Assembly: GCF_030512175.1 (NCBI RefSeq)
Contig: NZ_JAULBL010000002.1
Location: forward strand, 2,168,149-2,232,148
Direction: 5' to 3'
Source of the DNA: Paeniglutamicibacter sulfureus
GTDB taxonomy: Bacteria > Actinomycetota > Actinomycetes > Actinomycetales > Micrococcaceae
Length of the DNA: 64,000 bases
Shown: in pieces, positions 1-64,000 of the stretch
Numbering within the stretch: the stretch's first letter is position 1
Layout: every line of letters begins with the position of its first letter
Notes under the pieces: generated by a model
Database searches by the model: none
Told to the model about the DNA's origin: nothing
The model's input: only the letters and a program-made list of their open reading frames with translations
Program-made: the position numbers and the translations under genes

Positions 1-588
1 GTTCTCGGTCATTTGGCGGGTCAGCGAACCGAAGTCCACGTCGGTGCCGGAGACCACGCGGGAGGCTGCAACGCGCTGGGACTCGTCGCGGCCGTTGGCC
101 ACCAGCGGGGCCCAGGACTTGATGGTGTCCAGGTCCTCGGTGTGCTCGATCTCGTTGAAGAGCGTGTGGGGCTTGAGCGCTTCGTAACGGGTCTTGAGGT
201 AGTTGGCGTGGTCGTCGCCGATGACGAAGCTCATGTGCGGCAGCGCGTTGATGAACGTGGAGGGATCGCCAACCTGCTTGTTCTTCACCAGGTGCGAGAA
301 GAACTGGCGCGAGACCTGGAACTGCTCATTGATGCCGATGGCCTTGGCCGGGTCGACGCTGCCGTCGGGGCCGGCCGCGGTGTAGTTCAGTTCGCAGAGT
401 GCCGAGTGGCCGGTTCCCGCGTTGTTCCAAGGGGAGGAAGACTCGAGGCCGGCCTGGTCCAGGTTCTCGAAAAGGCCAATGCTCCACCCCGGCTCCAGCT
501 GCTTGATCATGGTGCCGAGCGTCGCGCTCATGACACCGGCGCCGATGAGAACGACGTCGAAAGACTGATTGGTGGATTCAGAAGGCAC
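1..588 (-). CDS. mqo: Malate:quinone oxidoreductase, N-terminal part (runs off the left edge)
   Basis: Membrane-associated FAD enzyme that oxidises malate to oxaloacetate and passes electrons to quinone. The first 196 residues are visible. They open with the FAD-binding stretch [14 protein letters not shown] and continue with the family-typical segments [20 protein letters not shown] and RQFFSHLV. The GTG start at 588 is preceded by GGAGAA at a good distance; the ATG 13 bases further upstream hits a stop after seven codons. It lies 92 bases downstream of the binding-protein gene on the same strand. The C-terminus is outside the window. Confidence 0.95.
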
Positions 589-680
589 GGGGGTTCTCCA
601 TTGAAAGTTCGTCTTGACTCTAGGCAAGACTAGCGCCATCCGGGGGTGTCCAAGAAATTGGTCCCTTGACAGCGGGCTGA

Positions 681-2525
681 TTAAGTGTTCATCCTCACAT
701 CGGTGAAGACTTCGTCCAAAACCGGGGACGAGGGGTAGTTCCTTACGGAATCGTTGAAGGCCAACGCGGAGATGGGGAAGGCCAGGGGAAGAGCTGGCAA
801 GTCCTTGGCCAAGGTATTGGAAAGGTCCTGGTATGCGTTGATGCGCTGCTCTCCGGAGGGCATGGAACGAGCCAGCAGCACCTGCGCGGAAAGGACGGGG
901 GAGTCGTAGCCGAATTGCTGCTTGTTGTCCGCAAAGAGTGCGCTCATGAAGTCATCCGGGTCCCGATAGCCGCCGTTGAAACCCAGCAGGTGAAGGCCAG
1001 GGGTGTCCCCGGAGCGGACCGCGGCGACATAGCCGTCGTTCCAGTCCATCGGCACCGGTGCGATCTTGATTCCGACCAGGGCCAACTGCCGTGAGATTTC
1101 TGCATAGATGAGTTCGGGCAGGGGCAGGTAGGCCCGGGAGATGTTCAAGGGGTACAGGAACGGGATGGGGCTTCCGTCGTAGTCGCAGGATTCGAGCAGG
1201 TCCTTGGCACGGTTGGAATCCGGGCCGTAGTACGTGTCCGAGGTCTTGATCCCCAGCGAAGCGGGCAAAAAGCCCCGGGCTTCCTTGGTGCCGGAGATGT
1301 AGAACTGTTCAATGATCTTTTGCCTGTCGATTCCGTGGGCAATCGCCTGGCGGAATTCCTCCTTGGCCAACCATTTGTTTTTCTGGTTCATCCCCAAATA
1401 GGTCACGGAGTACGGGTCTCGCTGCACGATGAGCTTGCCCTCGCGCACCAATTCGCGCAACCCCGTCACCGCGACCAGGTCGAAGCCGTCGATCTCGCCG
1501 CGGTCCAAGGCACCCAGGCGCCCGGAGGGCGTACGGATTTCACGGAAGACGACCAGGGTGGGAGCGGTGGCGTTGGCTTCCACGGCGGCGGCATCCCAGT
1601 ATTCGGGGAAGCTGCGCAAGGTCACCGCCCCGTCCTTCCAAGATACGAACTTGTACGGCCCGGTGCCTACCGGCTGGGTTGACAGGTAGGACACCTGGTC
1701 GTTCGATGTCGCGGGGGTGGCAAGCGCCTTGGGCGAGGCCAAGGCCAGGCCGGGCAGCGTCAACGCCTCGATGAGTCCGGAGATCGGCTGGCGCAGGGTC
1801 AGCACCACGGTGTGGGTGTCTGCGGCCTTGATGGATCCGAAGTAGCTGGCGGTGCCACCGACGCTGGTCCCCACGAACGGATTTGCCCTGAGCTGTTCAC
1901 GGAGCGACGTCAGCAACGCCGTCTGCGCCGCGTGCTCAACGAGCTTTTGGGGGTCAACGGATTCGTTGCCGTCCTCGTTCGCGGTTGCCTTGGGTTCGGG
2001 GATGGACTTGGGAAGCACCGGGAGCTGCTCGTTGTGGCGGAAAACTTGGGTGAAGCCCTGGTCCGAGTTGGCGCGCACCTCTATCGGCAGCGCTATCCAG
2101 TGTTCGAAATTGGTGACCACGGCCTGCGCATCGAAGTCCGTGCCGTCGTGGAACTTGACTCCGCGGCGCAAGATGAAGGTGTATTGCAGTCGGTCCGGAC
2201 TCACGATCCAGTCGGTGGCGAGCAGCGGGATCGGCGCCCCGGTTTCGCGGTCCACCCCGATGAGGCCCTCGTAGATCTGGCGCGTGATGCGAAAGGTCTC
2301 ATTGTCCCCGGAGATTGCGGGGTCCAGTCCTGCCGGGTCGGCGGCGGAACCAAAGTGAAAAGTACGGATCGCCGGTTCGGCGCTGCCGGTCGGACTGGAA
2401 GGTGCCGTGGTGTCCTTGGAATTGCAGCCGGTTAGGACCAGCGCCGTGAGACCCAGACCGCCGGCAAGGAAGGTTCGGCGCGTGGCCCTGGGTCGATCCG
2501 GGCTGTGCGGCTGGTCTGGCACCAA
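681..2525 (-). CDS. ABC transporter solute-binding lipoprotein, peptide/family 5 type
   Basis: Extracellular substrate-binding component of an ABC importer of the SBP_bac_5 (oligopeptide/dipeptide) family, 614 residues. The N-terminus carries a twin-arginine motif ([11 protein letters not shown]) followed by a lipobox ending LTGC, so export by Tat and lipid anchoring are likely. Body motifs typical of the family are visible: an early [19 protein letters not shown] stretch, [16 protein letters not shown] and [13 protein letters not shown]. The solute cannot be read from sequence. No permease or ATPase gene lies next to it, so it is an orphan or its partners are elsewhere. Confidence 0.9.
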
Positions 2526-2582
2526 GACTCCTCGTCAGTGTTTTGGGCTCCAAATGATGGCGGCCGCTGCTCAATGTTAAAG

Positions 2583-2616
2583 CGCAGGGCCCCCGGCAGT
2601 ATCCGGGGGCCCTGCG
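2583..2616 (-). terminator. Terminator hairpin after tRNA-Leu
   Basis: A 14-bp GC-rich inverted repeat (arms CGCAGGGCCCCCGG) with a six-base loop lies just downstream of tRNA-Leu on the minus strand. It is followed by only a short T-rich tail (CTTTAAC). Confidence 0.7.
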
Positions 2617-2655
2617 TGGTGCCGTAGGTATCAGACGATACATATGGCGTTTGTG

Positions 2656-2737
<82 letters not shown>

Positions 2738-2827
2738 AAGGCAGCGAACCGCTTTCGAAGTTCGGCAGAAATCAGTCTAGCGGAGAATTTTGGCCCGATT
2801 TGTGGCTTTTGGGCTGTGGGCGAAACT

Positions 2828-3325
2828 TTATTTTGGATCGAGACCCAAATCACGACGCAACTTTGCGACGTGTCCGGTGGCCCTCACGTTGTACTGTGCC
2901 AATTCGACGTTCCCTTGCTCATCCACTACGACGGTGGATCGGATCAGGCCCTCGTAGGTGCGGCCGTAATTCTTCTTTTCACCCCAGGCGCCATAGGCGG
3001 CCGCAACGGCGTGGTCCTCGTCGGCCAGCAGCGGGAAGGTCAGTTCTTCCTTGGCGGTGAACTTGGCCAGCTTGGCCGGCGCGTCGGGGGAGATGCCCAC
3101 GACTTGGTAGCCGGCCGCCGTCAGCGACTCGAGGGAATCGCGGAAGTCGCAGGCCTGCTTGGTGCAGCCCGGGGTGGAAGCCGCCGGGTAGAAGTACACG
3201 ATCGTCTTCTTCCCGCGTAGGGAGGAAAGGGCGAGTTCCTGGCCCCGGGCATCGGGCAGGGTGAAGTCCGGCGCGGTGTCTCCGGCGGAGAGGCGGGCGG
3301 CTTCGGTGGTGGCGTTATCACTCAT
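2828..3325 (-). CDS. bcp: Thioredoxin-dependent thiol peroxidase, Bcp/PrxQ type
   Basis: Cytoplasmic peroxiredoxin of 165 residues that reduces peroxides using thioredoxin. The peroxidatic cysteine lies in ASTPGCTKQACDFRD, with a second cysteine five residues later as in PrxQ-type enzymes with an intramolecular disulfide. The start ATG at 3325 begins MSDNATTEAARLSAGD, matching the family length; in-frame codons further upstream lack family sequence. It stands alone, facing left, between tRNA genes. Confidence 0.95.
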   Translation of the reverse strand: MSDNATTEAARLSAGDTAPDFTLPDARGQELALSSLRGKKTIVYFYPAASTPGCTKQACDFRDSLESLTAAGYQVVGISPDAPAKLAKFTAKEELTFPLLADEDHAVAAAYGAWGEKKNYGRTYEGLIRSTVVVDEQGNVELAQYNVRATGHVAKLRRDLGLDPK

Positions 3326-3626
3326 GAATATGGGTACTCCCTGGGTATGGTGGATTCGGCGTGAGCAGTTGAATACAGCGGCGAATCGAATCTTCGGTGA
3401 GGGTCTACCCATGAGCCTATCGAATATGTGACCGGACGGTGTTGTCGCAGGGATGGGGTGGTCTGCGGATTTCGGGGGATCCCAAGCGGCAAGGGTCCAT
3501 AGCGCTGTGGCATCCGACAGCGGAGGCTCGCGATCTGCAGGTATGACCGCACGCAATGGCGGATGCCGGGGCAAGGGAACGGGCCGAGAGTCGATTCGCG
3601 ATGGGCTGGGAGCGCTGAGAAAAACG
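3326..3626. other. Intergenic, nothing recognised
   Basis: About 300 bases between the bcp start and the tRNA-Lys terminator. It must hold the bcp promoter, but I could not pick out convincing -35/-10 boxes. Short open frames here lack family sequence. Confidence 0.5.
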
Positions 3627-3660
3627 AAAGACCCGATCTGTCGAAACAGATCGGGTCTTT
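3627..3660 (-). terminator. Rho-independent terminator of tRNA-Lys copy 1
   Basis: A 14-bp perfect inverted repeat (AAAGACCCGATCTG) with a six-base loop, followed on the minus strand by CGTTTTTC. It sits 7 bases from the tRNA 3' end. Confidence 0.9.
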
Positions 3661-3667
3661 CTCACCG

Positions 3668-3740
3668 TGCACCCCTCGGGACTTGAACCCGAAACCCATT
3701 GATTAAGAGTCAATTGCTCTGCCAATTGAGCTAGAGGTGC
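3668..3740 (-). tRNA. tRNA-Lys (anticodon CTT), copy 1
   Basis: Acceptor arms GCACCTC and GGGGTGC. Anticodon stem ATTGA/TCAAT encloses loop CTCTTAA, giving anticodon CTT. The T arm has GGTTCAAGTCC. The 73 bases are identical to the second copy at 4397-4469. Confidence 0.97.
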
Positions 3741-4354
3741 TGAGTCGCTCTGGTCAGCGCTCCATGCGGAGCCCGTCCTTGCGACGCAGATAATCATAAC
3801 CAGAAAACACCCAGGAAATAAAATCGGCGAGGAGGGTCTGGGCGGTGAGGCAAAAATGCCGATAACTCGGGGATTTGCGGGGTTGTTGGCCCGGAATTGC
3901 CCGGAGTTTCGGATCGGAATTCCCGGAATTCGATGTGTGATTGCGCGCACACCGTCTAGGGCTATCGGGTCCAGCGGTTCCGGGGCCCGGACTCCCCGAT
4001 CCTTGACAGGTGTGTCCCGGGGTGTCTCCGGGATGAAATATCACCACACCGCCGATGTAGGTGTCGTATCCAGGCCACCGCCCTGCGCGGTGGATCCGGG
4101 GGCGAATGCCGTCGACGGGCGGCCGGGATCCGGGGCCCTGCATGTCCATCCGCAGTTGAGCGCTGGGTGCCCAAATTCATGGCTGAATGTTTTCAGCGTG
4201 ACTGTTGAATTCTGTGAGACCCGGAACGCCATAGGCTATCGCTCCGCTTTCCGGACAGTGCACCGTTGCGCGAAACTCGCGGTGGCCGGAGTTTGCGGCG
4301 TGCCGGCCGGTGGGGATGCCGCATGGCGGCAAGCTCACTTCCTGTCGGAAAAGC
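3741..4354. other. Intergenic between the two tRNA-Lys genes, no gene recognised
   Basis: About 600 bases. Open frames cross it on both strands but show no recognisable protein family and run into the tRNA genes, so I treat them as chance. The promoter of tRNA copy 1 must lie near 3741-3790. Confidence 0.5.
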
Positions 4355-4390
4355 GGAAGGTCCGGTTCGCTTTAGCAAACCGGACCTTCC
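4355..4390 (-). terminator. Rho-independent terminator of tRNA-Lys copy 2
   Basis: Inverted repeat GGAAGGTCCGGTT / AACCGGACCTTCC with a ten-base loop, followed on the minus strand by GCTTTTCC. Its sequence differs from the copy 1 terminator although the tRNAs are identical. Confidence 0.88.
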
Positions 4391-4396
4391 TGTATG

Positions 4397-4469
4397 TGCA
4401 CCCCTCGGGACTTGAACCCGAAACCCATTGATTAAGAGTCAATTGCTCTGCCAATTGAGCTAGAGGTGC
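4397..4469 (-). tRNA. tRNA-Lys (anticodon CTT), copy 2
   Basis: Identical over all 73 bases to the copy at 3668-3740, with the same cloverleaf and CTT anticodon. The surrounding sequence is unrelated, so only the tRNA itself is shared. Confidence 0.97.
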
Positions 4470-4713
4470 GACTGTTGTTTCGCTGGAAGTTCGTGGCTCC
4501 CGCGCTCTGCAACGACATGAAACTCTACCAGCTTGCGGGCGGAAAGCAAACCGAATCGATCCTTTGGGATCGAGGTCACAAATATTACCTTGAGTAGGGT
4601 CGTTGGACTGTTTCGATGTCGCGGGGGAGGCACGTCGTGTGTGTGTCCATCCTTTACGACGCTGAGCGTTATGCCCTTGGGGCGGCGTACTGGGCCAACC
4701 TAGGCTAGGGCCT

Positions 4714-5652
4714 ATGAAGCAAATCCACGTTGTGTCATTTCCCAATACCGAACTACTTGACGCCGTGGGCCCGTTGCCCGCAGGGATCAAGGCTGGCATC
4801 TGGGACATTGCCGGGGAACCGGTAGGGGTGGAGCTCGATGAGATCGACGTGGCCATCTTCCCGTACATGGCCAATATGTCGATGCTCAAGGGCATAGGGC
4901 GGGCCGGGAATCTCCAACTAGTTCAGACGCAGACCACCGGGTTCGACGGCGTGCACGAGTTGGTGGGTCCCGATGTCGCTGTCGCCACGGCAGCCGGAGT
5001 CCACGCCGCGGCAACCGCAGAGCTGGCCGTGGGGCTGGCCCTGGCTTCGCTGCGCGGTATTGGCGAGTCAGTGCGCGACCAGGCGGAGGGCCGCTGGAAC
5101 CCCCGGCGCTGGCCGGGCCTGGCGGACCGCAGGGTCGCCATCGTGGGCGTCGGCGGCATCGGTGAGGAAATCCGCAAGCGGCTGGTGCCGTTCGAGGTCG
5201 AAATGAGCCGTTTCGGCACCCGCGCCCGCACCGATGCCCACGGCGAGGTCCTGGCGATCGATGACCTGCTGGAGTATGCCAAGGACATCGAGGTGCTGAT
5301 CCTGATCGTGCCCCACAACCCGGGCACCCACCACCTGGTGGACGCCGAGTTGTTGGCCGCCCTGCCCGACGACGCGGTGATCGTGAATGTGGCCCGCGGC
5401 CCGGTTGTCGACACCGATGCACTCGTCGCGGAATTGAGCACGGGCCGGCTGCGCTGCGCCTCCGATGTCTTTGATCCCGAACCCTTGCCTGGGGACCACC
5501 CGATCTGGAGCTTGCCCAACGCCTTGATTGTTCCCCACAACGGCGGCAACACCGAGGCCTTTCTTCCGCGCATGACGGCACTGCTGAAGCGCCAGTTGGT
5601 CGCCTGGGCCAACGGAACCGAACCGGAGAACTTGGTCCGTAAACCGGAATAG
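4714..5652 (+). CDS. D-isomer-specific 2-hydroxyacid dehydrogenase family protein
   Basis: NAD(P)-dependent oxidoreductase of 312 residues acting on a 2-hydroxy- or 2-keto-acid; the substrate is unknown. The Rossmann fingerprint GVGGIG lies near residue 148. The catalytic arginine is in NVARGPVVD, the glutamate in DVFDPEPLPGDHP and the histidine in IVPHNGGN, so the triad appears complete. It is a single gene with its own upstream region; a tRNA gene faces away on the left and katE follows after about 215 bases. Confidence 0.9.
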   Translation: MKQIHVVSFPNTELLDAVGPLPAGIKAGIWDIAGEPVGVELDEIDVAIFPYMANMSMLKGIGRAGNLQLVQTQTTGFDGVHELVGPDVAVATAAGVHAAATAELAVGLALASLRGIGESVRDQAEGRWNPRRWPGLADRRVAIVGVGGIGEEIRKRLVPFEVEMSRFGTRARTDAHGEVLAIDDLLEYAKDIEVLILIVPHNPGTHHLVDAELLAALPDDAVIVNVARGPVVDTDALVAELSTGRLRCASDVFDPEPLPGDHPIWSLPNALIVPHNGGNTEAFLPRMTALLKRQLVAWANGTEPENLVRKPE

Positions 5653-5720
5653 GCGAAAAGGCCGGGCATGGCCGAAGAATGCCCGCAGCAGAGACCGACA
5701 CTGTGCCAGGCGCACTTTCC

Positions 5721-5754
5721 TTGACGTGCCCCGGGGACCCGGGCCTACGGTGGA
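5721..5754 (+). promoter_or_regulatory. Candidate katE promoter with shared GGCCTACGGTGGA block
   Basis: TTGACG at 5721-5726 is a good -35 box. The 13-base block GGCCTACGGTGGA (5742-5754) recurs exactly upstream of the isochorismatase-fold gene at 18370-18382 and in a close form upstream of the debranching-enzyme gene. The block contains TACGGT, which fits TAnnnT, but the spacing from TTGACG would be 19. Function is inferred. Confidence 0.45.
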
Positions 5755-5869
5755 GGTGGCGGCGCCTGCGAGATGAGCCACCTCCACGCAAACATGCGAA
5801 ACGCCGCCGGAAGTCAACATTCCATCGCACGCGCCCCACTGCGGGCACGGAACGAAAGCGGGTTCTGAC

Positions 5870-7987
5870 ATGTCCACTCCAACTCCTGAAGCGTCGGGCG
5901 AATCCGGTCCGAAGCAAAGCGCCCGGCCCACCCATCCGCAGGGAACCGCGTTGACCACCAGCCAAGGGACACCACTGCGGGATACCGACCACTCGCTGAA
6001 GGCCGGTCCGCGTGGCCCGATCCTGCTGCAGGATCACCACCTGCGGGAAAAGATCACGCACTTCGACCATGAACGGATCCCCGAGCGCGTGGTCCACGCC
6101 CGCGGCGCCGGGGCCCACGGCCGGTTCATCAGCTACGGCACCGGCTCGCGGATCTGCAGTGCCGGGTTCCTGGCCGAGGGCGTGGAAACCCCGGTGTTTG
6201 TCAGGTTCTCCACCGTCGCCGGATCGCGAGGATCGGCCGACACCGTCCGAGACACCCGCGGTTTCGCCACCAAGTTCTACACCGAGGAGGGCGTGTTCGA
6301 TCTGGTGGGGAACAACATTCCGGTGTTCTTCATCCAGGACGGCATCAAGTTCCCCGATGTCGTGCACTCCGTGAAGCCGCACCCGGACCTGGAGATACCC
6401 CAGGCGCAGTCCGCCCACGACACTTTCTGGGATTTCGTTTCCGAACACACCCAGGCCCAGGCCCACACGATGTGGTTCATGAGTGACAGGGGCATCCCGC
6501 GGTCCTACCGCATGATGGAGGGATTCGGAGTCCACACCTTCAAGATGGTCGCCCCGGACGGGACGACCTCCCTGGTGAAGTTCCACTGGAAGCCGCGGCT
6601 TGGCGTGCACTCCCTGGTGTGGGAGGAGGCTTTGTTGGCCAATGGCGCCGATCCCGACTTCCACCGCCGCGACCTCGCCGAGGCCATCAAGGCAGGTGCA
6701 TTCCCGGAATGGGAACTGGGCGTGCAGGTCTTCGAAGACAACGAGGAACAGATGTTCAAGGGCATCGACCTGCTGGATCCCACCAAGTTCGTTCCCGAGG
6801 AGCTTGCTCCTGTCCAATTGATCGGCAAGATGGTCCTGGACCGGAATCCTGCCAACTACTTCGCCGAGACCGAGCAGGTCGCCTTCCACCCCGGGCACCT
6901 GGTGCCGGGCATCGACGTCACCAACGACCCGCTGCTCCAGGTGCGGCTCTTTTCCTACATCGATACCCAAATCACGCGTCTGGGCGGGCCGAACTTTTCG
7001 CAGTTGCCCATTAACCTGCCACACGCGCCGGTCAATGACATGCTGCGCGACGGCATGCACCAGACGTACGTGCACGAAGGCATCGCGCCCTATCATCCCA
7101 ATTCGCTGGACGGCGGCTGCCCCTTCATGGCCGGGGAGGGCGACAATATCCGTCCGCCATTCATCGACGTTCCCGAGCATGTCGCCGAAGCACTCAAGGA
7201 ACGTGGCAACCCGGTGTCGTTCGAGGACCACTTCAGCCAAGTGACGATGTTCTACCGTTCACTGGACACACAGGAACAACTGCACGTCCAACAGGCCTAC
7301 TCGTTTGAACTGGGCAAGTGCGCCAGCGAACAGGTCCGCAAACGCCAACTGCAGGCCTTGGCCAACATCGATGCCGGGCTGTGCGCCGCTGTTGCACATG
7401 AACTTGGCCTGCCTGCCCCCGAGGCGGACACCGAAGTGCCGGAATCCGAGCTTTGCCCTTCGGTCTCGCAAATGGGTGGGATGTGGCCGGTCGATGGCAG
7501 GGTGCTGGGCATCGTGGCAAGTCATTCCACCCCGGCGAAAACCATTGAGTTGCTGGTGGCCAACGCCAACCTGCAGGGCCTGAAGCCACTGCTGCTGGCA
7601 CCCACCGGTGGCAGCCTCGCGGACGGTTCCCCCGTGGACCGTACGCTGCTCACGGCGCGGTCCATCGAGTTCGACGCCATAGTGGTCGCAGCGGCGTTGT
7701 CCCCGGCACCGGATTCCAAGGTCGATCTTGACGCCAAGGCAGGGGCCATCCGTCCCCCGGGCGCCGAAGAGCTGGACCCGCGATTGGTACTGCTGCTACA
7801 AGAGGCATACAGGCAAGGCAAGGCCATCGTGACAGTGGAGCAGAACGAGGGCTTCTTTGAGGACATCGGATTGCCCGCCATGGGCCCCGGGTTGGTGAAG
7901 GCGACCATCGAATCAGCGATCCAGGACACAGCAACCCTGTTGGCCTCGCACCGGGCCTGGGAGCGGTTCGACATCCCGACGTCCTAG
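5870..7987 (+). CDS. katE: Large-subunit (clade II) catalase with C-terminal DJ-1/PfpI-like domain
   Basis: Cytoplasmic haem catalase that dismutates hydrogen peroxide, 705 residues, the length of HPII-type enzymes. The catalytic histidine (about 76) is in ERVVHARGAGAHG, the catalytic asparagine is in VGNNIPVFF (148/149), and the haem-ligand tyrosine (about 363) is in RLFSYIDTQ. After about residue 535 the sequence turns into the flavodoxin/DJ-1-like domain that marks clade II. The 217 bases upstream carry a candidate stress promoter. A long stem-loop follows the stop. The extended N-terminus with TTSQGTPLRDTDHSLKAG is also typical of this clade. Confidence 0.97.
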   Translation: MSTPTPEASGESGPKQSARPTHPQGTALTTSQGTPLRDTDHSLKAGPRGPILLQDHHLREKITHFDHERIPERVVHARGAGAHGRFISYGTGSRICSAGFLAEGVETPVFVRFSTVAGSRGSADTVRDTRGFATKFYTEEGVFDLVGNNIPVFFIQDGIKFPDVVHSVKPHPDLEIPQAQSAHDTFWDFVSEHTQAQAHTMWFMSDRGIPRSYRMMEGFGVHTFKMVAPDGTTSLVKFHWKPRLGVHSLVWEEALLANGADPDFHRRDLAEAIKAGAFPEWELGVQVFEDNEEQMFKGIDLLDPTKFVPEELAPVQLIGKMVLDRNPANYFAETEQVAFHPGHLVPGIDVTNDPLLQVRLFSYIDTQITRLGGPNFSQLPINLPHAPVNDMLRDGMHQTYVHEGIAPYHPNSLDGGCPFMAGEGDNIRPPFIDVPEHVAEALKERGNPVSFEDHFSQVTMFYRSLDTQEQLHVQQAYSFELGKCASEQVRKRQLQALANIDAGLCAAVAHELGLPAPEADTEVPESELCPSVSQMGGMWPVDGRVLGIVASHSTPAKTIELLVANANLQGLKPLLLAPTGGSLADGSPVDRTLLTARSIEFDAIVVAAALSPAPDSKVDLDAKAGAIRPPGAEELDPRLVLLLQEAYRQGKAIVTVEQNEGFFEDIGLPAMGPGLVKATIESAIQDTATLLASHRAWERFDIPTS

Positions 7988-7992
7988 GCGGA

Positions 7993-8044
7993 GGCAAACA
8001 ACGGCGGGCGCGGAAGAAGGTTTCCGCACCCGCCTTTGTTTGCC
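7993..8044. terminator. Long bidirectional terminator between katE and the GNAT gene
   Basis: An almost unbroken stem pairs GGCAAACAA-c-GGCGGG-c-GCGGAA with TTCCGC-a-CCCGCC-t-TTGTTTGCC. A T-rich 3' arm is present for the plus strand. It lies between two convergent genes and can serve both. Confidence 0.8.
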
Positions 8045-8055
8045 GGGACTTGGTC

Positions 8056-8514
8056 TCAGGTCCCGCTCAGGCGTGGCTGTGCTTGCCGGGAGCCCGTATA
8101 TGAAGGCTCGAGGCCGACCGGCGTGGCCGCGCGTGCATGGGCAGCGGTGCTGCGCCGTTTCGGGGAACCGGTGTAGCGGACCTTGTCCATCGGTCTGAGC
8201 GCGGCCGTCTGCGCTGACAGGAAACGATCCTGCCAGGCCTCCGGAACCATGCGTCGGTAGTGAGGATGATCGGCTATGAAGAGCCGCATGGCCGGGCAGA
8301 ACGGCATGACCGCCAGGCGCCGGCGGTGTGCATCATCCAGCACGTGGAGTAGCAGTTCCTCGATGATTTCCGCCGACTTGTACCGGCGCTTGAGTTGGGT
8401 GTAGTGCAGCCAAAGTTCGTCGCCTTGCATGCTGTATTGGACGAAGCCGGCCAAATCCCCCAACTCATAGAGCTGGTATCGGAGCAATTCCTGGTTGTTC
8501 TCAATGACCCTCAT
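8056..8514 (-). CDS. GNAT-like acetyltransferase domain protein (YidJ type)
   Basis: 152 residues. The first 95 resemble the compact YidJ-type GNAT acetyltransferase fold: DLAGFVQYSMQGDELWLHYTQL, then SAEIIEELLLHVLDDA and LAVMPFCPAMRLFIADHPHYR. The last 50 residues are basic and low in complexity and look like an add-on tail. The acceptor is unknown. It is monocistronic, convergent with katE, and starts at an ATG. Confidence 0.75.
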   Translation of the reverse strand: MRVIENNQELLRYQLYELGDLAGFVQYSMQGDELWLHYTQLKRRYKSAEIIEELLLHVLDDAHRRRLAVMPFCPAMRLFIADHPHYRRMVPEAWQDRFLSAQTAALRPMDKVRYTGSPKRRSTAAHARAATPVGLEPSYTGSRQAQPRLSGT

Positions 8515-8942
8515 CGCGCCAACCTGCGCTCTGCAGTCAGGGGGCTGCGGGCGTGCCCGCCCGTGCCTGGACCATGCGGAGAACTGGAGGGGAGGAATCG
8601 TACTGCGGGTTCACACGGCGATATGCCAACGGGCAGGTTCATGGAGTGCTCCATTTTCGAAGGATCCACGGCCCACTGCTGAACCACTTTTAGGTTACAA
8701 AGATGTGCCGATGAAGGCAATACCGCGAAAGTTTCGTATCGTTCGTTGAAGCATTGGCGTTTGTTTCGCTCAATTCCTGCCCTCGCGATGGCACGGGTTG
8801 AGTCCGGTGCCCGTTGCCGACACGACGCCCGAAACCCCGGGGGCGTGCCGTTGAGCAGGTCGAAACACCGCGCGGCCCGCAGGGAAATCCTGCGGGCGCA
8901 ACCCAACGGATGTTGGTGGGGCCGGCCTATTTTGGCTGGCGC
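8515..8942. other. Intergenic, one hairpin, no gene recognised
   Basis: About 430 bases between the GNAT start and the end of the CBS protein gene. A stem GCCCGCAGG/TCCTGCGGGC near 8877-8900 probably ends the CBS transcript, though it has no T-run. Open frames here show no family sequence. Confidence 0.45.
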
Positions 8943-9359
8943 TCAGTCGAGCGAGATGAACTTGACGAGATCGCCGACCCTGTCTTCGGGGTAGTTCTTG
9001 GCAATGTCGGCTTGGCTGAGCATTCCGACCAGTTCATGTCCGTCGATAACGGGAAGTCTCCTGACCTGGTGGGACTGCATGGTGGAGATGGCTTCCTCAA
9101 TGCTGTCGTCGGCACCGATGGTCACTGGCTTGCCCTCGCCGAGTTCTCCGGCTCGGGTAGTGCGCGGGTCTCCGCCCTGGGCCACGCATTTGGTGACAAT
9201 GTCCCTGTCGGAAATGATCCCCTTCAACCGGTTGTCCTCCCCACAAATCGGCAACGATCCGACATCGAGTTGAAGCATCTTGCGTGCTGCTTCTTCCAGC
9301 GTTTCATTTTCCCCGATGCATTCGGCCGAGCCCGTCATGATTTCTCGAGCGGTTGCCAT
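8943..9359 (-). CDS. Two-CBS-domain protein
   Basis: 138-residue protein made of two CBS domains, which bind adenine nucleotides or similar ligands. The first spans about 8-60 (LDVGSLPICGEDNRLKGIIS then DRDIV) and the second about 75-130 (VRRLPVIDGHELVGMLSQAD). It begins MATAREIMTGSAECI. The ATG at 9359 follows AGGAGGAACA, an excellent ribosome binding site. Stand-alone CBS proteins of this type are often stress-associated; no effector domain is fused here. Confidence 0.9.
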   Translation of the reverse strand: MATAREIMTGSAECIGENETLEEAARKMLQLDVGSLPICGEDNRLKGIISDRDIVTKCVAQGGDPRTTRAGELGEGKPVTIGADDSIEEAISTMQSHQVRRLPVIDGHELVGMLSQADIAKNYPEDRVGDLVKFISLD

Positions 9360-9839
9360 TGTTCCTCCTGCGTGTTTGATTCCGTGTGTTGGTGATTGGG
9401 GCTGGCAACGGAGAGTATTCCTGTTGTTGCCTTCGAGGGCTCGGCGCGGATCCATGGTTCAAGACCCCACCGGATTGTGCTTCTTCACCAAATCACCGGA
9501 AACCTTTGCGGGGTTCATGCTTCGTTCGCGCAAGGTTGGCCGTCGGCGCTTGCCGGACAAGCAGCCGCGACCCGGAAAGACGGCGAATGGATGTAGCGGG
9601 TGGAGGGGCCAGGGACGAACCAACCCTGGATGGCCGGCCTGGCGGTGCCTGGGGACGACCGGTGTTCAACAGTCCCAACGCTACGCAGCACAGCGCGGCC
9701 ATGTCTAGGGAATTGCACCTTGTCGACCGGCGCATGGCCATGGCCTGCCGCGAGGGGGGAACTTGCTTCGTTGGGGCACAAAGGCTGGCCATCGGGGCAG
9801 GGCCACGGCACAGTTGAAGGCAAGGGAAAGGAATTGCCC
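9360..9839. other. Intergenic upstream of ligD, nothing recognised
   Basis: 480 bases. The ligD reading frame is open back to 9600, but this stretch lacks ligase-family sequence, and a ribosome binding site plus ATG at 9840 fits better. The promoters of the divergent CBS and ligD genes should be here; I saw no convincing boxes. Confidence 0.45.
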
Positions 9840-12266
9840 ATGGCAACGCGTGCCAAGGAACAGACTGTCTCGGTGGCGGGCAGGCGGCTAAAGGTCAGCA
9901 ATCTGGACAAGGTGCTCTACCCGGAGACCGGGACCACGAAGGGCGAAGTCATGCAATACTTCGCGGATGTGGCCACCGTCCTGATTCCGCAGGCGGCGTG
10001 GCGGCCGGCAACGCGCAAGCGCTGGGTCGACGGAGTCGGGACCGGGGAGAAGCCGGGCAAGGTGTTCTTCCGCAAGGACCTGGAGGACTCTGCCCCCGAA
10101 TGGATCCCGCGGGCCAACATCACCCACAAGGACCACGTGAACACCTACCCAATGGTCAACGATCCCGCGGTGCTGGCGTGGTTCGCGCAGTTGGCTGCCC
10201 TCGAGGTCCATGTGCCGCAGTGGCGCTTTGACGAACACCTGAAGCCGATGAATCCGGACCGGATGGTGTTGGACCTGGACCCGGGACCCGGTGCTGGACT
10301 GGCCGAATGCGCCGAGGTCGCCTTCCTGTGCCGGGAATTGCTCGAGGGAATGGATCTGGTCGCCTACCCGGTGACGTCCGGGTCCAAGGGCATCCACCTC
10401 TATGCCGCACTGGATGGAAAACACACCTCCGAACAGGTCTCGCTGGTTGCCAAGGAGCTGGCGTCCCAACTGCAGAGAGAACGCCCGGATCTGGTGGTCT
10501 CCGACATGAAGAAGTCCCTGCGCGAGGGCAAGGTGTTGCTGGACTGGAGCCAGAACAGCGTCGCCAAGACCACCATCTGTCCATATTCGCTGCGCGGGCG
10601 GACACATCCCACAGTGGCGGCACCCCGGACCTGGGACGAGATCGGTCAACCCAAGCTGGCCCAACTCGACTTCCATGAGGTCCTGGAGCGAGTGCAGGAT
10701 TCCATCGATCCCATGGCAGCGCTGGGCAAGATCCCCGTGGCCACCCCTGACAGACTTGCCGAATACCGATCCAAGCGCGACCCGGACCAAACCCCCGAGC
10801 CGGTTCCGGCACCGGCGCCCCACCCGGCGGGACCCGGAAGCCGCTCCACCTTCGTCATCCAGGAACACCACGCACGAGCCTTGCACTGGGATTTCAGGAT
10901 CGAGCATTCCGGCGTGTTGGTCTCCTGGGCCGTGCCCAAGGGCCCGCCGCTGGAACCCAAGAAGAACCGGCTTGCTGTCATGACCGAGGACCACCCGCTT
11001 GACTACGCCGAGTTCGAGGGCGAGATCCCGCGCGGGCAATACGGTGCAGGGACCGTCAAGATCTGGGACTCCGGGGACTGCGAGATCGAGAAATGGCGGG
11101 AGGACTCCGAAGTGATTGCCGTGCTTCACGGACGCCCGGATGGGGGACTGGGCGGGGTGCCGCGGCGATACGCGCTGATCAACACGCCGGGGATGGGGGA
11201 TGCGAAGAACTGGCTGTTGCAGCTGATGAAGGACCAGCCCAAGCCGCAGAAACCACCCGCACCCGATTCGGAAGCCCACGACGATGTACCCGAAGCCCGG
11301 TCCACCGCCGTGCCGGCACCAATGCTCGCCCAGGCAGGAACCGAGGAAGACATCGATGCGGATGGGGCGTGGGTTTTTGAAATGAAATGGGACGGGTACC
11401 GCGCATTGGCCACGGTTGACGGATCCATGGCGACCCTGCGCAGCCGCAATGGCCAGGCCCTCGAGGGACGTTACCCCGAACTGCAGGAAATTGCGGGGCT
11501 GGCCCCGGACGGGTCCGTGTTGGACGGGGAAATTGTTGCACTTGACGCCGTCGGCCGCCCCAATTTCGGGTTGCTGCAAACCCGCAACTCCGGCAACGGT
11601 GGGAAGAGCGCCAAAGCGGCGCCGGTGCACTTGATGCTGTTCGACGCCCTGCGTTTGCCGAACGCCAAGACCGGGAAACTGGAGGACCTCACGGACCGGT
11701 CCTACGCCGACCGGCGCAAGCTGTTGGTCTCCCAGGTGCGCACGGGCAAGCACGTGCACATCCCCGAGGCCCATGATGGTTCCCTGCAAGAGGCGTTGGA
11801 AACCAGCACGGAACTCGGATTGGAAGGAATCGTGGCCAAGCGGCTCGATGGCCGCTACCGCCCGGGAAAGCGCTCGGGGGACTGGATGAAAGTCAAACAC
11901 GACCGCCACCAGGAAGTCGTTGTTATTGGTTGGCGCCATGGGAAGGGAAACCGCGCAGATACGGTGGGATCCTTATTGCTGGCAGTTCCCAAGGAAGGCG
12001 AATTGCATTATGCCGGGCGGGTGGGCGCCGGATTCACCGACCGACAACTGGAAGCCGCCCGGACCAAGCTGGAGAAGCTGCGGCGCAAGACACCGGCGGC
12101 CGAGGACGTGCCGGCCGCCGACAGCCATGACGCGGTATGGGTTTCGCCCAAGCTCGTCGGCGAGGTGCGCTATGGCGAGACGACCGGGGGCGGCAGGTTG
12201 CGCCATCCGGTGTGGCGCGGCTGGCGCGAGGACAAGGACCCGGCCCAGGTGGTCTGGGAAGACTGA
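9840..12266 (+). CDS. ligD: Multifunctional non-homologous end-joining DNA ligase LigD
   Basis: ATP-dependent ligase for repair of double-strand breaks, 808 residues from the ATG at 9840 (AAGGAA upstream). Domain order is primase-polymerase (about 10-300, acidic pair in MVLDLDPGPGAG near 141), 3'-phosphoesterase (about 335-470, with HHARALHWDFRIEH and SWAVPKGP) and ligase (about 500-805). The adenylated lysine is residue 516 in FEMKWDGYRAL; LEGIVAKRLDGRY and GDWMKVK further on are nucleotidyltransferase motifs. All three modules look intact. A ku gene, its usual partner, is not in the window. Confidence 0.97.
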   Translation: MATRAKEQTVSVAGRRLKVSNLDKVLYPETGTTKGEVMQYFADVATVLIPQAAWRPATRKRWVDGVGTGEKPGKVFFRKDLEDSAPEWIPRANITHKDHVNTYPMVNDPAVLAWFAQLAALEVHVPQWRFDEHLKPMNPDRMVLDLDPGPGAGLAECAEVAFLCRELLEGMDLVAYPVTSGSKGIHLYAALDGKHTSEQVSLVAKELASQLQRERPDLVVSDMKKSLREGKVLLDWSQNSVAKTTICPYSLRGRTHPTVAAPRTWDEIGQPKLAQLDFHEVLERVQDSIDPMAALGKIPVATPDRLAEYRSKRDPDQTPEPVPAPAPHPAGPGSRSTFVIQEHHARALHWDFRIEHSGVLVSWAVPKGPPLEPKKNRLAVMTEDHPLDYAEFEGEIPRGQYGAGTVKIWDSGDCEIEKWREDSEVIAVLHGRPDGGLGGVPRRYALINTPGMGDAKNWLLQLMKDQPKPQKPPAPDSEAHDDVPEARSTAVPAPMLAQAGTEEDIDADGAWVFEMKWDGYRALATVDGSMATLRSRNGQALEGRYPELQEIAGLAPDGSVLDGEIVALDAVGRPNFGLLQTRNSGNGGKSAKAAPVHLMLFDALRLPNAKTGKLEDLTDRSYADRRKLLVSQVRTGKHVHIPEAHDGSLQEALETSTELGLEGIVAKRLDGRYRPGKRSGDWMKVKHDRHQEVVVIGWRHGKGNRADTVGSLLLAVPKEGELHYAGRVGAGFTDRQLEAARTKLEKLRRKTPAAEDVPAADSHDAVWVSPKLVGEVRYGETTGGGRLRHPVWRGWREDKDPAQVVWED

Positions 12267-12304
12267 GCCGCTGCAAGGCGGGTTCCGTGGCGCGCCGGAC
12301 ACAA

Positions 12305-12368
12305 GAAGGGCGCCGGCCCCTCGACATCCCCCTGGGAAATGGGGGAAGCAAGGCCGCCGGTGCCCTTC
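12305..12368. terminator. Probable bidirectional terminator between ligD and the convergent membrane-protein gene
   Basis: Outer arms GAAGGGC/GCCCTTC extended by GCCGGCC/GGCCGCCGG enclose an inner TCCCC/GGGGA hairpin. No T-run. The position between convergent genes supports the role. Confidence 0.4.
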
Positions 12369-12386
12369 CTCCGGGCACAGCCCGGG

Positions 12387-12812
12387 TTATTCGCCGAGGT
12401 CCGGATCCACGCCCTCGGTCGTGTCGTCGACGTGCAACTTGACGGCTCCCAGATTCCGCTCGTGGGGTCCAGCGGCACGGCGAAGCACGATCACGACGAG
12501 GACCCCGATGACTGCCAGGGTGCCGAGGACGGCCAACACCCGACCACGGCCCTTGTGCTTGCTGCCTGCCTTCCGCTGGGCGTTGCGCAAGGCCAGTTCG
12601 ACAGCTTTCCGGGCACGGCGGGCCGTCTTGCGGTTACCCGTCACGGTGGCCACGACCTCCTCGGATGCCCGGGCCAGCCCGGCCGGGTCCATCCGGTCCA
12701 CGGCGTGGCGCACGGAGGCCTCCAACTGGCTGGGATACTCCTGCTTTGCCTTCTCCGCCCAGTGCTTGAGCTGGGTCTGGATCGTCTTCATCTGTTTTTC
12801 GAGATCATGCAT
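12387..12812 (-). CDS. Hypothetical coiled, single-pass membrane protein
   Basis: 141 residues of unknown function. The first 95 are charged and helical (begins MHDLEKQMKTIQTQLKHWAE), followed by one hydrophobic segment (VLAVLGTLAVIGVLVVIVL) and a short acidic tail. The ATG at 12812 follows AGAGGA. It lies 63 bases downstream of the LapA-domain gene on the same strand, so the two may be cotranscribed. Confidence 0.7.
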   Translation of the reverse strand: MHDLEKQMKTIQTQLKHWAEKAKQEYPSQLEASVRHAVDRMDPAGLARASEEVVATVTGNRKTARRARKAVELALRNAQRKAGSKHKGRGRVLAVLGTLAVIGVLVVIVLRRAAGPHERNLGAVKLHVDDTTEGVDPDLGE

Positions 12813-12875
12813 CGTTGGATCCTCTCTGCTGTTGACATGTGAAACTACGTTCGCCCACAACGGATGCGATTTTGG

Positions 12876-13217
12876 TCAGGATTCCCGGCGCTTGGCCGCC
12901 GTACCTGCGCGGCTTCGCAACTGGATGATGCGTACCGCCGCGACAATGGCCACGACGACTGCCCCGCCCACGGCCGCAAGCAACATGGACACGCCAAGGG
13001 CCATCTGCCCTTGGAATCCGAGGAAGTTGACGGTCGCCTGGGTCTGGTTCTGCATCATGAATATCACCAGGAGGATCAGCACCACGATGGCGACGATGGT
13101 GAATGTCCAAATCACCCCTGCACGTGTCGTCGCCGTGACGTTCTTGGTTGGCCGATTACGGATGGGTTTACCGGACACGGCGTCCGGCTCGGCACGTTTC
13201 CCCGGGTTTTCAACCAT
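12876..13217 (-). CDS. LapA-domain (DUF1049-like) membrane protein
   Basis: 113 residues. A basic N-terminus is followed by two membrane segments (about 37-55, VIWTFTIVAIVVLILLVIF, and about 75-98) separated by the short QNQTQATVNFLGF turn that marks the LapA domain, then a basic C-terminus. Start at the ATG at 13217, which has GGGGAAG in front; an ATG four codons upstream is possible. The role of such proteins in Gram-positives is not established. Confidence 0.75.
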   Translation of the reverse strand: MVENPGKRAEPDAVSGKPIRNRPTKNVTATTRAGVIWTFTIVAIVVLILLVIFMMQNQTQATVNFLGFQGQMALGVSMLLAAVGGAVVVAIVAAVRIIQLRSRAGTAAKRRES

Positions 13218-13349
13218 TTGCTTCCCCATTTCTCGGTGTGGTGCCGAATCGAAGGAACTGCGGGAGGATGCCCTGGAGGCCGGGATCAGGGCCCCTGTGG
13301 CCAACATATGCGCATCGCCACGAAGTGGCAAGGGGATTGCGATGCTCCC

Positions 13350-14111
13350 TCAGGAACCGTGTTCTCCGGCATGCTCCACGTGGCGCTGCGCCAGCTTTCG
13401 AAGATATCCAGCGAAGCCGGACCCCACTCTTCCCTGCATCCGCCCGGAGGTGATCGCGTGGATTTTTCCAGTGGCCGTGACCCTGGCCGCGCTTCTGCGC
13501 AGCTTTTCAACCAACAGGACGTCCTCGCTCACCGGAACCGGATCAAACCCGCCCACCGCGCAATATGCGGAGGCCCGGAAACCCAGGTTTGCCCCGTGGA
13601 TGTGGCCATGGCCTTCCCCGCGGTCATGGTCTCGCCACCACAATGCATAAAATGCCTGGTCCATGTCGGCGCTGTCGGGCTCCACGGTGCCGGCGATGAC
13701 GTCTGACCCGGACTCCGCCAGCTTCACGGCGCGAGTCAACCAGTGCACCGGGACCCGGGTATCGGCATCCGTGCAGGCAATCCAGATGCTTTCCGGCGAA
13801 TGACGCGCCAGGGTATCCGTGGCCAGGGCTTCGAGGGCGAAATCTATTCCCGCTGCCCGGGTGGCCCCTACCACCCCGCATCCCACCGAAAGCACCGACA
13901 GACGCGGGTCGTTGGCAGCAAAGGATGCCGCGAGCGCCGGTGACGAATCCCGGCATTGGTCAAGGACCACGGTGAGCCGAATCTCGAGCTCGGGCCTGGC
14001 ACGGTTCAACCGGTCCATGGCCTTGCCCAGACGCAAGAGGCATGCGCCAAGCAATTCCTCCTCGTTGCGTGCAGGCACCACAATGACGATCGCCGAGAGC
14101 CTGTCATCCAT
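13350..14111 (-). CDS. Family 2 glycosyltransferase
   Basis: 253 residues. GT2 fold: VIVVPARNEEELLGACLLRL at the N-terminus, a nucleotide-sugar/metal motif in ACTDADTRVP (DAD), and SEDVLLVEKL downstream. No membrane segment, so it is cytosolic or peripheral. The ATG at 14111 overlaps the end of the deacetylase/methyltransferase gene by 8 bases, which suggests translational coupling. It is the last gene of the 17380-13350 operon. Donor and acceptor are unknown; its partners suggest a small glycoconjugate. Confidence 0.88.
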   Translation of the reverse strand: MDDRLSAIVIVVPARNEEELLGACLLRLGKAMDRLNRARPELEIRLTVVLDQCRDSSPALAASFAANDPRLSVLSVGCGVVGATRAAGIDFALEALATDTLARHSPESIWIACTDADTRVPVHWLTRAVKLAESGSDVIAGTVEPDSADMDQAFYALWWRDHDRGEGHGHIHGANLGFRASAYCAVGGFDPVPVSEDVLLVEKLRRSAARVTATGKIHAITSGRMQGRVGSGFAGYLRKLAQRHVEHAGEHGS

Positions 14112-15477
14112 CGTTCCCGCCTGCCTTTTCGAGGACTTCCAGCACAAAATCTGATTCCCGGTGCAGCACCTTGGTCGCCAGACCCAGACCTTGCGCGGCG
14201 GCATGCACCTGGGCACCGTCCATCGGCCAGCCACTCACCGGATGCAGCCAGTGGCACAGGAGCAGGTGCCCTCCTGCGGAAAGCGCCTCGAGACAACGCG
14301 CGTACAAGAGGTCAAGTTCGTCGGCGGCCAGGAAATACCCGATTTCCGAGACCACGACCAGGTCCTGGGATCCGGGCATGACATCGGGCCACTCGTGGGG
14401 CAGTACCGCTTGCCTGAGCACCACGTGGTTGAAGCCGGCCAGGCGCGGGGCGGCTGATTCCAGAGCAACCCGGCTCGCATCAACGGCCAGCAGGGTGTCG
14501 GCACGTTGTGCAAGGTCCCGGCTCAACACCCCGATCGAACAACCGAGCTCCATGACGGCGCCGTACCGGGACCGGGGAAGCGACGCGAGCGTGATCGCGC
14601 GCTTGCGACGTTCGTAGGCGCTTCCCAAGTAATCCCATGGATCGGGCCGACGCTCATACAGTCCGTCAAAGGTGGCGGATGCCGTGGCGGAATCCCGATA
14701 TCCCGGGGGAGTGAACCGAAACGTTTCAATGGTGCGTCGGAAGTGTTGAAGGAAGGAGTCCTGAAGCAGCGGCGCGTCCTGCGGTGCATCGGACAGCGGA
14801 GCCACTTGGGAACGGTGGGATTCAGTGGCCCGTGCCTTGGCCCGGGTCGTGTCGGCATCCATGGCCAGCGAACCCCAGTGCTCCCACTCGGTGTCCCGCT
14901 CCGGCGTGGCCCAGTGCCAGTACCAGATGGGGTATTCCAGCAGGCCGTGGCCCAGTTCGTCGGCCAGGCTTGCCGCCAGCGCACCGAGCGCGTCGTGGTC
15001 GGTATGGCCGTCGCGGCGGTACGGGGCCACCAGCGTGGTCCGGCCCTTGGCCGTCGCCTTCCTGATGGCTGACTGGATCTGCTGACTGTGAGACGCCAGC
15101 GAGCCGTCCGGCAGGCCCAAGGTTTCAAAGGTGAGGGTGCCGGCGCCGGGGGAGTCGGGAGTGAGCTCCCCGAGTGCCTGGGCCAGTTCTGCGACCCGAA
15201 TGCCGGCGAGGCGTTCGGGCGAGTGGGTGGGTGAATCCGGGTGGGACGCCTCGCCGGCGGTGGCCACGATCACGTGGACTGCCGTTCCGGCGCGCAGCGC
15301 CTGATGGATCAGGCCCGCCGCGCCGAGGGTTTCGTCGTCCGGATGCGCGGAGAGCACCACCAGTGAGTGTGCCGCCCCGGCAAAGCAGTCCATGGGAAGG
15401 GCGGGCAATTTTGTCACGCCGGCTGCCAGCCAGAGGGTTTCCTCGGTGCCGGGTTCCAGGTGGGTAAAGCTCACCAT
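14104..15477 (-). CDS. Fusion of PIG-L-type deacetylase and SAM-dependent methyltransferase
   Basis: 457 residues. The N-terminal half (about 35-250) is a PIG-L/LmbE zinc deacetylase: VLSAHPDDETLGAAG supplies the AHPDDE metal motif and RRDGHTDHDALG the second metal histidine. The C-terminal half (about 280-450) is a class I methyltransferase of the NodS-like type: VMELGCSIGVLSRDLA is the SAM-binding loop. The likely activity is removal of an N-acetyl group from a sugar followed by methylation of the product, but the substrate is unknown. The start overlaps the upstream acyl-CoA dehydrogenase gene by 7 bases. Confidence 0.88.
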   Translation of the reverse strand: MVSFTHLEPGTEETLWLAAGVTKLPALPMDCFAGAAHSLVVLSAHPDDETLGAAGLIHQALRAGTAVHVIVATAGEASHPDSPTHSPERLAGIRVAELAQALGELTPDSPGAGTLTFETLGLPDGSLASHSQQIQSAIRKATAKGRTTLVAPYRRDGHTDHDALGALAASLADELGHGLLEYPIWYWHWATPERDTEWEHWGSLAMDADTTRAKARATESHRSQVAPLSDAPQDAPLLQDSFLQHFRRTIETFRFTPPGYRDSATASATFDGLYERRPDPWDYLGSAYERRKRAITLASLPRSRYGAVMELGCSIGVLSRDLAQRADTLLAVDASRVALESAAPRLAGFNHVVLRQAVLPHEWPDVMPGSQDLVVVSEIGYFLAADELDLLYARCLEALSAGGHLLLCHWLHPVSGWPMDGAQVHAAAQGLGLATKVLHRESDFVLEVLEKAGGNDG

Positions 15478-16616
15478 GGGCACGAACCTCCTTCCGCCGC
15501 TTTGGGGGCCTTCAACAGCAGCCCGCCCAGTGCTGCGTCGTCGCGGGATGCATGGTGTTGCCGGATGTAGATTCCCAGGTCGACCACCCTTCGGGCGTGT
15601 TGGTGGTCGAAGCCCAGGGGACCGGGTCCCATGGCCTGCCCCGCAATGGCGATGATGCGTTCGCACATCCCCGCCACATGTCCACGCACCCGCTGGGCGG
15701 AAACTTCGTCGAGGCTTCCCTGGTCAGCCGCCTGGGCCGCGCGGTGAAGCATGGCAGCCCCTGAGGCCAGCATTCGGTCGGCTTCGCCCAGCCAAGCCAA
15801 GGCCAACTGGTCGGGTTCGCGAGACTGGGCGGAGCGGAAGAGGTCGCGGAAGATCCCGACTGCGCCGCCGAACCAGCAGGCGGCGACTCCGACGCCCCCG
15901 ACGGCGAATCCGGGCCGGTCCAGGTACCAATCGGTCGGACCAATGGGAAGGGCCGGGGCACGGTTAAATTGCACTGCCTCGCTGTGGATCTTGTTCAGGC
16001 CGTGACTGGCCCAGTGACCATGGTGCGCGATCACGCCAGGTTGCTTCAGGTCCACCATGAAGGCTCGGCGCCCGCCGGGGACATGGGCGGTGACGACGGC
16101 ACGGTCCAGTGTCGCGGCCAGGGAGCACCATGGCTTTTGTCCTTCCAGAACCCAGGGGCCTGACGGTTGTGCCGGGGCGGCGGCAACAAGCTTGGGCCGA
16201 CCCTCGGCGGCAAAGACTCCCCAGGTGCTTCCGGCGGGCCAGGGGAGTCCCGCCTGCGCGAGGATTGCCGCGGCGTCCAGATGCGGCTCAACCGTTCGGG
16301 CGGCCGCGAGGTCGACGCTGGCCAGCGTGGCCAGGAACTCCCACAGGGCGACAGTTCGCCCGTCGCCGGGTGTGGGCGGCGACTCGACGAAGGAGGCCAG
16401 TAGTCCGAGTATCGGCACCGGATCGCCGGCGCACGTATAGGCGGCATCAACCAGAGCAGGTGCCAGATCCCATTCCAGGCGCGAAGTTGTTGCCGGTGAA
16501 GTGAAGGCGACGGTGGCCGGCTCCTTCGGGCCCGTTGCCGACCGGGATCCGCGTGCCGCCATTTCAGTGCCGCCAATGTGGTGTTGCGTCAGTCGTGGCT
16601 CGCTCAACATTGTCAT
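15471..16616 (-). CDS. Acyl-CoA dehydrogenase-like flavoprotein
   Basis: 381 residues with the acyl-CoA dehydrogenase architecture: a helical N-terminal part, a middle beta-domain (GPWVLEGQKPWCSLAATLDRAV, FMVDLKQPGV) and a helical C-terminal part (GEADRMLASGAAMLHRAAQAAD). It is divergent and I could not point to the catalytic glutamate, so the reaction is uncertain. The ATG at 16616 overlaps the stop of the upstream gene (ATGA) and has GGAAGGAGA in front. Its place inside a glycosyltransferase/deacetylase operon suggests a role on a lipid or acyl part of a conjugate rather than beta-oxidation. Confidence 0.8.
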   Translation of the reverse strand: MTMLSEPRLTQHHIGGTEMAARGSRSATGPKEPATVAFTSPATTSRLEWDLAPALVDAAYTCAGDPVPILGLLASFVESPPTPGDGRTVALWEFLATLASVDLAAARTVEPHLDAAAILAQAGLPWPAGSTWGVFAAEGRPKLVAAAPAQPSGPWVLEGQKPWCSLAATLDRAVVTAHVPGGRRAFMVDLKQPGVIAHHGHWASHGLNKIHSEAVQFNRAPALPIGPTDWYLDRPGFAVGGVGVAACWFGGAVGIFRDLFRSAQSREPDQLALAWLGEADRMLASGAAMLHRAAQAADQGSLDEVSAQRVRGHVAGMCERIIAIAGQAMGPGPLGFDHQHARRVVDLGIYIRQHHASRDDAALGGLLLKAPKAAEGGSCPW

Positions 16617-17296
16617 TCTCCTTCCGTGGCGGTTTCGTCATGCGGGGTGCCCACGGGCTTTGACTCGGCCGAGCCGCGCTGGCGCAGGAAGATGGAAAGG
16701 GTGACCATGCTGCCCACGGCCAGGAACTCGGATTGCCAGTTCTGCAGTGTCCGGTCCCAGAAATCGGCGCTGGTCACATAACCGAACCACCCGACCTCCG
16801 GCTGCCCGTGTTCCAGTTGGTCGGCATTGAACACCACGGTCCCGGCCACCGATTGCAACCACCACGAAAGCAGGAAAACGGCTCCCATGACCAAAAGCAA
16901 GGAATTGGAGTACACGAGCCGCCGCCAGCCATCTGCCTTGGCCCATTTGGGGGAATCCGGTTTGGCGAAGCGACCCACCATTTGGTTCTCGTCGCTGTCG
17001 GGCCCCTCGTCGCCTGGCTTCTTGGACTCGGGCGAACCATGCTGGACAAACCATATTGTCGCAAAAATGAAGAGGAAGAACTGCAGGTACTCCGACTGCC
17101 AGTTCTCCGCGACATCGACAACGAAATTGCTCGATGTCACGAATTCCCAGTATCCGAGGCTAGCGGCTCCGTGGGCGATCTGGTCTTCGTTGTAAACCGC
17201 AAGTCCCGCAAATGACTGGCCCACGAGTGCGCCGATGAAAAGAACCGCGAAACAGATGCTGAGCCCTTGGTTTCTGATTGCTTTGGCCACTGACAA
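16613..17296 (-). CDS. DUF6766-like membrane protein
   Basis: 227 residues with two repeated halves. Each half has a hydrophobic segment, then a loop with an aspartate or glutamine before a W-x(3)-F/W-x-VTS-x(2)-F pattern (YWEFVTSSNF and WFGYVTSADF), then ENWQSEYLQFF or QNWQSEFLAVG. I count about four membrane segments. I recall this as DUF6766; function unknown. The start is the TTG at 17296, directly abutting the 27-codon ORF; an internal GTG at 17290 is an alternative. First long gene of the operon. Confidence 0.75.
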   Translation of the reverse strand: MSVAKAIRNQGLSICFAVLFIGALVGQSFAGLAVYNEDQIAHGAASLGYWEFVTSSNFVVDVAENWQSEYLQFFLFIFATIWFVQHGSPESKKPGDEGPDSDENQMVGRFAKPDSPKWAKADGWRRLVYSNSLLLVMGAVFLLSWWLQSVAGTVVFNADQLEHGQPEVGWFGYVTSADFWDRTLQNWQSEFLAVGSMVTLSIFLRQRGSAESKPVGTPHDETATEGE

Positions 17297-17380
17297 TCAC
17301 CGCCCGGAAAAACTGACGATGGCCATGAACGTCAGCCCGCTGAGTATCATTCCAAGCCACAAAGCAAATTGAGTCCTCAT
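17297..17380 (-). CDS. Possible 27-residue membrane peptide heading the operon
   Basis: A short ORF from the ATG at 17380 encodes a basic start (MRTQ), one hydrophobic segment (FALWLGMILSGLTFMAIV) and a basic end (SFSGR). Its TGA abuts the TTG start of the next gene with no gap, which favours a real translated ORF. No clear ribosome binding site is visible, and the frame is open further upstream. Confidence 0.4.
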   Translation of the reverse strand: MRTQFALWLGMILSGLTFMAIVSFSGR

Positions 17381-17616
17381 GACGCGAGCGTATGGCCTAC
17401 GGCTATCCACGTAAAGGGAACTGCGTTTCGGCACTGCGAACAAGGGCACAGATGACGTCACCTGAGGCAACACGCTCACGGGAGCGGGGACAAAGACGCC
17501 CGCTGGCCGATGGAAAATCAACATTGCAACGCCGTTTGTCAACGGTTCCTGCAGTTAAGGAGGAAGATGGGTTGCCCCGGCGTTGGCCGCGGCAACCCAC
17601 CCCCCATGTGCAGCGG

Positions 17617-17877
17617 TCAGGCCTTCTTGCGCGTCAACAGTCCCCAGATAATGAGGACAAGCAACGCTCCGCCGATGGCCAGCAACCATGTTGAGAGCGA
17701 CCAGAACTCGTTGATCCCAACACCGAAGATTGCCGATCCGATCCAGCCGCCGAGAACGGCGCCGACGATTCCGAGCAGAAGGGTGGCGATCCAGCCGCCA
17801 CCTTGGTCACCCGGTTTGATTGCCTTTGCAATGGCTCCGGCAATCAGTCCTAGAACAATCCAACCAATGAAACCCAT
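17617..17877 (-). CDS. GlsB/YeaQ/YmgE family stress membrane protein
   Basis: 86 residues, three membrane segments, rich in glycine. Family hallmarks: MGFIGWIVLGLIAGAIAKAI at the start, then GDQGGGWIATLLLGIVGAVLGGWIGSAIFG. The ATG at 17877 has AAAAGGAGAAAA in front. Such proteins are widespread, induced by general stress, and of unknown biochemical role. It lies upstream of the DUF6766 operon on the same strand, separated by about 235 bases. Confidence 0.92.
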   Translation of the reverse strand: MGFIGWIVLGLIAGAIAKAIKPGDQGGGWIATLLLGIVGAVLGGWIGSAIFGVGINEFWSLSTWLLAIGGALLVLIIWGLLTRKKA

Positions 17878-18350
17878 AACTTTTCTCCTTTTCGGATGAA
17901 GGTCCAGTTTCAGCATCATTGTGGCGATGCACTCTTTGACCCTACAACGAAGAAAGTGCAGATGGATAGCTAAATGTAACGTCGGGAAAACGGTAACCCC
18001 CGATCGGTCGACGCTCCACCGGGTCGATGGCATCAGCATGGATCGCGTCAGGCTCCGACTGCCGGAGCACCTTTTTACGAGACGGCCGCAAAACGAATTC
18101 TGTGCAGTCTTGTGCCAACCACGCAGAAGCATTTCCTTTGGCAAATGTCCGATTATCCCGGCCAACAAGGATGGCACACTCCACCACGAGGGGGGAGAGG
18201 ACTGAATGGCCCGGAGCGACACAGCTGCCCAACTGCTTCCTGAAAGGCTTGATGGGCCGCCGGGAAGAGCGATCTGGATGCGACTGCGCTGACGGTTGCG
18301 CAACTGAGAGGCGGCACCTGCGACAATCCTGCCGGGAGCCCGCGGAACCG
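17878..18350. other. Divergent intergenic region, no gene recognised
   Basis: About 470 bases between the GlsB gene (left) and the isochorismatase-fold gene (right). It must hold both promoters. Open frames on both strands lack family sequence. Confidence 0.45.
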
Positions 18351-18382
18351 TTGCGCACACGAAGTGCCCGGCCTACGGTGGA
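18351..18382 (+). promoter_or_regulatory. Candidate promoter with the shared GGCCTACGGTGGA block
   Basis: TTGCGC (18351-18356), a 17-base spacer and TACGGT (18374-18379) form a reasonable promoter. The 13 bases at 18370-18382 are identical to those at 5742-5754 upstream of katE. Confidence 0.5.
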
Positions 18383-18406
18383 CACAAGATCCAAGGCCGA
18401 GTGCCA

Positions 18407-19039
18407 ATGAGGACGGGAGTGCCAGTGCAAGAACTTTCGCAGCTTTCCGAACGAACAGCCCTGCTTATCGTTGACATGCAAAATGCGTTCTTCGAGGACC
18501 CCATCCTGGCGCGACACCGCGAATCCCTGGTGCGGCACTGCAATGAACTTGCCGGGCACGCGCGTTCGATGGGGATGCCGATCTTCAATATCAGGACCGA
18601 ACATGCGCGGGACAAAAGCACATGGACACTCAGCATGCTCGATGACGACCAGGGATTCTTGTTCGAGGGCAGTGAACAGGCACAAAACCTGGTGGGCCTC
18701 GACGTCCGCGATTCCACGGAGATCCTCAAGAGACGGGACAGCGCCTTTTGGCGGACGGACCTGAGCGAGCAGCTGGCCCGGCTTGGAGTGGAATCCGTCC
18801 TCATGGCGGGCGTTTCGTCCCACACGTGCATTGCCTCGACAGCGGCGGACGCATATGCCGACGATCTTCGTGTCTGGCTGGTTTCCGACGCGATTGCCTC
18901 ATCCGACCCCGATTTCGAAAAATCCACCTTGGGGCTGCTTCAAGCAGAGTACCGCCAACACATCGTCACCACCGACGCCCTACTCGCTGCCCACGATGGG
19001 CATCTGGCCAAGCAAGTCCAGGGGCACGGCACGAAGTAG
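18407..19039 (+). CDS. Isochorismatase-fold cysteine hydrolase
   Basis: 210 residues. Catalytic triad visible: Asp23 in LLIVDMQNAFF, Lys108 in EILKRRDSAFW and Cys141 in GVSSHTCIASTA. These enzymes hydrolyse amides (nicotinamidase, ureidoacrylate hydrolase and others) or isochorismate; the sequence does not settle which. The start is uncertain among GTG 18401, ATG 18407 and GTG 18420 (AGGACGGGA in front). Two small hypothetical genes follow on the same strand after 44 and 85 bases. Confidence 0.88.
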   Translation: MRTGVPVQELSQLSERTALLIVDMQNAFFEDPILARHRESLVRHCNELAGHARSMGMPIFNIRTEHARDKSTWTLSMLDDDQGFLFEGSEQAQNLVGLDVRDSTEILKRRDSAFWRTDLSEQLARLGVESVLMAGVSSHTCIASTAADAYADDLRVWLVSDAIASSDPDFEKSTLGLLQAEYRQHIVTTDALLAAHDGHLAKQVQGHGTK

Positions 19040-19083
19040 TCGAACCATTCGAAGCACGGCACTGAACAGGAACGGAGCATGAT

Positions 19084-19347
19084 ATGAGCACCCAGCCGGG
19101 ACAACCCAGCAAGAAGTCCTTCTTCCAGAGGAGGGGAGCCCCGCTCATGGTCACCGGTGTCATCTTGGTGATTGTCTTTGGGCTATTCATCATGGCTGGG
19201 AAGCAGCCGGGCGAGGGTCTTGCCTCTCCCATGTGGATTGGCGTCCTCATTGGTCTGGGCATGGCGGGATACGGCCTATACCGGGCGTTGAAGGGACCCG
19301 GCATGCTCGACAACCCCAGGGGCGGGACAACCAACGAACCCATGTAG
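19084..19347 (+). CDS. Hypothetical small two-pass membrane protein
   Basis: 87 residues, unknown function. Basic N-terminus, two hydrophobic segments (about 21-38, LMVTGVILVIVFGLFIMAG, and about 50-68, MWIGVLIGLGMAGYGLY), then a polar tail. It sits 44 bases after the isochorismatase-fold gene on the same strand, so cotranscription is likely. Confidence 0.75.
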   Translation: MSTQPGQPSKKSFFQRRGAPLMVTGVILVIVFGLFIMAGKQPGEGLASPMWIGVLIGLGMAGYGLYRALKGPGMLDNPRGGTTNEPM

Positions 19348-19432
19348 CCGGACCTCACAGCCACGGGCCCGCGGCAGGCCCCGCGGCCTTTCGTATCAGG
19401 AACCAGCCACTACCCAGCACAAGGAGTTCACC

Positions 19433-19795
19433 ATGTCTTTGAATACCCCCGAACGCGAACCGGGCCGCGATGAAGAAGCAGAAGGAAACCCCATGGACGG
19501 CCGTGACGGACAACCTGTGCAGGAAGGTTCCTCCGACGATCCGCGAACCCTCGACACCATGGACCCGCTGCGCGATGAACATCGCGCAGCGGACGCGTTG
19601 AACGGCAACGAGGCGCGTGCCCAAGATGCGCTTCCATTGACTGAGGAGGACCGGGCCGCGACGCAGGAAGACCTGGAAACTCCTGCCGGCGCGCGGGTTG
19701 AGGAACCCACCGATGCCGCAGGCCAGGAAGCCGGAGGTCTTGACGTCCTTGGCCGGCCCCTGCCGCCGGATGCCCCGGAGGGGGAACAGTTCTAA
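19433..19795 (+). CDS. Hypothetical acidic, disordered protein
   Basis: 120 residues, very rich in Glu, Asp, Pro and Gly, with no hydrophobic core and therefore probably unfolded in isolation. No family recognised. It starts at the ATG at 19433 with AAGGAG in front, 85 bases after the small membrane protein. A GC-rich inverted repeat lies in that gap, so it may be a separate transcript. Such hydrophilic proteins are common in stress regulons, but that is only a suggestion. Confidence 0.65.
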   Translation: MSLNTPEREPGRDEEAEGNPMDGRDGQPVQEGSSDDPRTLDTMDPLRDEHRAADALNGNEARAQDALPLTEEDRAATQEDLETPAGARVEEPTDAAGQEAGGLDVLGRPLPPDAPEGEQF

Positions 19796-19837
19796 CGAGG
19801 CGACTAACGGGTCCCTGTTCCTGGCCGCGGGCCAGAC

Positions 19838-20305
19838 CTACGGAGTGATCGCGGGGTCAAGACTGTCCATGAACGCATTCATGAATTCAGCGAATTCTTG
19901 CGCGTCGTCATCCTGGGCGAGGATGCCGGAAGTCGGCTGTCGCGTGCCTTCGTGCCCGACCGCGGGGATATTCAGGGACAGCCGGGCCGGGACATTGAAG
20001 CGGTAGACGCGTCCGGTGCTGGTGCCGACCTCGTAGCCGCCGTCGAGGACCAATGCCACGTGGGAGACGTTGGTGTTGTTGACCGATACCGCGCGCTCAG
20101 TAGGCTGCAGGTTTTCGGGATTCAGCGGGCAAAGAATGAGTTCGGCCGGCTCGCGGCGGAAGCCGATCACCTTCAGCCCCGCGGATCCGGAGCTGCCCAC
20201 GGCAGCCACCAGGTTGTAGCTGCCGTAGTTGGGGATCTGGGTGTCGAAAGCCTCGTGCAAGAGCTGCTTGAGGACGTCGTCGGATCCAACATTGAGTGTC
20301 TCCAT
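19838..20305 (-). CDS. Conserved-looking hypothetical protein
   Basis: 155 residues, unknown. Soluble, mixed alpha/beta. It begins METLNVGSDDVLKQLLHEAF and contains FRREPAELILCPLNPE and RVYRFNVPARLSLNI, with an acidic helical end (DDDAQEFAEFMNAFMDSL). The ATG at 20305 was chosen; a GTG nine bases upstream is possible. It is divergent from ilvD, with 117 bases between the starts. Confidence 0.7.
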   Translation of the reverse strand: METLNVGSDDVLKQLLHEAFDTQIPNYGSYNLVAAVGSSGSAGLKVIGFRREPAELILCPLNPENLQPTERAVSVNNTNVSHVALVLDGGYEVGTSTGRVYRFNVPARLSLNIPAVGHEGTRQPTSGILAQDDDAQEFAEFMNAFMDSLDPAITP

Positions 20306-20385
20306 GGCTTCCACCCTATCCAATGGAGGTTTCGAACACATGTCCCGTATACGCAGGGCGAAATATGTCGGTCCACCGTCACGGG

Positions 20386-20415
20386 TTCGGCCTAGGTGCC
20401 GGTCAGCCATACAAT
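20386..20415 (+). promoter_or_regulatory. Candidate promoter giving a leaderless ilvD transcript
   Basis: TTCGGC (20386-20391), an 18-base spacer and TACAAT (20410-20415) are followed 8 bases later by the ATG of ilvD. If correct, transcription starts at or next to the start codon. This supports the ATG at 20423 over the in-frame GTG at 20396. Confidence 0.45.
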
Positions 20416-20422
20416 CAAGGGC

Positions 20423-22126
<1,704 letters not shown>

Positions 22127-22140
22127 GAAATAGCCTGAAC

Positions 22141-22176
22141 CGAAGGGCGGGCGCCACCAAGGCGTCCACCCTTCGG
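22141..22176 (+). terminator. Stem-loop after ilvD
   Basis: Arms CGAAGGGCGGGCGCC and GGCGTCCACCCTTCG pair with one mismatch around a short loop, 15 bases past the ilvD stop. No T-run follows, so it may be a terminator of the actinobacterial type or an mRNA stabiliser. Confidence 0.5.
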
Positions 22177-22180
22177 ACAA

Positions 22181-22201
22181 CAATCTCAAATAGTGAGATT
22201 G
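22181..22201. promoter_or_regulatory. Palindromic operator candidate upstream of ilvB
   Basis: A perfect 8-bp inverted repeat CAATCTCA-aatag-TGAGATTG lies 14 bases upstream of the candidate -35 box of the ilvB leader. Position and form suit a repressor or activator site. The binding protein is unknown. Confidence 0.45.
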
Positions 22202-22214
22202 TGGGCGTGGGCGT

Positions 22215-22243
22215 TTGACTCTGGCTTTGGCGGCGACCAAACT
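22215..22243 (+). promoter_or_regulatory. Candidate promoter of the ilvB leader
   Basis: TTGACT (22215-22220), a 17-base spacer and CAAACT (22238-22243). Transcription would begin about 7 bases on, at the leader peptide ATG at 22250, making the leader transcript leaderless. The -10 box is weak. Confidence 0.5.
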
Positions 22244-22249
22244 GGACAC

Positions 22250-22291
22250 ATGCATATCCGCACCGAAGTACTACTAGTTATCAAGCGCTGA
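22250..22291 (+). CDS. ilvB leader peptide (attenuator control peptide)
   Basis: A 13-codon ORF encodes [13 protein letters not shown] and stops 119 bases before ilvB. It contains Val-Leu-Leu-Val-Ile in a row, all three amino acids made by the genes it precedes, plus an earlier Ile. The two Leu codons are CTA, which is rare in this GC-rich genome and so likely to stall a ribosome. A hairpin and a T-tailed terminator follow. This is the classic layout of branched-chain amino acid attenuation, known for ilvBNC in other actinobacteria such as Corynebacterium. Confidence 0.85.
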
Positions 22292-22297
22292 GCTTGG

Positions 22298-22370
22298 GCC
22301 CCTCCGGAACATGGAGGGCTTCGGTGACGCGCAAACCCCATTCGCCGCAAGGTGCCTTTGGGGTTTTTTT
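22298..22370 (+). promoter_or_regulatory. Attenuator hairpins, with intrinsic terminator, before ilvB
   Basis: A first stem pairs GCCCCTCC (22298-22305) with GGAGGGC (22313-22319). The terminator stem pairs AAACCCCA (22333-22340) with TGGGGTTT (22359-22366) and runs into seven T residues (22364-22370). It follows the Val/Leu/Ile leader peptide directly. I did not work out the competing antiterminator pairing. Confidence 0.8.
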
Positions 22371-22409
22371 ATGTGCAGGGTTAGAAGAGATAGAGAAGGA
22401 TATATCCCC

Positions 22410-24287
22410 ATGAGTAACGGAACCACCGCCAGCCCCTCGCTGCCGGCCAAACCCGCCAACCGTAGCAAGGATGCCGCTGTCTCTTCCGTTGTGGAAGCAT
22501 CGAGCCTGGTCCAAGGCCCGAACAACATCATTGCTCCCACCGAGATGCTTGGCTCACAAGCCATTGTTCGCTCACTGGAAGAATTGGGCGTCAAGGACGT
22601 CTTCGGGTTGCCGGGCGGGGCCATCATGCCCACCTACGACTCGCTCATGGACTCGACCAAGATCAACCACATCCTGGTCCGTCACGAACAGGGCTCGGGC
22701 CACGCGGCCCAGGGCTACGCCATGGTCACCGGCGAAGTCGGGGTGTGCATTGCCACCTCCGGCCCCGGGGCCACCAACCTGGTCACCGCCATTGCCGACG
22801 CGCACATGGACTCGGTCCCCATGGTTGCCATCACCGGCCAGGTGCACAGCGCCTTCATCGGCTCCGATGCATTCCAGGAAGCCGACATCGTGGGCATCAC
22901 CATGCCCATCACGAAGCACTCCTTCCTGGTCACCAAGGCCGAGGACATCCCGCGGGTCCTGGCGTCGGCGTTCCACGTCGCCGCCACGGGCCGTCCCGGC
23001 CCGGTGCTGGTGGACATCACCAAGGACGCCCAGCAGTCCTTGATGCAGTTCTCCTGGCCGCCGAAGATCGATCTTCCCGGCTACAAGACCGTGGTGCGCG
23101 GGCACAACAAGCAGGTCCGCGAGGCGGCCAAGCTCATCGCTGCCTCCTCCCGCCCGGTCTTCTACGTCGGCGGCGGCGTCATCAAGGGACACGCCTCGGC
23201 GGAGCTCAAGGAATTTGCCGAGCTGGTCGGCGCCCCGGTGGTCACCACCCTGCAGGCCCGCGGAGCCTTCCCGGATTCCCACGAGCTGCATGTGGGCATG
23301 CCCGGCATGCACGGCTCGGTTTCCGCGGTCACCGCGCTGCAGCAGTCGGACCTCTTGATCACCCTGGGTGCCCGTTTCGATGACCGCGTCACCGGGGTGC
23401 TGCACACCTTTGCCCCCAACGCCAAGGTCATCCACGCTGACATCGACCCGGCGGAGATCTCCAAGAACCGCACAGCGGACATCCCGATCGTCGGTTCGGT
23501 CAAGGAGATCATCCCGGAACTCACCGAGGCCTGCCGTACGCTCTTCGCCGATGCCGGCGCCCCGGACCTGTCGGCCTGGTGGAACACCATCGGCCGGCTG
23601 CGCGAGACCTACCCGATCGGCTTCACCGAAACCAACGACGGTCTCTCGGCGCCGCAGAACGTGATCCAGCGCATCGGCGAACTGACCGGCCCGGAGGCCG
23701 TGTACGTCGCAGGCGTGGGACAGCACCAAATGTGGGCGGCGCAGTTCATCAAGTACGAGCGCCCGCATTCCTGGCTGAACTCCGGGGGCCTGGGCACCAT
23801 GGGCTACTCCGTTCCGGCAGCCATGGGCGCGAAGGTCGGCAACCCCGACCGCGTGGTCTGGGCCATTGACGGCGACGGCTGCTTCCAGATGACCAACCAG
23901 GAACTGGCGACCTGCGTCATCAACAACATCCCGATCAAGGTCGCGATCATCAACAACTCGTCGCTGGGCATGGTCCGCCAGTGGCAGACCCTGTTCTACG
24001 ATTCCCGCTACTCCAACACCGACTTGAACACCGGCCACGGCACCGCGCGAGTCCCGGACTTCGTCAAGCTCGCCGACGCCTATGGTTGCGTGGGGCTGCG
24101 TTGCGAACGCGACGAGGACATCGACGCGACCATCAAGCAGGCATTGGAAATCAATGACCGCCCGGTGATCATCGACTTCGTGGTCTCCCGCGATTCCATG
24201 GTCTGGCCCATGGTGCCCTCCGGCGTGAGCAACGACCAGATCCAGATTGCTCGCGGCATGACGCCCGAGTGGGAAGAAGAGGACTAG
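22410..24287 (+). CDS. ilvB: Acetolactate synthase large subunit
   Basis: TPP- and FAD-dependent enzyme that condenses two pyruvates (or pyruvate and 2-ketobutyrate) as the first common step of branched-chain amino acid synthesis; 625 residues. The catalytic glutamate is in [15 protein letters not shown] and the TPP/metal motif is [12 protein letters not shown]...NN. The ATG at 22410 has AGAAGGA in front. The in-frame opening back to 22311 lies inside the attenuator, so it is not the start. About 60 N-terminal residues precede the fold, as is usual for actinobacterial IlvB. First gene of ilvBNC, controlled by the upstream attenuator. Confidence 0.97.
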
Positions 24288-24293
24288 AAACCC

Positions 24294-24812
24294 ATGGCAC
24301 GTCACACTCTTTCCGTGCTCGTCGAGGACGTACCGGGCGTGTTGACCCGCGTGGCAAGTCTTTTTGCGCGCCGCGCGTTCAACATCCACTCGCTGGCAGT
24401 CGGCCCCACGGAGATCAAGGGAATTTCCCGGATCACCGTGGTCGTCGACGCCGAAGGCGACCTGCTCGAGCAGGTCACCAAGCAACTCAACAAACTCATC
24501 AACGTCATCAAGATCGTTGAGCTGATGCCCGAGGCTTCGGTGCAGCGTGACCATATCCTGGTCAAGGTGCGCGCCGATGCGGCCACCCGACTGCAGGTTA
24601 CCCAGGCCGCAGACCTCTTCCGTGCCTCCGTGGTGGACGTGTCCACCGATTCACTCATCATTGAGGCCACCGGCAACGCCGAAAAGATCAACGCACTGCT
24701 CGCTGTGCTTGAACCGTTCGGCATCCGCGAGATCGTCCAGGCGGGCACCCTTGCCGTCGGACGCGGCTCCAAATCGATGTCGGACCGCGCCCTGCGTTCC
24801 GTCTCTGCCTAA
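24294..24812 (+). CDS. ilvN: Acetolactate synthase small (regulatory) subunit
   Basis: 172 residues. The N-terminal ACT domain (HTLSVLVEDVPGVLTRVASLFARR, then FNIHSLAVGPTE) binds valine for feedback inhibition. The C-terminal half (IVKVRADAATRLQV-type region, then EPFGIREIVQAGTLAVGRG) contacts the large subunit. It starts 6 bases after ilvB, so the two subunits are translated together. Confidence 0.97.
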   Translation: MARHTLSVLVEDVPGVLTRVASLFARRAFNIHSLAVGPTEIKGISRITVVVDAEGDLLEQVTKQLNKLINVIKIVELMPEASVQRDHILVKVRADAATRLQVTQAADLFRASVVDVSTDSLIIEATGNAEKINALLAVLEPFGIREIVQAGTLAVGRGSKSMSDRALRSVSA

Positions 24813-24834
24813 AACGCAATAATCTTCACACTGA

Positions 24835-25875
<1,041 letters not shown>

Positions 25876-25927
25876 GGCACGCTGAATCACTTGGTGACCG
25901 CGGCCTCGAGCCGCTGGTTGTCGACAT

Positions 25928-25967
25928 GACGATGCCCGTCCCGACGTTTGTCGGGGCGGGCATTGTC
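25928..25967 (+). terminator. Terminator-like hairpin after ilvC
   Basis: An 18-bp near-perfect inverted repeat (GACGATGCCCGTCCCGAC and its complement with G-T pairs) with a four-base loop, 52 bases past the ilvC stop. Only a short T-rich tail follows. Confidence 0.65.
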
Positions 25968-26189
25968 GTTGATGGAAGGCTGCTTCACGAGGGAGGATTC
26001 CCTACGAGGGCACGGCCGGAACCGGAGCATGATGCTGCTCTTTCCTCCTGTGTGCCTGCCGAATCGTTGTGGCGCCTGCAACGTCCATGGTAGGCAGGAG
26101 ATGGCACGGACTGTTGAAGGAACGATCCTGCCTGCGCCACCGGGGAAGCCGGCGTCCAGGAGTGAATCGACACGCAAGGAGGAATGCCC

Positions 26190-28019
26190 ATGGCTGAACG
26201 ACTGGTGGCAGATGAGATGGTTGACAGGCTCAATGCCTGGGGCGTCAGGCGAATCTTTGGCTACAGCGGGGACGGGATCAATACCTTCCTGGGGGCGCTG
26301 CGCCGTCATGACAACGCTCCCGAATTTGTCCAGGCACGCCACGAGGAAAATGCCGCATTCATGGCCGTGGCACATTCCAAATACGGGGTGGGCCAGTATG
26401 GTGCCGATTACGACGGAGGGCCGGGCATCGGGGTCATGGTCTCCACCCAGGGACCCGGCGCAGTCCACTTGCTCAACGGACTCTACGACGCAAAGCTCGA
26501 TGGCATTCCGGTGGTTGCCATCGTCGGACAGCAGGACCTCAAGGCGCTGGGTTCCGGGTATCAACAGGAAATCGACCTCCCCGCGCTTTTCAAGGACGTG
26601 GCCGGGTATTGCGAACAAATTTCCACGCCTGAGCAGGTTTCCGGTGTATTGGACCGCGCCTTCCGCACGGCCCTGGCCACATCCACACCGTGTGTGGTGA
26701 TCATTCCCCACAATGTGCAGCAACAGCCCGCGTCGCAGCCATCGGGTGACCATGCCGAGATTGCCACGGCACCGGTGTGGGAGTCCCCGCAGGTGCTGCC
26801 GCGGGATGCCGAGTTGGACGCGGCTGCAGACCTGCTTCGAGCCGGCAAGCGCATCGTGATGTTAGTGGGGCAAGGGGCCCGCAACGCCCGTACCGAGGTA
26901 GCCGGAATGGCCGAACGGCTCGGTGCCGCGGTTGTTACGAGCCTGCTGGGCAAACCATATGTTGATGAAACGCTGCCGAATGCCGCCGGGGTCATGGGTC
27001 ACCTTGGCACCTCCGCCAGCGCTGCACTGCTTGGGCGCTGCGATTCGCTGCTGATCGTGGGATCCAACGATCCCTGGACCGAGTTCTACCCGGCCCCGGG
27101 AAGCGCCCGTGCAGTGCAGATCGACATTTCCGCCCAACGGCCCGGCGATCGCTACCCCGTCGAGGTGGCGCTCGTGGGGGATGCGGCGCAAACGCTGCAG
27201 GCGCTAGCCGGGCGCCTTGCCCCTGACCAAGGTGAACGGGCACCCTGGCGCACCGAGGTCCGCGAACGGGTGTCTGCCTGGCGGGACCTGTCGCGGCAGC
27301 GCGCCCTGACTGCGGCCGAACCGGTCAACCCCGAACGGGTTTTCAGCGAGCTCTCCGCGGTCTTGCCCGACGACGCGCAGGTGGCTCTTGACGTGGGCAG
27401 TTGCGTATATTGGTATGCCCGACAGCTGGTGCTGCCACCGACGGTTCCAGCGCATCTCTGCAGCACATTGGCTTCGATGGGTTGCGGGGTTCCGTATGGG
27501 CTTGCAGCAAAGCTGTTGAATCCGGAGCGGCCAGTGGTGGTGCTGGCCGGTGACGGCGGCATGCAGATGAGCGGAGTGGCGGAACTCATCACCGTAGCCT
27601 CCCGCTGGAAGGACTGGACGGATCCCCGGTTTGTGGTGTGCGTCCTGAACAACGGCGATCTTGCGGAAGTGACGTGGGAACAAAGGGAAACAGAAGGGGA
27701 TCCGCGCTACGGTGCCACACAGCATCTGCCACATTTTCCCTTCGCAGGCTACTCGGAACTTCTGGGCATGCGGGGGATCGAGGTCAAGGACCCTGGGGAT
27801 CTTGGCGGGGCCTGGAGCCAGGCGTTGTCGGCCGATCGCCCGGTGGTCATCGATGTCCACACCGATGCCTCGGTGCCGTTGCTGCCGCCCTTCCCGCAAG
27901 GTGCCAAGAAGTTGCCCACCATGCGGGCGGCATTGGGGCAGGAAGGGAAAGCCGGGCAGAGGGCATTGCGCCTGCTCGACGAATACGCTTCGCAAGAAGA
28001 GGCACTCTTCGGATCGTGA
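26190..28019 (+). CDS. Thiamine-pyrophosphate enzyme, pyruvate oxidase/dehydrogenase-like
   Basis: 609 residues with the three-domain POX fold. The catalytic glutamate is in QARHEENAAFMAVAHSKYG and the TPP/metal motif is AGDGGMQMSGVAELI followed by LNNGD. It resembles PoxB-type quinone-dependent pyruvate dehydrogenases more than IlvB: YSGDGINTFLGALRR at the start and GLAAKLLNPERPVVVL near the TPP motif. The substrate is not certain. AAGGAGG at 26176-26182 suits the ATG at 26190 better than the ATG at 26184. It is separated from ilvC by a terminator and 300 bases, so it is not part of the ilv operon. Confidence 0.88.
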   Translation: MAERLVADEMVDRLNAWGVRRIFGYSGDGINTFLGALRRHDNAPEFVQARHEENAAFMAVAHSKYGVGQYGADYDGGPGIGVMVSTQGPGAVHLLNGLYDAKLDGIPVVAIVGQQDLKALGSGYQQEIDLPALFKDVAGYCEQISTPEQVSGVLDRAFRTALATSTPCVVIIPHNVQQQPASQPSGDHAEIATAPVWESPQVLPRDAELDAAADLLRAGKRIVMLVGQGARNARTEVAGMAERLGAAVVTSLLGKPYVDETLPNAAGVMGHLGTSASAALLGRCDSLLIVGSNDPWTEFYPAPGSARAVQIDISAQRPGDRYPVEVALVGDAAQTLQALAGRLAPDQGERAPWRTEVRERVSAWRDLSRQRALTAAEPVNPERVFSELSAVLPDDAQVALDVGSCVYWYARQLVLPPTVPAHLCSTLASMGCGVPYGLAAKLLNPERPVVVLAGDGGMQMSGVAELITVASRWKDWTDPRFVVCVLNNGDLAEVTWEQRETEGDPRYGATQHLPHFPFAGYSELLGMRGIEVKDPGDLGGAWSQALSADRPVVIDVHTDASVPLLPPFPQGAKKLPTMRAALGQEGKAGQRALRLLDEYASQEEALFGS

Positions 28020-28148
28020 TGTCACATTGTCGGACGAGTCCCGGGACGGATGGCAGGGAACCGGCGGGAGCTGTGCCCGAATCCTCCTCGGTTCCCGCCC
28101 CGCCCATGGCTGGCACCGATCCAGTGCGGACGTGTAGCCGCCGCGGCC

Positions 28149-28448
28149 CTATTCCTTTGCGTGGTGCAGCGGCACGCGCCGGTAATTTTGCTCCGTTGAG
28201 TCCTCGTTGCGCCACGATATTTCCAGAAAGGGTGGGGCGGTTGCCCAACCGACGTCGTCCTTGACCCGGTTGAGGCCAATGAATTCCCCGTCCGGCAATT
28301 GCTCGGCCGAGAAGCTCCAGTCCGCTTCCCCCTCCACCGTGACTTTTCCCGTGGTGCGGAGATCAACGTCAAACACCGGGCTACCGGTTCGGTTGGTCAC
28401 GTGCGCGGTCAGCGAATCAATCCAATCCAGTTCCAGGTTCCGTGTCAT
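28149..28448 (-). CDS. Hypothetical protein
   Basis: 99 residues, unknown, predicted soluble and beta-rich. It begins MTRNLELDWIDSLTAHVTNR and includes KVTVEGEADWSFSAEQLPDG and PFLEISWRNED. It stands alone, convergent with the TPP enzyme gene. Codon use is like that of its neighbours, so I take it as real. Confidence 0.6.
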   Translation of the reverse strand: MTRNLELDWIDSLTAHVTNRTGSPVFDVDLRTTGKVTVEGEADWSFSAEQLPDGEFIGLNRVKDDVGWATAPPFLEISWRNEDSTEQNYRRVPLHHAKE

Positions 28449-28792
28449 GGATTAAGCGTAGACCGATTCGGCAGTGCGGTCTTGGTTTTTGCAACGCGCA
28501 GGACCAACGAATTTTGGGGCTCGCCCGGGCCCGGGAAAGCAACCTGGAATGGCCAATGTCCGTTCTCCGCTTGCCACGGGTGGGCACCGGTGTCTGCAAT
28601 GACGTGCCTCGGCCGAGGAAGCTATTGTTTGTGGGGGAAATGGAAGTAGTCTTTAGATTGATGGTGACGGGAAAACAGATCGTTATTCCCGCTCTGATTT
28701 AGACGATCGTCAGTTTGGTACCGTGCTTTTCTGAATCTGCGGTAGCCTCAACCTGGATCGGTGGGGGGGGACACCGCTAGAAAGGTTGAACG
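28449..28792. other. Divergent intergenic region before the GAF-ANTAR gene
   Basis: About 340 bases. Two dyads are visible: CGGGAA (28668-28673) with TTCCCG (28686-28691), and GACGATCGTC (28702-28711). These could be operators or RNA hairpins. No gene recognised. Confidence 0.4.
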
Positions 28793-29509
28793 ATGATTGC
28801 CGTAAACGAATACATGCGAGATCTCCTTCTTGAAACCCATGATCTCGAATCATTTCTCAATGCGCTGACACATGTCAGTGCCCAGGCCTTGTCCGAGTCC
28901 GGAGAGCCGGTCCATTGCGGCATTACCCTGCGGCGGCACAAGCGGGCGGGCACGGTGGCCAGCAACAGCGCATTGGCACAGGAACTCGACGAGATCCAGT
29001 ACAGCTTTGGCGAAGGACCGTGCCTCTCAGCGTGCAAGGAGCAACGGAGCATTCTGATCAACGACATTGAACGAGACGGCCGCTGGCCCGCATACTTCGA
29101 GGCCATCTCCTCCGCAGGGGTCCGATCCATGTTGGCCGTTCCGTTCAGCCTGGATTCCGAGGACACCGCTGCGATCAATATCTACTCCATGAGCAAGAAC
29201 GCCTTCGATCAGCAGGACGTGACACGGGTGGAAGGTTACGCCGAGCAGGCCTCGGCGCTGTTGAACCTGGCCGTTCGGTTGGCCAAGCACCGCGACAACG
29301 AGGAGAACCTCAGGCTCGCCATGGAATCCCGGACCACCATTGACCTGGCGGTGGGCATCATCATGGGCCAGAACAAGTGCAGCCAGGAACGGGCGGTCGA
29401 GATCCTGAAGTCGGCTTCCAGCTCCAGGAACATCAAACTGCGCCATGTTGCGGAGGCGGTCATCGCCTCCACCACCAACCAGCCGATCGGCACCCATTTT
29501 GATGCGTAG
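28793..29509 (+). CDS. GAF-ANTAR RNA-binding antiterminator
   Basis: 238 residues. The GAF sensor domain spans about 15-160 (YSFGEGPCLSACKEQRSILINDI, SAGVRSMLAVPFSL). The ANTAR RNA-binding helical domain spans about 170-230 (ESRTTIDLAVGIIMGQNKCS then ERAVEILKSASSSRN), with the conserved AxGxxM-type helix. ANTAR proteins bind paired hexaloop hairpins in nascent RNA to prevent termination. I found no clear target in the flanks. GAF-ANTAR proteins usually answer small ligands or redox state; the signal is unknown. Confidence 0.92.
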   Translation: MIAVNEYMRDLLLETHDLESFLNALTHVSAQALSESGEPVHCGITLRRHKRAGTVASNSALAQELDEIQYSFGEGPCLSACKEQRSILINDIERDGRWPAYFEAISSAGVRSMLAVPFSLDSEDTAAINIYSMSKNAFDQQDVTRVEGYAEQASALLNLAVRLAKHRDNEENLRLAMESRTTIDLAVGIIMGQNKCSQERAVEILKSASSSRNIKLRHVAEAVIASTTNQPIGTHFDA

Positions 29510-29555
29510 GCCGCCGGGACGGTAAGTGTTCCACGGCCACGGCCAGGGGGATGCG

Positions 29556-30980
29556 TCAGCCGATGCCCAGATCCCGTAGCACGGCATCGGCCGCATGCCA
29601 GCCGGCCATGCCGTGCACGCCGCCGCCCGGGGGAGTCGAGGACGAACAGATGTAGAGCCCGGGTGCCCCTGCATGGTAGGGCCGCAACGTGGGCGCCGGA
29701 CGCAGCACTTGTTGGGTTCCCCGCAACGAGCCGCCGCCGATGTCCCCGCCCACCAGGTTCGGGTTCCAGTCCTCCAGCGCACGCGGCGGAGTCTCGACGC
29801 GTCCGATGACCCGGTCCCCGAAACCCGGGGCAAAACGTTCGATCTGGCGGTCAACCAGCGGCCCGACGTCGGCGTCGCAGCCATTCGGCACGTGGGCGTA
29901 GCTCCAGATGACTTGATGCCCCGCCGGCGCCCGGGATTCGTCCGCCGCGGAAGGCTGGGCCAGCATGACAAAGGGCCTCGCGGGAACCTTGCCCCTGCCC
30001 ACGTCCCGCTCGGCCTGAATCACATCGGCCAGGGAACCGCCCACGTGCACTGTCCCGGCGTGCGCTGTGCGTTCGTCCCTCCAGGGGATTGGCCCGTCCA
30101 GCAGGTAGTCGACCTTGAAGGCGCCCGGCCCGTACTTCCAGCGTCGCAGGTGGGAGGCGTAGCGTCCGCCGATCCCGGTGCCTGCCAGGTCCAGGACCTG
30201 CCGCGGTGTCAAGTCCAGCAACACTGCATCGCTGGCAGGCAGCTCGCGCAGGTCGGCCACCGGGCTGTTGGTGTGGATGACCACGTTCTCCAGGGCCAGT
30301 TGCTGCACCAGCGCGTGGATGATCGCGTTGGTTCCGCCCCGTGCCACCGGCCAACCCAACGACTGGCCCAGCCCGCCGAAGAGCACTGCGAAGCCTGAGG
30401 TGAACACGTGGTTGAGCGGAAGCATCGAGTGGGCCGCCGAACCCGCAAACAGGGCCCGTGCGGCCTCGGTTCGGAAGGCCAGGCGCGCCAGGCCATCGGC
30501 GGGCCACAGTGCCCGCGCCCCGAAGCCGGCCATGAGCAATGGATGCGGCGGGATGCGCAACAGCGGCCCGGTGGCGTTTTCCAGGGATTCGAGCGGGTGG
30601 CCGGCCACCGCGCGGTGCAGCGTCCGCCACGCGGCCGCGTCAACGCCAAGCTCTGCCGCAGTCGTCTCGAGGTCGGGATGCAGCACGGCGCTGCGTCCGG
30701 TATCCAGCGGGTGGGCCATCGGATAGCGGTGGCGTAGCCAGCGCAGCCCGTGCCTCTCCAGGCCAAGATGCAAGAAGGCGGGGCTTCCCACGCCGAAGGG
30801 GTGGGCGGCAGCACCCAGGTCGACAGTGGTTCCCGGACCCAGAGTGTCGGCCGAGCGCGCGGCCCCGCCGACCTTTCCAGCTTGCTCGTAAACGGTCACC
30901 TGCACCCCGTGTTCGGCCAACCGGGCGGCCGCGGCAAGGCCATTGGGACCGGCGCCGACGACGATCGCGGTTCGTGTCAT
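29556..30980 (-). CDS. FAD-dependent oxidoreductase, phytoene desaturase-like
   Basis: 474 residues. N-terminal FAD fingerprint AIVVGAGPNGLAAAARLAEHG and a C-terminal FAD segment PGLYICSSSTPPGGGVHGMAGWHAA, the pattern of the carotenoid-desaturase/NAD(P)-binding superfamily. No carotenoid synthesis genes are nearby, so the substrate is unknown. The ATG at 30980 was chosen for the family N-terminus; longer open frames upstream enter the helical gene at 31004. Probably cotranscribed with that gene, 23 bases upstream. Confidence 0.85.
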   Translation of the reverse strand: MTRTAIVVGAGPNGLAAAARLAEHGVQVTVYEQAGKVGGAARSADTLGPGTTVDLGAAAHPFGVGSPAFLHLGLERHGLRWLRHRYPMAHPLDTGRSAVLHPDLETTAAELGVDAAAWRTLHRAVAGHPLESLENATGPLLRIPPHPLLMAGFGARALWPADGLARLAFRTEAARALFAGSAAHSMLPLNHVFTSGFAVLFGGLGQSLGWPVARGGTNAIIHALVQQLALENVVIHTNSPVADLRELPASDAVLLDLTPRQVLDLAGTGIGGRYASHLRRWKYGPGAFKVDYLLDGPIPWRDERTAHAGTVHVGGSLADVIQAERDVGRGKVPARPFVMLAQPSAADESRAPAGHQVIWSYAHVPNGCDADVGPLVDRQIERFAPGFGDRVIGRVETPPRALEDWNPNLVGGDIGGGSLRGTQQVLRPAPTLRPYHAGAPGLYICSSSTPPGGGVHGMAGWHAADAVLRDLGIG

Positions 30981-31003
30981 GGTGGTGGCTTCCTTTCTGG
31001 TGG

Positions 31004-31507
31004 CTATCCTGCGAAGAAGCGTTCCTCCCAGGTGGCCTCGATGATCCCGCGCACCTGGTTGATCTGGTCGGTGGCGCGGGCCTGCAGGTCGCGCAGCAAT
31101 GCGGCGTCGAAGCGGGGATCCTTGGTAGCCACCAGGAGCAGGGTTTCCCACATGGCAAGCTTGGCGCGCAACATCCCGGTCAGCACGTCCAATTCGACCT
31201 GTGCCAGGCCGGCCTGCCGCCGACGCAGCAGGTTCACCGGGTTGACCCGACCCACAAGGCGCACCACATGGGTGAAGGTGATCTTCAGCGGGTGCCCGTC
31301 ATAGCCCAGCCGGTCGATGAGGCTCCGCAGGTCCTCCCGATCCGCCATGACCTGTCGGCAGAGGGAGAGCAACGCCGCCTCGTGCGCGGTTCCCTTCCAG
31401 GTGTCGGCAGCCGCGCGAAAGGCATTGACGCCTCCCTCGGATCCCAGGAAGTGCTCGTTGAGGTAGTTGGACAGGGTCTGGTGGCTGACGCCCCGGAAAT
31501 CATTCAT
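31004..31507 (-). CDS. Hypothetical all-helical protein
   Basis: 167 residues, unknown. Nearly all helix: EGGVNAFRAAADTWKGTAHE, then LCRQVMADREDLRSLIDRLG, then two long helices ending ATWEERFFAG. The repeated E/D-x-x-H/R pattern recalls ferritin-like bundles, but I see no secure metal site. The ATG at 31507 has GAGGAGCAATC in front. It shares a transcript with the desaturase-like gene 23 bases downstream. Confidence 0.7.
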   Translation of the reverse strand: MNDFRGVSHQTLSNYLNEHFLGSEGGVNAFRAAADTWKGTAHEAALLSLCRQVMADREDLRSLIDRLGYDGHPLKITFTHVVRLVGRVNPVNLLRRRQAGLAQVELDVLTGMLRAKLAMWETLLLVATKDPRFDAALLRDLQARATDQINQVRGIIEATWEERFFAG

Positions 31508-31909
31508 GATTGCTCCTCGGATTCGACATGGGGGGACTTGTCCCGGCGAGCCGGGCACCGGAGGGAATGCTGGCCGCGCACTCGTGACGGCAACCTTTCT
31601 CCACACTACGGCCAAGGCACGGAGCGCGGAAGGAAATTGCGGCCTCGCCGCGCCGGATCCCGACGTCAGCCCGCACACCTCCGTGGAGGAGGGGATCGAA
31701 ACTGTTCCTCCGGCAGGGGCACCGGCCTATGCTGGGGAGTGTGGTCAAGCAGTGGGCCGCAGGATGCACTATTGCCGGAAATTGATCATGCCAGATCCAC
31801 GCCACAGCACTGCATGGGGCCCAGCGTCGGGTGCCCCGCGCCGTGCGGCCCTCTTCGCGCCGTCATATCCCACGCCTGTGCCATGCACCGAATCCGGCGG
31901 CGTGCCATC
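31508..31909. other. Divergent intergenic region with one promoter candidate
   Basis: About 400 bases between the helical-protein gene and the debranching-enzyme pseudogene. The only signal I see is the promoter-like block at 31705-31733. Confidence 0.45.
31705..31733 (+). promoter_or_regulatory. Promoter-like block related to the katE block
   Basis: TTCCTC (31705-31710), a 17-base spacer and TATGCT (31728-31733). The surrounding GGCCTATGCTGGG resembles GGCCTACGGTGGA upstream of katE and the isochorismatase-fold gene, with two base changes in the first 11 positions. Confidence 0.35.
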
Positions 31910-33783
31910 ATGGTGAGCGCCTGGACCTCAGGGGTTGGCGCCCAGCTGGCGGGACCGGGGGCGGTCACCATCCTGCACGGAACGACGTTCGCCCTGGCGG
32001 CCGCCAACGGCGACATGGACGGAACCCGTCCGCATGGGTTCTTCTTCCGCGACACCCGCTTCATCTCCGGTTGGCGGCTGCGGATCAACGGCAAGGACAT
32101 GGAGCCCCTGGTGGGGACCGCCATCGAACCCTACAAGGCCATGTTCGTCGGCCGGGTGGCCGGAAGCAGCCTGGAGAATGAAAGCCACGTGCTGGTGGAA
32201 CGCCATCGAAGCCTCAACGGCGGCCTGAAAGAACGAATCGTGATCCACAACTATTCGAAGGCCGAGTTTGCCGCCACGATCTTTCTGGAAGTGGCAGCCG
32301 ACTTCGCGGACCTCTTTGACGTCAAGGCGGGAATCCGCCGCTTCCCACGGCGGAAATACAGGACCGCGGGGTGGGCGAAGCCCTGCAGACCGGCCGCGGG
32401 GACCTTGGATCGCTGCGCATCTTCGACCCCGAGGACGAGGAGCGGGTGGTGGTTGCCGCGGGGGCCCCATGGTTCATGGCGCTCTTCGGGCGGGATTCGC
32501 TGCTGGCCTCGTTCCTGTCGCTGAGCGTCGACCCCTCCCTGGCGCTGGGAACCATACAAACCCTCGCCGAACGCCAGGGCAGGGAAACCAATCCACCCAC
32601 CGAGGAAGAACCGGGCAAGATCCTCCACGAGGTGCGCATGGGGTCCTCGCCGTCAAAGGAGCTCGGCGGCACCGGGGCCTATTTCGGCTCCGTCGACTCC
32701 ACGCCGTTATTTGTCACGATGGCCGGGGAAATGACCAGGTGGGGCGTGGGCGGGCAAACCCTGGAGCGCTTGATGCCGTCGATGGACAAGGCCCTGGGTT
32801 GGATCGAACGCACCACCGCGAAGGATCCCCACGGCTTCCTGACCTACCAGCGCTCGACGCCCACGGGCCTTGCCAACCAGGGGTGGAAGGATTCCTGGGA
32901 CGGCGTCACCTTCGCCGACGGCAGCATTGCCGAGGCGCCCCTGGCCCTGTGCGAGGTGCAGGGCTACGTGTACACCGCCTACCTCGCGCGGGCGTTGATT
33001 GCCCAGCAATCCAACGACACGACATTGATGCTGAAGTATGCGGCCAAGGCCCAACGCCTCAAGGAAGCCTTCAACGAAAAATTCTGGCTTGCCGACCGCG
33101 GGTATCTTGCCCTGGCCATTGACGGCGACCAGCGACAGGTGGACTCATGCGCATCGAACATGGGCCACAGCCTGTGGAGCGGGATCGTTGACAGTGCCTT
33201 GGCCCCGCAGGTGGCCAAGGCACTGATGACCCGGGACATGTTCACCGGCTGGGGCGTGCGGACGCTCTCGAGCAAGATGAAGGCGTACAACCCGGCCAGC
33301 TACCACAATGGTTCGGTGTGGCCCCACGACAACGCACTGATAGCCGGTGGCCTGATGCGCTATGGCTTTGTCGAGGAATCCCAGCGCATCGCCACGGCCC
33401 TGATGCAAGCGGCCGGATTCCTCAACGGCAGGCTGCCGGAACTCTTCTGCGGACTGGACCGCGGCAGCCATCCGGTCCCCGTGCCCTACCCAACCTCCTG
33501 CTCGCCGCAGGCCTGGGCGGCTGCGGCACCCATGCACCTGCTGCGGATCATGCTGCGTTTCGACCCGGTCCTGACCGAGGGGAAGCTCTTCATCGACCCG
33601 GTGCTGCCGCCCGAATGGGGCGAGGTGCACCTGCGAAACATCTCCGTTGGCAAGGACAAGATCAACATCACCGCCAACGGCACGCGGTTCCGCATCGAGG
33701 GGGCACCGGCAGGGTTGGAAGTGGTGCACGGTCTGCGCGGCCCGCTGGCCGACATGCTCGATGTCACGGCGGCCCGCCCATGA
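31910..33783 (+). pseudogene. Glycogen-debranching-like (amylo-alpha-1,6-glucosidase) gene, frameshifted with an internal deletion
   Basis: The first part, from the ATG at 31910, is the N-terminal beta-domain of this family (TILHGTTFALAAANGDMDG, HGFFFRDTRFISGWRLRING, LEVAADFADLFDVKAG). The homologous sequence then continues in another frame (PLPTAEIQDRGVGEALQTG, then the catalytic helical-barrel domain VVAAGAPWFMALFGRDSLL, EEPGKILHEVRMG, SVWPHDNALIAGGLMRYGF) to 33783. The switch falls at 32320-32335. The stretch of roughly 100 residues that normally links the two domains is missing, so this looks like an out-of-frame deletion rather than a one-base slip. The C-terminal part alone could still be translated from the GTG at 32371. 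Confidence 0.8.
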
Positions 33784-33803
33784 AACCGGGACGGAGGCCA
33801 TAG

Positions 33804-34847
33804 GTGCGTATCGGGATCATTGCCCCTCCGTGGCTCACCGTGCCGCCGGAGGGCTACGGCGGGACCGAAACCGTCATCGATGTGCTGGCCCGCGGGCTGG
33901 CGGCACTGGGCCACGAGGTGCTGCTGGCGGCTGCCTCGGGCAGCGCCAGCCCGGTGGCCCTGGCAGCGGGCAGCTTTCCGCCGGATCCCCGGCACCTGGG
34001 CCGTACCCAGGATGAGCTGCGGCATGTCATCAACGCCTATCGACGGCTGGACGGGATGGAGATCATCCACGACAACACGCTCGCCGGCCCGCTGTTGATG
34101 CGCGCGTCCGGGGCGATCCCCGTGGTGTCCACCGCCCACAATCCCATGGACGCCCTCACCCTGCCCATCTATCGCGCGATCGCCGGGCACGCCTCGCTGC
34201 TGGCCATCTCCAGGCACCAGGCCACCAGCGCGCGGGGGGTGGACATCTGCCGGGTGATCCACCACGGCATCGACGCGGACAGCATTCCCCTTGGCACCGG
34301 CAGCGGCGGCTATGCCTGCTTCCTGGGCCGGATGCACCCGAACAAGGGCGTGCTCACAGCCATTGAGGTGGCCAGGAGGGCCGGGGTGCCATTGCGGATC
34401 GCGGCGAAGATGGCCAGCACCGGGGAACACGAATATTTCACCCAGGTGATCCGCCCGAAGTTGGGAGGGGACATCGAATACGTTGGGGAATTGCGGGCCG
34501 GGGAAAAGTTCCGGCTGCTCGGGGAATCCCTGGCCCTGTTGAACCCCCTCCAGTGGGCCGAGCCCTTTGGCATGGTCATGATCGAGGCCATGGCCACAGG
34601 CACCCCGGTGCTGTGCACTTCCCGCGGCTCCGCCCCGGAGATCGTTGCCGACGGAGTCACCGGATTCATCAGGGACACGCCCCGGGCACTCGCAGCGGCA
34701 CTGCCCGAATGTGCCCACCTGAAGCGCCAGGACTGTCGCGCCTCGACGGAAACAATATTCAGTGCAAGGCGGATGGCGCTCGAGCACGTGGACTTCTATG
34801 AGAGGTGCCTGGCCCGGGAGCCCGATCCCTGTCCCGTGCCGGTCTAG
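33804..34847 (+). CDS. Family 4 glycosyltransferase
   Basis: 347 residues, GT-B fold. N-terminal PPEGYGGTETVIDVLARGLA is the acceptor-side glycine loop. C-terminal FLGRMHPNKGVLTAIEVAR and LNPLQWAEPFGMVMIEAMA carry the donor-binding E-x7-E motif, followed by GTPVLCTSRGSAPEIV. A retaining enzyme; donor and acceptor unknown. The GTG start has GGAGG in front. It begins 20 bases after the debranching-like pseudogene, so they were probably one operon of alpha-glucan or glucoside metabolism. Confidence 0.9.
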   Translation: MRIGIIAPPWLTVPPEGYGGTETVIDVLARGLAALGHEVLLAAASGSASPVALAAGSFPPDPRHLGRTQDELRHVINAYRRLDGMEIIHDNTLAGPLLMRASGAIPVVSTAHNPMDALTLPIYRAIAGHASLLAISRHQATSARGVDICRVIHHGIDADSIPLGTGSGGYACFLGRMHPNKGVLTAIEVARRAGVPLRIAAKMASTGEHEYFTQVIRPKLGGDIEYVGELRAGEKFRLLGESLALLNPLQWAEPFGMVMIEAMATGTPVLCTSRGSAPEIVADGVTGFIRDTPRALAAALPECAHLKRQDCRASTETIFSARRMALEHVDFYERCLAREPDPCPVPV

Positions 34848-34897
34848 CGAAGCGGCCAGGCCCACGTGGGGGACCGGCGTCATCCCGGTGGCCCGGA

Positions 34898-34927
34898 TGC
34901 GACAGCGTCATCGCGCGCCGGTAGACT
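34898..34927 (+). promoter_or_regulatory. Possible promoter of the HAD hydrolase gene
   Basis: TGCGAC (34898-34903), an 18-base spacer and TAGACT (34922-34927) precede the ATG at 34936 by 8 bases, which would give a nearly leaderless transcript. The -35 box is weak. Confidence 0.3.
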
Positions 34928-34935
34928 CCGTGAAT

Positions 34936-35784
34936 ATGCACGCCGAACCACACGCGCCCGCCAAGACCATCCATGCCGTCTTCCTCGACGTCGACGGCAC
35001 CTATGCGGATTACGGGGTGGTTCCCCAGTCCCATGCCCGGGCCGTCCGGGCTGCCCGGACAGCCGGTCACAAGGTCTTGCTGTGTACCGGCCGGCCGGTT
35101 GCCATGCTCCCCGAGCACATCCTCGAAGCCGGATTCGACGGACTGGTGGCCAGTGCCGGCGCCTACGTCGAGGTGGACGGCGAGGTGCTCATGGACCGGC
35201 GGTTCCCCGCGGAAATGGCGGACCGGACCCTTGCCGCCCTCGATGCGCACGATGCCGTCTATGTCCTTGAATCCCCGGAGGCACTCCACGTCCGTGCATC
35301 TGCCGAACCACGCCTGAGGGAAATCATCGAATCGCACTTCAGCCAGCGCCCCGATGGCCGGAAGACCGGTTCCTCGGCCATCCTGGGTTCCCTGGCCACC
35401 ATCCCGGCAGATCCCTCCTTCGCAAAGATTTCCGTGTTCGAGGCCCCGGTTTCGGTGGGCAGCATTGCCGCGGAGATCGGGGCGGACGTGGCAGTGGTCG
35501 AAAACTCCATCGCCGACGAGGGCCGCCATACCGGGGAGCTGTTCCGGCGCGGGATTTCCAAGGCCGACGGCGTCGCCGTGGCGATTGAACGCCTGGGTAT
35601 TGACAGGGCTGACACCATCGCCTTCGGCGACGGGGAAAACGATTTGGAAATGATCGCCTACGCGGGGCTCGGCGTGGCCATCGAGGGATCGCATCCCGGG
35701 CTGCTGGTTCTGGCCGACCGCACGGCGCTCCCGCCCAGCCGCGACGGGATCGCCGCCGCCTTCGCCGAGCTGGGACTGATCTGA
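34936..35784 (+). CDS. HAD-superfamily IIB (Cof-type) phosphatase
   Basis: 282 residues. HAD motif I is FLDVDGTYADYG, motif II LLCTGRP, and motif IV FGDGENDLEMIAYAGLGVA. Cof-type enzymes dephosphorylate sugar phosphates, flavin mononucleotide or pyridoxal phosphate; the substrate is not readable. The ATG at 34936 starts MHAEPHAPAKTIHAVFLD; no ribosome binding site is evident. It follows the GT4 gene by 88 bases and ends before a strong terminator, closing the carbohydrate group. Confidence 0.88.
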   Translation: MHAEPHAPAKTIHAVFLDVDGTYADYGVVPQSHARAVRAARTAGHKVLLCTGRPVAMLPEHILEAGFDGLVASAGAYVEVDGEVLMDRRFPAEMADRTLAALDAHDAVYVLESPEALHVRASAEPRLREIIESHFSQRPDGRKTGSSAILGSLATIPADPSFAKISVFEAPVSVGSIAAEIGADVAVVENSIADEGRHTGELFRRGISKADGVAVAIERLGIDRADTIAFGDGENDLEMIAYAGLGVAIEGSHPGLLVLADRTALPPSRDGIAAAFAELGLI

Positions 35785-35811
35785 TCCCGAGCCCGCCGCC
35801 AAAACCAAAGG

Positions 35812-35841
35812 AACGCCCGACCTGTAGGTCGGGCGTTTTTT
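35812..35841 (+). terminator. Rho-independent terminator after the HAD hydrolase gene
   Basis: Perfect 12-bp stem AACGCCCGACCT/AGGTCGGGCGTT with a two-base loop, ending in six T residues. Confidence 0.95.
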
Positions 35842-36030
35842 GGTGTTAGGAGAATGTTCCGGTTCGCGCTGCCGGAGCGGGCGTCGCGGAAATTCTTGCG
35901 CAGAAGGCGAGATTCTGTTGGGTGCGGTCGGACATGGAAGACGGCAGATGCCGGTATTCCCCTTCCGGTGATATGGGCGGAAAATGACGAGTAGAGAGCG
36001 CTGGCGTAGCACGCAATCCGGGAGGTCATG

Positions 36031-36528
36031 ATGAACAAGGAAGCCCCACATGTCGGGGGAATGGGCCCGATCGTCGTGGGCGTCTTGCCCAAACAGCCCA
36101 GGCGCGTGGTGCTCGAGGCGCGGACACTTGGCGAGGCACTCGGCGCACCCCTGGTCTTCGCCTATGTGGAGATCAACAGCTACCTGGTCGAGTGGGAACT
36201 CAAGGAGGAGATCCGCGGCAATTCCCTGCATCCGCGAGAGATCGACGACGACATGACCGAGGATGCCCGCGACGTCCTGCGGATCCTGGACAGTGCCATG
36301 GCGGGGACCAAGATCGAATGGTCGTTGCGGGTAATGGCGGGGGATCCCGGCAAGGCACTGGCCCGGCTGGGCAATGAACTGCACGCGCGGATGATCGTGG
36401 TGGGCACCCGGCACAAGGGTGTCGGGGCCCGGGTGTCGGAACTGCTCAACGGGACTACCGCACACCACGTTATTGCGCACCAGCAGCTGCCCGTGGTTGT
36501 GGTCCCCGTCCATCACGAAGCCTCCTGA
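36031..36528 (+). CDS. Universal stress protein (UspA family)
   Basis: 165 residues, one Usp domain. GPIVVGVLPKQPRRVVLEAR begins the fold and MIVVGTRHKGVGARVSELLNG is the nucleotide-binding G-2x-G-9x-G(S/T) type loop, here ending NGTT, followed by LPVVVVPVHH. Either ATG at 36028 or 36031 could start; GGGAGG lies 2 or 5 bases in front. Monocistronic. Usp proteins of this class are generally starvation- or oxygen-responsive; the partner is unknown. Confidence 0.9.
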   Translation: MNKEAPHVGGMGPIVVGVLPKQPRRVVLEARTLGEALGAPLVFAYVEINSYLVEWELKEEIRGNSLHPREIDDDMTEDARDVLRILDSAMAGTKIEWSLRVMAGDPGKALARLGNELHARMIVVGTRHKGVGARVSELLNGTTAHHVIAHQQLPVVVVPVHHEAS

Positions 36529-36645
36529 CGGCGCTGGTTGTCGGCAGCGATGCCATGCAATTTCCGGTGATCCGGGTGGATTCCCCTGGCCGAGGGCCAA
36601 TGCATAATCGTCTGTGAGCGCGATGGTGGGGAAGAAGCGAACGAT

Positions 36646-36675
36646 TTGCTAATGAGAATCATTCTTAGCTATTGT
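36646..36675 (+). promoter_or_regulatory. Zur-like zinc box inside the promoter of the CobW-like gene
   Basis: TGAGAATCATTCTTA (36653-36667) is a near-palindrome of the kind bound by the zinc repressor Zur in actinobacteria. It lies exactly between a -35-like TTGCTA (36646-36651) and a -10-like TATTGT (36670-36675), where a bound repressor would block polymerase. The GTG at 36683 is 7 bases past the -10, so the transcript may be leaderless. Confidence 0.75.
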
Positions 36676-36682
36676 GTTGGTC

Positions 36683-37786
36683 GTGACTCTCATACTTGTA
36701 ACATCGCTCGAATCCCACATCCGCGACAAGGCACTCGACTCCTTGGTGGCATCGATGCCCAACGCGATGGTGGTTCGCCACGATTTGCTGGAAGGCGAAC
36801 GCGTGCTGCGTCGCGTGTCCAGGGGAACGGCAAGCCTGGAACGCTATGAAATCCCCTTGGAACACGGCTGCCTGACCTGCACGGTGAGGCTTGACGTCTT
36901 GCCCACGGTGACCCGTATCCTCGATACCCTGCCCGAGGACGTGATCGTCGGATTGCCGCCCAGCGTCAACGCGGACATGGTCGTGGAATACCTACAACCG
37001 CAGCTGGCATTGCGCGGGAAAGTACTTGACTCGATCTGTCTTGCACTGGACCCGGCCGCGCTCGAGGACCAGATGTGGGACTCTCGCACGCTCTGGCAGG
37101 CGGGTCTGAGCAGCGTGGAGGAAGACGACAGGACCGCAGGGGAATTCCTCGTCAAGGAGATCGCCTGGGCGGACACGTCCCTGATGCTTGAGGGCCTCTT
37201 TGCCCACCTCTTTGAATCGGAGGCGCCAGGTTGCCAATCCGGGGGAGGACTCTTCCTGCGCGGGACGCAGCTGCTCACTGAGATGGGACCGCACCTGGCG
37301 GTAATCCATCCGGACGAGGATCTAGCTCTCGCAACCTATGAGCCGGACTGTGCGCGCCGACGCGCATCGCCTGGCGCCATCATTCTCCGAGATGCCGCCG
37401 AGACCAGCGACGGCGTGGAAGACACGGCGCAGGGCCGGGAATTCACCACGGTGCAACTTCATGCGGAGCACCCGTTGCATCCGGGACGGCTCAAGGACGC
37501 GTTGCACCGGATGGCTGAAGGCTGCGTGTGGTTGCGAGGTACCTTCTGGATCGGGAGCGCGCCGGAAACCAAAATGGTGCTCGGCGGTGCCGGGCCATTC
37601 GTCTGGCTAGAGAGCCAAGGCAAGTGGGGTGCCGAGACGGCTCGCACCCACATTGCACTGACCAGCGACAGCAACGATGCATCGGAGCTGGCGAAGATCC
37701 TGGGCTCCTGTGAATTGTCAGATGCCGAAATCCTCAGGTCGCCCCATACGTTCGAGGACGCATTGCGCCTCACTGACTTGAGCTGA
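36683..37786 (+). CDS. CobW/COG0523-like protein without a P-loop, zinc-starvation type
   Basis: 367 residues from the GTG at 36683. CobW-family features: the CxxC motif Cys63-Cys66 in [12 protein letters not shown] and a C-terminal CobW domain with [32 protein letters not shown] and WLESQGKW. The N-terminus ([18 protein letters not shown]) lacks the GxxGxGK[ST] Walker A loop of true CobW GTPases, so GTP hydrolysis is doubtful. It sits behind a Zur-like box and directly before the zinc-free L36 gene. Mycobacteria have a zinc-depletion-induced, P-loop-less relative (Rv0106 type), tied to modified ribosomes; a similar role here is inference. Confidence 0.85.
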
Positions 37787-37839
37787 AATTCGCGTCCGAC
37801 GGCGACTATTTTTACTGCAATAACTACCGAAGGAAAATG

Positions 37840-37962
37840 ATGAAAGTACGCAACTCCATCCGAGCACTCAAGAAGATTCCGGGTGCCCAAGTTGTCCGGC
37901 GCCGCGGGAAGGTCTTCGTGATCAACAAGAAGAATCCGCGCATGAAGGCCCGTCAGGGCTAG
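37840..37962 (+). CDS. rpmJ: Ribosomal protein bL36, cysteine-free paralogue
   Basis: 40 residues, starting [20 protein letters not shown] and ending [12 protein letters not shown]. It lacks the Cys/His zinc ribbon of ordinary bL36, so it is the C-minus form that replaces the zinc-binding version when zinc is short. AAGGAAA lies in front; an ATG directly upstream at 37837 is also possible. It is 53 bases downstream of the CobW-like gene and probably under the same Zur-like control. Confidence 0.95.
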
Positions 37963-38270
37963 GGACCGCCATTCGGGACGTGATGGCCGTTCGTGGCTGG
38001 ACCACGTGCGGTCATCACGCCCGAGCAGCCGTGCGGCCGTGCGCGAAGGTGCGTCTTGAGGCACGGATCCGACCGTGAAAGGTGCCTCTATCGGCGCCGG
38101 TTCGGGACGGGACCTTCGCAGGCCCAGTCAATGGCGAGAATCCACCCGTGACCACCTTCAGTGAACATCACGCGAACTCATATCAGAAAGCGCCGCAAAT
38201 CCACTGGTCCGCGTGATGCTTGTGGGTAATATGGTGCATTGTTCGTCATTCGCTTGGCCAGGAGCCCGCA
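37963..38270. other. Intergenic: hairpin after rpmJ, then upstream region of the SH3-repeat gene
   Basis: A 15-bp imperfect inverted repeat (CGGGACGTGATGGCCG, 37974-37989, with CGGTCATCACGCCCG, 38009-38023) probably ends the rpmJ transcript; there is no T-run. I see no clear promoter boxes in the rest. Confidence 0.5.
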
Positions 38271-40829
38271 TTGCAAAGTAAATACCTTGGAGTGGTGCTG
38301 GCTCTTGCCGTGGCACTGATCGGCGGGCCGACTACCGTGGCCACCGCCCAGCCTTTGGCACCGACGGCTGCGGTGAGCATAAGCACTGCCAAGGTGAAGG
38401 CGGTCAAGCAAACCACCGCGAACCTGAACCTTCGCAAGAACGCGACCGTGAAGTCGGCTTCATTGGTGCTCATTCCCAAGAACACGAAGCTCACCATCCT
38501 CAGGGTCAGCGGCACCTGGCACCAAGTTACCTTCAAGTCGAAAACCGGTTGGGTTTCCGGCGACTATCTGACATCCGTTTCAGTGGCGAAGTCCAAGGTC
38601 TACAACTACACGAAGGTGTTCACCGCGGTGAAGGCCAAGGCGTCGGGTTCCTCGGCGAGTGTTCTTTCGCTGCACCGCCAGACGAAGGTGGAGGTGCTGG
38701 GCAGGAGCGGTTCCTGGACGCGGATTATTTTCTCGGGGAAGACCGGATTTGTGCCGGCGAGCAGCCTGGGCACGTCCAATCCCTCGAACGTGTATCGCTG
38801 GGTGAAGGGCAAGCAGCCCGTTTATCAAGCTGCCAGGACCTCGGGCAAGAGGATCGGCACGCTTTCGAACAACACGAGGATCCAGTGGCTGCGGACCTCG
38901 GGTTCGTGGCAGCAGGTGCGTACCGGTGCGGGGATTGGCTGGATCCAGTCCAGCAAGCTGTCCACCACCGCGATCAAGCCTCCGGCCAAGGTCTACAACT
39001 ACACGAAGGTGTTCACCGCGGTGAAGGCCAAGGCGTCGGGTTCCTCGGCGAGTGTTCTTTCGCTGCACCGCCAGACGAAGGTGGAGGTGCTGGGCAGGAG
39101 CGGTTCCTGGACCAGGGTCCTTGCCGCGGGGAAGGCGGGATTTGTGCCGGCGAGTAGCCTGGGCACGTCCAATCCCTCGAACGTCTATCGCTGGGTGAAG
39201 GGCAATCAGCCTGTTTATCAAGCTGCCAGGACCTCGGGCAAGAGGATCGGCACGCTTTCGAACAACACAAGGATCCAGTGGCTGCGGTCCTCGGGTTCGT
39301 GGCAGCAGGTGCGTTCCGGTGCGGGGATTGGCTGGATCCAGTCCAGCAAGCTGTCCACCGCCGCGATCAAGCCTCCGGCCAAGGTCTACAACTACACGAA
39401 GGTGTTCACTACGGTGAAGGCCAAGGCGTCGAGTTCCTCGGCGAGTGTTCTTTCGCTGCACCGCCAGACGAAGGTGGAGGTGCTGGGCAGGAGCGGTTCC
39501 TGGACGCGGATTATTGTCTCGGGGAAGACCGGATTTGTGCCGGCGAGCAGCCTGGGCACGTCCAATCCCTCGAACGTCTATCGCTGGGTGAAGGGCAAGC
39601 AACCCGTTTACCAAGCTGCCAAGACCACGGGCAAGAGGATCGGCACGCTTTCGAACAACACGAGGATCCAGTGGCTGCGGACCTCGGGTTCGTGGCAGCA
39701 GGTGCGTACCGGTTCGGGGATTGGCTGGATCCAGTCCAGCAAGCTGTCCACCGCCGCGATCAAGGTTATCCCTCCAACGACGACAGTCACTTTTAGTACC
39801 CCGCGCTGGACCACTGCGAATCTCAACCTTCGCTCTGGTGCAGGAACCGGCTATGGTTCCGTGGCTGTGGTTCCCAAGGGTGAACGGGTCCTTCTTGGAC
39901 GTTCCTCGGGTGGCTGGGCCAATGTCAAGACCAGCAAGGGCACGGGCTGGATAAGCGCTGGCTATCTTTCGACCGTGGTGCCAAAGCCAACGGTAGTGAA
40001 GCCGAATCCACCGAAGCCCGATCTAGTCACCTTCAGCGCTCCGCGCTGGACCACTGCGAATCTGAATCTCCGCTCGGGTGCAGGAACCGGCTATGGTTCC
40101 GTGGCTGTGGTTCCCAAGGGCGAGCGGGTCCTCCTTGGCCGTTCCTCGGGTGGCTGGGCCAATGTCAAGACCAGCAAGGGCACGGGGTGGGTGAGCGTAA
40201 TTTATCTGTCCACCGTGGCGCCACCGCCTCCGGTAACCACCCAGTACCGGTGGGCCGCCGGCAACGTTAACCTGCGCGCCGGCAATTCGACGGTGTACCC
40301 GATTATGGGCTTGGTTCCCGCCGGGGAACGTGTCACCTACCTGCAGTCCGAGAGTGGATGGGCCCGCGTGGTGACTAGCCGAGGCACCGGATGGATGAGC
40401 GAGGATTACCTTTCCACGAAAGCAGTGGCAACTCTCCAGCCGGATACCGTTGCGGTCAATGCGGCAGTGAAGCAAAGGTATGCGGGCTACGTTTCAGCCT
40501 ATGGCGGTGTCCGCGCCGGCTCCGTCGGCCACAGTAGCGGCGTGGCCACGGACCTCATGATCAAGGACTATAAGAGCGCCCAAGGTATCAGGAACGGCGA
40601 TGAGATTGCCCGGTTCCTCATTGCAAACCGCGAGTCGCTCGGCATCTATTACTTGATTTGGAAAGACAAGATCTGGTTGGGCCCGGCAAAGGGGTGGGAA
40701 GAGTACTCGAAATCCGGCAAGTACGGCAATCAGTTCGTCAACAACTGGAACGATACGACGCGACATCTGGACCACATCCATGCGGAGACGTATGGAAATT
40801 CCGGGACCGGGGCACCGCTGGTGAAATAG
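38271..40829 (+). CDS. Secreted SH3-repeat protein with a C-terminal VldE/M15-like metallopeptidase domain
   Basis: 852 residues from the TTG at 38271, which has CCAGGAG six bases in front. A Sec signal peptide (LGVVLALAVALIGGPTTVATAQP) is followed by SH3-type repeats. First is one SH3b domain (about 45-105), then three 131-residue near-identical modules (about 109-497, each starting KVYNYTKVFTAVKAKAS), then three SH3b domains of the NLRSGAGTGYGSVAVVPKGE type (about 505-720). The last 125 residues carry HSSGVATDLM (His754, Asp761) and HLDHIHAE (His832-His837), the metal pattern of M15/LAS-type peptidases. It likely binds and possibly cuts the cell wall. Confidence 0.88.
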   Translation: MQSKYLGVVLALAVALIGGPTTVATAQPLAPTAAVSISTAKVKAVKQTTANLNLRKNATVKSASLVLIPKNTKLTILRVSGTWHQVTFKSKTGWVSGDYLTSVSVAKSKVYNYTKVFTAVKAKASGSSASVLSLHRQTKVEVLGRSGSWTRIIFSGKTGFVPASSLGTSNPSNVYRWVKGKQPVYQAARTSGKRIGTLSNNTRIQWLRTSGSWQQVRTGAGIGWIQSSKLSTTAIKPPAKVYNYTKVFTAVKAKASGSSASVLSLHRQTKVEVLGRSGSWTRVLAAGKAGFVPASSLGTSNPSNVYRWVKGNQPVYQAARTSGKRIGTLSNNTRIQWLRSSGSWQQVRSGAGIGWIQSSKLSTAAIKPPAKVYNYTKVFTTVKAKASSSSASVLSLHRQTKVEVLGRSGSWTRIIVSGKTGFVPASSLGTSNPSNVYRWVKGKQPVYQAAKTTGKRIGTLSNNTRIQWLRTSGSWQQVRTGSGIGWIQSSKLSTAAIKVIPPTTTVTFSTPRWTTANLNLRSGAGTGYGSVAVVPKGERVLLGRSSGGWANVKTSKGTGWISAGYLSTVVPKPTVVKPNPPKPDLVTFSAPRWTTANLNLRSGAGTGYGSVAVVPKGERVLLGRSSGGWANVKTSKGTGWVSVIYLSTVAPPPPVTTQYRWAAGNVNLRAGNSTVYPIMGLVPAGERVTYLQSESGWARVVTSRGTGWMSEDYLSTKAVATLQPDTVAVNAAVKQRYAGYVSAYGGVRAGSVGHSSGVATDLMIKDYKSAQGIRNGDEIARFLIANRESLGIYYLIWKDKIWLGPAKGWEEYSKSGKYGNQFVNNWNDTTRHLDHIHAETYGNSGTGAPLVK
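38595..39762 (+). repeat. Three tandem 393-bp coding repeats
   Basis: Units begin at 38595, 38988 and 39381, each with AAGGTCTACAACTACACGAA, exactly 393 bases (131 codons) apart. They are nearly identical in DNA, with clustered differences, such as the segment around 39115 in unit 2. This points to recent duplication or ongoing conversion. Confidence 0.95.
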
Positions 40830-40871
40830 TGCCCGCACGATGGTCCCAAGGATGGGCGTACACCCCGGATG

Positions 40872-41108
40872 TCATCCAGCGCGGGTATTTAGTTCTCGCA
40901 GGATGGCCGCCTGAATCAGCCGGTCGCGGATCTTTGGCTCGAGAGGCCGTCCGGCCATCGACATGCCATGGGCGATTTTTTCAACCTTGCGCTCTGCGCG
41001 TGCGAGCATGCCGTCGATCTCATTCTCGGGCAATGACTCGATGTATTCCCAGATCAGTTGTTCGTGGGCAGAGCTGTCGCGTGAACCGGTGAATTCGTTT
41101 CCAGCCAC
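40872..41108 (-). CDS. Hypothetical small protein
   Basis: 78 residues from the GTG at 41108, which has AGGAGG in front. Helical and charged: HEQLIWEYIESLPENEIDGM then ARAERKVEKIAHGMS and RDRLIQAAILRELN. Unknown function. Convergent with the SH3-repeat gene and divergent from the ABC-F gene. Confidence 0.65.
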   Translation of the reverse strand: MAGNEFTGSRDSSAHEQLIWEYIESLPENEIDGMLARAERKVEKIAHGMSMAGRPLEPKIRDRLIQAAILRELNTRAG

Positions 41109-41290
41109 GGCTCGCCTCCTCACCCCCCAGTCTGGCATTGGAAGGTGAAAGGCACCACCGTGCCCCGCCTTGTAGAATCGATAGTGGTGTTTCGCGGTAT
41201 TGGCTCGTGTCCATGTCACCGAGCGATCCCCCATATGGGGAAATATGACCGTCATTCCACCACCGATTCTCTTGATAGGACCACACCACC

Positions 41291-42883
41291 ATGAGCTTGA
41301 TCCGGCTAAACGATGTCAGCGTGCGATTTGAAAACAACCAGATCCTGCGCGAGGCATTCTTCAAGCTCGAAGCGGGGGACAGGGTCGGGCTTATCGGCAG
41401 GAACGGTTCGGGCAAGTCCACCTTGCTGAAACTGATCCTTGACCAAGTGGAGCCGGACGCCGGCACCGTGGCGGTGGAACTTGGAACAAAGATCGGCTAC
41501 TTCTCCCAGTTCTCGGAGCTCAACGGGGCGTCCACCATCTCCGAGGTGCTTGACGAACTCTTTGCCGAGGTCAAGGCGATTGAAGCGGAACTCGCCGAGA
41601 TCGACGTGGCCATTGCTGCCGACCCCAAGGCCGATGAAATGGATCGGTTGATTCACCGCCAGTCCGAACTGTTTGAATCCATGGATCGAATGGATGGATG
41701 GGACTACCCCCGCTCCATCGACACCGTGCTCACCAAGTTGGGCTTCGACCAGGCCCACCGGGTTCGCCCCATCGATTCCTTGTCGGGCGGTTGGCGGAAC
41801 CGTGCTGCACTGGCAAAGATCCTGCTCGAGGACCCGGATGTGCTGCTGTTGGATGAACCCACCAACTTCCTCGATGTTGCGGGTGTTGAATGGCTGGAGA
41901 ACTGGTTCAAGTCCTTCAAGGGCGCGGCAATCATCGTTTCGCACGACAGGAAGTTCCTGGACTCGGTGGTTACCAGGATCATCGAGGTCGAGAATTTCCA
42001 CCTCCACGAATACCCGGGAAACTTCGCCGAGTACGTGGTGGCCAAGCAGTTCAAGCTCAAGTCCCTTGAGTCCCAGTTCGTTCACGAGTCGGAGCTCCTC
42101 GCCTTTGAAGCCGAAGGCATCTCCGACCGCCGGGGAGCAGCCAAGGCTGCAAGCAAGGGCCTGGACAACAAGCTTTCCAAAATCAAGAAGTCACGCGCCC
42201 CGCGGCCCGTGGACAAGATCATCACCGAAATCTACGGTGGCCTGCACATCAAGGACACCCTTTGTCGAGTTGAGGGCTTGTCGAAGTCCTATGGGGAGAA
42301 GACCCTTTTCACTGACCTCAGCTTCGAGGTCCGCCGTGGCAACCGCATGGTGATCCTCGGTGCCAACGGCAGTGGCAAGTCCACACTGCTCCGTGTGCTG
42401 ACCGAACAGGAAAAGCAGGATTCGGGATACGTCACCTGGACCAAGGGTGCCGCGGTGGTTTCCTACAACGAGATCCTGGACGAACTGGATCCAAATGACA
42501 CCGTCACCCACGCGGTCAATGCCATGCCGAATTCCCTGGCGTTCAGTGCGACAAAAAAGTCGGTGAACCGATTCCTGGCCATGTTCCAGTTCTCCGAGGC
42601 GGATTTGAAGAACCGCATCGGAAATCTGTCCGGCGGCCAACGTGCCCGTGTGGCCATGGCAATGTGTCTGCTCTCTGGAGCCTCGGTGCTGATCCTGGAT
42701 GAGCCCACGAACCACCTGGACATGTCCAGCACCCAGGTGATGGAACGAGCGCTGCTACATTTCCCGGGTGCCGTGGTGGTGGTCAGCCACGACCGCTTCT
42801 TCACCGAGAAGATCGCCAACCGCTACGTCGTGTTCGGAACGGAGCACGCGAAGTCGGGCGAAGTCGCGGTGCGCGGCGCCTGA
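41291..42883 (+). CDS. ABC-F family ATPase
   Basis: 530 residues with two ABC domains and no membrane part, so it acts on ribosomes rather than transport. Walker A loops are GRNGSGKSTLL (about 37) and GANGSGKSTLL (about 355). Signatures are DSLSGGWRNR and NLSGGQRARV; Walker B pairs are LLLDEPTNFLD and LILDEPTNHLD. The inter-domain linker (about 235-315) is fairly long, with KAASKGLDNKLSKIKKSRAP. ABC-F proteins include translation factors (EttA, Uup types) and antibiotic-protection factors; I cannot assign the subgroup. A perfect 15-bp stem-loop follows. Confidence 0.93.
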   Translation: MSLIRLNDVSVRFENNQILREAFFKLEAGDRVGLIGRNGSGKSTLLKLILDQVEPDAGTVAVELGTKIGYFSQFSELNGASTISEVLDELFAEVKAIEAELAEIDVAIAADPKADEMDRLIHRQSELFESMDRMDGWDYPRSIDTVLTKLGFDQAHRVRPIDSLSGGWRNRAALAKILLEDPDVLLLDEPTNFLDVAGVEWLENWFKSFKGAAIIVSHDRKFLDSVVTRIIEVENFHLHEYPGNFAEYVVAKQFKLKSLESQFVHESELLAFEAEGISDRRGAAKAASKGLDNKLSKIKKSRAPRPVDKIITEIYGGLHIKDTLCRVEGLSKSYGEKTLFTDLSFEVRRGNRMVILGANGSGKSTLLRVLTEQEKQDSGYVTWTKGAAVVSYNEILDELDPNDTVTHAVNAMPNSLAFSATKKSVNRFLAMFQFSEADLKNRIGNLSGGQRARVAMAMCLLSGASVLILDEPTNHLDMSSTQVMERALLHFPGAVVVVSHDRFFTEKIANRYVVFGTEHAKSGEVAVRGA

Positions 42884-42933
42884 GCGCTCTTCGGCCCTCG
42901 TTCGGGGTTGCGTCAAGTCCCGGACGTCCCAAA

Positions 42934-42969
42934 GGACAACGACACGTAGCCAATTACGTGTCGTTGTCC
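42934..42969 (+). terminator. Perfect 15-bp inverted repeat after the ABC-F gene
   Basis: GGACAACGACACGTA and its exact complement with a six-base loop, 50 bases past the stop. No T-run follows, a form often seen in actinobacteria. Confidence 0.6.
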
Positions 42970-43538
42970 ATAGATCTTGGTTGGGCCGCTGGACATCACC
43001 GCTCCGGTGGGCAACCCGAAACCCGTGTTCCTTCACCCTTGGCCGTTTCCTCCGGAATCACTCCTTCGACGCGATCAACGACGTGCTGCACCTGGTGGAA
43101 CCGTTGCGCCGTGAACTGCAGACGGTGGGCGTTGCCTGTTCGTCCCAAACGCTTGAAGCGTGGCCCCCGGGGCTTGGCGCGTGCGGACTCTACCGCGCCT
43201 GCTTCGTGGGCAGGATGCCTGAGCCTGCCGCCGGGTGGCACCACGATAGTGTCGCCAACCCGACGGCCTAATTCGGTGGGCGGATTTCAAAACGATGGGC
43301 GGATCCCGGGCCGGGCGATAGCCGCGTTTGGAGACTGGGAGCATGGCTGGGATGGTCCAAGCCACGTATTGCCCCGTAAGCCAAGTGTCTGTGACTATGC
43401 GCACAGTGGCCCGGATTTGTGCCGTAACATCGCCCTATCGAGCCGGGATTATGACGGGGCGGACGATATTCTGGTATCTGGCCCGTCTCAATCCGGTCCA
43501 AGCATCCAGCCCACTGAAATAGCAAAGGTGCCACCCCT
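42970..43538. other. Intergenic upstream of serA, no gene recognised
   Basis: About 570 bases. Open frames occur on both strands but have no recognisable family and no good start signals. It must hold the serA promoter; I could not place it. Confidence 0.45.
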
Positions 43539-45134
43539 GTGTCTGTAAACAAGCCAGTCGTCCTATTGGCCGAAGAACTCTCGCCCGCAACCGTTGCGGC
43601 CCTGGGTCCCGATTTCGAAATTCGCCAGACCGACGGTGCGGACCGCTCCCAGTTGCTGTCCGCGATTGCAGATGTTGACGCCATCCTCGTGCGCTCCGCA
43701 ACCCAGGTCGACGCAGAAGCCATTGCGGCCGCCAAGAACCTGAAGATCATCGCCCGCGCGGGTGTGGGTCTGGACAATGTGGACATCAAGGCAGCCACCC
43801 AGGCCGGTGTCATGGTCGTGAATGCCCCGACCTCCAACATCATTTCGGCAGCCGAGCTGACCGTGGGCCACATCGTGTCCCTGGCCCGTCGCATTCCCGC
43901 TGCCAACGCATCGCTGAAGAGCGGCGCATGGAAGCGCAGCTCCTACACTGGCGTGGAGCTCTTCGAGAAGAAGGCAGGCATTATTGGCCTGGGCCGCATT
44001 GGTGCGCTGGTCGCTGCCCGTCTGCAGGGTTTCGGTATGGAAATCCTTGCCTACGACCCCTACATCACCCCGGCACGCGCGCAGCAGCTTGGTGTCACCC
44101 TGGTGGATCTGGACGAGCTCCTGGCCGAGTCCGACTTCGTGACCATCCACATGCCCAAGACTCCTGAAACCGTGGGCATGCTGGGCAAGGATGCCTTCGC
44201 CAAGATGAAGAACTCCGCCTACGTCATCAACGTGGCTCGCGGCGGACTGGTTGACCAGGACGCGCTCTACACCGCACTGAAGAACGAGGAAATTGCCGGT
44301 GCCGGCATTGACGTCTTCGTCCAGGAGCCGAGCACGGACCTTCCCTTCTTTGAATTCGAGAACGTCACCGTCACCCCGCACCTGGGAGCCTCCACGGATG
44401 AGGCCCAGGAAAAGGCCGGCGTTTCCGTGGCCAAGTCCGTTCGCTTGGCCTTGGCCGGCGAACTGGTCCCGGACGCCGTCAACGTTGCCGGAGGCATCAT
44501 TGACGAGAACGTCCGCCCGGGCATCCCGCTGATGGAGAAGCTGGGACGCATCTTCAACGCATTGACCGTTGGTTCCCTCACCAGCATCGACGTGGTTGTT
44601 GCCGGCGAAATCGCCTCCCTGGATGTGAAGGCGCTGGAGCTTTCGGCCCTCAAGGGCGTCTTCATGGACGTTGTCTCCGACCAGGTTTCCTACGTCAACG
44701 CCCCGGTGCTCGCCGAACAGCGTGGTGTGGCCACTCGTTTGGTCACCACCCCGGATTCCCCGGAGTACCGCAACCTGCTCACGGTCGCGGGCGCTTCGAC
44801 CGAAGGCACCCAGCTTTCGGTGGCCGGCACGCTGACCGGCCCGAAGCAGATCGAAAAGCTGGTCGGCATCAACGGCTACGAAATCGAGATCCCGATCATC
44901 GACCACATGATCGTCCTGCGCTACGCAGACCGTCCCGGCGTCATTGGCACCTTGGGCAACGTGTTGGGTGAGCAAGGCGTGAACATTGCCGGCATGCAGG
45001 TGGCCCGCAAGGAAGAGCGCGGCGAGGCTGTCGCCGTGTTGGCCATCGACTCGGCCCTTCCCGCCGGCGTCCTGGACATCGTGCGTGCCGCCATTGGCGC
45101 CACGGTTGCCCGCGAGATCAACCTCGAGGACTAA
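43539..45134 (+). CDS. serA: D-3-phosphoglycerate dehydrogenase
   Basis: First enzyme of serine synthesis, oxidising 3-phosphoglycerate with NAD; 531 residues, the long form. The substrate/catalytic domain has the NAD loop GLGRIGALVA, with catalytic Arg in NVARGGLVDQ, Glu in DVFVQEPSTD and His in TPHLGAST. An intervening domain (about 315-450) and a C-terminal ACT domain (about 455-531, DRPGVIGTLGNVLGEQGVNI) allow serine feedback. The GTG start reads MSVNKPVVLLAEEL. Its stop is followed by a strong terminator. Confidence 0.97.
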   Translation: MSVNKPVVLLAEELSPATVAALGPDFEIRQTDGADRSQLLSAIADVDAILVRSATQVDAEAIAAAKNLKIIARAGVGLDNVDIKAATQAGVMVVNAPTSNIISAAELTVGHIVSLARRIPAANASLKSGAWKRSSYTGVELFEKKAGIIGLGRIGALVAARLQGFGMEILAYDPYITPARAQQLGVTLVDLDELLAESDFVTIHMPKTPETVGMLGKDAFAKMKNSAYVINVARGGLVDQDALYTALKNEEIAGAGIDVFVQEPSTDLPFFEFENVTVTPHLGASTDEAQEKAGVSVAKSVRLALAGELVPDAVNVAGGIIDENVRPGIPLMEKLGRIFNALTVGSLTSIDVVVAGEIASLDVKALELSALKGVFMDVVSDQVSYVNAPVLAEQRGVATRLVTTPDSPEYRNLLTVAGASTEGTQLSVAGTLTGPKQIEKLVGINGYEIEIPIIDHMIVLRYADRPGVIGTLGNVLGEQGVNIAGMQVARKEERGEAVAVLAIDSALPAGVLDIVRAAIGATVAREINLED

Positions 45135-45157
45135 CGTCCCGCAATCGTAAACAATTA

Positions 45158-45237
45158 GCGTGCCCTGCACGCCTCCTGGGTACCTCTTGGAACGTCTTTG
45201 AAGAGGATGCGGGTTGGCGTGTAGGGCACGCTTTTTT
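45158..45237 (+). terminator. Rho-independent terminator after serA
   Basis: A 16-bp stem GCGTGCCCTGCACGCC/GGCGTGTAGGGCACGC encloses about 42 bases that hold an inner CCTCTT/AAGAGG hairpin, and runs into six T residues. The branched shape is unusual but the T-run is clear. Confidence 0.85.
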
Positions 45238-45430
45238 GCAGCTGTCAGCGAGCAGGTCGTCGTGGCCGAGGATCCACGATTGTGGGACGCCGGCGGCGAA
45301 GTGGCCCAGACCAAGTGCACGCGCCGCTTGAATGCGTCAGGACCTGGGTCAATCTGGCAAATGACCAGAAAAGGCGCAGGTGGGCCGCGCGTTTCCCAAG
45401 GGCATCCTTCGCACCGCATAGGATTGAAGG

Positions 45431-46483
45431 ATGATGTCTCAGAGCGCCATATTCGTCGATGCCAGTTTCCTGCTAGCCATTGGGGGACACCGTGCCTCGG
45501 GAACAACATTGCGTGCCGCTTTTACGGTTAACTACGAAGCCCTGATCGAAGGGATCCTCAAAACAGCCAAGGATTCCAGTGGGTTGGAGAACCTGAGGAT
45601 CTATTGGTACGACGCAGCCAAGGATGCCATCTTTACGGATCAGCACAAACGCATCGGACTGATACCTGGCGTCAAGGTGCGGCTGGGCCGCATTTCGTTT
45701 AATGGCGAACAAAAGGGGGTCGACCTCAAACTGGGCCTCGACCTGGTTGGGATTGCCCGGAACCGCGCCGCCTCGGTTGCCTTCCTAGTTTCCGGTGATG
45801 ATGACCTAGCCGAAGCCGTCGAGGAGGCCCAAGACCTGGGTATGAAGGTCGTTCTCATTGGCGTGGAGAAGGCCGATCACCGACTGGGTGTGGCATCCGT
45901 TGCCGAACATCTTGCCTTGCGGGTAGACAGCATCATTACCTTGCCCGAAGAACTCATCAAGTCTTCCTTTGTGAAGGCAGTGTCATGGGATCCGGAACAT
46001 GCGATGCATTCGGCTGCTATCGCGAGTGCTGCCGCTGCCTCCAAGGAAGCTCCTACCGATTCGGCGTCAGCACCGATGGCCCCGAAGCCAGGCATGCCGA
46101 AGGTTCCCACACCCGCATTGCTGAGCCAGCGACCCAAATTTCAATCGACCACCCAAGCCCCCGCCCCGGCACCGGCGGACTACCAACTGGTTTACAGCTC
46201 GACAAACCAATCTTCGGGGTTTGCGGGGGCAACTAGTGCCGACCGTGGCGCCATGGAGGTAGCCACGGAAGTGGGCAGCAGCGTGGCGACCAATTGGCGG
46301 GCAAGCACGACTGAAACCGAGCTAAAAGACCTTCTTGCAGACCGTCCGCTCCTTCCCCCGGAAATCGACAGGGTTCTACTCAAGGACTGCGCACAGCGAC
46401 TCGGCGAATGGAAGACCGATTTGCAGGATATCCGCCGTGCCTTGCGGGTGGCCTTCTGGGAGCAGCTCGATCAGCTCACATAG
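45431..46483 (+). CDS. NYN/PIN-domain protein, putative RNase
   Basis: 350 residues. The N-terminal NYN (PIN-like) domain has the acidic metal-site residues in AIFVDASFLLA, KGVDLKLGLDLVGIA and FLVSGDDDLAEAVEEAQDLG. A Pro/Ala-rich linker (about 200-265) follows, then a helical C-terminal region (about 295-350, PLLPPEIDRVLLKDCAQRLG). Such proteins are predicted single-strand RNases. Start at the ATG at 45431 or 45434, with GAAGG in front. It precedes metG on the same strand by 44 bases. Confidence 0.87.
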   Translation: MMSQSAIFVDASFLLAIGGHRASGTTLRAAFTVNYEALIEGILKTAKDSSGLENLRIYWYDAAKDAIFTDQHKRIGLIPGVKVRLGRISFNGEQKGVDLKLGLDLVGIARNRAASVAFLVSGDDDLAEAVEEAQDLGMKVVLIGVEKADHRLGVASVAEHLALRVDSIITLPEELIKSSFVKAVSWDPEHAMHSAAIASAAAASKEAPTDSASAPMAPKPGMPKVPTPALLSQRPKFQSTTQAPAPAPADYQLVYSSTNQSSGFAGATSADRGAMEVATEVGSSVATNWRASTTETELKDLLADRPLLPPEIDRVLLKDCAQRLGEWKTDLQDIRRALRVAFWEQLDQLT

Positions 46484-46527
46484 GGGTCCCCGATGGGCGT
46501 ATTCGGGCCAAAATGCGATAGATTTCT

Positions 46528-48075
46528 ATGGTGACTTCTGAGCAGACTCCGTTTTATATCACCACGGCCATTTCCTACCCGAACGGCGTTCCCCACATTG
46601 GGCACGCCTACGAGGTAATCGCCACCGACGCCATGGCACGCTTCAAGCGGCTTGACGGCCATGACGTATTTTTCATGACGGGTACCGACGAGCATGGACA
46701 GAAGATGCTTCAGACGGCCGAACGCGAGGGAATCACCCCGCGTGAGCTGGCACAGCGCAACTCGGATGCATTCCAAGCCATGAACGACGAGCTGGGAATC
46801 AGCTACGACCGATTCATCCGCACCACGGACACGGACCACTATGCGGCAGCTCAGGCCATCTGGAAGCGCATGGAGGACAATGGCGATATCTACTTGGACA
46901 AGTACGCCGGCTGGTACTCCGTGCGCGACGAGGCGTTCCACCACGAGGATGACACCGAAGTTCGTGAGGACGGCCTCCGCTACTCCAAGGAGACCGATAC
47001 CGAGGTGACCTGGACCGAGGAAGAATCGTACTTCTTCCGCCTGTCCTCGTACCAAGACAAGCTGTTGGAACTCTACAAATCGCAGCCGGATTTTGGGGCT
47101 CCACATACCCGATTCAACGAAGTGATTCGCTTCGTTGAACGCGGTCTGGAAGATTTGTCAATTTCACGCACCACCTTCGACTGGGGCGTTCCGGTTCCCG
47201 GAAACAAGGACCACGTCATGTACGTGTGGGTTGACGCGCTGACTAACTACCTCACCGGAACGGGATTCCCCGACGTTGAGTCGGAGTCATTCAAGAAGTA
47301 CTGGCCCGCGGACGTCCATGTGATAGGCAAGGACATTTCCCGGTTCCATGCGATCTACTGGCCGGCATTCCTGATGTCTGCAAAGTTGCCATTGCCAAAG
47401 CGCGTGATGATTCATGGTTTCCTTCACAACAATGGCGTGAAGATGTCCAAGTCCCTAGGCAACGTCGTGGCTCCCGCGGACTTCGTTGCCCAGTACGGAC
47501 TTGACCAGGTCCGCTACTTCTTCCTGCGAGAGGTGCCGTTCGGTGCCGACGGCAGTTACAGCCACGAAACCATTGTGGGACGTATGAACTCGGACCTTGC
47601 CAACAACCTGGGTAACCTGGCACAGCGATCGTTGTCCATGGTCGCGAAGAACTGCGGGGGAGCGGTACCGACTCCGGGTGAGTTCACCGAAGCGGACCAA
47701 CAGATCCTGGCTGCTGCCGGCAAACTGCTGGAGATCAGCCGCGACGCATTCTCGCGCCAGGAATTTAGCAAAGCTCTCGAAGCCATCTGGACGGTTCTAG
47801 GCGACACCAACGCCTACTTCGCCGACCAGGCTCCGTGGGTACTGCGGAAGACCGATGTTGCCCGCATGGAAACGGTCCTCTACGTGACCCTGGAAGTTGT
47901 CCGTCGCGTTGCCCTGCTCGTTCAGCCGGTAATGCCAACGGCCGCGGCTTCGCTGCTTGGAATCCTGGGCCAGACAGAAGGCTCTGCACGTGAGTTCAAA
48001 GCGTTCCACACACTAATCCTCGCCGGGACGGAATTGCCGGTTCCAACCCCGGTCTTCCCAAAGTTTGTAGAGTAG
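46528..48075 (+). CDS. metG: Methionine--tRNA ligase
   Basis: Charges tRNA-Met, including the initiator. 515 residues, a short form without the C-terminal tRNA-binding EMAP domain. HIGH motif in [21 protein letters not shown] motif in [12 protein letters not shown] near residue 310. Anticodon-binding helices follow ([20 protein letters not shown]). It lacks the zinc-knuckle cysteines of the Escherichia-type enzyme, matching the zinc-free class. No ribosome binding site is visible before the ATG at 46528; GTG 46531 is an alternative. Confidence 0.96.
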
Positions 48076-48115
48076 CATTCAAAGAATCAATAAACACTAC
48101 AAAGGTTTGAATGAA

Positions 48116-49249
48116 ATGAACAAATCAACATCAATTGGTGTCATGGGATGCCTTCCTTCTCTGCCATTGTCTTTCCCGCTTGATACTCCCGAAAACTCGG
48201 GAAATATGATTCATGCCAACGCTCCACTGAATATGTTCCCCAATAGCTTTCACTCAAAAGATAGACGAATTGCTGCTAGTGAGGATAAAAGTTTCCGACC
48301 TTTTGTCAACAACTCTTGTAGTCATCTAATTGTAACTATGGCCAACACCTTGGTTCTCGGGCGCACGGATGGAACAAACTATTCACGCTTCCAGAGGGCG
48401 TTGGAACAGTATGACAAGCCCATCGTTGTTTTCGGCCTCGGGGTTCAGGCAAACGGTTACGATTTAGAAAATGCTTTCTTGCCGAAAGAAGCGATTGAAT
48501 TAATTAAGTTTCTGAGTCATAAGACTGAACTATTGGGCGTTCGTGGAGAATATACTAAAAAGGTTATTGAAAAACTTTGTGGCGTGAAAAACGCCTTCGT
48601 AACCGGTTGCCCCTCTCTCTTTTCTCGACCTGAAATGCTCGTCAAGCTTCGTGAGAATCTTAGGGACAGGGGGCAGGGACGGCTTGCTGTCAACGTGACG
48701 AATCTACAGCGTCCTGATGAGCGTCACATTTTGAAAACGGCAATCGATAATAACTACTATTTGATCGAACCCGTCTCAAGGATTTCCCATCAAGCGCATA
48801 TCGATGCGCTTTCTCTAAAAGCGGAGTACACGGTTCCGGTCGGCATACGAAGGCTTTATGAAAGCTTCTCGGACCAGAGCGAGATATCATTAAAAGTTAG
48901 ACGATACTTCCAGACATACTATCGATTATTCAGGAATGTTGACGCTTGGTATGAGTTTAATGACGAATATGTATCCCACACCTACGGAACGCGTTTTCAT
49001 GTAAACATGGCGTCAATTCTTAGCGGTATTCCCGCACTTTGGATAACTCACGATGCGCGGACACGTGAACTGACAGACTTCCTGCACCTTCCCAATGTTC
49101 CGCTCACTGATATTCCGAAAATGACAGAGGTTGAAATAATAGAATCCATGAATTACGATAATTTTTTCGATAATTTATCGAACCTATTTGGTAATTTTAA
49201 TGCTTATCTTGAAACAAATGGATTGCCCAAGATTAAAAATCCCCTTTAG
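48116..49249 (+). CDS. Polysaccharide pyruvyl transferase family protein
   Basis: 377 residues. It fits the PS_pyruv_trans family, which adds pyruvate ketals to sugars of surface polymers: an N-terminal nucleotide-fold part (SCSHLIVTMANTLVLG, PIVVFGLGVQANG, LGVRGEYTKKVIEKLC) and a C-terminal part with THDARTRELTDFLHLP. The ATG at 48116 lies ten bases past AAAGG. Base composition is clearly more AT-rich than its neighbours and codon use differs, so recent transfer is likely. It marks the left end of the surface-polysaccharide region. Confidence 0.82.
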   Translation: MNKSTSIGVMGCLPSLPLSFPLDTPENSGNMIHANAPLNMFPNSFHSKDRRIAASEDKSFRPFVNNSCSHLIVTMANTLVLGRTDGTNYSRFQRALEQYDKPIVVFGLGVQANGYDLENAFLPKEAIELIKFLSHKTELLGVRGEYTKKVIEKLCGVKNAFVTGCPSLFSRPEMLVKLRENLRDRGQGRLAVNVTNLQRPDERHILKTAIDNNYYLIEPVSRISHQAHIDALSLKAEYTVPVGIRRLYESFSDQSEISLKVRRYFQTYYRLFRNVDAWYEFNDEYVSHTYGTRFHVNMASILSGIPALWITHDARTRELTDFLHLPNVPLTDIPKMTEVEIIESMNYDNFFDNLSNLFGNFNAYLETNGLPKIKNPL

Positions 49250-49694
49250 CTCGAAGTCTGGACGAAAATGCTAATAATGCTAGGTCCTGCGTTTTTGCGT
49301 AGTTGTTCATTTAGGGGACCTTGCCCGTAACTTCCGGTAAGGCGGATCCTGCTGAACATTCCAGCAGTTTCAAGATGCGACTCCGGGGTTTCCGTCCGGT
49401 CCTACTATGACTTGATTCGTGCAAGAATTTGAAAAGGCATAGTGTATTGACGGGCTTTCGGTAGCGGGTGCTAAATAGCCAGAGGGTACTTCCGTTCCGG
49501 CCTGTTTGTGTGCCACGAGGTTCATTGCCTACGAAGTCACGAGATTCGGTGTCCACGGTGTCATGGGGTACAAGCTGGTCGCCAGAGAGTCCTGTCAAAA
49601 CGGCTCTCGGACTTTGAGTGTGGCGTCATCAAACAAGTAGGGCACGTGGCCCTACGGAATGAGTGTTGACTAAGACATTCATAATTCCAAGACC
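49250..49694. other. Intergenic, probable mobile-element debris, no gene recognised
   Basis: About 450 bases between the pyruvyl transferase gene and the IS21 remnant. An inverted repeat GTAGGGCACGTGGCCCTAC (49638-49656) stands out. No protein recognised. Confidence 0.4.
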
Positions 49695-49943
49695 ATGAGC
49701 CGTTTTGTAGTGTTGGACCGCCCTAGAGGCGACTTCCTGCGCATGCTCCTGGAACTCATGGAATGGCGCTACGGATCGGCGTCAACGGCGTTCTGCACGC
49801 AGTATTCGCAGAAGGACTGGCACTAGCAGTTCGGGTCCGGCGTCCACGCCCACGCGATCATGGACCGGAACACCCACAACACAATTTGGATCGAGACCGG
49901 ATGCCACAATATGAGCGAGAAAATCGGCGCCGTTCAGGAATAG
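49695..49943 (+). pseudogene. IS21-family istB fragment
   Basis: The frame reads GDFLRMLLELMEWRYGSAST, TAFCTQYSQKDWH, then an in-frame stop, then HAHAIMDRNTHNTIWIETGC. This matches the C-terminal third of the IS21 helper ATPase IstB, including the region after its sensor motif where DRIVHNT-type sequence is usual. The N-terminal two thirds and istA are missing. Confidence 0.75.
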
Positions 49944-50029
49944 ATGGGCCCGTTGGAGGCCAATGTGTCCCACATCGGGAGGTACTGGCCCCCAACGGCA
50001 ATATCAGTGGTCCCCAACGGCATTAATGG

Positions 50030-50789
50030 GTGGTCCCAAAAGCGTCGAATACCCATCATGGCGGCGCGGGACCATGACACCGGCACTGTCATCTGACAGG
50101 TCGACGTCGGGGTCAAGAGCAACGAGAACACCCGAATTGATTCGCTCCTGGAGACCCTTGGGGACCTGAAAGGCAAGATCATCACGATTGATGCCCCGCA
50201 TACGCCGGGATGCCATGCGGAGTTCCTCCACGCACGAAGTGCCCATTTTCTGATGACGGTGAAAGGCAATCAACCCCAGCTGCTCAAACAACTCCAAGCT
50301 TTGCCCTGGAAGGAAGTCCCACGAGGGAATCAGCAGCAAGATACCGGGCGCGGGTGCAGGAACATCCGGAGAATCAAGGTCGCCGCGCTCACCGGTGGAA
50401 TCAACTCCCCGACGCGTTGGAGGCAGCACAACTGATCCGAAAAACACGGCCGTTGAAGGGGAAGGAATGGGCAGTCGAGGTCGTTTATCTGATCCCCACG
50501 TTGCCGACCCATCAGGCAAGCCCGCGGCTGCTGAACATCTGGAGTCGTGGCATTGGAAAATTGAGAATTTTTTGCATTGGTGCCGGACATTACGTTCCAG
50601 GAGGATGCGAGCCGGACCGGGACGGGTGTCGCGCCGCGGGTGACGCCGAGCCTACGAAACCTGACCCTCAGCCTGCCTCGGCTCGACCCGAGCACCAACA
50701 TCGCCAAGGCCAACTGCTGTACGGCCAAACACCCCATACGGACGCTGGAACGCATCGGCTTCATGCCTCGGTTAGGGACTCCGCATTAG
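50030..50789 (+). pseudogene. ISAs1-family transposase remnant, frameshifted
   Basis: Pieces of one transposase appear in successive frames: MAARDHDTGTVI-stop-QVDVGVKSNENT, GKIITIDAPHTPGCHAEFLHA, FLMTVKGNQPQLLKQLQAL, then AVEVVYLIPTLPTHQASPRL, KIENFLHWC and TPSLRNLTLSLPRLDPSTNI. The order matches the middle and C-terminus of ISAs1-type DDE transposases. It has at least one stop and several frameshifts, so it is dead. Confidence 0.8.
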
Positions 50790-51030
50790 CCCTGCCCTAA
50801 GCCCCCATCCACCTAGGAATTTTCCGGTGACGGTGGATCAAGCACGAAATATTCTTTTAGAGGGGAAAATGGACCTGGTGAAAAGCGCAATTACCATCGA
50901 AAACGTAGCACTTCACAGATGCAGGTTCCCACTTTCTTCCCTTTGTGTCAGCATCTCGGTCTCGACGAGCCTCCTGAAAGTGGCCACAATATTCGGTCAT
51001 GACGCCACCCAAACTGGAAATTCAATACTT

Positions 51031-52476
51031 TCAGGCAGGGTCACTTATGTGGCCGGCGAGGTAGGACCGCAGGGCCTCGTGCTGGTCCTGGGGGGTGAAA
51101 CCCGTTGCGCTGATCTTGGCTAGGTCTAGCACCGAGTTCAGTGGTCGTGGTGCTACTTGTTTTCCGGCGAAATACTCCGCGGTACTAATTCCGGTGACTG
51201 ACAGGCGCTCCCGACCGGCAGCGGCGAAAGTTTCCTCTGCGATGTCGGCCCAGCTGGCAGGATCTCCGGCGTTGGTCAGGTTGTAGGTACCGGCCGGTGC
51301 ATCCGTGGCCAACAGGTGGTCGATGCCTGCCGCGATCGTGTCGGTGAATGACAGCCGGCCGAACTGGTCGTTGACGACGTTCGGCTCGATGCCTCGGTTG
51401 GCCAGGTTGAGCATGGTGGCTACGAAGTTGCCACCGGTGCCGACAACCCAGCTGGTGCGGATCAGGTAGTGGTTCGGAACGGTGGCCGCTGCCAAGTCTC
51501 CGGCCGCCTTGGACTGACCGTAGACCCCAAGAGGGGCGAGCGCAGCCTCCTCGGTGTACGGGACAGTGGAAGTCCCGTCGAACACGTAATCACTGGAAAC
51601 ATGGACAAACGTTAGGCCGTGCTCGATACAGACTCGGGCGAGTGCTGCCACACCCGTGGCGTTGACGGCCCAGGCCGCGGCCCGCCCGTCGGAGGTCTCG
51701 GCCGCGTCAACTTGGGTGTAGGCGCCAGCATTGATGACGGTGCTGAACCCGGACCAGTCGTAGGCGAAGAGTGCGGAGGTGTTGGCGAGATCCAAATCGG
51801 CGCGCGTGGCGTAGTCGACGTCTTCGCGTCCGGCGAAGCGGCGCCGCAGTGCAGTACCGAGCTGACCGCCAGCGCCGAGCACCAATGTGCGTAGCGGTGG
51901 CACGGGCGCCACATGGGCTAGGCGGGGATGCTGTCGGTCCTTGTCCGAGAGCTCGGCCCGCTCCAAAGGAATGGGCCAATCGATGCCCGCGGTTTCGTCT
52001 GCAAGGTTCAAAAAGGCGTATCGGGCAGTGGCCTCGGTGGACCAGTGATCATTCACCAGATAGGTGTATGCGGTATTGGGTTCCAGTGTTTGGAACGCAT
52101 TGCCTACTCCTCGGGGGACGAACACTGCGGTACCCGGATCCAGTTCGGTTGTGAAGACAGCCCCAAAGGAACCCCCGGCGCGCATGTCGACCCAAGCGCC
52201 GAAAATTCGACCGGTGGCGACCGAAACATATTTGTCCCAGGGCTCGGCATGGATGCCACGGGTGGTGCCCACTGAGGCGTTGAAGGAAATGTTGTTTTGC
52301 ACGGGACCGAAGTCGGGCAGGCCTAACGCCGTCATCTTCGCGCGTTGCCAGTTCTCCTTGAACCAGCCGCGGTTGTCTCCGTGAACAGGCATGCGGATCA
52401 CGAGCATCCCCGGGATGCCGGGAACAGGCGTGGCAGACAAGTCTGTTGGCGGGAGGGTAGGTTTCACCTCGGCCAT
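51031..52476 (-). CDS. rmlCD: Fused dTDP-4-dehydrorhamnose 3,5-epimerase / dTDP-4-dehydrorhamnose reductase
   Basis: 481 residues covering the last two steps of dTDP-L-rhamnose synthesis. RmlC part (about 15-190): PGMLVIRMPVHGDNRGWFKE, catalytic-type His in GTTRGIHAEPWDKY, and VPRGVGNAFQTLE. RmlD part (about 200-481): NAD loop LVLGAGGQLGTAL, VHVSSDYVFDG and GVYGQSKAAGD with the YxxxK pair. The ATG at 52476 starts two bases after the rmlB stop, so the genes are coupled. Both halves look complete. Confidence 0.95.
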   Translation of the reverse strand: MAEVKPTLPPTDLSATPVPGIPGMLVIRMPVHGDNRGWFKENWQRAKMTALGLPDFGPVQNNISFNASVGTTRGIHAEPWDKYVSVATGRIFGAWVDMRAGGSFGAVFTTELDPGTAVFVPRGVGNAFQTLEPNTAYTYLVNDHWSTEATARYAFLNLADETAGIDWPIPLERAELSDKDRQHPRLAHVAPVPPLRTLVLGAGGQLGTALRRRFAGREDVDYATRADLDLANTSALFAYDWSGFSTVINAGAYTQVDAAETSDGRAAAWAVNATGVAALARVCIEHGLTFVHVSSDYVFDGTSTVPYTEEAALAPLGVYGQSKAAGDLAAATVPNHYLIRTSWVVGTGGNFVATMLNLANRGIEPNVVNDQFGRLSFTDTIAAGIDHLLATDAPAGTYNLTNAGDPASWADIAEETFAAAGRERLSVTGISTAEYFAGKQVAPRPLNSVLDLAKISATGFTPQDQHEALRSYLAGHISDPA

Positions 52477-52478
52477 TC

Positions 52479-53793
<1,315 letters not shown>

Positions 53794-54669
53794 ATGAGGG
53801 GAATAATTCTCGCCGGTGGTACGGGCTCGCGGCTGCACCCAATCACCCAAGGCATCAGCAAGCAGCTCGTTCCGGTTTACGACAAGCCGATGATCTACTA
53901 TCCACTAGCGACGCTTATGCTCGCTGGTATTCGAGAGATCCTGTTAGTCACGACTCCGCACGACGCCGACCAGTTCCGTGGGCTGCTTGGCGACGGCTCA
54001 CAGTGGGGGTTAGAACTAACCTATGCTGTCCAGGAATCTCCGGACGGTCTGGCGCAGGCGTTTCTGATTGGCGAGGAGCACATCGGTGATGGCAAGGTTG
54101 CTCTCGTACTGGGCGACAACATCTTCTACGGTTCCGGGCTTGGTACGCAACTTCAGAACCTGAACGACCTCGAAGGCGCAGCGGTATTCGGCTACCACGT
54201 GGCTGATCCACACGCCTATGGTGTAGTGGAATTTGACGGCGAAGGAAATGCGATTTCCTTGGAAGAAAAGCCGGAGCACCCGCGCAGTAACTACGCAGTG
54301 CCAGGTCTGTATTTCTATGACAATCGAGTAGTCGAGATAGCTCGTGGTCTTAAGCCTTCGCCACGGGGGGAGCTGGAAATCACTGACGTTAACCGACGGT
54401 ACCTTGAAATGGGCGAGCTGAAGGTCTCGATCCTGCCGCGTGGGACAGCATGGCTGGATACGGGTACGTTTGATTCGCTGAACGATGCGTCTAATTACAT
54501 TCGCACTATCGAGGCTCGTCAGGGACAGAAGCTGAGCGCTCCTGAGGAGATCGCTTGGCGACAAGGATTTATCACCACGGACGAGTTTAGAGCGCTGTCC
54601 GAAACTCTCGTGAAAAGTGGATACGGGAGTTACCTGTTGAGTCTTATAGAACATGGTCAGGGCGACTAG
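53794..54669 (+). CDS. rmlA: Glucose-1-phosphate thymidylyltransferase
   Basis: First step of dTDP-rhamnose synthesis, joining dTTP and glucose 1-phosphate. 291 residues. Nucleotide loop [20 protein letters not shown], substrate motif [16 protein letters not shown], and metal-site sequence [27 protein letters not shown] and [15 protein letters not shown] follow as in the family. With rmlB and rmlCD the dTDP-rhamnose pathway is complete in this locus. The next gene starts 2 bases after its stop. Confidence 0.97.
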
Positions 54670-54671
54670 CG

Positions 54672-55973
54672 ATGACTGAACCGGGGATTATCTATGGCGT
54701 TGGCGAACATTGGGTCAATGCTGTGATCTCCTCGATCAATGTGGTGGGTGCTGCACTCTCAGATGTGGCGATTCCACCGACGTTGCTTCAGTACAAGAAT
54801 TCTCAGACGGTCTCGTATTACGATGCCGATCGGACGCTGACTATTGCCGACAGGAATATTGGCGGTCTAGTTTGGAATCATAGGAAGCTCGACTCCAGTG
54901 CAAAATGGGATAGTCACAACTACATAGGCCTTGGGTTCGACAAGTCTGGCCAGTTGCATGTCGCGGGAAACATGCATGCTTCGCCGTTGCAATACTGGAT
55001 AATCGACCTCTCTAACGAGGAAATTCGACTGGCGAAAGTGAATGCTCTGCTTGATCCCCAGGCCGAGCTGAGAATCACTTATCCTCGATTCATTCGTTCG
55101 TCCGATGGCTCCCTAATCTTCACTTATAGAAACGGTTCAAGTGGAGACGGCGACTTCGTGGTAGTAATTTGGGATGACTCTGAACGGCGAAACAAGCGAG
55201 TTAGTGAAGGTCCTTTGATAGACGGTGGCGGCAAGCGCAACGCCTATCTTGACTCAAACGCCCCGATCTTGGGACCCGACGGTCTCTGGCATTTACTTTG
55301 GGTATGGCGGGACTCACCTGACGCGGAGTCGACTCACTCCATCAACTACGCGTGCAGCCATGACCTTGTCGCGTGGAGAAGTGGGCATGGCCGACCATTG
55401 AATCGACCGATTGCTCTAAATAACCAGAGCCTAGTGGATCCGGTGTCACCGAGCCATGGGCTTACTAACAATAACGTTCGGCTTGGCTTCATGCCGGACC
55501 ACCGCCCTGTCGCGCTCTACCATAAGCGGGATGGAAGCGGCTCGCAACAACTATGGTCAGCTGTATTTGAAGATTCGAGCTGTGTCATACGACAACTTAT
55601 GAATTGGAACTTCGCCTGGGACGTCAATGGGCAAGGATCGCTGGACTTCAAAATTGAAATTGGGGTTCCTCTTACGACGACGCGAGGACTGTCAGTCGAC
55701 GTGCGACTCAATGAAGAGGTTCAGGCCTACTTGTTCGACACGAACTTGCTGCTCGTTTCCACAGAACCGGCCGTACCTGGGGGACCCTTGAGCCGGAGTA
55801 GGCGCTCCGATGGGCTGATTGACAGGTGTGAAGCAGCTCGTGGTTGGTCGCCGGAGGACGACAGTCGGGTGTGGTTCATTTCTTACGCTTCGGTGCCAGG
55901 CCAGAGGGATCAGCGTCCGAATGAGGTTCCTACGTCACATCCATTATCCATAATCGGCACTTCGGGTTCCTAA
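54672..55973 (+). CDS. BNR_4-type beta-propeller protein
   Basis: 433 residues, no signal peptide. It matches the BNR_4 repeat family: SHNYIGLGFDKSGQLHVAGN, then MHASPLQYWI, TYPRFIRSSDGSLIFTYRNG and LGPDGLWHLLWVWRDSPDAE. Relatives include uncharacterised proteins and some polysaccharide lyases of the ulvan-lyase type. The role inside a biosynthesis locus is unknown; a glycan-binding or -trimming part is possible. It starts 2 bases after rmlA, so it is cotranscribed, and a T-tailed hairpin follows. Confidence 0.7.
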   Translation: MTEPGIIYGVGEHWVNAVISSINVVGAALSDVAIPPTLLQYKNSQTVSYYDADRTLTIADRNIGGLVWNHRKLDSSAKWDSHNYIGLGFDKSGQLHVAGNMHASPLQYWIIDLSNEEIRLAKVNALLDPQAELRITYPRFIRSSDGSLIFTYRNGSSGDGDFVVVIWDDSERRNKRVSEGPLIDGGGKRNAYLDSNAPILGPDGLWHLLWVWRDSPDAESTHSINYACSHDLVAWRSGHGRPLNRPIALNNQSLVDPVSPSHGLTNNNVRLGFMPDHRPVALYHKRDGSGSQQLWSAVFEDSSCVIRQLMNWNFAWDVNGQGSLDFKIEIGVPLTTTRGLSVDVRLNEEVQAYLFDTNLLLVSTEPAVPGGPLSRSRRSDGLIDRCEAARGWSPEDDSRVWFISYASVPGQRDQRPNEVPTSHPLSIIGTSGS

Positions 55974-55981
55974 GGCAACTG

Positions 55982-56006
55982 CAGCCCATAATGGAGGCTG
56001 TTTTTT
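55982..56006 (+). terminator. Terminator after the BNR_4 gene
   Basis: CAGCC/GGCTG stem with a nine-base loop, followed directly by six T residues. The stem is short. If active, it separates rmlA-BNR from the large glycosyltransferase gene and makes an ATG inside it (55991) an unlikely start. Confidence 0.55.
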
Positions 56007-56047
56007 CAAGTACTTTATCTATGTCAACACTTATAGGGATAAAACAA

Positions 56048-59000
56048 ATGTCTAAAATGTTCGATCAATTATCTAATTTAGATCTCTTGCTCGATTCAGG
56101 AATTTTTGATCGATATTGGTATTCCGCTCAAAGTGACAGGTTTTTTTCAAGCGTGCAAGCGGCAGCGGAGGACTTCCTCTTATTGGGCATGTCAAAAGAA
56201 ATGTCCCCACACCCGCTCATGGACGTCCGGTCGTGGCCGGGACATTTGCGCACCGCATGGAAGGATGGCGAACTCAACTCCGTCTTAAAGTGGTTCCGCG
56301 GATCTCTTGATTCTCAGCCCCCCGTGGGTCCACTCCTCGTCCCACGAATGCTAAATACGCGTGGCAATGTCATATCTTCTGAAAACGTGGCCTCGCATGC
56401 GGGTGGCACGTTAGGTTGGCTTCTTGGACACGCGCCCGATGACTATGTCGTTGATTTTCCCGAAGGACAGTGGGTCTGGGGAAATGTACTGAGTTCAAAA
56501 AAGAAAATCGTCGACACGATCAAAACCCAAACCTACAAGTCGCGACGACGGGTGACAGCCAAATGGGACAAGAGCGCTGAAGACGAATGGAGAGGAAAGG
56601 TCAATCCGATTGATCTGCCCTCGTCGAATGGCGGCGAGCCGCTCGTAAGCATCATCATGCCGGCTTGGAACCGTGCCGACGTCATAGCTAAAGCTATTCG
56701 ATCCGTGCAACGTCAAACAATGGATCTTTGGGAATTGATTGTTGTTGATGATGGATCTCTAGACGCAACACGAGACGTCGTGCGTCTCTTGGCGGCCGCA
56801 GACCCTCGCATTTCATTGATTTCAGCCGAGCATGGCGGAGTGTCCGCTGCCCGAAACCATGGGATCAATCGTGCAACTGGTCGATGGGTTTCTTTTCTAG
56901 ACACGGATAATGTTTGGCCTGACGAATATCTTGAGCTCTCTATCAAGGGCGCCCTTCAGTCCAACGCGCAAGCAGTTTATGCCGGGCTGGAACTTCATAA
57001 TGAAGGGAAAGTCTCCTACAGGGCATACCAAGGTGCCTTAGATGAATTGATGATCGTGAACCACATTGATCTCAATGTCTTGACCGTCGAACGGTCTTTG
57101 GCCGTCGAGGCGGGGGGATTTGACGAAGGGCTCAAACGCTGGGTCGATCATGACTTCGCTATTCGAATTGCGAAGCTTTCAGTCCCTCGGCTTTTACCGT
57201 TTATAGGGTGCAAGTATTGGGATGATCGTGAAGCCGAAACTCGGATCACCACTTCCGAATCGGATTCGTGGCAATGGGTCGTGCTCGGGAAGAACATGGT
57301 CGATTGGCAGGCGATGGAAGAACGCACCTCAGTCCCGGGTCGAGTTACGATTTCTATGCCCGTCTATCAGGATTGGTTGATGACGGCCCGAGCTGTAAAG
57401 AGTGTTCTCGAACGCTCAGGGTCAGTCGATATTGAAGTGATAGTTATCGATAACGGATCGGCTTATCACGTCAGTGCGGCCCTCGGACTGCTTCTTGGAT
57501 CTGATCCACGAGTAAAATACATACGCTTGCCGCGCAATTTGAACTTCGCCATTGGCTCAAATTATGGTGCATACCTTGGGACTGGCGAATTCACATGTTT
57601 CCTGAACAACGACACTAGTGTTCGTGACGGCTGGTTAGAACCGTTGCTGGAGCGATTGCATAACCCAACGGTGCTTGCAGTGCAGCCGCTGTTGCAATAT
57701 CCGGATGACTCCATCCAGACCGCTGGCACAGTTTTCATGGCCGATAACCGGTTGCCGGGTCATTTCCTTGCCAACCATCCTCCAGAAGATGCAGCGACTG
57801 TCGCGGACAGTGAATTTTCGGCCATTACTGGTGCTTGCATGTTGTGGCGAACCAGGGACGTGGCCAGACTGCGAGGTTTTGATCCATTCTTCGTCAACGG
57901 AATGGAGGACATCGACCTATGTCTGCGGGCAATCGAGCGGAATGATGGCTACTTTGCGGTTGAACCCCGTTCCAAGGTTACGCATCATGAAAGTAAAACG
58001 CCTGGGCGTGGACTTAATATCGAGTCCAACCGACGAGAATTTATGAAACGATGGACAGGCAAGCTTCCCTCACCGGAAACTGACAAGTACGCTCGCGCTG
58101 GTTTCGAGTTGGTGCACGTGGGTGGGGATAATAATTTCATCCCGTCTCCGCGGCCGATCGTTACTCGTGCAAAGCGTCCTGAAAATCAGCGCTGGGGAAT
58201 TCGATTTGCGGCCACGGGCGGCGCACATGGAGATAAGTGGGGCGATACCCACTACGTCAATTCCCTGGCCGATGCCCTGCGAGGAGTAGGTTGTGACGTC
58301 GTGAGCTACCGTCACGGCCATAATGTCGACCGTGATCAGGTCTTTGACGACGTCAATCTGGTCGTCAGGGGGCTGGATAAAATATCGCCTATTCCGGGAG
58401 CAGTAAATGTCCTGTGGGTTATCAGCCATCCTGAGGACGTTTCTGTCGAGGAGCTTCAATCCTTTGATCTCGTCTACGCGTCTTCCCTGTCTTGGTCTGC
58501 AGAAATGACCGAGATGAGTGGGCGCGAAGTCAAGCCTCTTCTCCAAGCTACGGACCCTAGTCGCTTTCATCTGCCAGCTCCCGGAACTGATGACCGGTCG
58601 CGGCCAACTACCTTCGTGGGTGCCAACACCTACAATCGGGACCGAAAGGTCGTTTCGGACGCGTTAGTCTCCGGTATTGATCTTCGAATCATCGGTCACG
58701 GCTGGGCCGATGTTCTGGAGCCGCGGATGCACGAGGCTGAGGGCATCAAGAATGAACTGCTGGGGGAGTTCTACAGATCTTCGAAGCGCGTCCTAGCTGA
58801 CCACTGGACGGAAATGGCAGAACAGGGCTTCATCCAGAACCGTATCTTCGATGCAATTGCTTGTGGGACACCGGTGGTCTCTGACCAAGTTTCTGGTCTG
58901 AGAGACGTTTTCGGCAGCATGGTGCAGGTTTATGATTCGCTCGATGAGCTGCGATGGTTGTGTAGCCCCGAAGGACTCGCTGCTTTCGGTACGGAAGAAG

Positions 59001-59128
59001 AACGGGCTGATCAAGCACGTCAAGTATTAGCGGATCATTCGTTCCAAGCCCGGGCAAAAACGCTAACTCAAGATGTTCGCGAGTGGCTCTTGCGGAGAAA
59101 TTTGAAGTCAGCGGTGTACGAGGTCTGA
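56048..59128 (+). CDS. Very large multi-domain glycosyltransferase (GT2-GT2-GT-B)
   Basis: 1026 residues from the ATG at 56048; an in-frame ATG at 55991 lies within a terminator. Domain 1 (about 200-410) is GT2: VSIIMPAWNRADVIAKAI, VVDDGS, DTDN at the metal site. Domain 2 (about 430-690) is a second GT2: VTISMPVYQDWLMTARAV, VIDNGS, FLNNDTS, and GMEDIDLCLRAIERN. Domain 3 (about 715-1020) is a GT-B transferase of the CgeB/GT1 type: WVISHPEDV and NRIFDAIACGTPVVSDQVSG. It probably adds two or three sugars in the polymer. The first 190 residues match nothing I know. The early part is AT-rich. Confidence 0.88.
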   Translation: MSKMFDQLSNLDLLLDSGIFDRYWYSAQSDRFFSSVQAAAEDFLLLGMSKEMSPHPLMDVRSWPGHLRTAWKDGELNSVLKWFRGSLDSQPPVGPLLVPRMLNTRGNVISSENVASHAGGTLGWLLGHAPDDYVVDFPEGQWVWGNVLSSKKKIVDTIKTQTYKSRRRVTAKWDKSAEDEWRGKVNPIDLPSSNGGEPLVSIIMPAWNRADVIAKAIRSVQRQTMDLWELIVVDDGSLDATRDVVRLLAAADPRISLISAEHGGVSAARNHGINRATGRWVSFLDTDNVWPDEYLELSIKGALQSNAQAVYAGLELHNEGKVSYRAYQGALDELMIVNHIDLNVLTVERSLAVEAGGFDEGLKRWVDHDFAIRIAKLSVPRLLPFIGCKYWDDREAETRITTSESDSWQWVVLGKNMVDWQAMEERTSVPGRVTISMPVYQDWLMTARAVKSVLERSGSVDIEVIVIDNGSAYHVSAALGLLLGSDPRVKYIRLPRNLNFAIGSNYGAYLGTGEFTCFLNNDTSVRDGWLEPLLERLHNPTVLAVQPLLQYPDDSIQTAGTVFMADNRLPGHFLANHPPEDAATVADSEFSAITGACMLWRTRDVARLRGFDPFFVNGMEDIDLCLRAIERNDGYFAVEPRSKVTHHESKTPGRGLNIESNRREFMKRWTGKLPSPETDKYARAGFELVHVGGDNNFIPSPRPIVTRAKRPENQRWGIRFAATGGAHGDKWGDTHYVNSLADALRGVGCDVVSYRHGHNVDRDQVFDDVNLVVRGLDKISPIPGAVNVLWVISHPEDVSVEELQSFDLVYASSLSWSAEMTEMSGREVKPLLQATDPSRFHLPAPGTDDRSRPTTFVGANTYNRDRKVVSDALVSGIDLRIIGHGWADVLEPRMHEAEGIKNELLGEFYRSSKRVLADHWTEMAEQGFIQNRIFDAIACGTPVVSDQVSGLRDVFGSMVQVYDSLDELRWLCSPEGLAAFGTEEERADQARQVLADHSFQARAKTLTQDVREWLLRRNLKSAVYEV

Positions 59129-59277
59129 CCTGCGAACTCGAGCATCCGTAGGCACAACTGGTCGGATTTTTCGTGGGCAATAATGTCGTCCACTATCACC
59201 GAGGCCGTCGAATGGCGAGCCCACAAACAGAATGGGTTCGACAGGAAATTACTTAGAGAAGTTTCGTCAGACAGTAC

Positions 59278-59311
59278 GCTAGGATCCCTTGTCAGGGATC
59301 CTAGCGGTTTT
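59278..59311 (+). terminator. Terminator after the large glycosyltransferase gene
   Basis: Stem GCTAGGATCCC/GGGATCCTAGC with a loop of six bases, followed by GGTTTTGG. It lies 150 bases after the stop. Confidence 0.75.
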
Positions 59312-59385
59312 GGTTCCGGGTGTCTGGCTGCCGAATAGCTGTGAAGGTAGAGCTGTTCTGGCCACATGGACTCTTCTATGTCTTG

Positions 59386-60474
59386 TCAAGCGGCTTCGTG
59401 GGCCTTTTTCGCACGACCAGAGGCGGCCAGAATCCTGAAGACGCGCCGGGCCAGATAGCGTTTCACGCATCGTCGTATTTCCTCGTCGGTTTTGCCCTCG
59501 GCGCGGCGTTTCTCGACGTAGTCGCACGTCGTGGCGTCATGCGTCATCCTGCTGACCGCAGCAATGTGCAGGGCGCTGTTGAGCCTCCTGTCGCCGCCCC
59601 GGTTCAGCCGGTGGCGCACAGTGTTCCCCGACGACGCGGGGATGGGGTTCACGCCGGCCAGGCATGCGACGGCGGCCTCGCTGCGGACCCGTCCCTCGTG
59701 CGACCACGCCACCAGGCATTTCGCGGCGGTCACCGCCCGGAAGCCCTTCTCCTCCAGCAGGGGTGCGGCCTCGCTGGCCCAGACCAGCTCGTCCAGCTTC
59801 TGCTCGTTGGCCTTCAGCTGCTCGTCGATGCCCAGGATGTGCTTGGCGAGGCGGACCGCCTCGGCGCGGGCGATGTCCAGGGCCAGTTCTTCCTCGCATT
59901 CGCGCCAGCGGGAGACCTCCACGACTTGGACCGGGGTGAGCTTCCTGCGGGCATCCACGCCGAGGTCGTTGCCGCGCACCAGGGCGTTGAGTGCATTGAT
60001 CGTTCGGGTGCGGTCCTTGGACATGGATTCCCGGGCGGTGACCAGAATCCGCAGGCCCTGGCGGATCCCCTCGTTCAGGCGGGGACGGCGCAGTAACGCC
60101 TCCGGCAACGGCAGCACGGCCATGGCCATCCGCTGGGCGTCCAGGGAATCCGATTTTCCGACGCCGCGGTTCTTCTTGACGTCCATGCGAGGCGCCTCGG
60201 CGACGGGGAATCCGTGTGCGGCCACGGTGCCAGCGAGGATCGCCCCATAGGATGCAGCTCCCTCGATCACCCAGAGGGTATTTGCGTCGGAGCTGGTGCG
60301 GCGGGCCACCCATGCGATGGCCCGGTTGATGCCGGCCGCAGTAGTCGGGAACGACTGAGTATCCAACAAGGCGCCGTTGGCGGCGTCGAGGATGGCGTAG
60401 ACGTGGTTGCGTGCGTGGGTGTCGACACCCACGACAAAGGGGTGCGAATGCGAGACGATAGACAGAGCGGTCAC
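59386..60474 (-). CDS. IS110-family transposase, intact
   Basis: 362 residues. The RuvC-like DEDD residues are in FVVGVDTHARNH, WVIEGAASYG and GKSDSLDAQRM. The C-terminal transposase domain holds the catalytic serine in NPIPASSGNTVRHRLNRGGD. The GTG at 60474 starts MTALSIVSHSHPFVVG; its ribosome binding site is weak. No stop or frameshift interrupts it, so the element may be active. IS110 elements lack inverted terminal repeats, so its ends cannot be set from one copy. Confidence 0.93.
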   Translation of the reverse strand: MTALSIVSHSHPFVVGVDTHARNHVYAILDAANGALLDTQSFPTTAAGINRAIAWVARRTSSDANTLWVIEGAASYGAILAGTVAAHGFPVAEAPRMDVKKNRGVGKSDSLDAQRMAMAVLPLPEALLRRPRLNEGIRQGLRILVTARESMSKDRTRTINALNALVRGNDLGVDARRKLTPVQVVEVSRWRECEEELALDIARAEAVRLAKHILGIDEQLKANEQKLDELVWASEAAPLLEEKGFRAVTAAKCLVAWSHEGRVRSEAAVACLAGVNPIPASSGNTVRHRLNRGGDRRLNSALHIAAVSRMTHDATTCDYVEKRRAEGKTDEEIRRCVKRYLARRVFRILAASGRAKKAHEAA

Positions 60475-60515
60475 CGCTTTTCATCTTGTGATGGACTTGG
60501 TTGGCGCCGTCACCG

Positions 60516-60628
60516 GCCGGTACCAGTCCGGGTAAGGGTCACAACGGAACAGCACTGTGAGGGGTCACGCCCGTGAGGGTGGACAATCTTCTAATCAAGC
60601 TACCGTGGTGGGCCGGACTGGTGCCGGC
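60516..60628. repeat. Long-range inverted repeat, arm set 1
   Basis: GCCGGTACCAGTCCGG (60516-60531) and CCGGACTGGTGCCGGC (60613-60628) are complementary at 15 of 16 positions, 81 bases apart. Confidence 0.7.
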
Positions 60629-60719
60629 CGACCACCCGCAAGAGCAGACAAATCCAGATCAAGCCACCGTGAGGGGCAGGTGTGTAAAGAGTCATGCTCT
60701 TGGGGTAGACCGGCCAGTA

Positions 60720-60828
60720 CCTATCTTGCCAGCCAGTCCCAGACCAGCTACTGACAAGTCTCACAGTGTGTAATCTCGCTACATCTCTAATGGTTCTTGG
60801 CAGGTCTGGTACCCGCTGGCAGGATTGG
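60720..60828. repeat. Long-range inverted repeat, arm set 2
   Basis: The 26-base segments 60720-60745 and 60803-60828 are roughly 75-80% complementary. The first contains CTTGCCAGCCAGTCCCAGACC and the second GGTCTGGTACCCGCTGGCAG. Confidence 0.5.
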
Positions 60829-61061
60829 TGCCACCCTCGATGAAGTGACTCACGCTACATCAGTCCCTGAGTTTAAGGTGACTTCTCCACGACTCCTCCG
60901 TCGTCGGGGGGCGGCATCAGCCTGACCCATTGCCGTGGCTTCATAAAAGGTTGACCACACCATCAGTGGTGTGTGTCTCGTTAGAGATCTGCCGCACAAG
61001 ACTTCACTACCAGGCCGATGCCACCAACAACGGCACCCGACTGGATAGAAGGACCACCGTC

Positions 61062-62107
61062 ATGACCATCGTGGCAGAAAAATACGAATACGTCATCGGC
61101 ATCGACACCCATTCGCGCACCCACACCTACGAGATCATCGACACCACTACCGGCGCCCGCGCCGGCTGCGAGGCATTCCCCGTCACCAAACCCGGCATGA
61201 ACCGAGCCTTCGCCTGGATCCGGAGGAACACCACCGGAGAAATCCTGGCAGCCATCGAGGGAACCAACTCCTACGGGTCCTCCATTCGTCGTGCTCTCGT
61301 CCTTGAAGGAGTGCGGGTAGTTGAGGTGAAACCGCCAATGAAAAAGGCCCGTCACGGTGTCGGAAAAACTGACCAGATCGACGCGGTTGCTGCAGCGACA
61401 AGCGTCCTGGGACAGGAGATCGACCTGTTGCTTCACCCCTGCCACGACGGGGAACGTGCGGCGATCAGCGTGCTCTTGGCGGCCCGACGACGCCTCGATC
61501 ACCAGCGCACGGCCAATAGAAATGCTTTGAACGCACTGGTGCGGTAGATCGAGTTGGGTATTGATGCCCGCCACGCGTTGACCGACGCCCAGATCAAGGA
61601 AATCAGCGATTGGCGTTCCCGCGAACATGACTCCATTGACCAGCGGATCGCCCGGGCCGAGGCCATCGACCTAGAAAAATCCATCAAAGCCGGCAAAGCA
61701 CGGCTCAAGGAAGTTGAGGATGAGTTGGTTGACCTTGACGAGAAAATGGCACCGGGATTGCATGACCAATTCGGCATGGGGCCGGTGACCGCGGGAATCA
61801 TCCTGGCCGCGTATTCACACCACGGCAGGGTTCGTTCCGAAGCAGCCTTCGCGGCATTGGCCGGCGTCTCACCACTCCAGGCGTCCTCCGGGAACACCAA
61901 ACGGCACCGGCTCAACCGCGGAGGCGACAGGCAGCTGAACATGGCCCTGGACATCATCGCCAAGCACCGGATGATAGGAGACGAGAAACCAAGGCCTACG
62001 TTGCACGACGGACCGCAGAGGGACTGAGCTACCGCGAAATCAAACGATGCCTCAAACGTTTTCTCGCCCGCTCAATTTTCCGGCAACTGGAAGCATTTGG
62101 GGCTTGA
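61062..62107 (+). pseudogene. IS110-family transposase, decayed
   Basis: From the ATG at 61062 it reads YVIGIDTHSRTH, AAIEGTNSYG and GKTDQIDAVAAAT, then an in-frame TAG at 61545-61547 right after NALNALVR. It continues in the same frame through PLQASSGNTKRHRLNRGGD, then a frameshift near 61980 moves the end (TKAYVARRTAEGLSYREIKR) to another frame, stopping at 62107. One stop plus one frameshift disable it. It is clearly related to the intact copy at 59386-60474 but far from identical. Confidence 0.9.
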
Positions 62108-62203
62108 TTTAATCCATAAGAAGGGTCGGGGACAGTTTCGTGCTCGGGTTTTCTGGCAGTTTCAATACATGAGCCATCCACTGCCACCGCGCACACGCGG
62201 GCC

Positions 62204-63569
62204 ATGATCATCAACTACGACCCAACCCAACCCGGCGCACTCACGATCAGTGAGTTCTGCAAAACACAGAAAATCTCTCGCAGTATTTTCTATCGAATCC
62301 GCTCCCGCGCCTCCCCCGAGTCTGCATCTGCCCTCCATCCACGTTCCAGGGCGCCTCACCATCCTGCACGACGCTACGGACCCGAGGTCATCAACGAACT
62401 GGTGCGCATGCGCAAACAGCTCAAGAACGATGGGTGGGACTACGGGCCGAAAACGATCCACTACGAAGTGACCATCCAAGCTACCTTCCCCGGCGGCGCG
62501 TTCCCTCGATTGCCACGATCGCCCGGCTGGTATCAGACGTCGGCCACGTTGACCGCAATCCGCGCAAGCGACCGAAATCCTCGTACCTGCCCTTTCCAGG
62601 GTCAACGGCCATGGCGTTGTGGCGGCTGCACGCCTTCGAATACCGTACGGGCAACGGCAAGGTAGGCACCGTCTACCGGCTAATCGAAAACGCAACTCGT
62701 TGTGACGTCGGGTCATGGGCGTATCAGCAGCACGAGAATAGCCACGACGCCCACGAACTGCTCGCTCGGGTTATCAAGAACCATGGGCACCGAAGGGAAC
62801 TGCTCAGTGACAATTCCAAGGCGTTCAACCAACTGCGGAGCGGAACGATCGGCGCGGTGGATCTCTTTCTCGCGTCCAAGGGGACCATGCCGATCAGCGG
62901 TATTCCCGGGCGGCCCACGACTCAGGGAAAGAATGAACACTCCCACCAAACCCTGCGGCGTTTCTTGGATGCCAACAAACCGCAGGACCTTGCCGACTTG
63001 CGCAGGCTCATCACGCGCTATCGCGAGCATTACAACCGGCGCATGCCACACCAGTCATTGAACCAGTCCACACCCGAAATCGCTTGGCAGACCTTGGAAC
63101 ATACGCCGGCCATCGAACCGATACATCTGTCGGTGTTGGAGGCCAAGGCCGCCGAATACCTGCGTAACCGCAGACTCAAGCAGGTTGCCCTGGGCCAGGC
63201 GAGCATTGCGGTTTCCAAGACCGGCGAGATCATCGATGCCGGTTCGTTCCCGGAGCCTGCTGCCGGCCTGGCCGCGAATCAGATCTTGATTGAAGTTATG
63301 AGAGACCAACGAAAGGTCTTCTACAAGGGCCAGCACATTTCCGTGCCCTCAACATTGGCGGGCCGCCAGAATTGCCGTACCGTCACCGATGAAGAATTCC
63401 TGCTTCGGATCCTGACACCGGCGAGGTGGTCTTGTCGTTCCCGTTGCCGATGACGGCCATGCACAAGAACGGCAATGCGACGGTGCACTGGGAGCGCAAG
63501 GCTGAGAACTATCGGATGGAATACGCGCTTCGGGAAACGCAGATGCCCGAAATCTTCGCACAGGCTTGA
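62204..63569 (+). pseudogene. IS481-like DDE transposase, decayed
   Basis: The N-terminal helix-turn-helix (SEFCKTQKISRSIFYRIRSR) and linker are in one frame to about 62490. The catalytic domain follows in a second frame (VDRNPRKRPKSSYLPFPGST, LLSDNSKAFNQ with a catalytic Asp, TTQGKNEHSHQTLRRFLD with the Glu). A third frame from about 63415 gives the C-terminus (TGEVVLSFPLPMTAMHK) to 63569. Two frameshifts make it inactive. A canonical first Asp is not evident. Confidence 0.8.
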
Positions 63570-63774
63570 ACCAGATCACGGGCAACCCACAAGCCATCCG
63601 GCAATTGTTGGATGGTTTGTGGTAGATGTACACGAAGGCATGAGACTGGTTCTCCACGAAGTGGTGAGAGTGTCTACGACGTAGCGAGATCACACGCCAG
63701 GTTGCCAGAACACCGGTACCGTCAGACGCTATTTGGCATTTACAGCCCAGCGGTCGATTCGCCATTTCCTTCCG

Positions 63775-64000
63775 TCACGACTGCGCACCTTCGTGCTCGC
63801 TGACCCAAGCCTGGGCGCGCTCGTAGTCCTCAGGTGTGTTGATTTCGATGCTGCTGCTTACGGCGACGCGTGCAACGATGTTGAGGCCGTGTTCGAGCGC
63901 GCGGAGTTGCTCGAGATTCTCTGCCTGCTCCAGCGGCGTGGGCGTCAGCGTCGGGAATCGGCGTAGCACGTCGCGACGGAAGGCGTACAGCCCGAGGTGC
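63775..64000 (-). CDS. CMP-sugar synthetase, KdsB-like, C-terminal part (runs off the right edge)
   Basis: The last 75 codons are visible. They read HLGLYAFRRDVLRRFPTLTP, then TPLEQAENLEQLRALEHGLN and SSIEINTPEDYERAQAWV, which match the C-terminus of 3-deoxy-manno-octulosonate (Kdo) cytidylyltransferase, including the TPLEQxExLEQLRALE signature. The enzyme activates an ulosonic acid with CTP. In a Gram-positive this would serve a teichulosonic acid or capsule. The N-terminus lies beyond the window. Confidence 0.85.
   Translation of the reverse strand, partial: HLGLYAFRRDVLRRFPTLTPTPLEQAENLEQLRALEHGLNIVARVAVSSSIEINTPEDYERAQAWVSEHEGAQS

What the first reader, a model, noticed from the sequence alone, without database searches (positions are those of the whole stretch)
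13350..17380. Overlapping operon joining a DUF6766 protein, an acyl-CoA dehydrogenase-like protein, a deacetylase-methyltransferase fusion and a GT2
Four genes overlap by 4 to 8 bases at each junction, so the set is translationally coupled. The activities (remove N-acetyl, methylate, transfer sugar, oxidise an acyl group) would fit assembly of a small glycolipid or thio-sugar conjugate, with the membrane protein as anchor. It sits among katE, ligD and GlsB-type stress genes. I know of no defined product for this combination. This is my best candidate for an undescribed system in the window.
Basis: partly seen in the sequence, partly recalled or inferred. Interest (0 to 1): 0.7.

Follow-up and report, generated by a model that had tools for sequence, protein, structure and literature searches.

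The report
Stress-linked amino-sugar methylation operon
Four enzymes encoded in overlapping genes recur together across distantly related bacteria, often near genes for DNA-break repair, catalase or trehalose, and they probably build a small sugar-based molecule whose amino group is first uncovered and then methylated; the molecule itself is unknown.

Summary
In detail: DUF6766, an ACAD-like protein, a deacetylase-methyltransferase fusion and a GT2 overlap by 4, 7 and 8 bases. The conserved unit is four activities: ACAD-fold flavoprotein, PIG-L deacetylase, NodS-like methyltransferase and GT2. It recurs in Actinomycetota, Proteobacteria, Deinococcus and Nostoc. In 246 Actinomycetota genomes, 25 of the 26 with the methyltransferase also have the flavoprotein (found in 30), always adjacent. 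DUF6766 is a local passenger (3 of 132 loci).

In eight Rubrobacter-type loci PIG-L is absent and an unrelated NodB-like (CE4) deacetylase sits in the operon, which points to de-N-acetylation. All 27 methyltransferases scanned match NodS, an amino-sugar N-methyltransferase, though generic models match too. The "acyl-CoA dehydrogenase" lacks the catalytic glutamate in 132 of 132 members, so acyl oxidation is unlikely.

Best reading: a soluble pathway adds an N-acetylamino sugar to an acceptor, removes the acetyl, N-methylates the amine and oxidises the product with flavin; the product is unknown. LigD, Ku, KatE or alpha-glucan/trehalose-type genes lie near 53 of 132 loci. Against: 14 of 80 proteobacterial loci lack PIG-L, and 11 of those genomes have none of this subfamily. 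Ten full-text searches found no paper on the module.

The parts
15471..16616 (-). ACAD-fold flavoprotein (core gene 1), no catalytic glutamate at the canonical site
   Evidence: Acyl-CoA_dh_M E 1.6e-6, below cut-off; AlphaFold2 mean pLDDT 81.3; Glu column 0 of 132; profile matches to flavin monooxygenases, KijD3 and ACADs
14671..15477 (-). PIG-L (CE14-type) deacetylase domain, N-terminal half of the fusion (core activity 2)
   Evidence: PF02585 E 1e-22; HPDDE and DxHxDH motifs present; profile matches to diacetylchitobiose deacetylase, BshB, MshB and teicoplanin deacetylase structures
14104..14670 (-). NodS-like SAM methyltransferase domain, C-terminal half of the fusion (core activity 3); the boundary at 14670/14671 is approximate
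   Evidence: Methyltransf_25 and NodS above cut-off; 4isc E 4.1e-38; profile A3: NodS structure 3ofj E 5.2e-26
13350..14111 (-). GT2 glycosyltransferase, no obvious membrane span (core gene 4)
   Evidence: PF00535 E 2.6e-11; DAD and ED motifs in the alignment; maximum 19-aa hydropathy 1.49
16613..17296 (-). DUF6766 membrane protein; promoter-proximal passenger, not part of the conserved module
   Evidence: PF20554 E 1.3e-95; found in 23 of 120 Micrococcaceae genomes but next to the ACAD only in G000, G022 and G111
17297..17380 (-). 27-aa membrane-type micro-ORF ending at the DUF6766 start codon
   Evidence: read from the sequence; a similar peptide sits upstream of DUF6766 in 13 of 23 loci by eye, own locus included

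Best explanation
A soluble four-step amino-sugar pathway used under stress. Inferred order: the GT2 transfers an N-acetylated amino sugar (donor probably UDP-GlcNAc, unproven) to a small acceptor; the PIG-L domain removes the N-acetyl; the NodS-like methyltransferase N-methylates the freed amine, in Micrococcaceae within the same polypeptide; the ACAD-fold flavoprotein oxidises the product, more likely as a monooxygenase or amine oxidase than as an acyl-CoA dehydrogenase. Shown by computation: the conserved module, gene overlaps, family memberships, the loss of the ACAD glutamate, the CE4 deacetylase in place of PIG-L in Rubrobacter-type loci, and the recurring stress-gene neighbours. Inferred: substrates, order of steps, N- rather than O-methylation, the flavin chemistry and the role in stress survival. 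Acceptor: unknown; trehalose or a maltooligosaccharide is a guess from the gene neighbours.
For: (1) Module conserved: ACAD in 60 of 120 Micrococcaceae and 30 of 246 Actinomycetota; methyltransferase in 26 of the same 246, overlap 25, all 25 on the same contig within about 2 kb (hypergeometric 3e-28, ignoring relatedness). Order ACAD-PIGL-MT-GT2 in 49 of 80 beta/gamma-proteobacterial loci; PIGL-MT fusion in 22 of 22 Micrococcaceae loci examined. (2) Replacement of the deacetylase: 8 of 19 non-Micrococcaceae actinobacterial loci carry a CE4 protein next to the ACAD and no PIG-L within 6 kb (Pfam Polysacc_deac_1 E 3.3e-23 on one; named example Rubrobacter indicoceani); 7 of these 8 genomes have no match to this PIG-L profile anywhere at E<=1e-10, the eighth only weak ones, while three genomes with the PIG-L operon are found as they should be. 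(3) NodS Pfam model matches 27 of 27 module methyltransferases at E<=1e-3; NodS 3ofj is the best named structure after the orphan 4isc. (4) Separate rhizobial and Sulfitobacter proteins fuse GT2, NodS and CE4 in one chain (Pfam on one). (5) Flavoprotein: no Glu in 132 of 132 at the canonical column; A1 profile best hits are 5z8t/5gj7 and KijD3 3m9v/4kcf, ahead of the best ACAD; 7 of 8 CE4-type operons add a pyridine-nucleotide FAD reductase, as an oxygenase would need. (6) A member of the LigD, Ku or KatE clusters in 33 of 132 loci and of amylase/GH77 clusters in 20 others.
Against: 14 of 80 proteobacterial loci have ACAD, MT and GT2 but no PIG-L; of those 14 genomes 2 have a strong copy elsewhere, 1 a weak one, 11 none, so the deacetylation step is not always from this enzyme. 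14 of 80 lack a same-strand GT2 within 6 kb. Generic methyltransferase models also match 27 of 27, and for the window's own domain Methyltransf_25 scores better than NodS; the NodS equivalog cut-off is not met (28.2 of 300 bits). For the flavoprotein: single-sequence search gives only ACADs, weakly; Pfam finds Acyl-CoA_dh_M in 42 of 43 and no PF08028; Foldseek ranks ACADs and monooxygenases alike, an isovaleryl-CoA dehydrogenase first; and the family lacks the H-N/D-P signature of the monooxygenase-like proteins in its own genome. 79 of 132 loci show none of the listed stress neighbours within the stretch fetched. No metabolite, expression or mutant data.
Confidence: 0.55

Rival explanations
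1. The ACAD-fold protein is a true acyl-CoA/ACP dehydrogenase that makes an unsaturated acyl chain, and the pathway makes an N-acylated or N-methyl, N-acylated glycolipid, like a Nod factor.
For: ACAD fold with TM about 0.7 to many ACADs; Pfam Acyl-CoA_dh_M in 42 of 43 members; NodB/NodS-like partners.
Against: No Glu at the catalytic column in 132 of 132; three have Asp there. No acyltransferase was recognised among the recurring neighbour clusters that I annotated (20 of them). The other known Glu position (isovaleryl/long-chain type, recalled) was looked at only by eye.
Confidence: 0.12
2. The product is a modified cell-surface or exopolysaccharide sugar: the enzymes decorate a polymer rather than make a small molecule.
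For: Extra glycosyltransferases and a catalase precede the module in Sphingobium; Deinococcus fuses a roughly 390-aa N-terminal region, unmatched by Pfam at E<=0.001, to the ACAD; trifunctional GT2-NodS-CE4 proteins sit among polysaccharide genes.
Against: GT2 and the other core enzymes of the window show no clear transmembrane stretch; no flippase, polymerase or export cluster was recognised among the annotated recurring neighbours.
Confidence: 0.2
3. The module makes a thiol or a thiol-detoxifying sugar conjugate, like mycothiol or bacillithiol.
For: PIG-L enzymes de-acetylate mycothiol and bacillithiol precursors; weak matches to BshB and MshB models.
Against: BshB1 34.4 of 182.5 bits, MshB 24.8 of 224.35 bits needed; no cysteine ligase recognised among the annotated neighbours.
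Confidence: 0.05
4. A generic linkage of unrelated stress genes: the four genes travel together by shared regulation and do not act in one pathway.
For: LigD, Ku, KatE and alpha-glucan genes are functionally diverse yet adjacent.
Against: Overlaps and order kept across phyla, fusion of two activities, near-perfect joint presence and like-for-like deacetylase replacement.
Confidence: 0.08

Closest known systems
Nod-factor enzymes NodC/NodB/NodS (rhizobia)
   Same: GT2, amino-sugar de-N-acetylase and NodS-type methyltransferase act together; some module operons use a NodB-like CE4 deacetylase.
   Different: PIG-L instead of CE4 in the window; GT2 without obvious membrane spans; NodS equivalog cut-off not met; an ACAD-fold flavoprotein is added; no nodulation setting.
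Mycothiol/bacillithiol de-N-acetylases (MshB, BshB) and diacetylchitobiose deacetylase
   Same: PIG-L fold and zinc motifs.
   Different: Far below equivalog cut-offs; fused to a methyltransferase; different operon partners.
ACAD-fold sugar N-oxygenases KijD3, DnmZ, ORF36
   Same: Fold, and profile matches; partners suggest an amino-sugar substrate.
   Different: Sequence identity below 20% in the structural alignments; activity unknown; not in an antibiotic cluster.
4isc, an unassigned methyltransferase structure (named in the PDB only as Methyltransferase)
   Same: Nearest solved relative of the methyltransferase domain, E 4.1e-38 and 3.1e-62 with the profile.
   Different: No function given in the table seen; that it comes from Pseudomonas syringae is recalled.

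Membership tests
Acyl-CoA dehydrogenase (canonical) | ACAD fold | tested here: met
   AlphaFold2 model, Foldseek matches E about 1e-11
Acyl-CoA dehydrogenase (canonical) | catalytic glutamate of the YEGT(S) site | tested here: not met
   0 of 132 members have Glu; six canonical proteins of the window's genome have it, but they were chosen because they show the EG(T/S) motif (6 of 9 superfamily proteins aligned)
Acyl-CoA dehydrogenase (canonical) | Pfam cut-off | tested here: not met
   Acyl-CoA_dh_M 28.6 of 33.3 bits for the window protein
Group D flavin monooxygenase / nitrososynthase | closest profile relatives | tested here: inconclusive
   best hits with A1 and A6 profiles, but Pfam shows no PF08028 in 43 members and the fold search does not separate
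Group D flavin monooxygenase / nitrososynthase | oxygenase activity with reduced flavin | not testable with these tools
   needs enzyme assay
NodS methyltransferases | NodS Pfam model PF05401 | tested here: met
   29.0 bits for the fusion against cut-off 24; 27 of 27 at E<=1e-3
NodS methyltransferases | NCBIfam NodS equivalog cut-off | tested here: not met
   28.2 of 300 bits
PIG-L (LmbE-like) de-N-acetylases | Pfam PF02585 and zinc motifs | tested here: met
   81.5 bits against 28.2; H(P/A)DD(E/D) in 108 of 108 and DxHxDH in 107 of 108 module PIG-Ls
Mycothiol/bacillithiol deacetylases | equivalog cut-off | tested here: not met
   MshB 24.8 of 224.35, BshB1 34.4 of 182.5, BshB2 32.6 of 195.25 bits
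Nod-factor biosynthesis | membrane chitin synthase NodC | tested here: not met
   GT2 of 253 aa with maximum 19-aa hydropathy 1.49; NodC not among its family matches

The most novel reading that the evidence does not exclude
The module makes an N-methyl-N-hydroxy (hydroxylamine) or nitrone amino-sugar conjugate: deacetylation frees the amine, the NodS-like enzyme methylates it and the ACAD-fold flavoprotein oxygenates the nitrogen, giving a sugar-based radical scavenger or protectant made with catalase, end-joining repair and trehalose under drying or oxidative stress. It would be a Nod-factor-like chemistry used for survival, spread across several bacterial phyla.
Probability: 0.12. Interest if true: 0.88.

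Novelty: new variant of a known kind. Interest (0 to 1): 0.62.

Why it matters
A pathway kept in distant phyla, with conserved gene overlaps and a deacetylase replaced like for like, must make something worth keeping, yet I found no paper that describes it (searches; open-licence full texts only). Relatives sit in Deinococcus, Rubrobacter and Nostoc and on Acinetobacter and rhizobial plasmids, and in 20 Pseudomonas loci directly behind alpha-glucan genes, so the product may be an overlooked protectant of stressed bacteria. It also shows that many genes named acyl-CoA dehydrogenase here probably are not, and gives the unassigned structure 4isc a likely role.

Tried and rejected
DUF6766 as part of the system: rejected. 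Fold search to decide between dehydrogenase and monooxygenase: does not separate them; the second aligner was not available. Alignment A7 of the fusion with separate PIG-L and methyltransferase proteins was misaligned (13-20% identity in the PIG-L rows), so the second structure prediction was not run. Literature: ten searches; 'DUF6766' gave no paper. Papers seen as search listings unless said otherwise; passages only of PMC8982409 (the P. syringae treY/Z deletion covers PSPTO3125-3130; no acyl-CoA, deacetylase or methyltransferase in the text), PMC8084333, PMC12029717, PMC3591346 (no hit), PMC6599016 (EcfG regulon of Sphingomonas includes Ku, GlgX, catalase and glycosyltransferases; the module was not identified there) and PMC8092242. 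Supplements were not available. Promoter and terminator scan of 12800-17700 was no better than shuffles.
Full report
What is there. The window carries, on the minus strand, DUF6766 (17296..16613), an ACAD-like gene (16616..15471), a fused deacetylase-methyltransferase (15477..14104) and a GT2 (14111..13350), with overlaps of 4, 7 and 8 bases. A 27-aa membrane-type micro-ORF (17380..17297) ends at the DUF6766 start. The window lies in a 4.55-Mb genome whose family I take to be Micrococcaceae from gene content; the name comes from no call.

The true unit. ACAD profile A1 finds a match at E<=1e-20 in 60 of 120 genomes of the same family and in 30 of 246 genomes of the phylum. The methyltransferase profile A3 (E<=1e-30) finds 26 of the same 246; 25 are shared, one (G324) has only the methyltransferase, and five have only the ACAD (G009, G214, G246, G279, G300; the last three near the threshold). 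In all 25 the two genes are neighbours on one contig by their coordinates. The hypergeometric figure is 3e-28; it ignores relatedness. Order within 6 kb of the ACAD: ACAD-PIGL-MT-GT2 in 49 of 80 proteobacterial loci, ACAD-PIGL-MT in 13, GT2-ACAD-PIGL-MT in 3, ACAD-MT-GT2 in 14, ACAD alone in 1 (L117, where a long ORF lies between ACAD and the rest). PIG-L and methyltransferase are fused in 22 of 22 family loci. The 11 plasmid loci (Kitasatospora, Pandoraea, Acinetobacter, Deinococcus, Sulfitobacter, Bradyrhizobium, Sphingobium, Komagataeibacter, Nostoc) all have ACAD, PIG-L and MT near each other; GT2 was found in 9. DUF6766 is present in 3 of 132 loci. In the family it occurs in 23 of 120 genomes, but next to the ACAD only in the window's genus (G000, G022, G111).

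Deacetylation is the conserved step. In eight actinobacterial loci (L186, L188-L194) no PIG-L lies near the ACAD; instead a CE4 polysaccharide deacetylase directly precedes it. Pfam was run on one of them: Polysacc_deac_1, E 3.3e-23. The named case is a Rubrobacter indicoceani plasmid: deacetylase, ACAD, methyltransferase, FAD oxidoreductase, glycosyltransferase. Seven of these eight genomes have no match to the PIG-L profile at E<=1e-10 and the eighth has only weak ones, while three genomes with the PIG-L operon give strong matches. PIG-L and CE4 are unrelated folds with the same chemistry (established knowledge), so the replacement argues for de-N-acetylation of an amino sugar. Against this, 14 of 80 proteobacterial loci have no PIG-L; of their genomes 2 have a strong copy elsewhere, 1 a weak one and 11 none (positive controls L097 and L107 found). 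There the step is missing or done by something else.

Methylation. PF05401 (NodS) matches 27 of 27 module methyltransferases at E<=1e-3, as do three generic methyltransferase models. With profile A3 the NodS structure 3ofj (5.2e-26) comes after the unassigned 4isc (3.1e-62) and well before the next, phosphoethanolamine N-methyltransferases. Proteins annotated as trifunctional glycosyltransferase/methyltransferase/polysaccharide deacetylase carry GT2, NodS and CE4 domains in one chain (Pfam on one). NodS N-methylates a de-acetylated glucosamine (established knowledge), so N-methylation of the freed amine is the natural inference. It is not proven.

The flavoprotein. The canonical ACAD glutamate column has no Glu in 132 of 132 members: Ser 83, His 32, Pro 6, Asp 3, and single or double counts of Ala, Thr, Gly, Tyr, Phe, Gln. 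The comparison set was six ACADs of the same genome, chosen because they show the EG(T/S) motif; three other superfamily proteins aligned from that genome also lack it, and not all 13 PF00441 matches entered the alignment. With profile A1 the best PDB matches are 5z8t/5gj7 (8e-18, 1e-17; one titled flavin-containing monooxygenase), then KijD3 3m9v/4kcf (1e-16), the ACAD 2dvl (1e-14) and DszC; with A6, the monooxygenases TdsC and DszC lead. The single window sequence finds only ACADs, weakly, Pfam favours ACAD domains, and Foldseek mixes both, an isovaleryl-CoA dehydrogenase first. Seven of the eight CE4-type operons include an FAD/NAD(P) reductase (Pfam on one), which suits an oxygenase. I conclude that it is not a canonical acyl-CoA dehydrogenase and is more probably an oxidase or oxygenase of the amino-sugar product.

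Setting. Clustering of neighbour genes (one representative per cluster tested with Pfam) shows a member of the LigD, Ku or KatE clusters in 33 of 132 loci and of amylase/GH77 clusters in 20 others, 53 in all (the LigD cluster holds a few shorter ligases and the KatE cluster two fragments). The 20 are all Pseudomonas by title, with an isoamylase-type gene directly upstream of the ACAD. That these are treY/treZ/malQ/glgX-like is inferred from the order reported for P. syringae (PMC8982409, passages). 79 of 132 loci show none of these.

Mechanism and novelty. Most likely: glycosyl transfer, de-N-acetylation, N-methylation and flavin oxidation to a small soluble conjugate used under stress. It works like the NodC/NodB/NodS logic but is not a member of that system: the window has PIG-L, a GT2 without clear membrane spans, and misses the NodS equivalog cut-off. 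The ten full-text searches found nothing on the module. I rate it a new variant of a known kind of amino-sugar pathway, with an unknown product.

Noticed in passing
window 17297-17380 (-): A 27-aa hydrophobic micro-ORF ends at the DUF6766 start codon; a similar peptide precedes DUF6766 in 13 of 23 loci by eye, own locus included, suggesting a small membrane partner of DUF6766.
   Followed up: partly
L009:5698-7947, L069:1190-3529, L006:4104-6476: In Deinococcus the ACAD of the module carries an extra N-terminal region of several hundred residues (about 390 in L009) that looks like a glycoside-hydrolase barrel by eye; Pfam gave no match for it in L009 at E<=0.001.
   Followed up: partly
L070:5396-8476, L071:5405-8407: Proteins that fuse GT2, NodS-like methyltransferase and CE4 deacetylase, among polysaccharide genes in Sulfitobacter and Rhizobium plasmids.
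   Followed up: partly
L117:11047-14856: A 1270-aa ORF lies between the ACAD and the rest of the module (PIG-L at 16445) in Pseudomonas anatoliensis; nature not determined.
   Followed up: no
L006:6484-7836, L069:4246-6858: In two Deinococcus plasmids unrelated genes (TnpB-type endonuclease; helicase) interrupt the module.
   Followed up: no
window 12876-13331 (-): Small membrane protein gene just downstream of the GT2, possibly LapA-like by eye; not tested.
   Followed up: no
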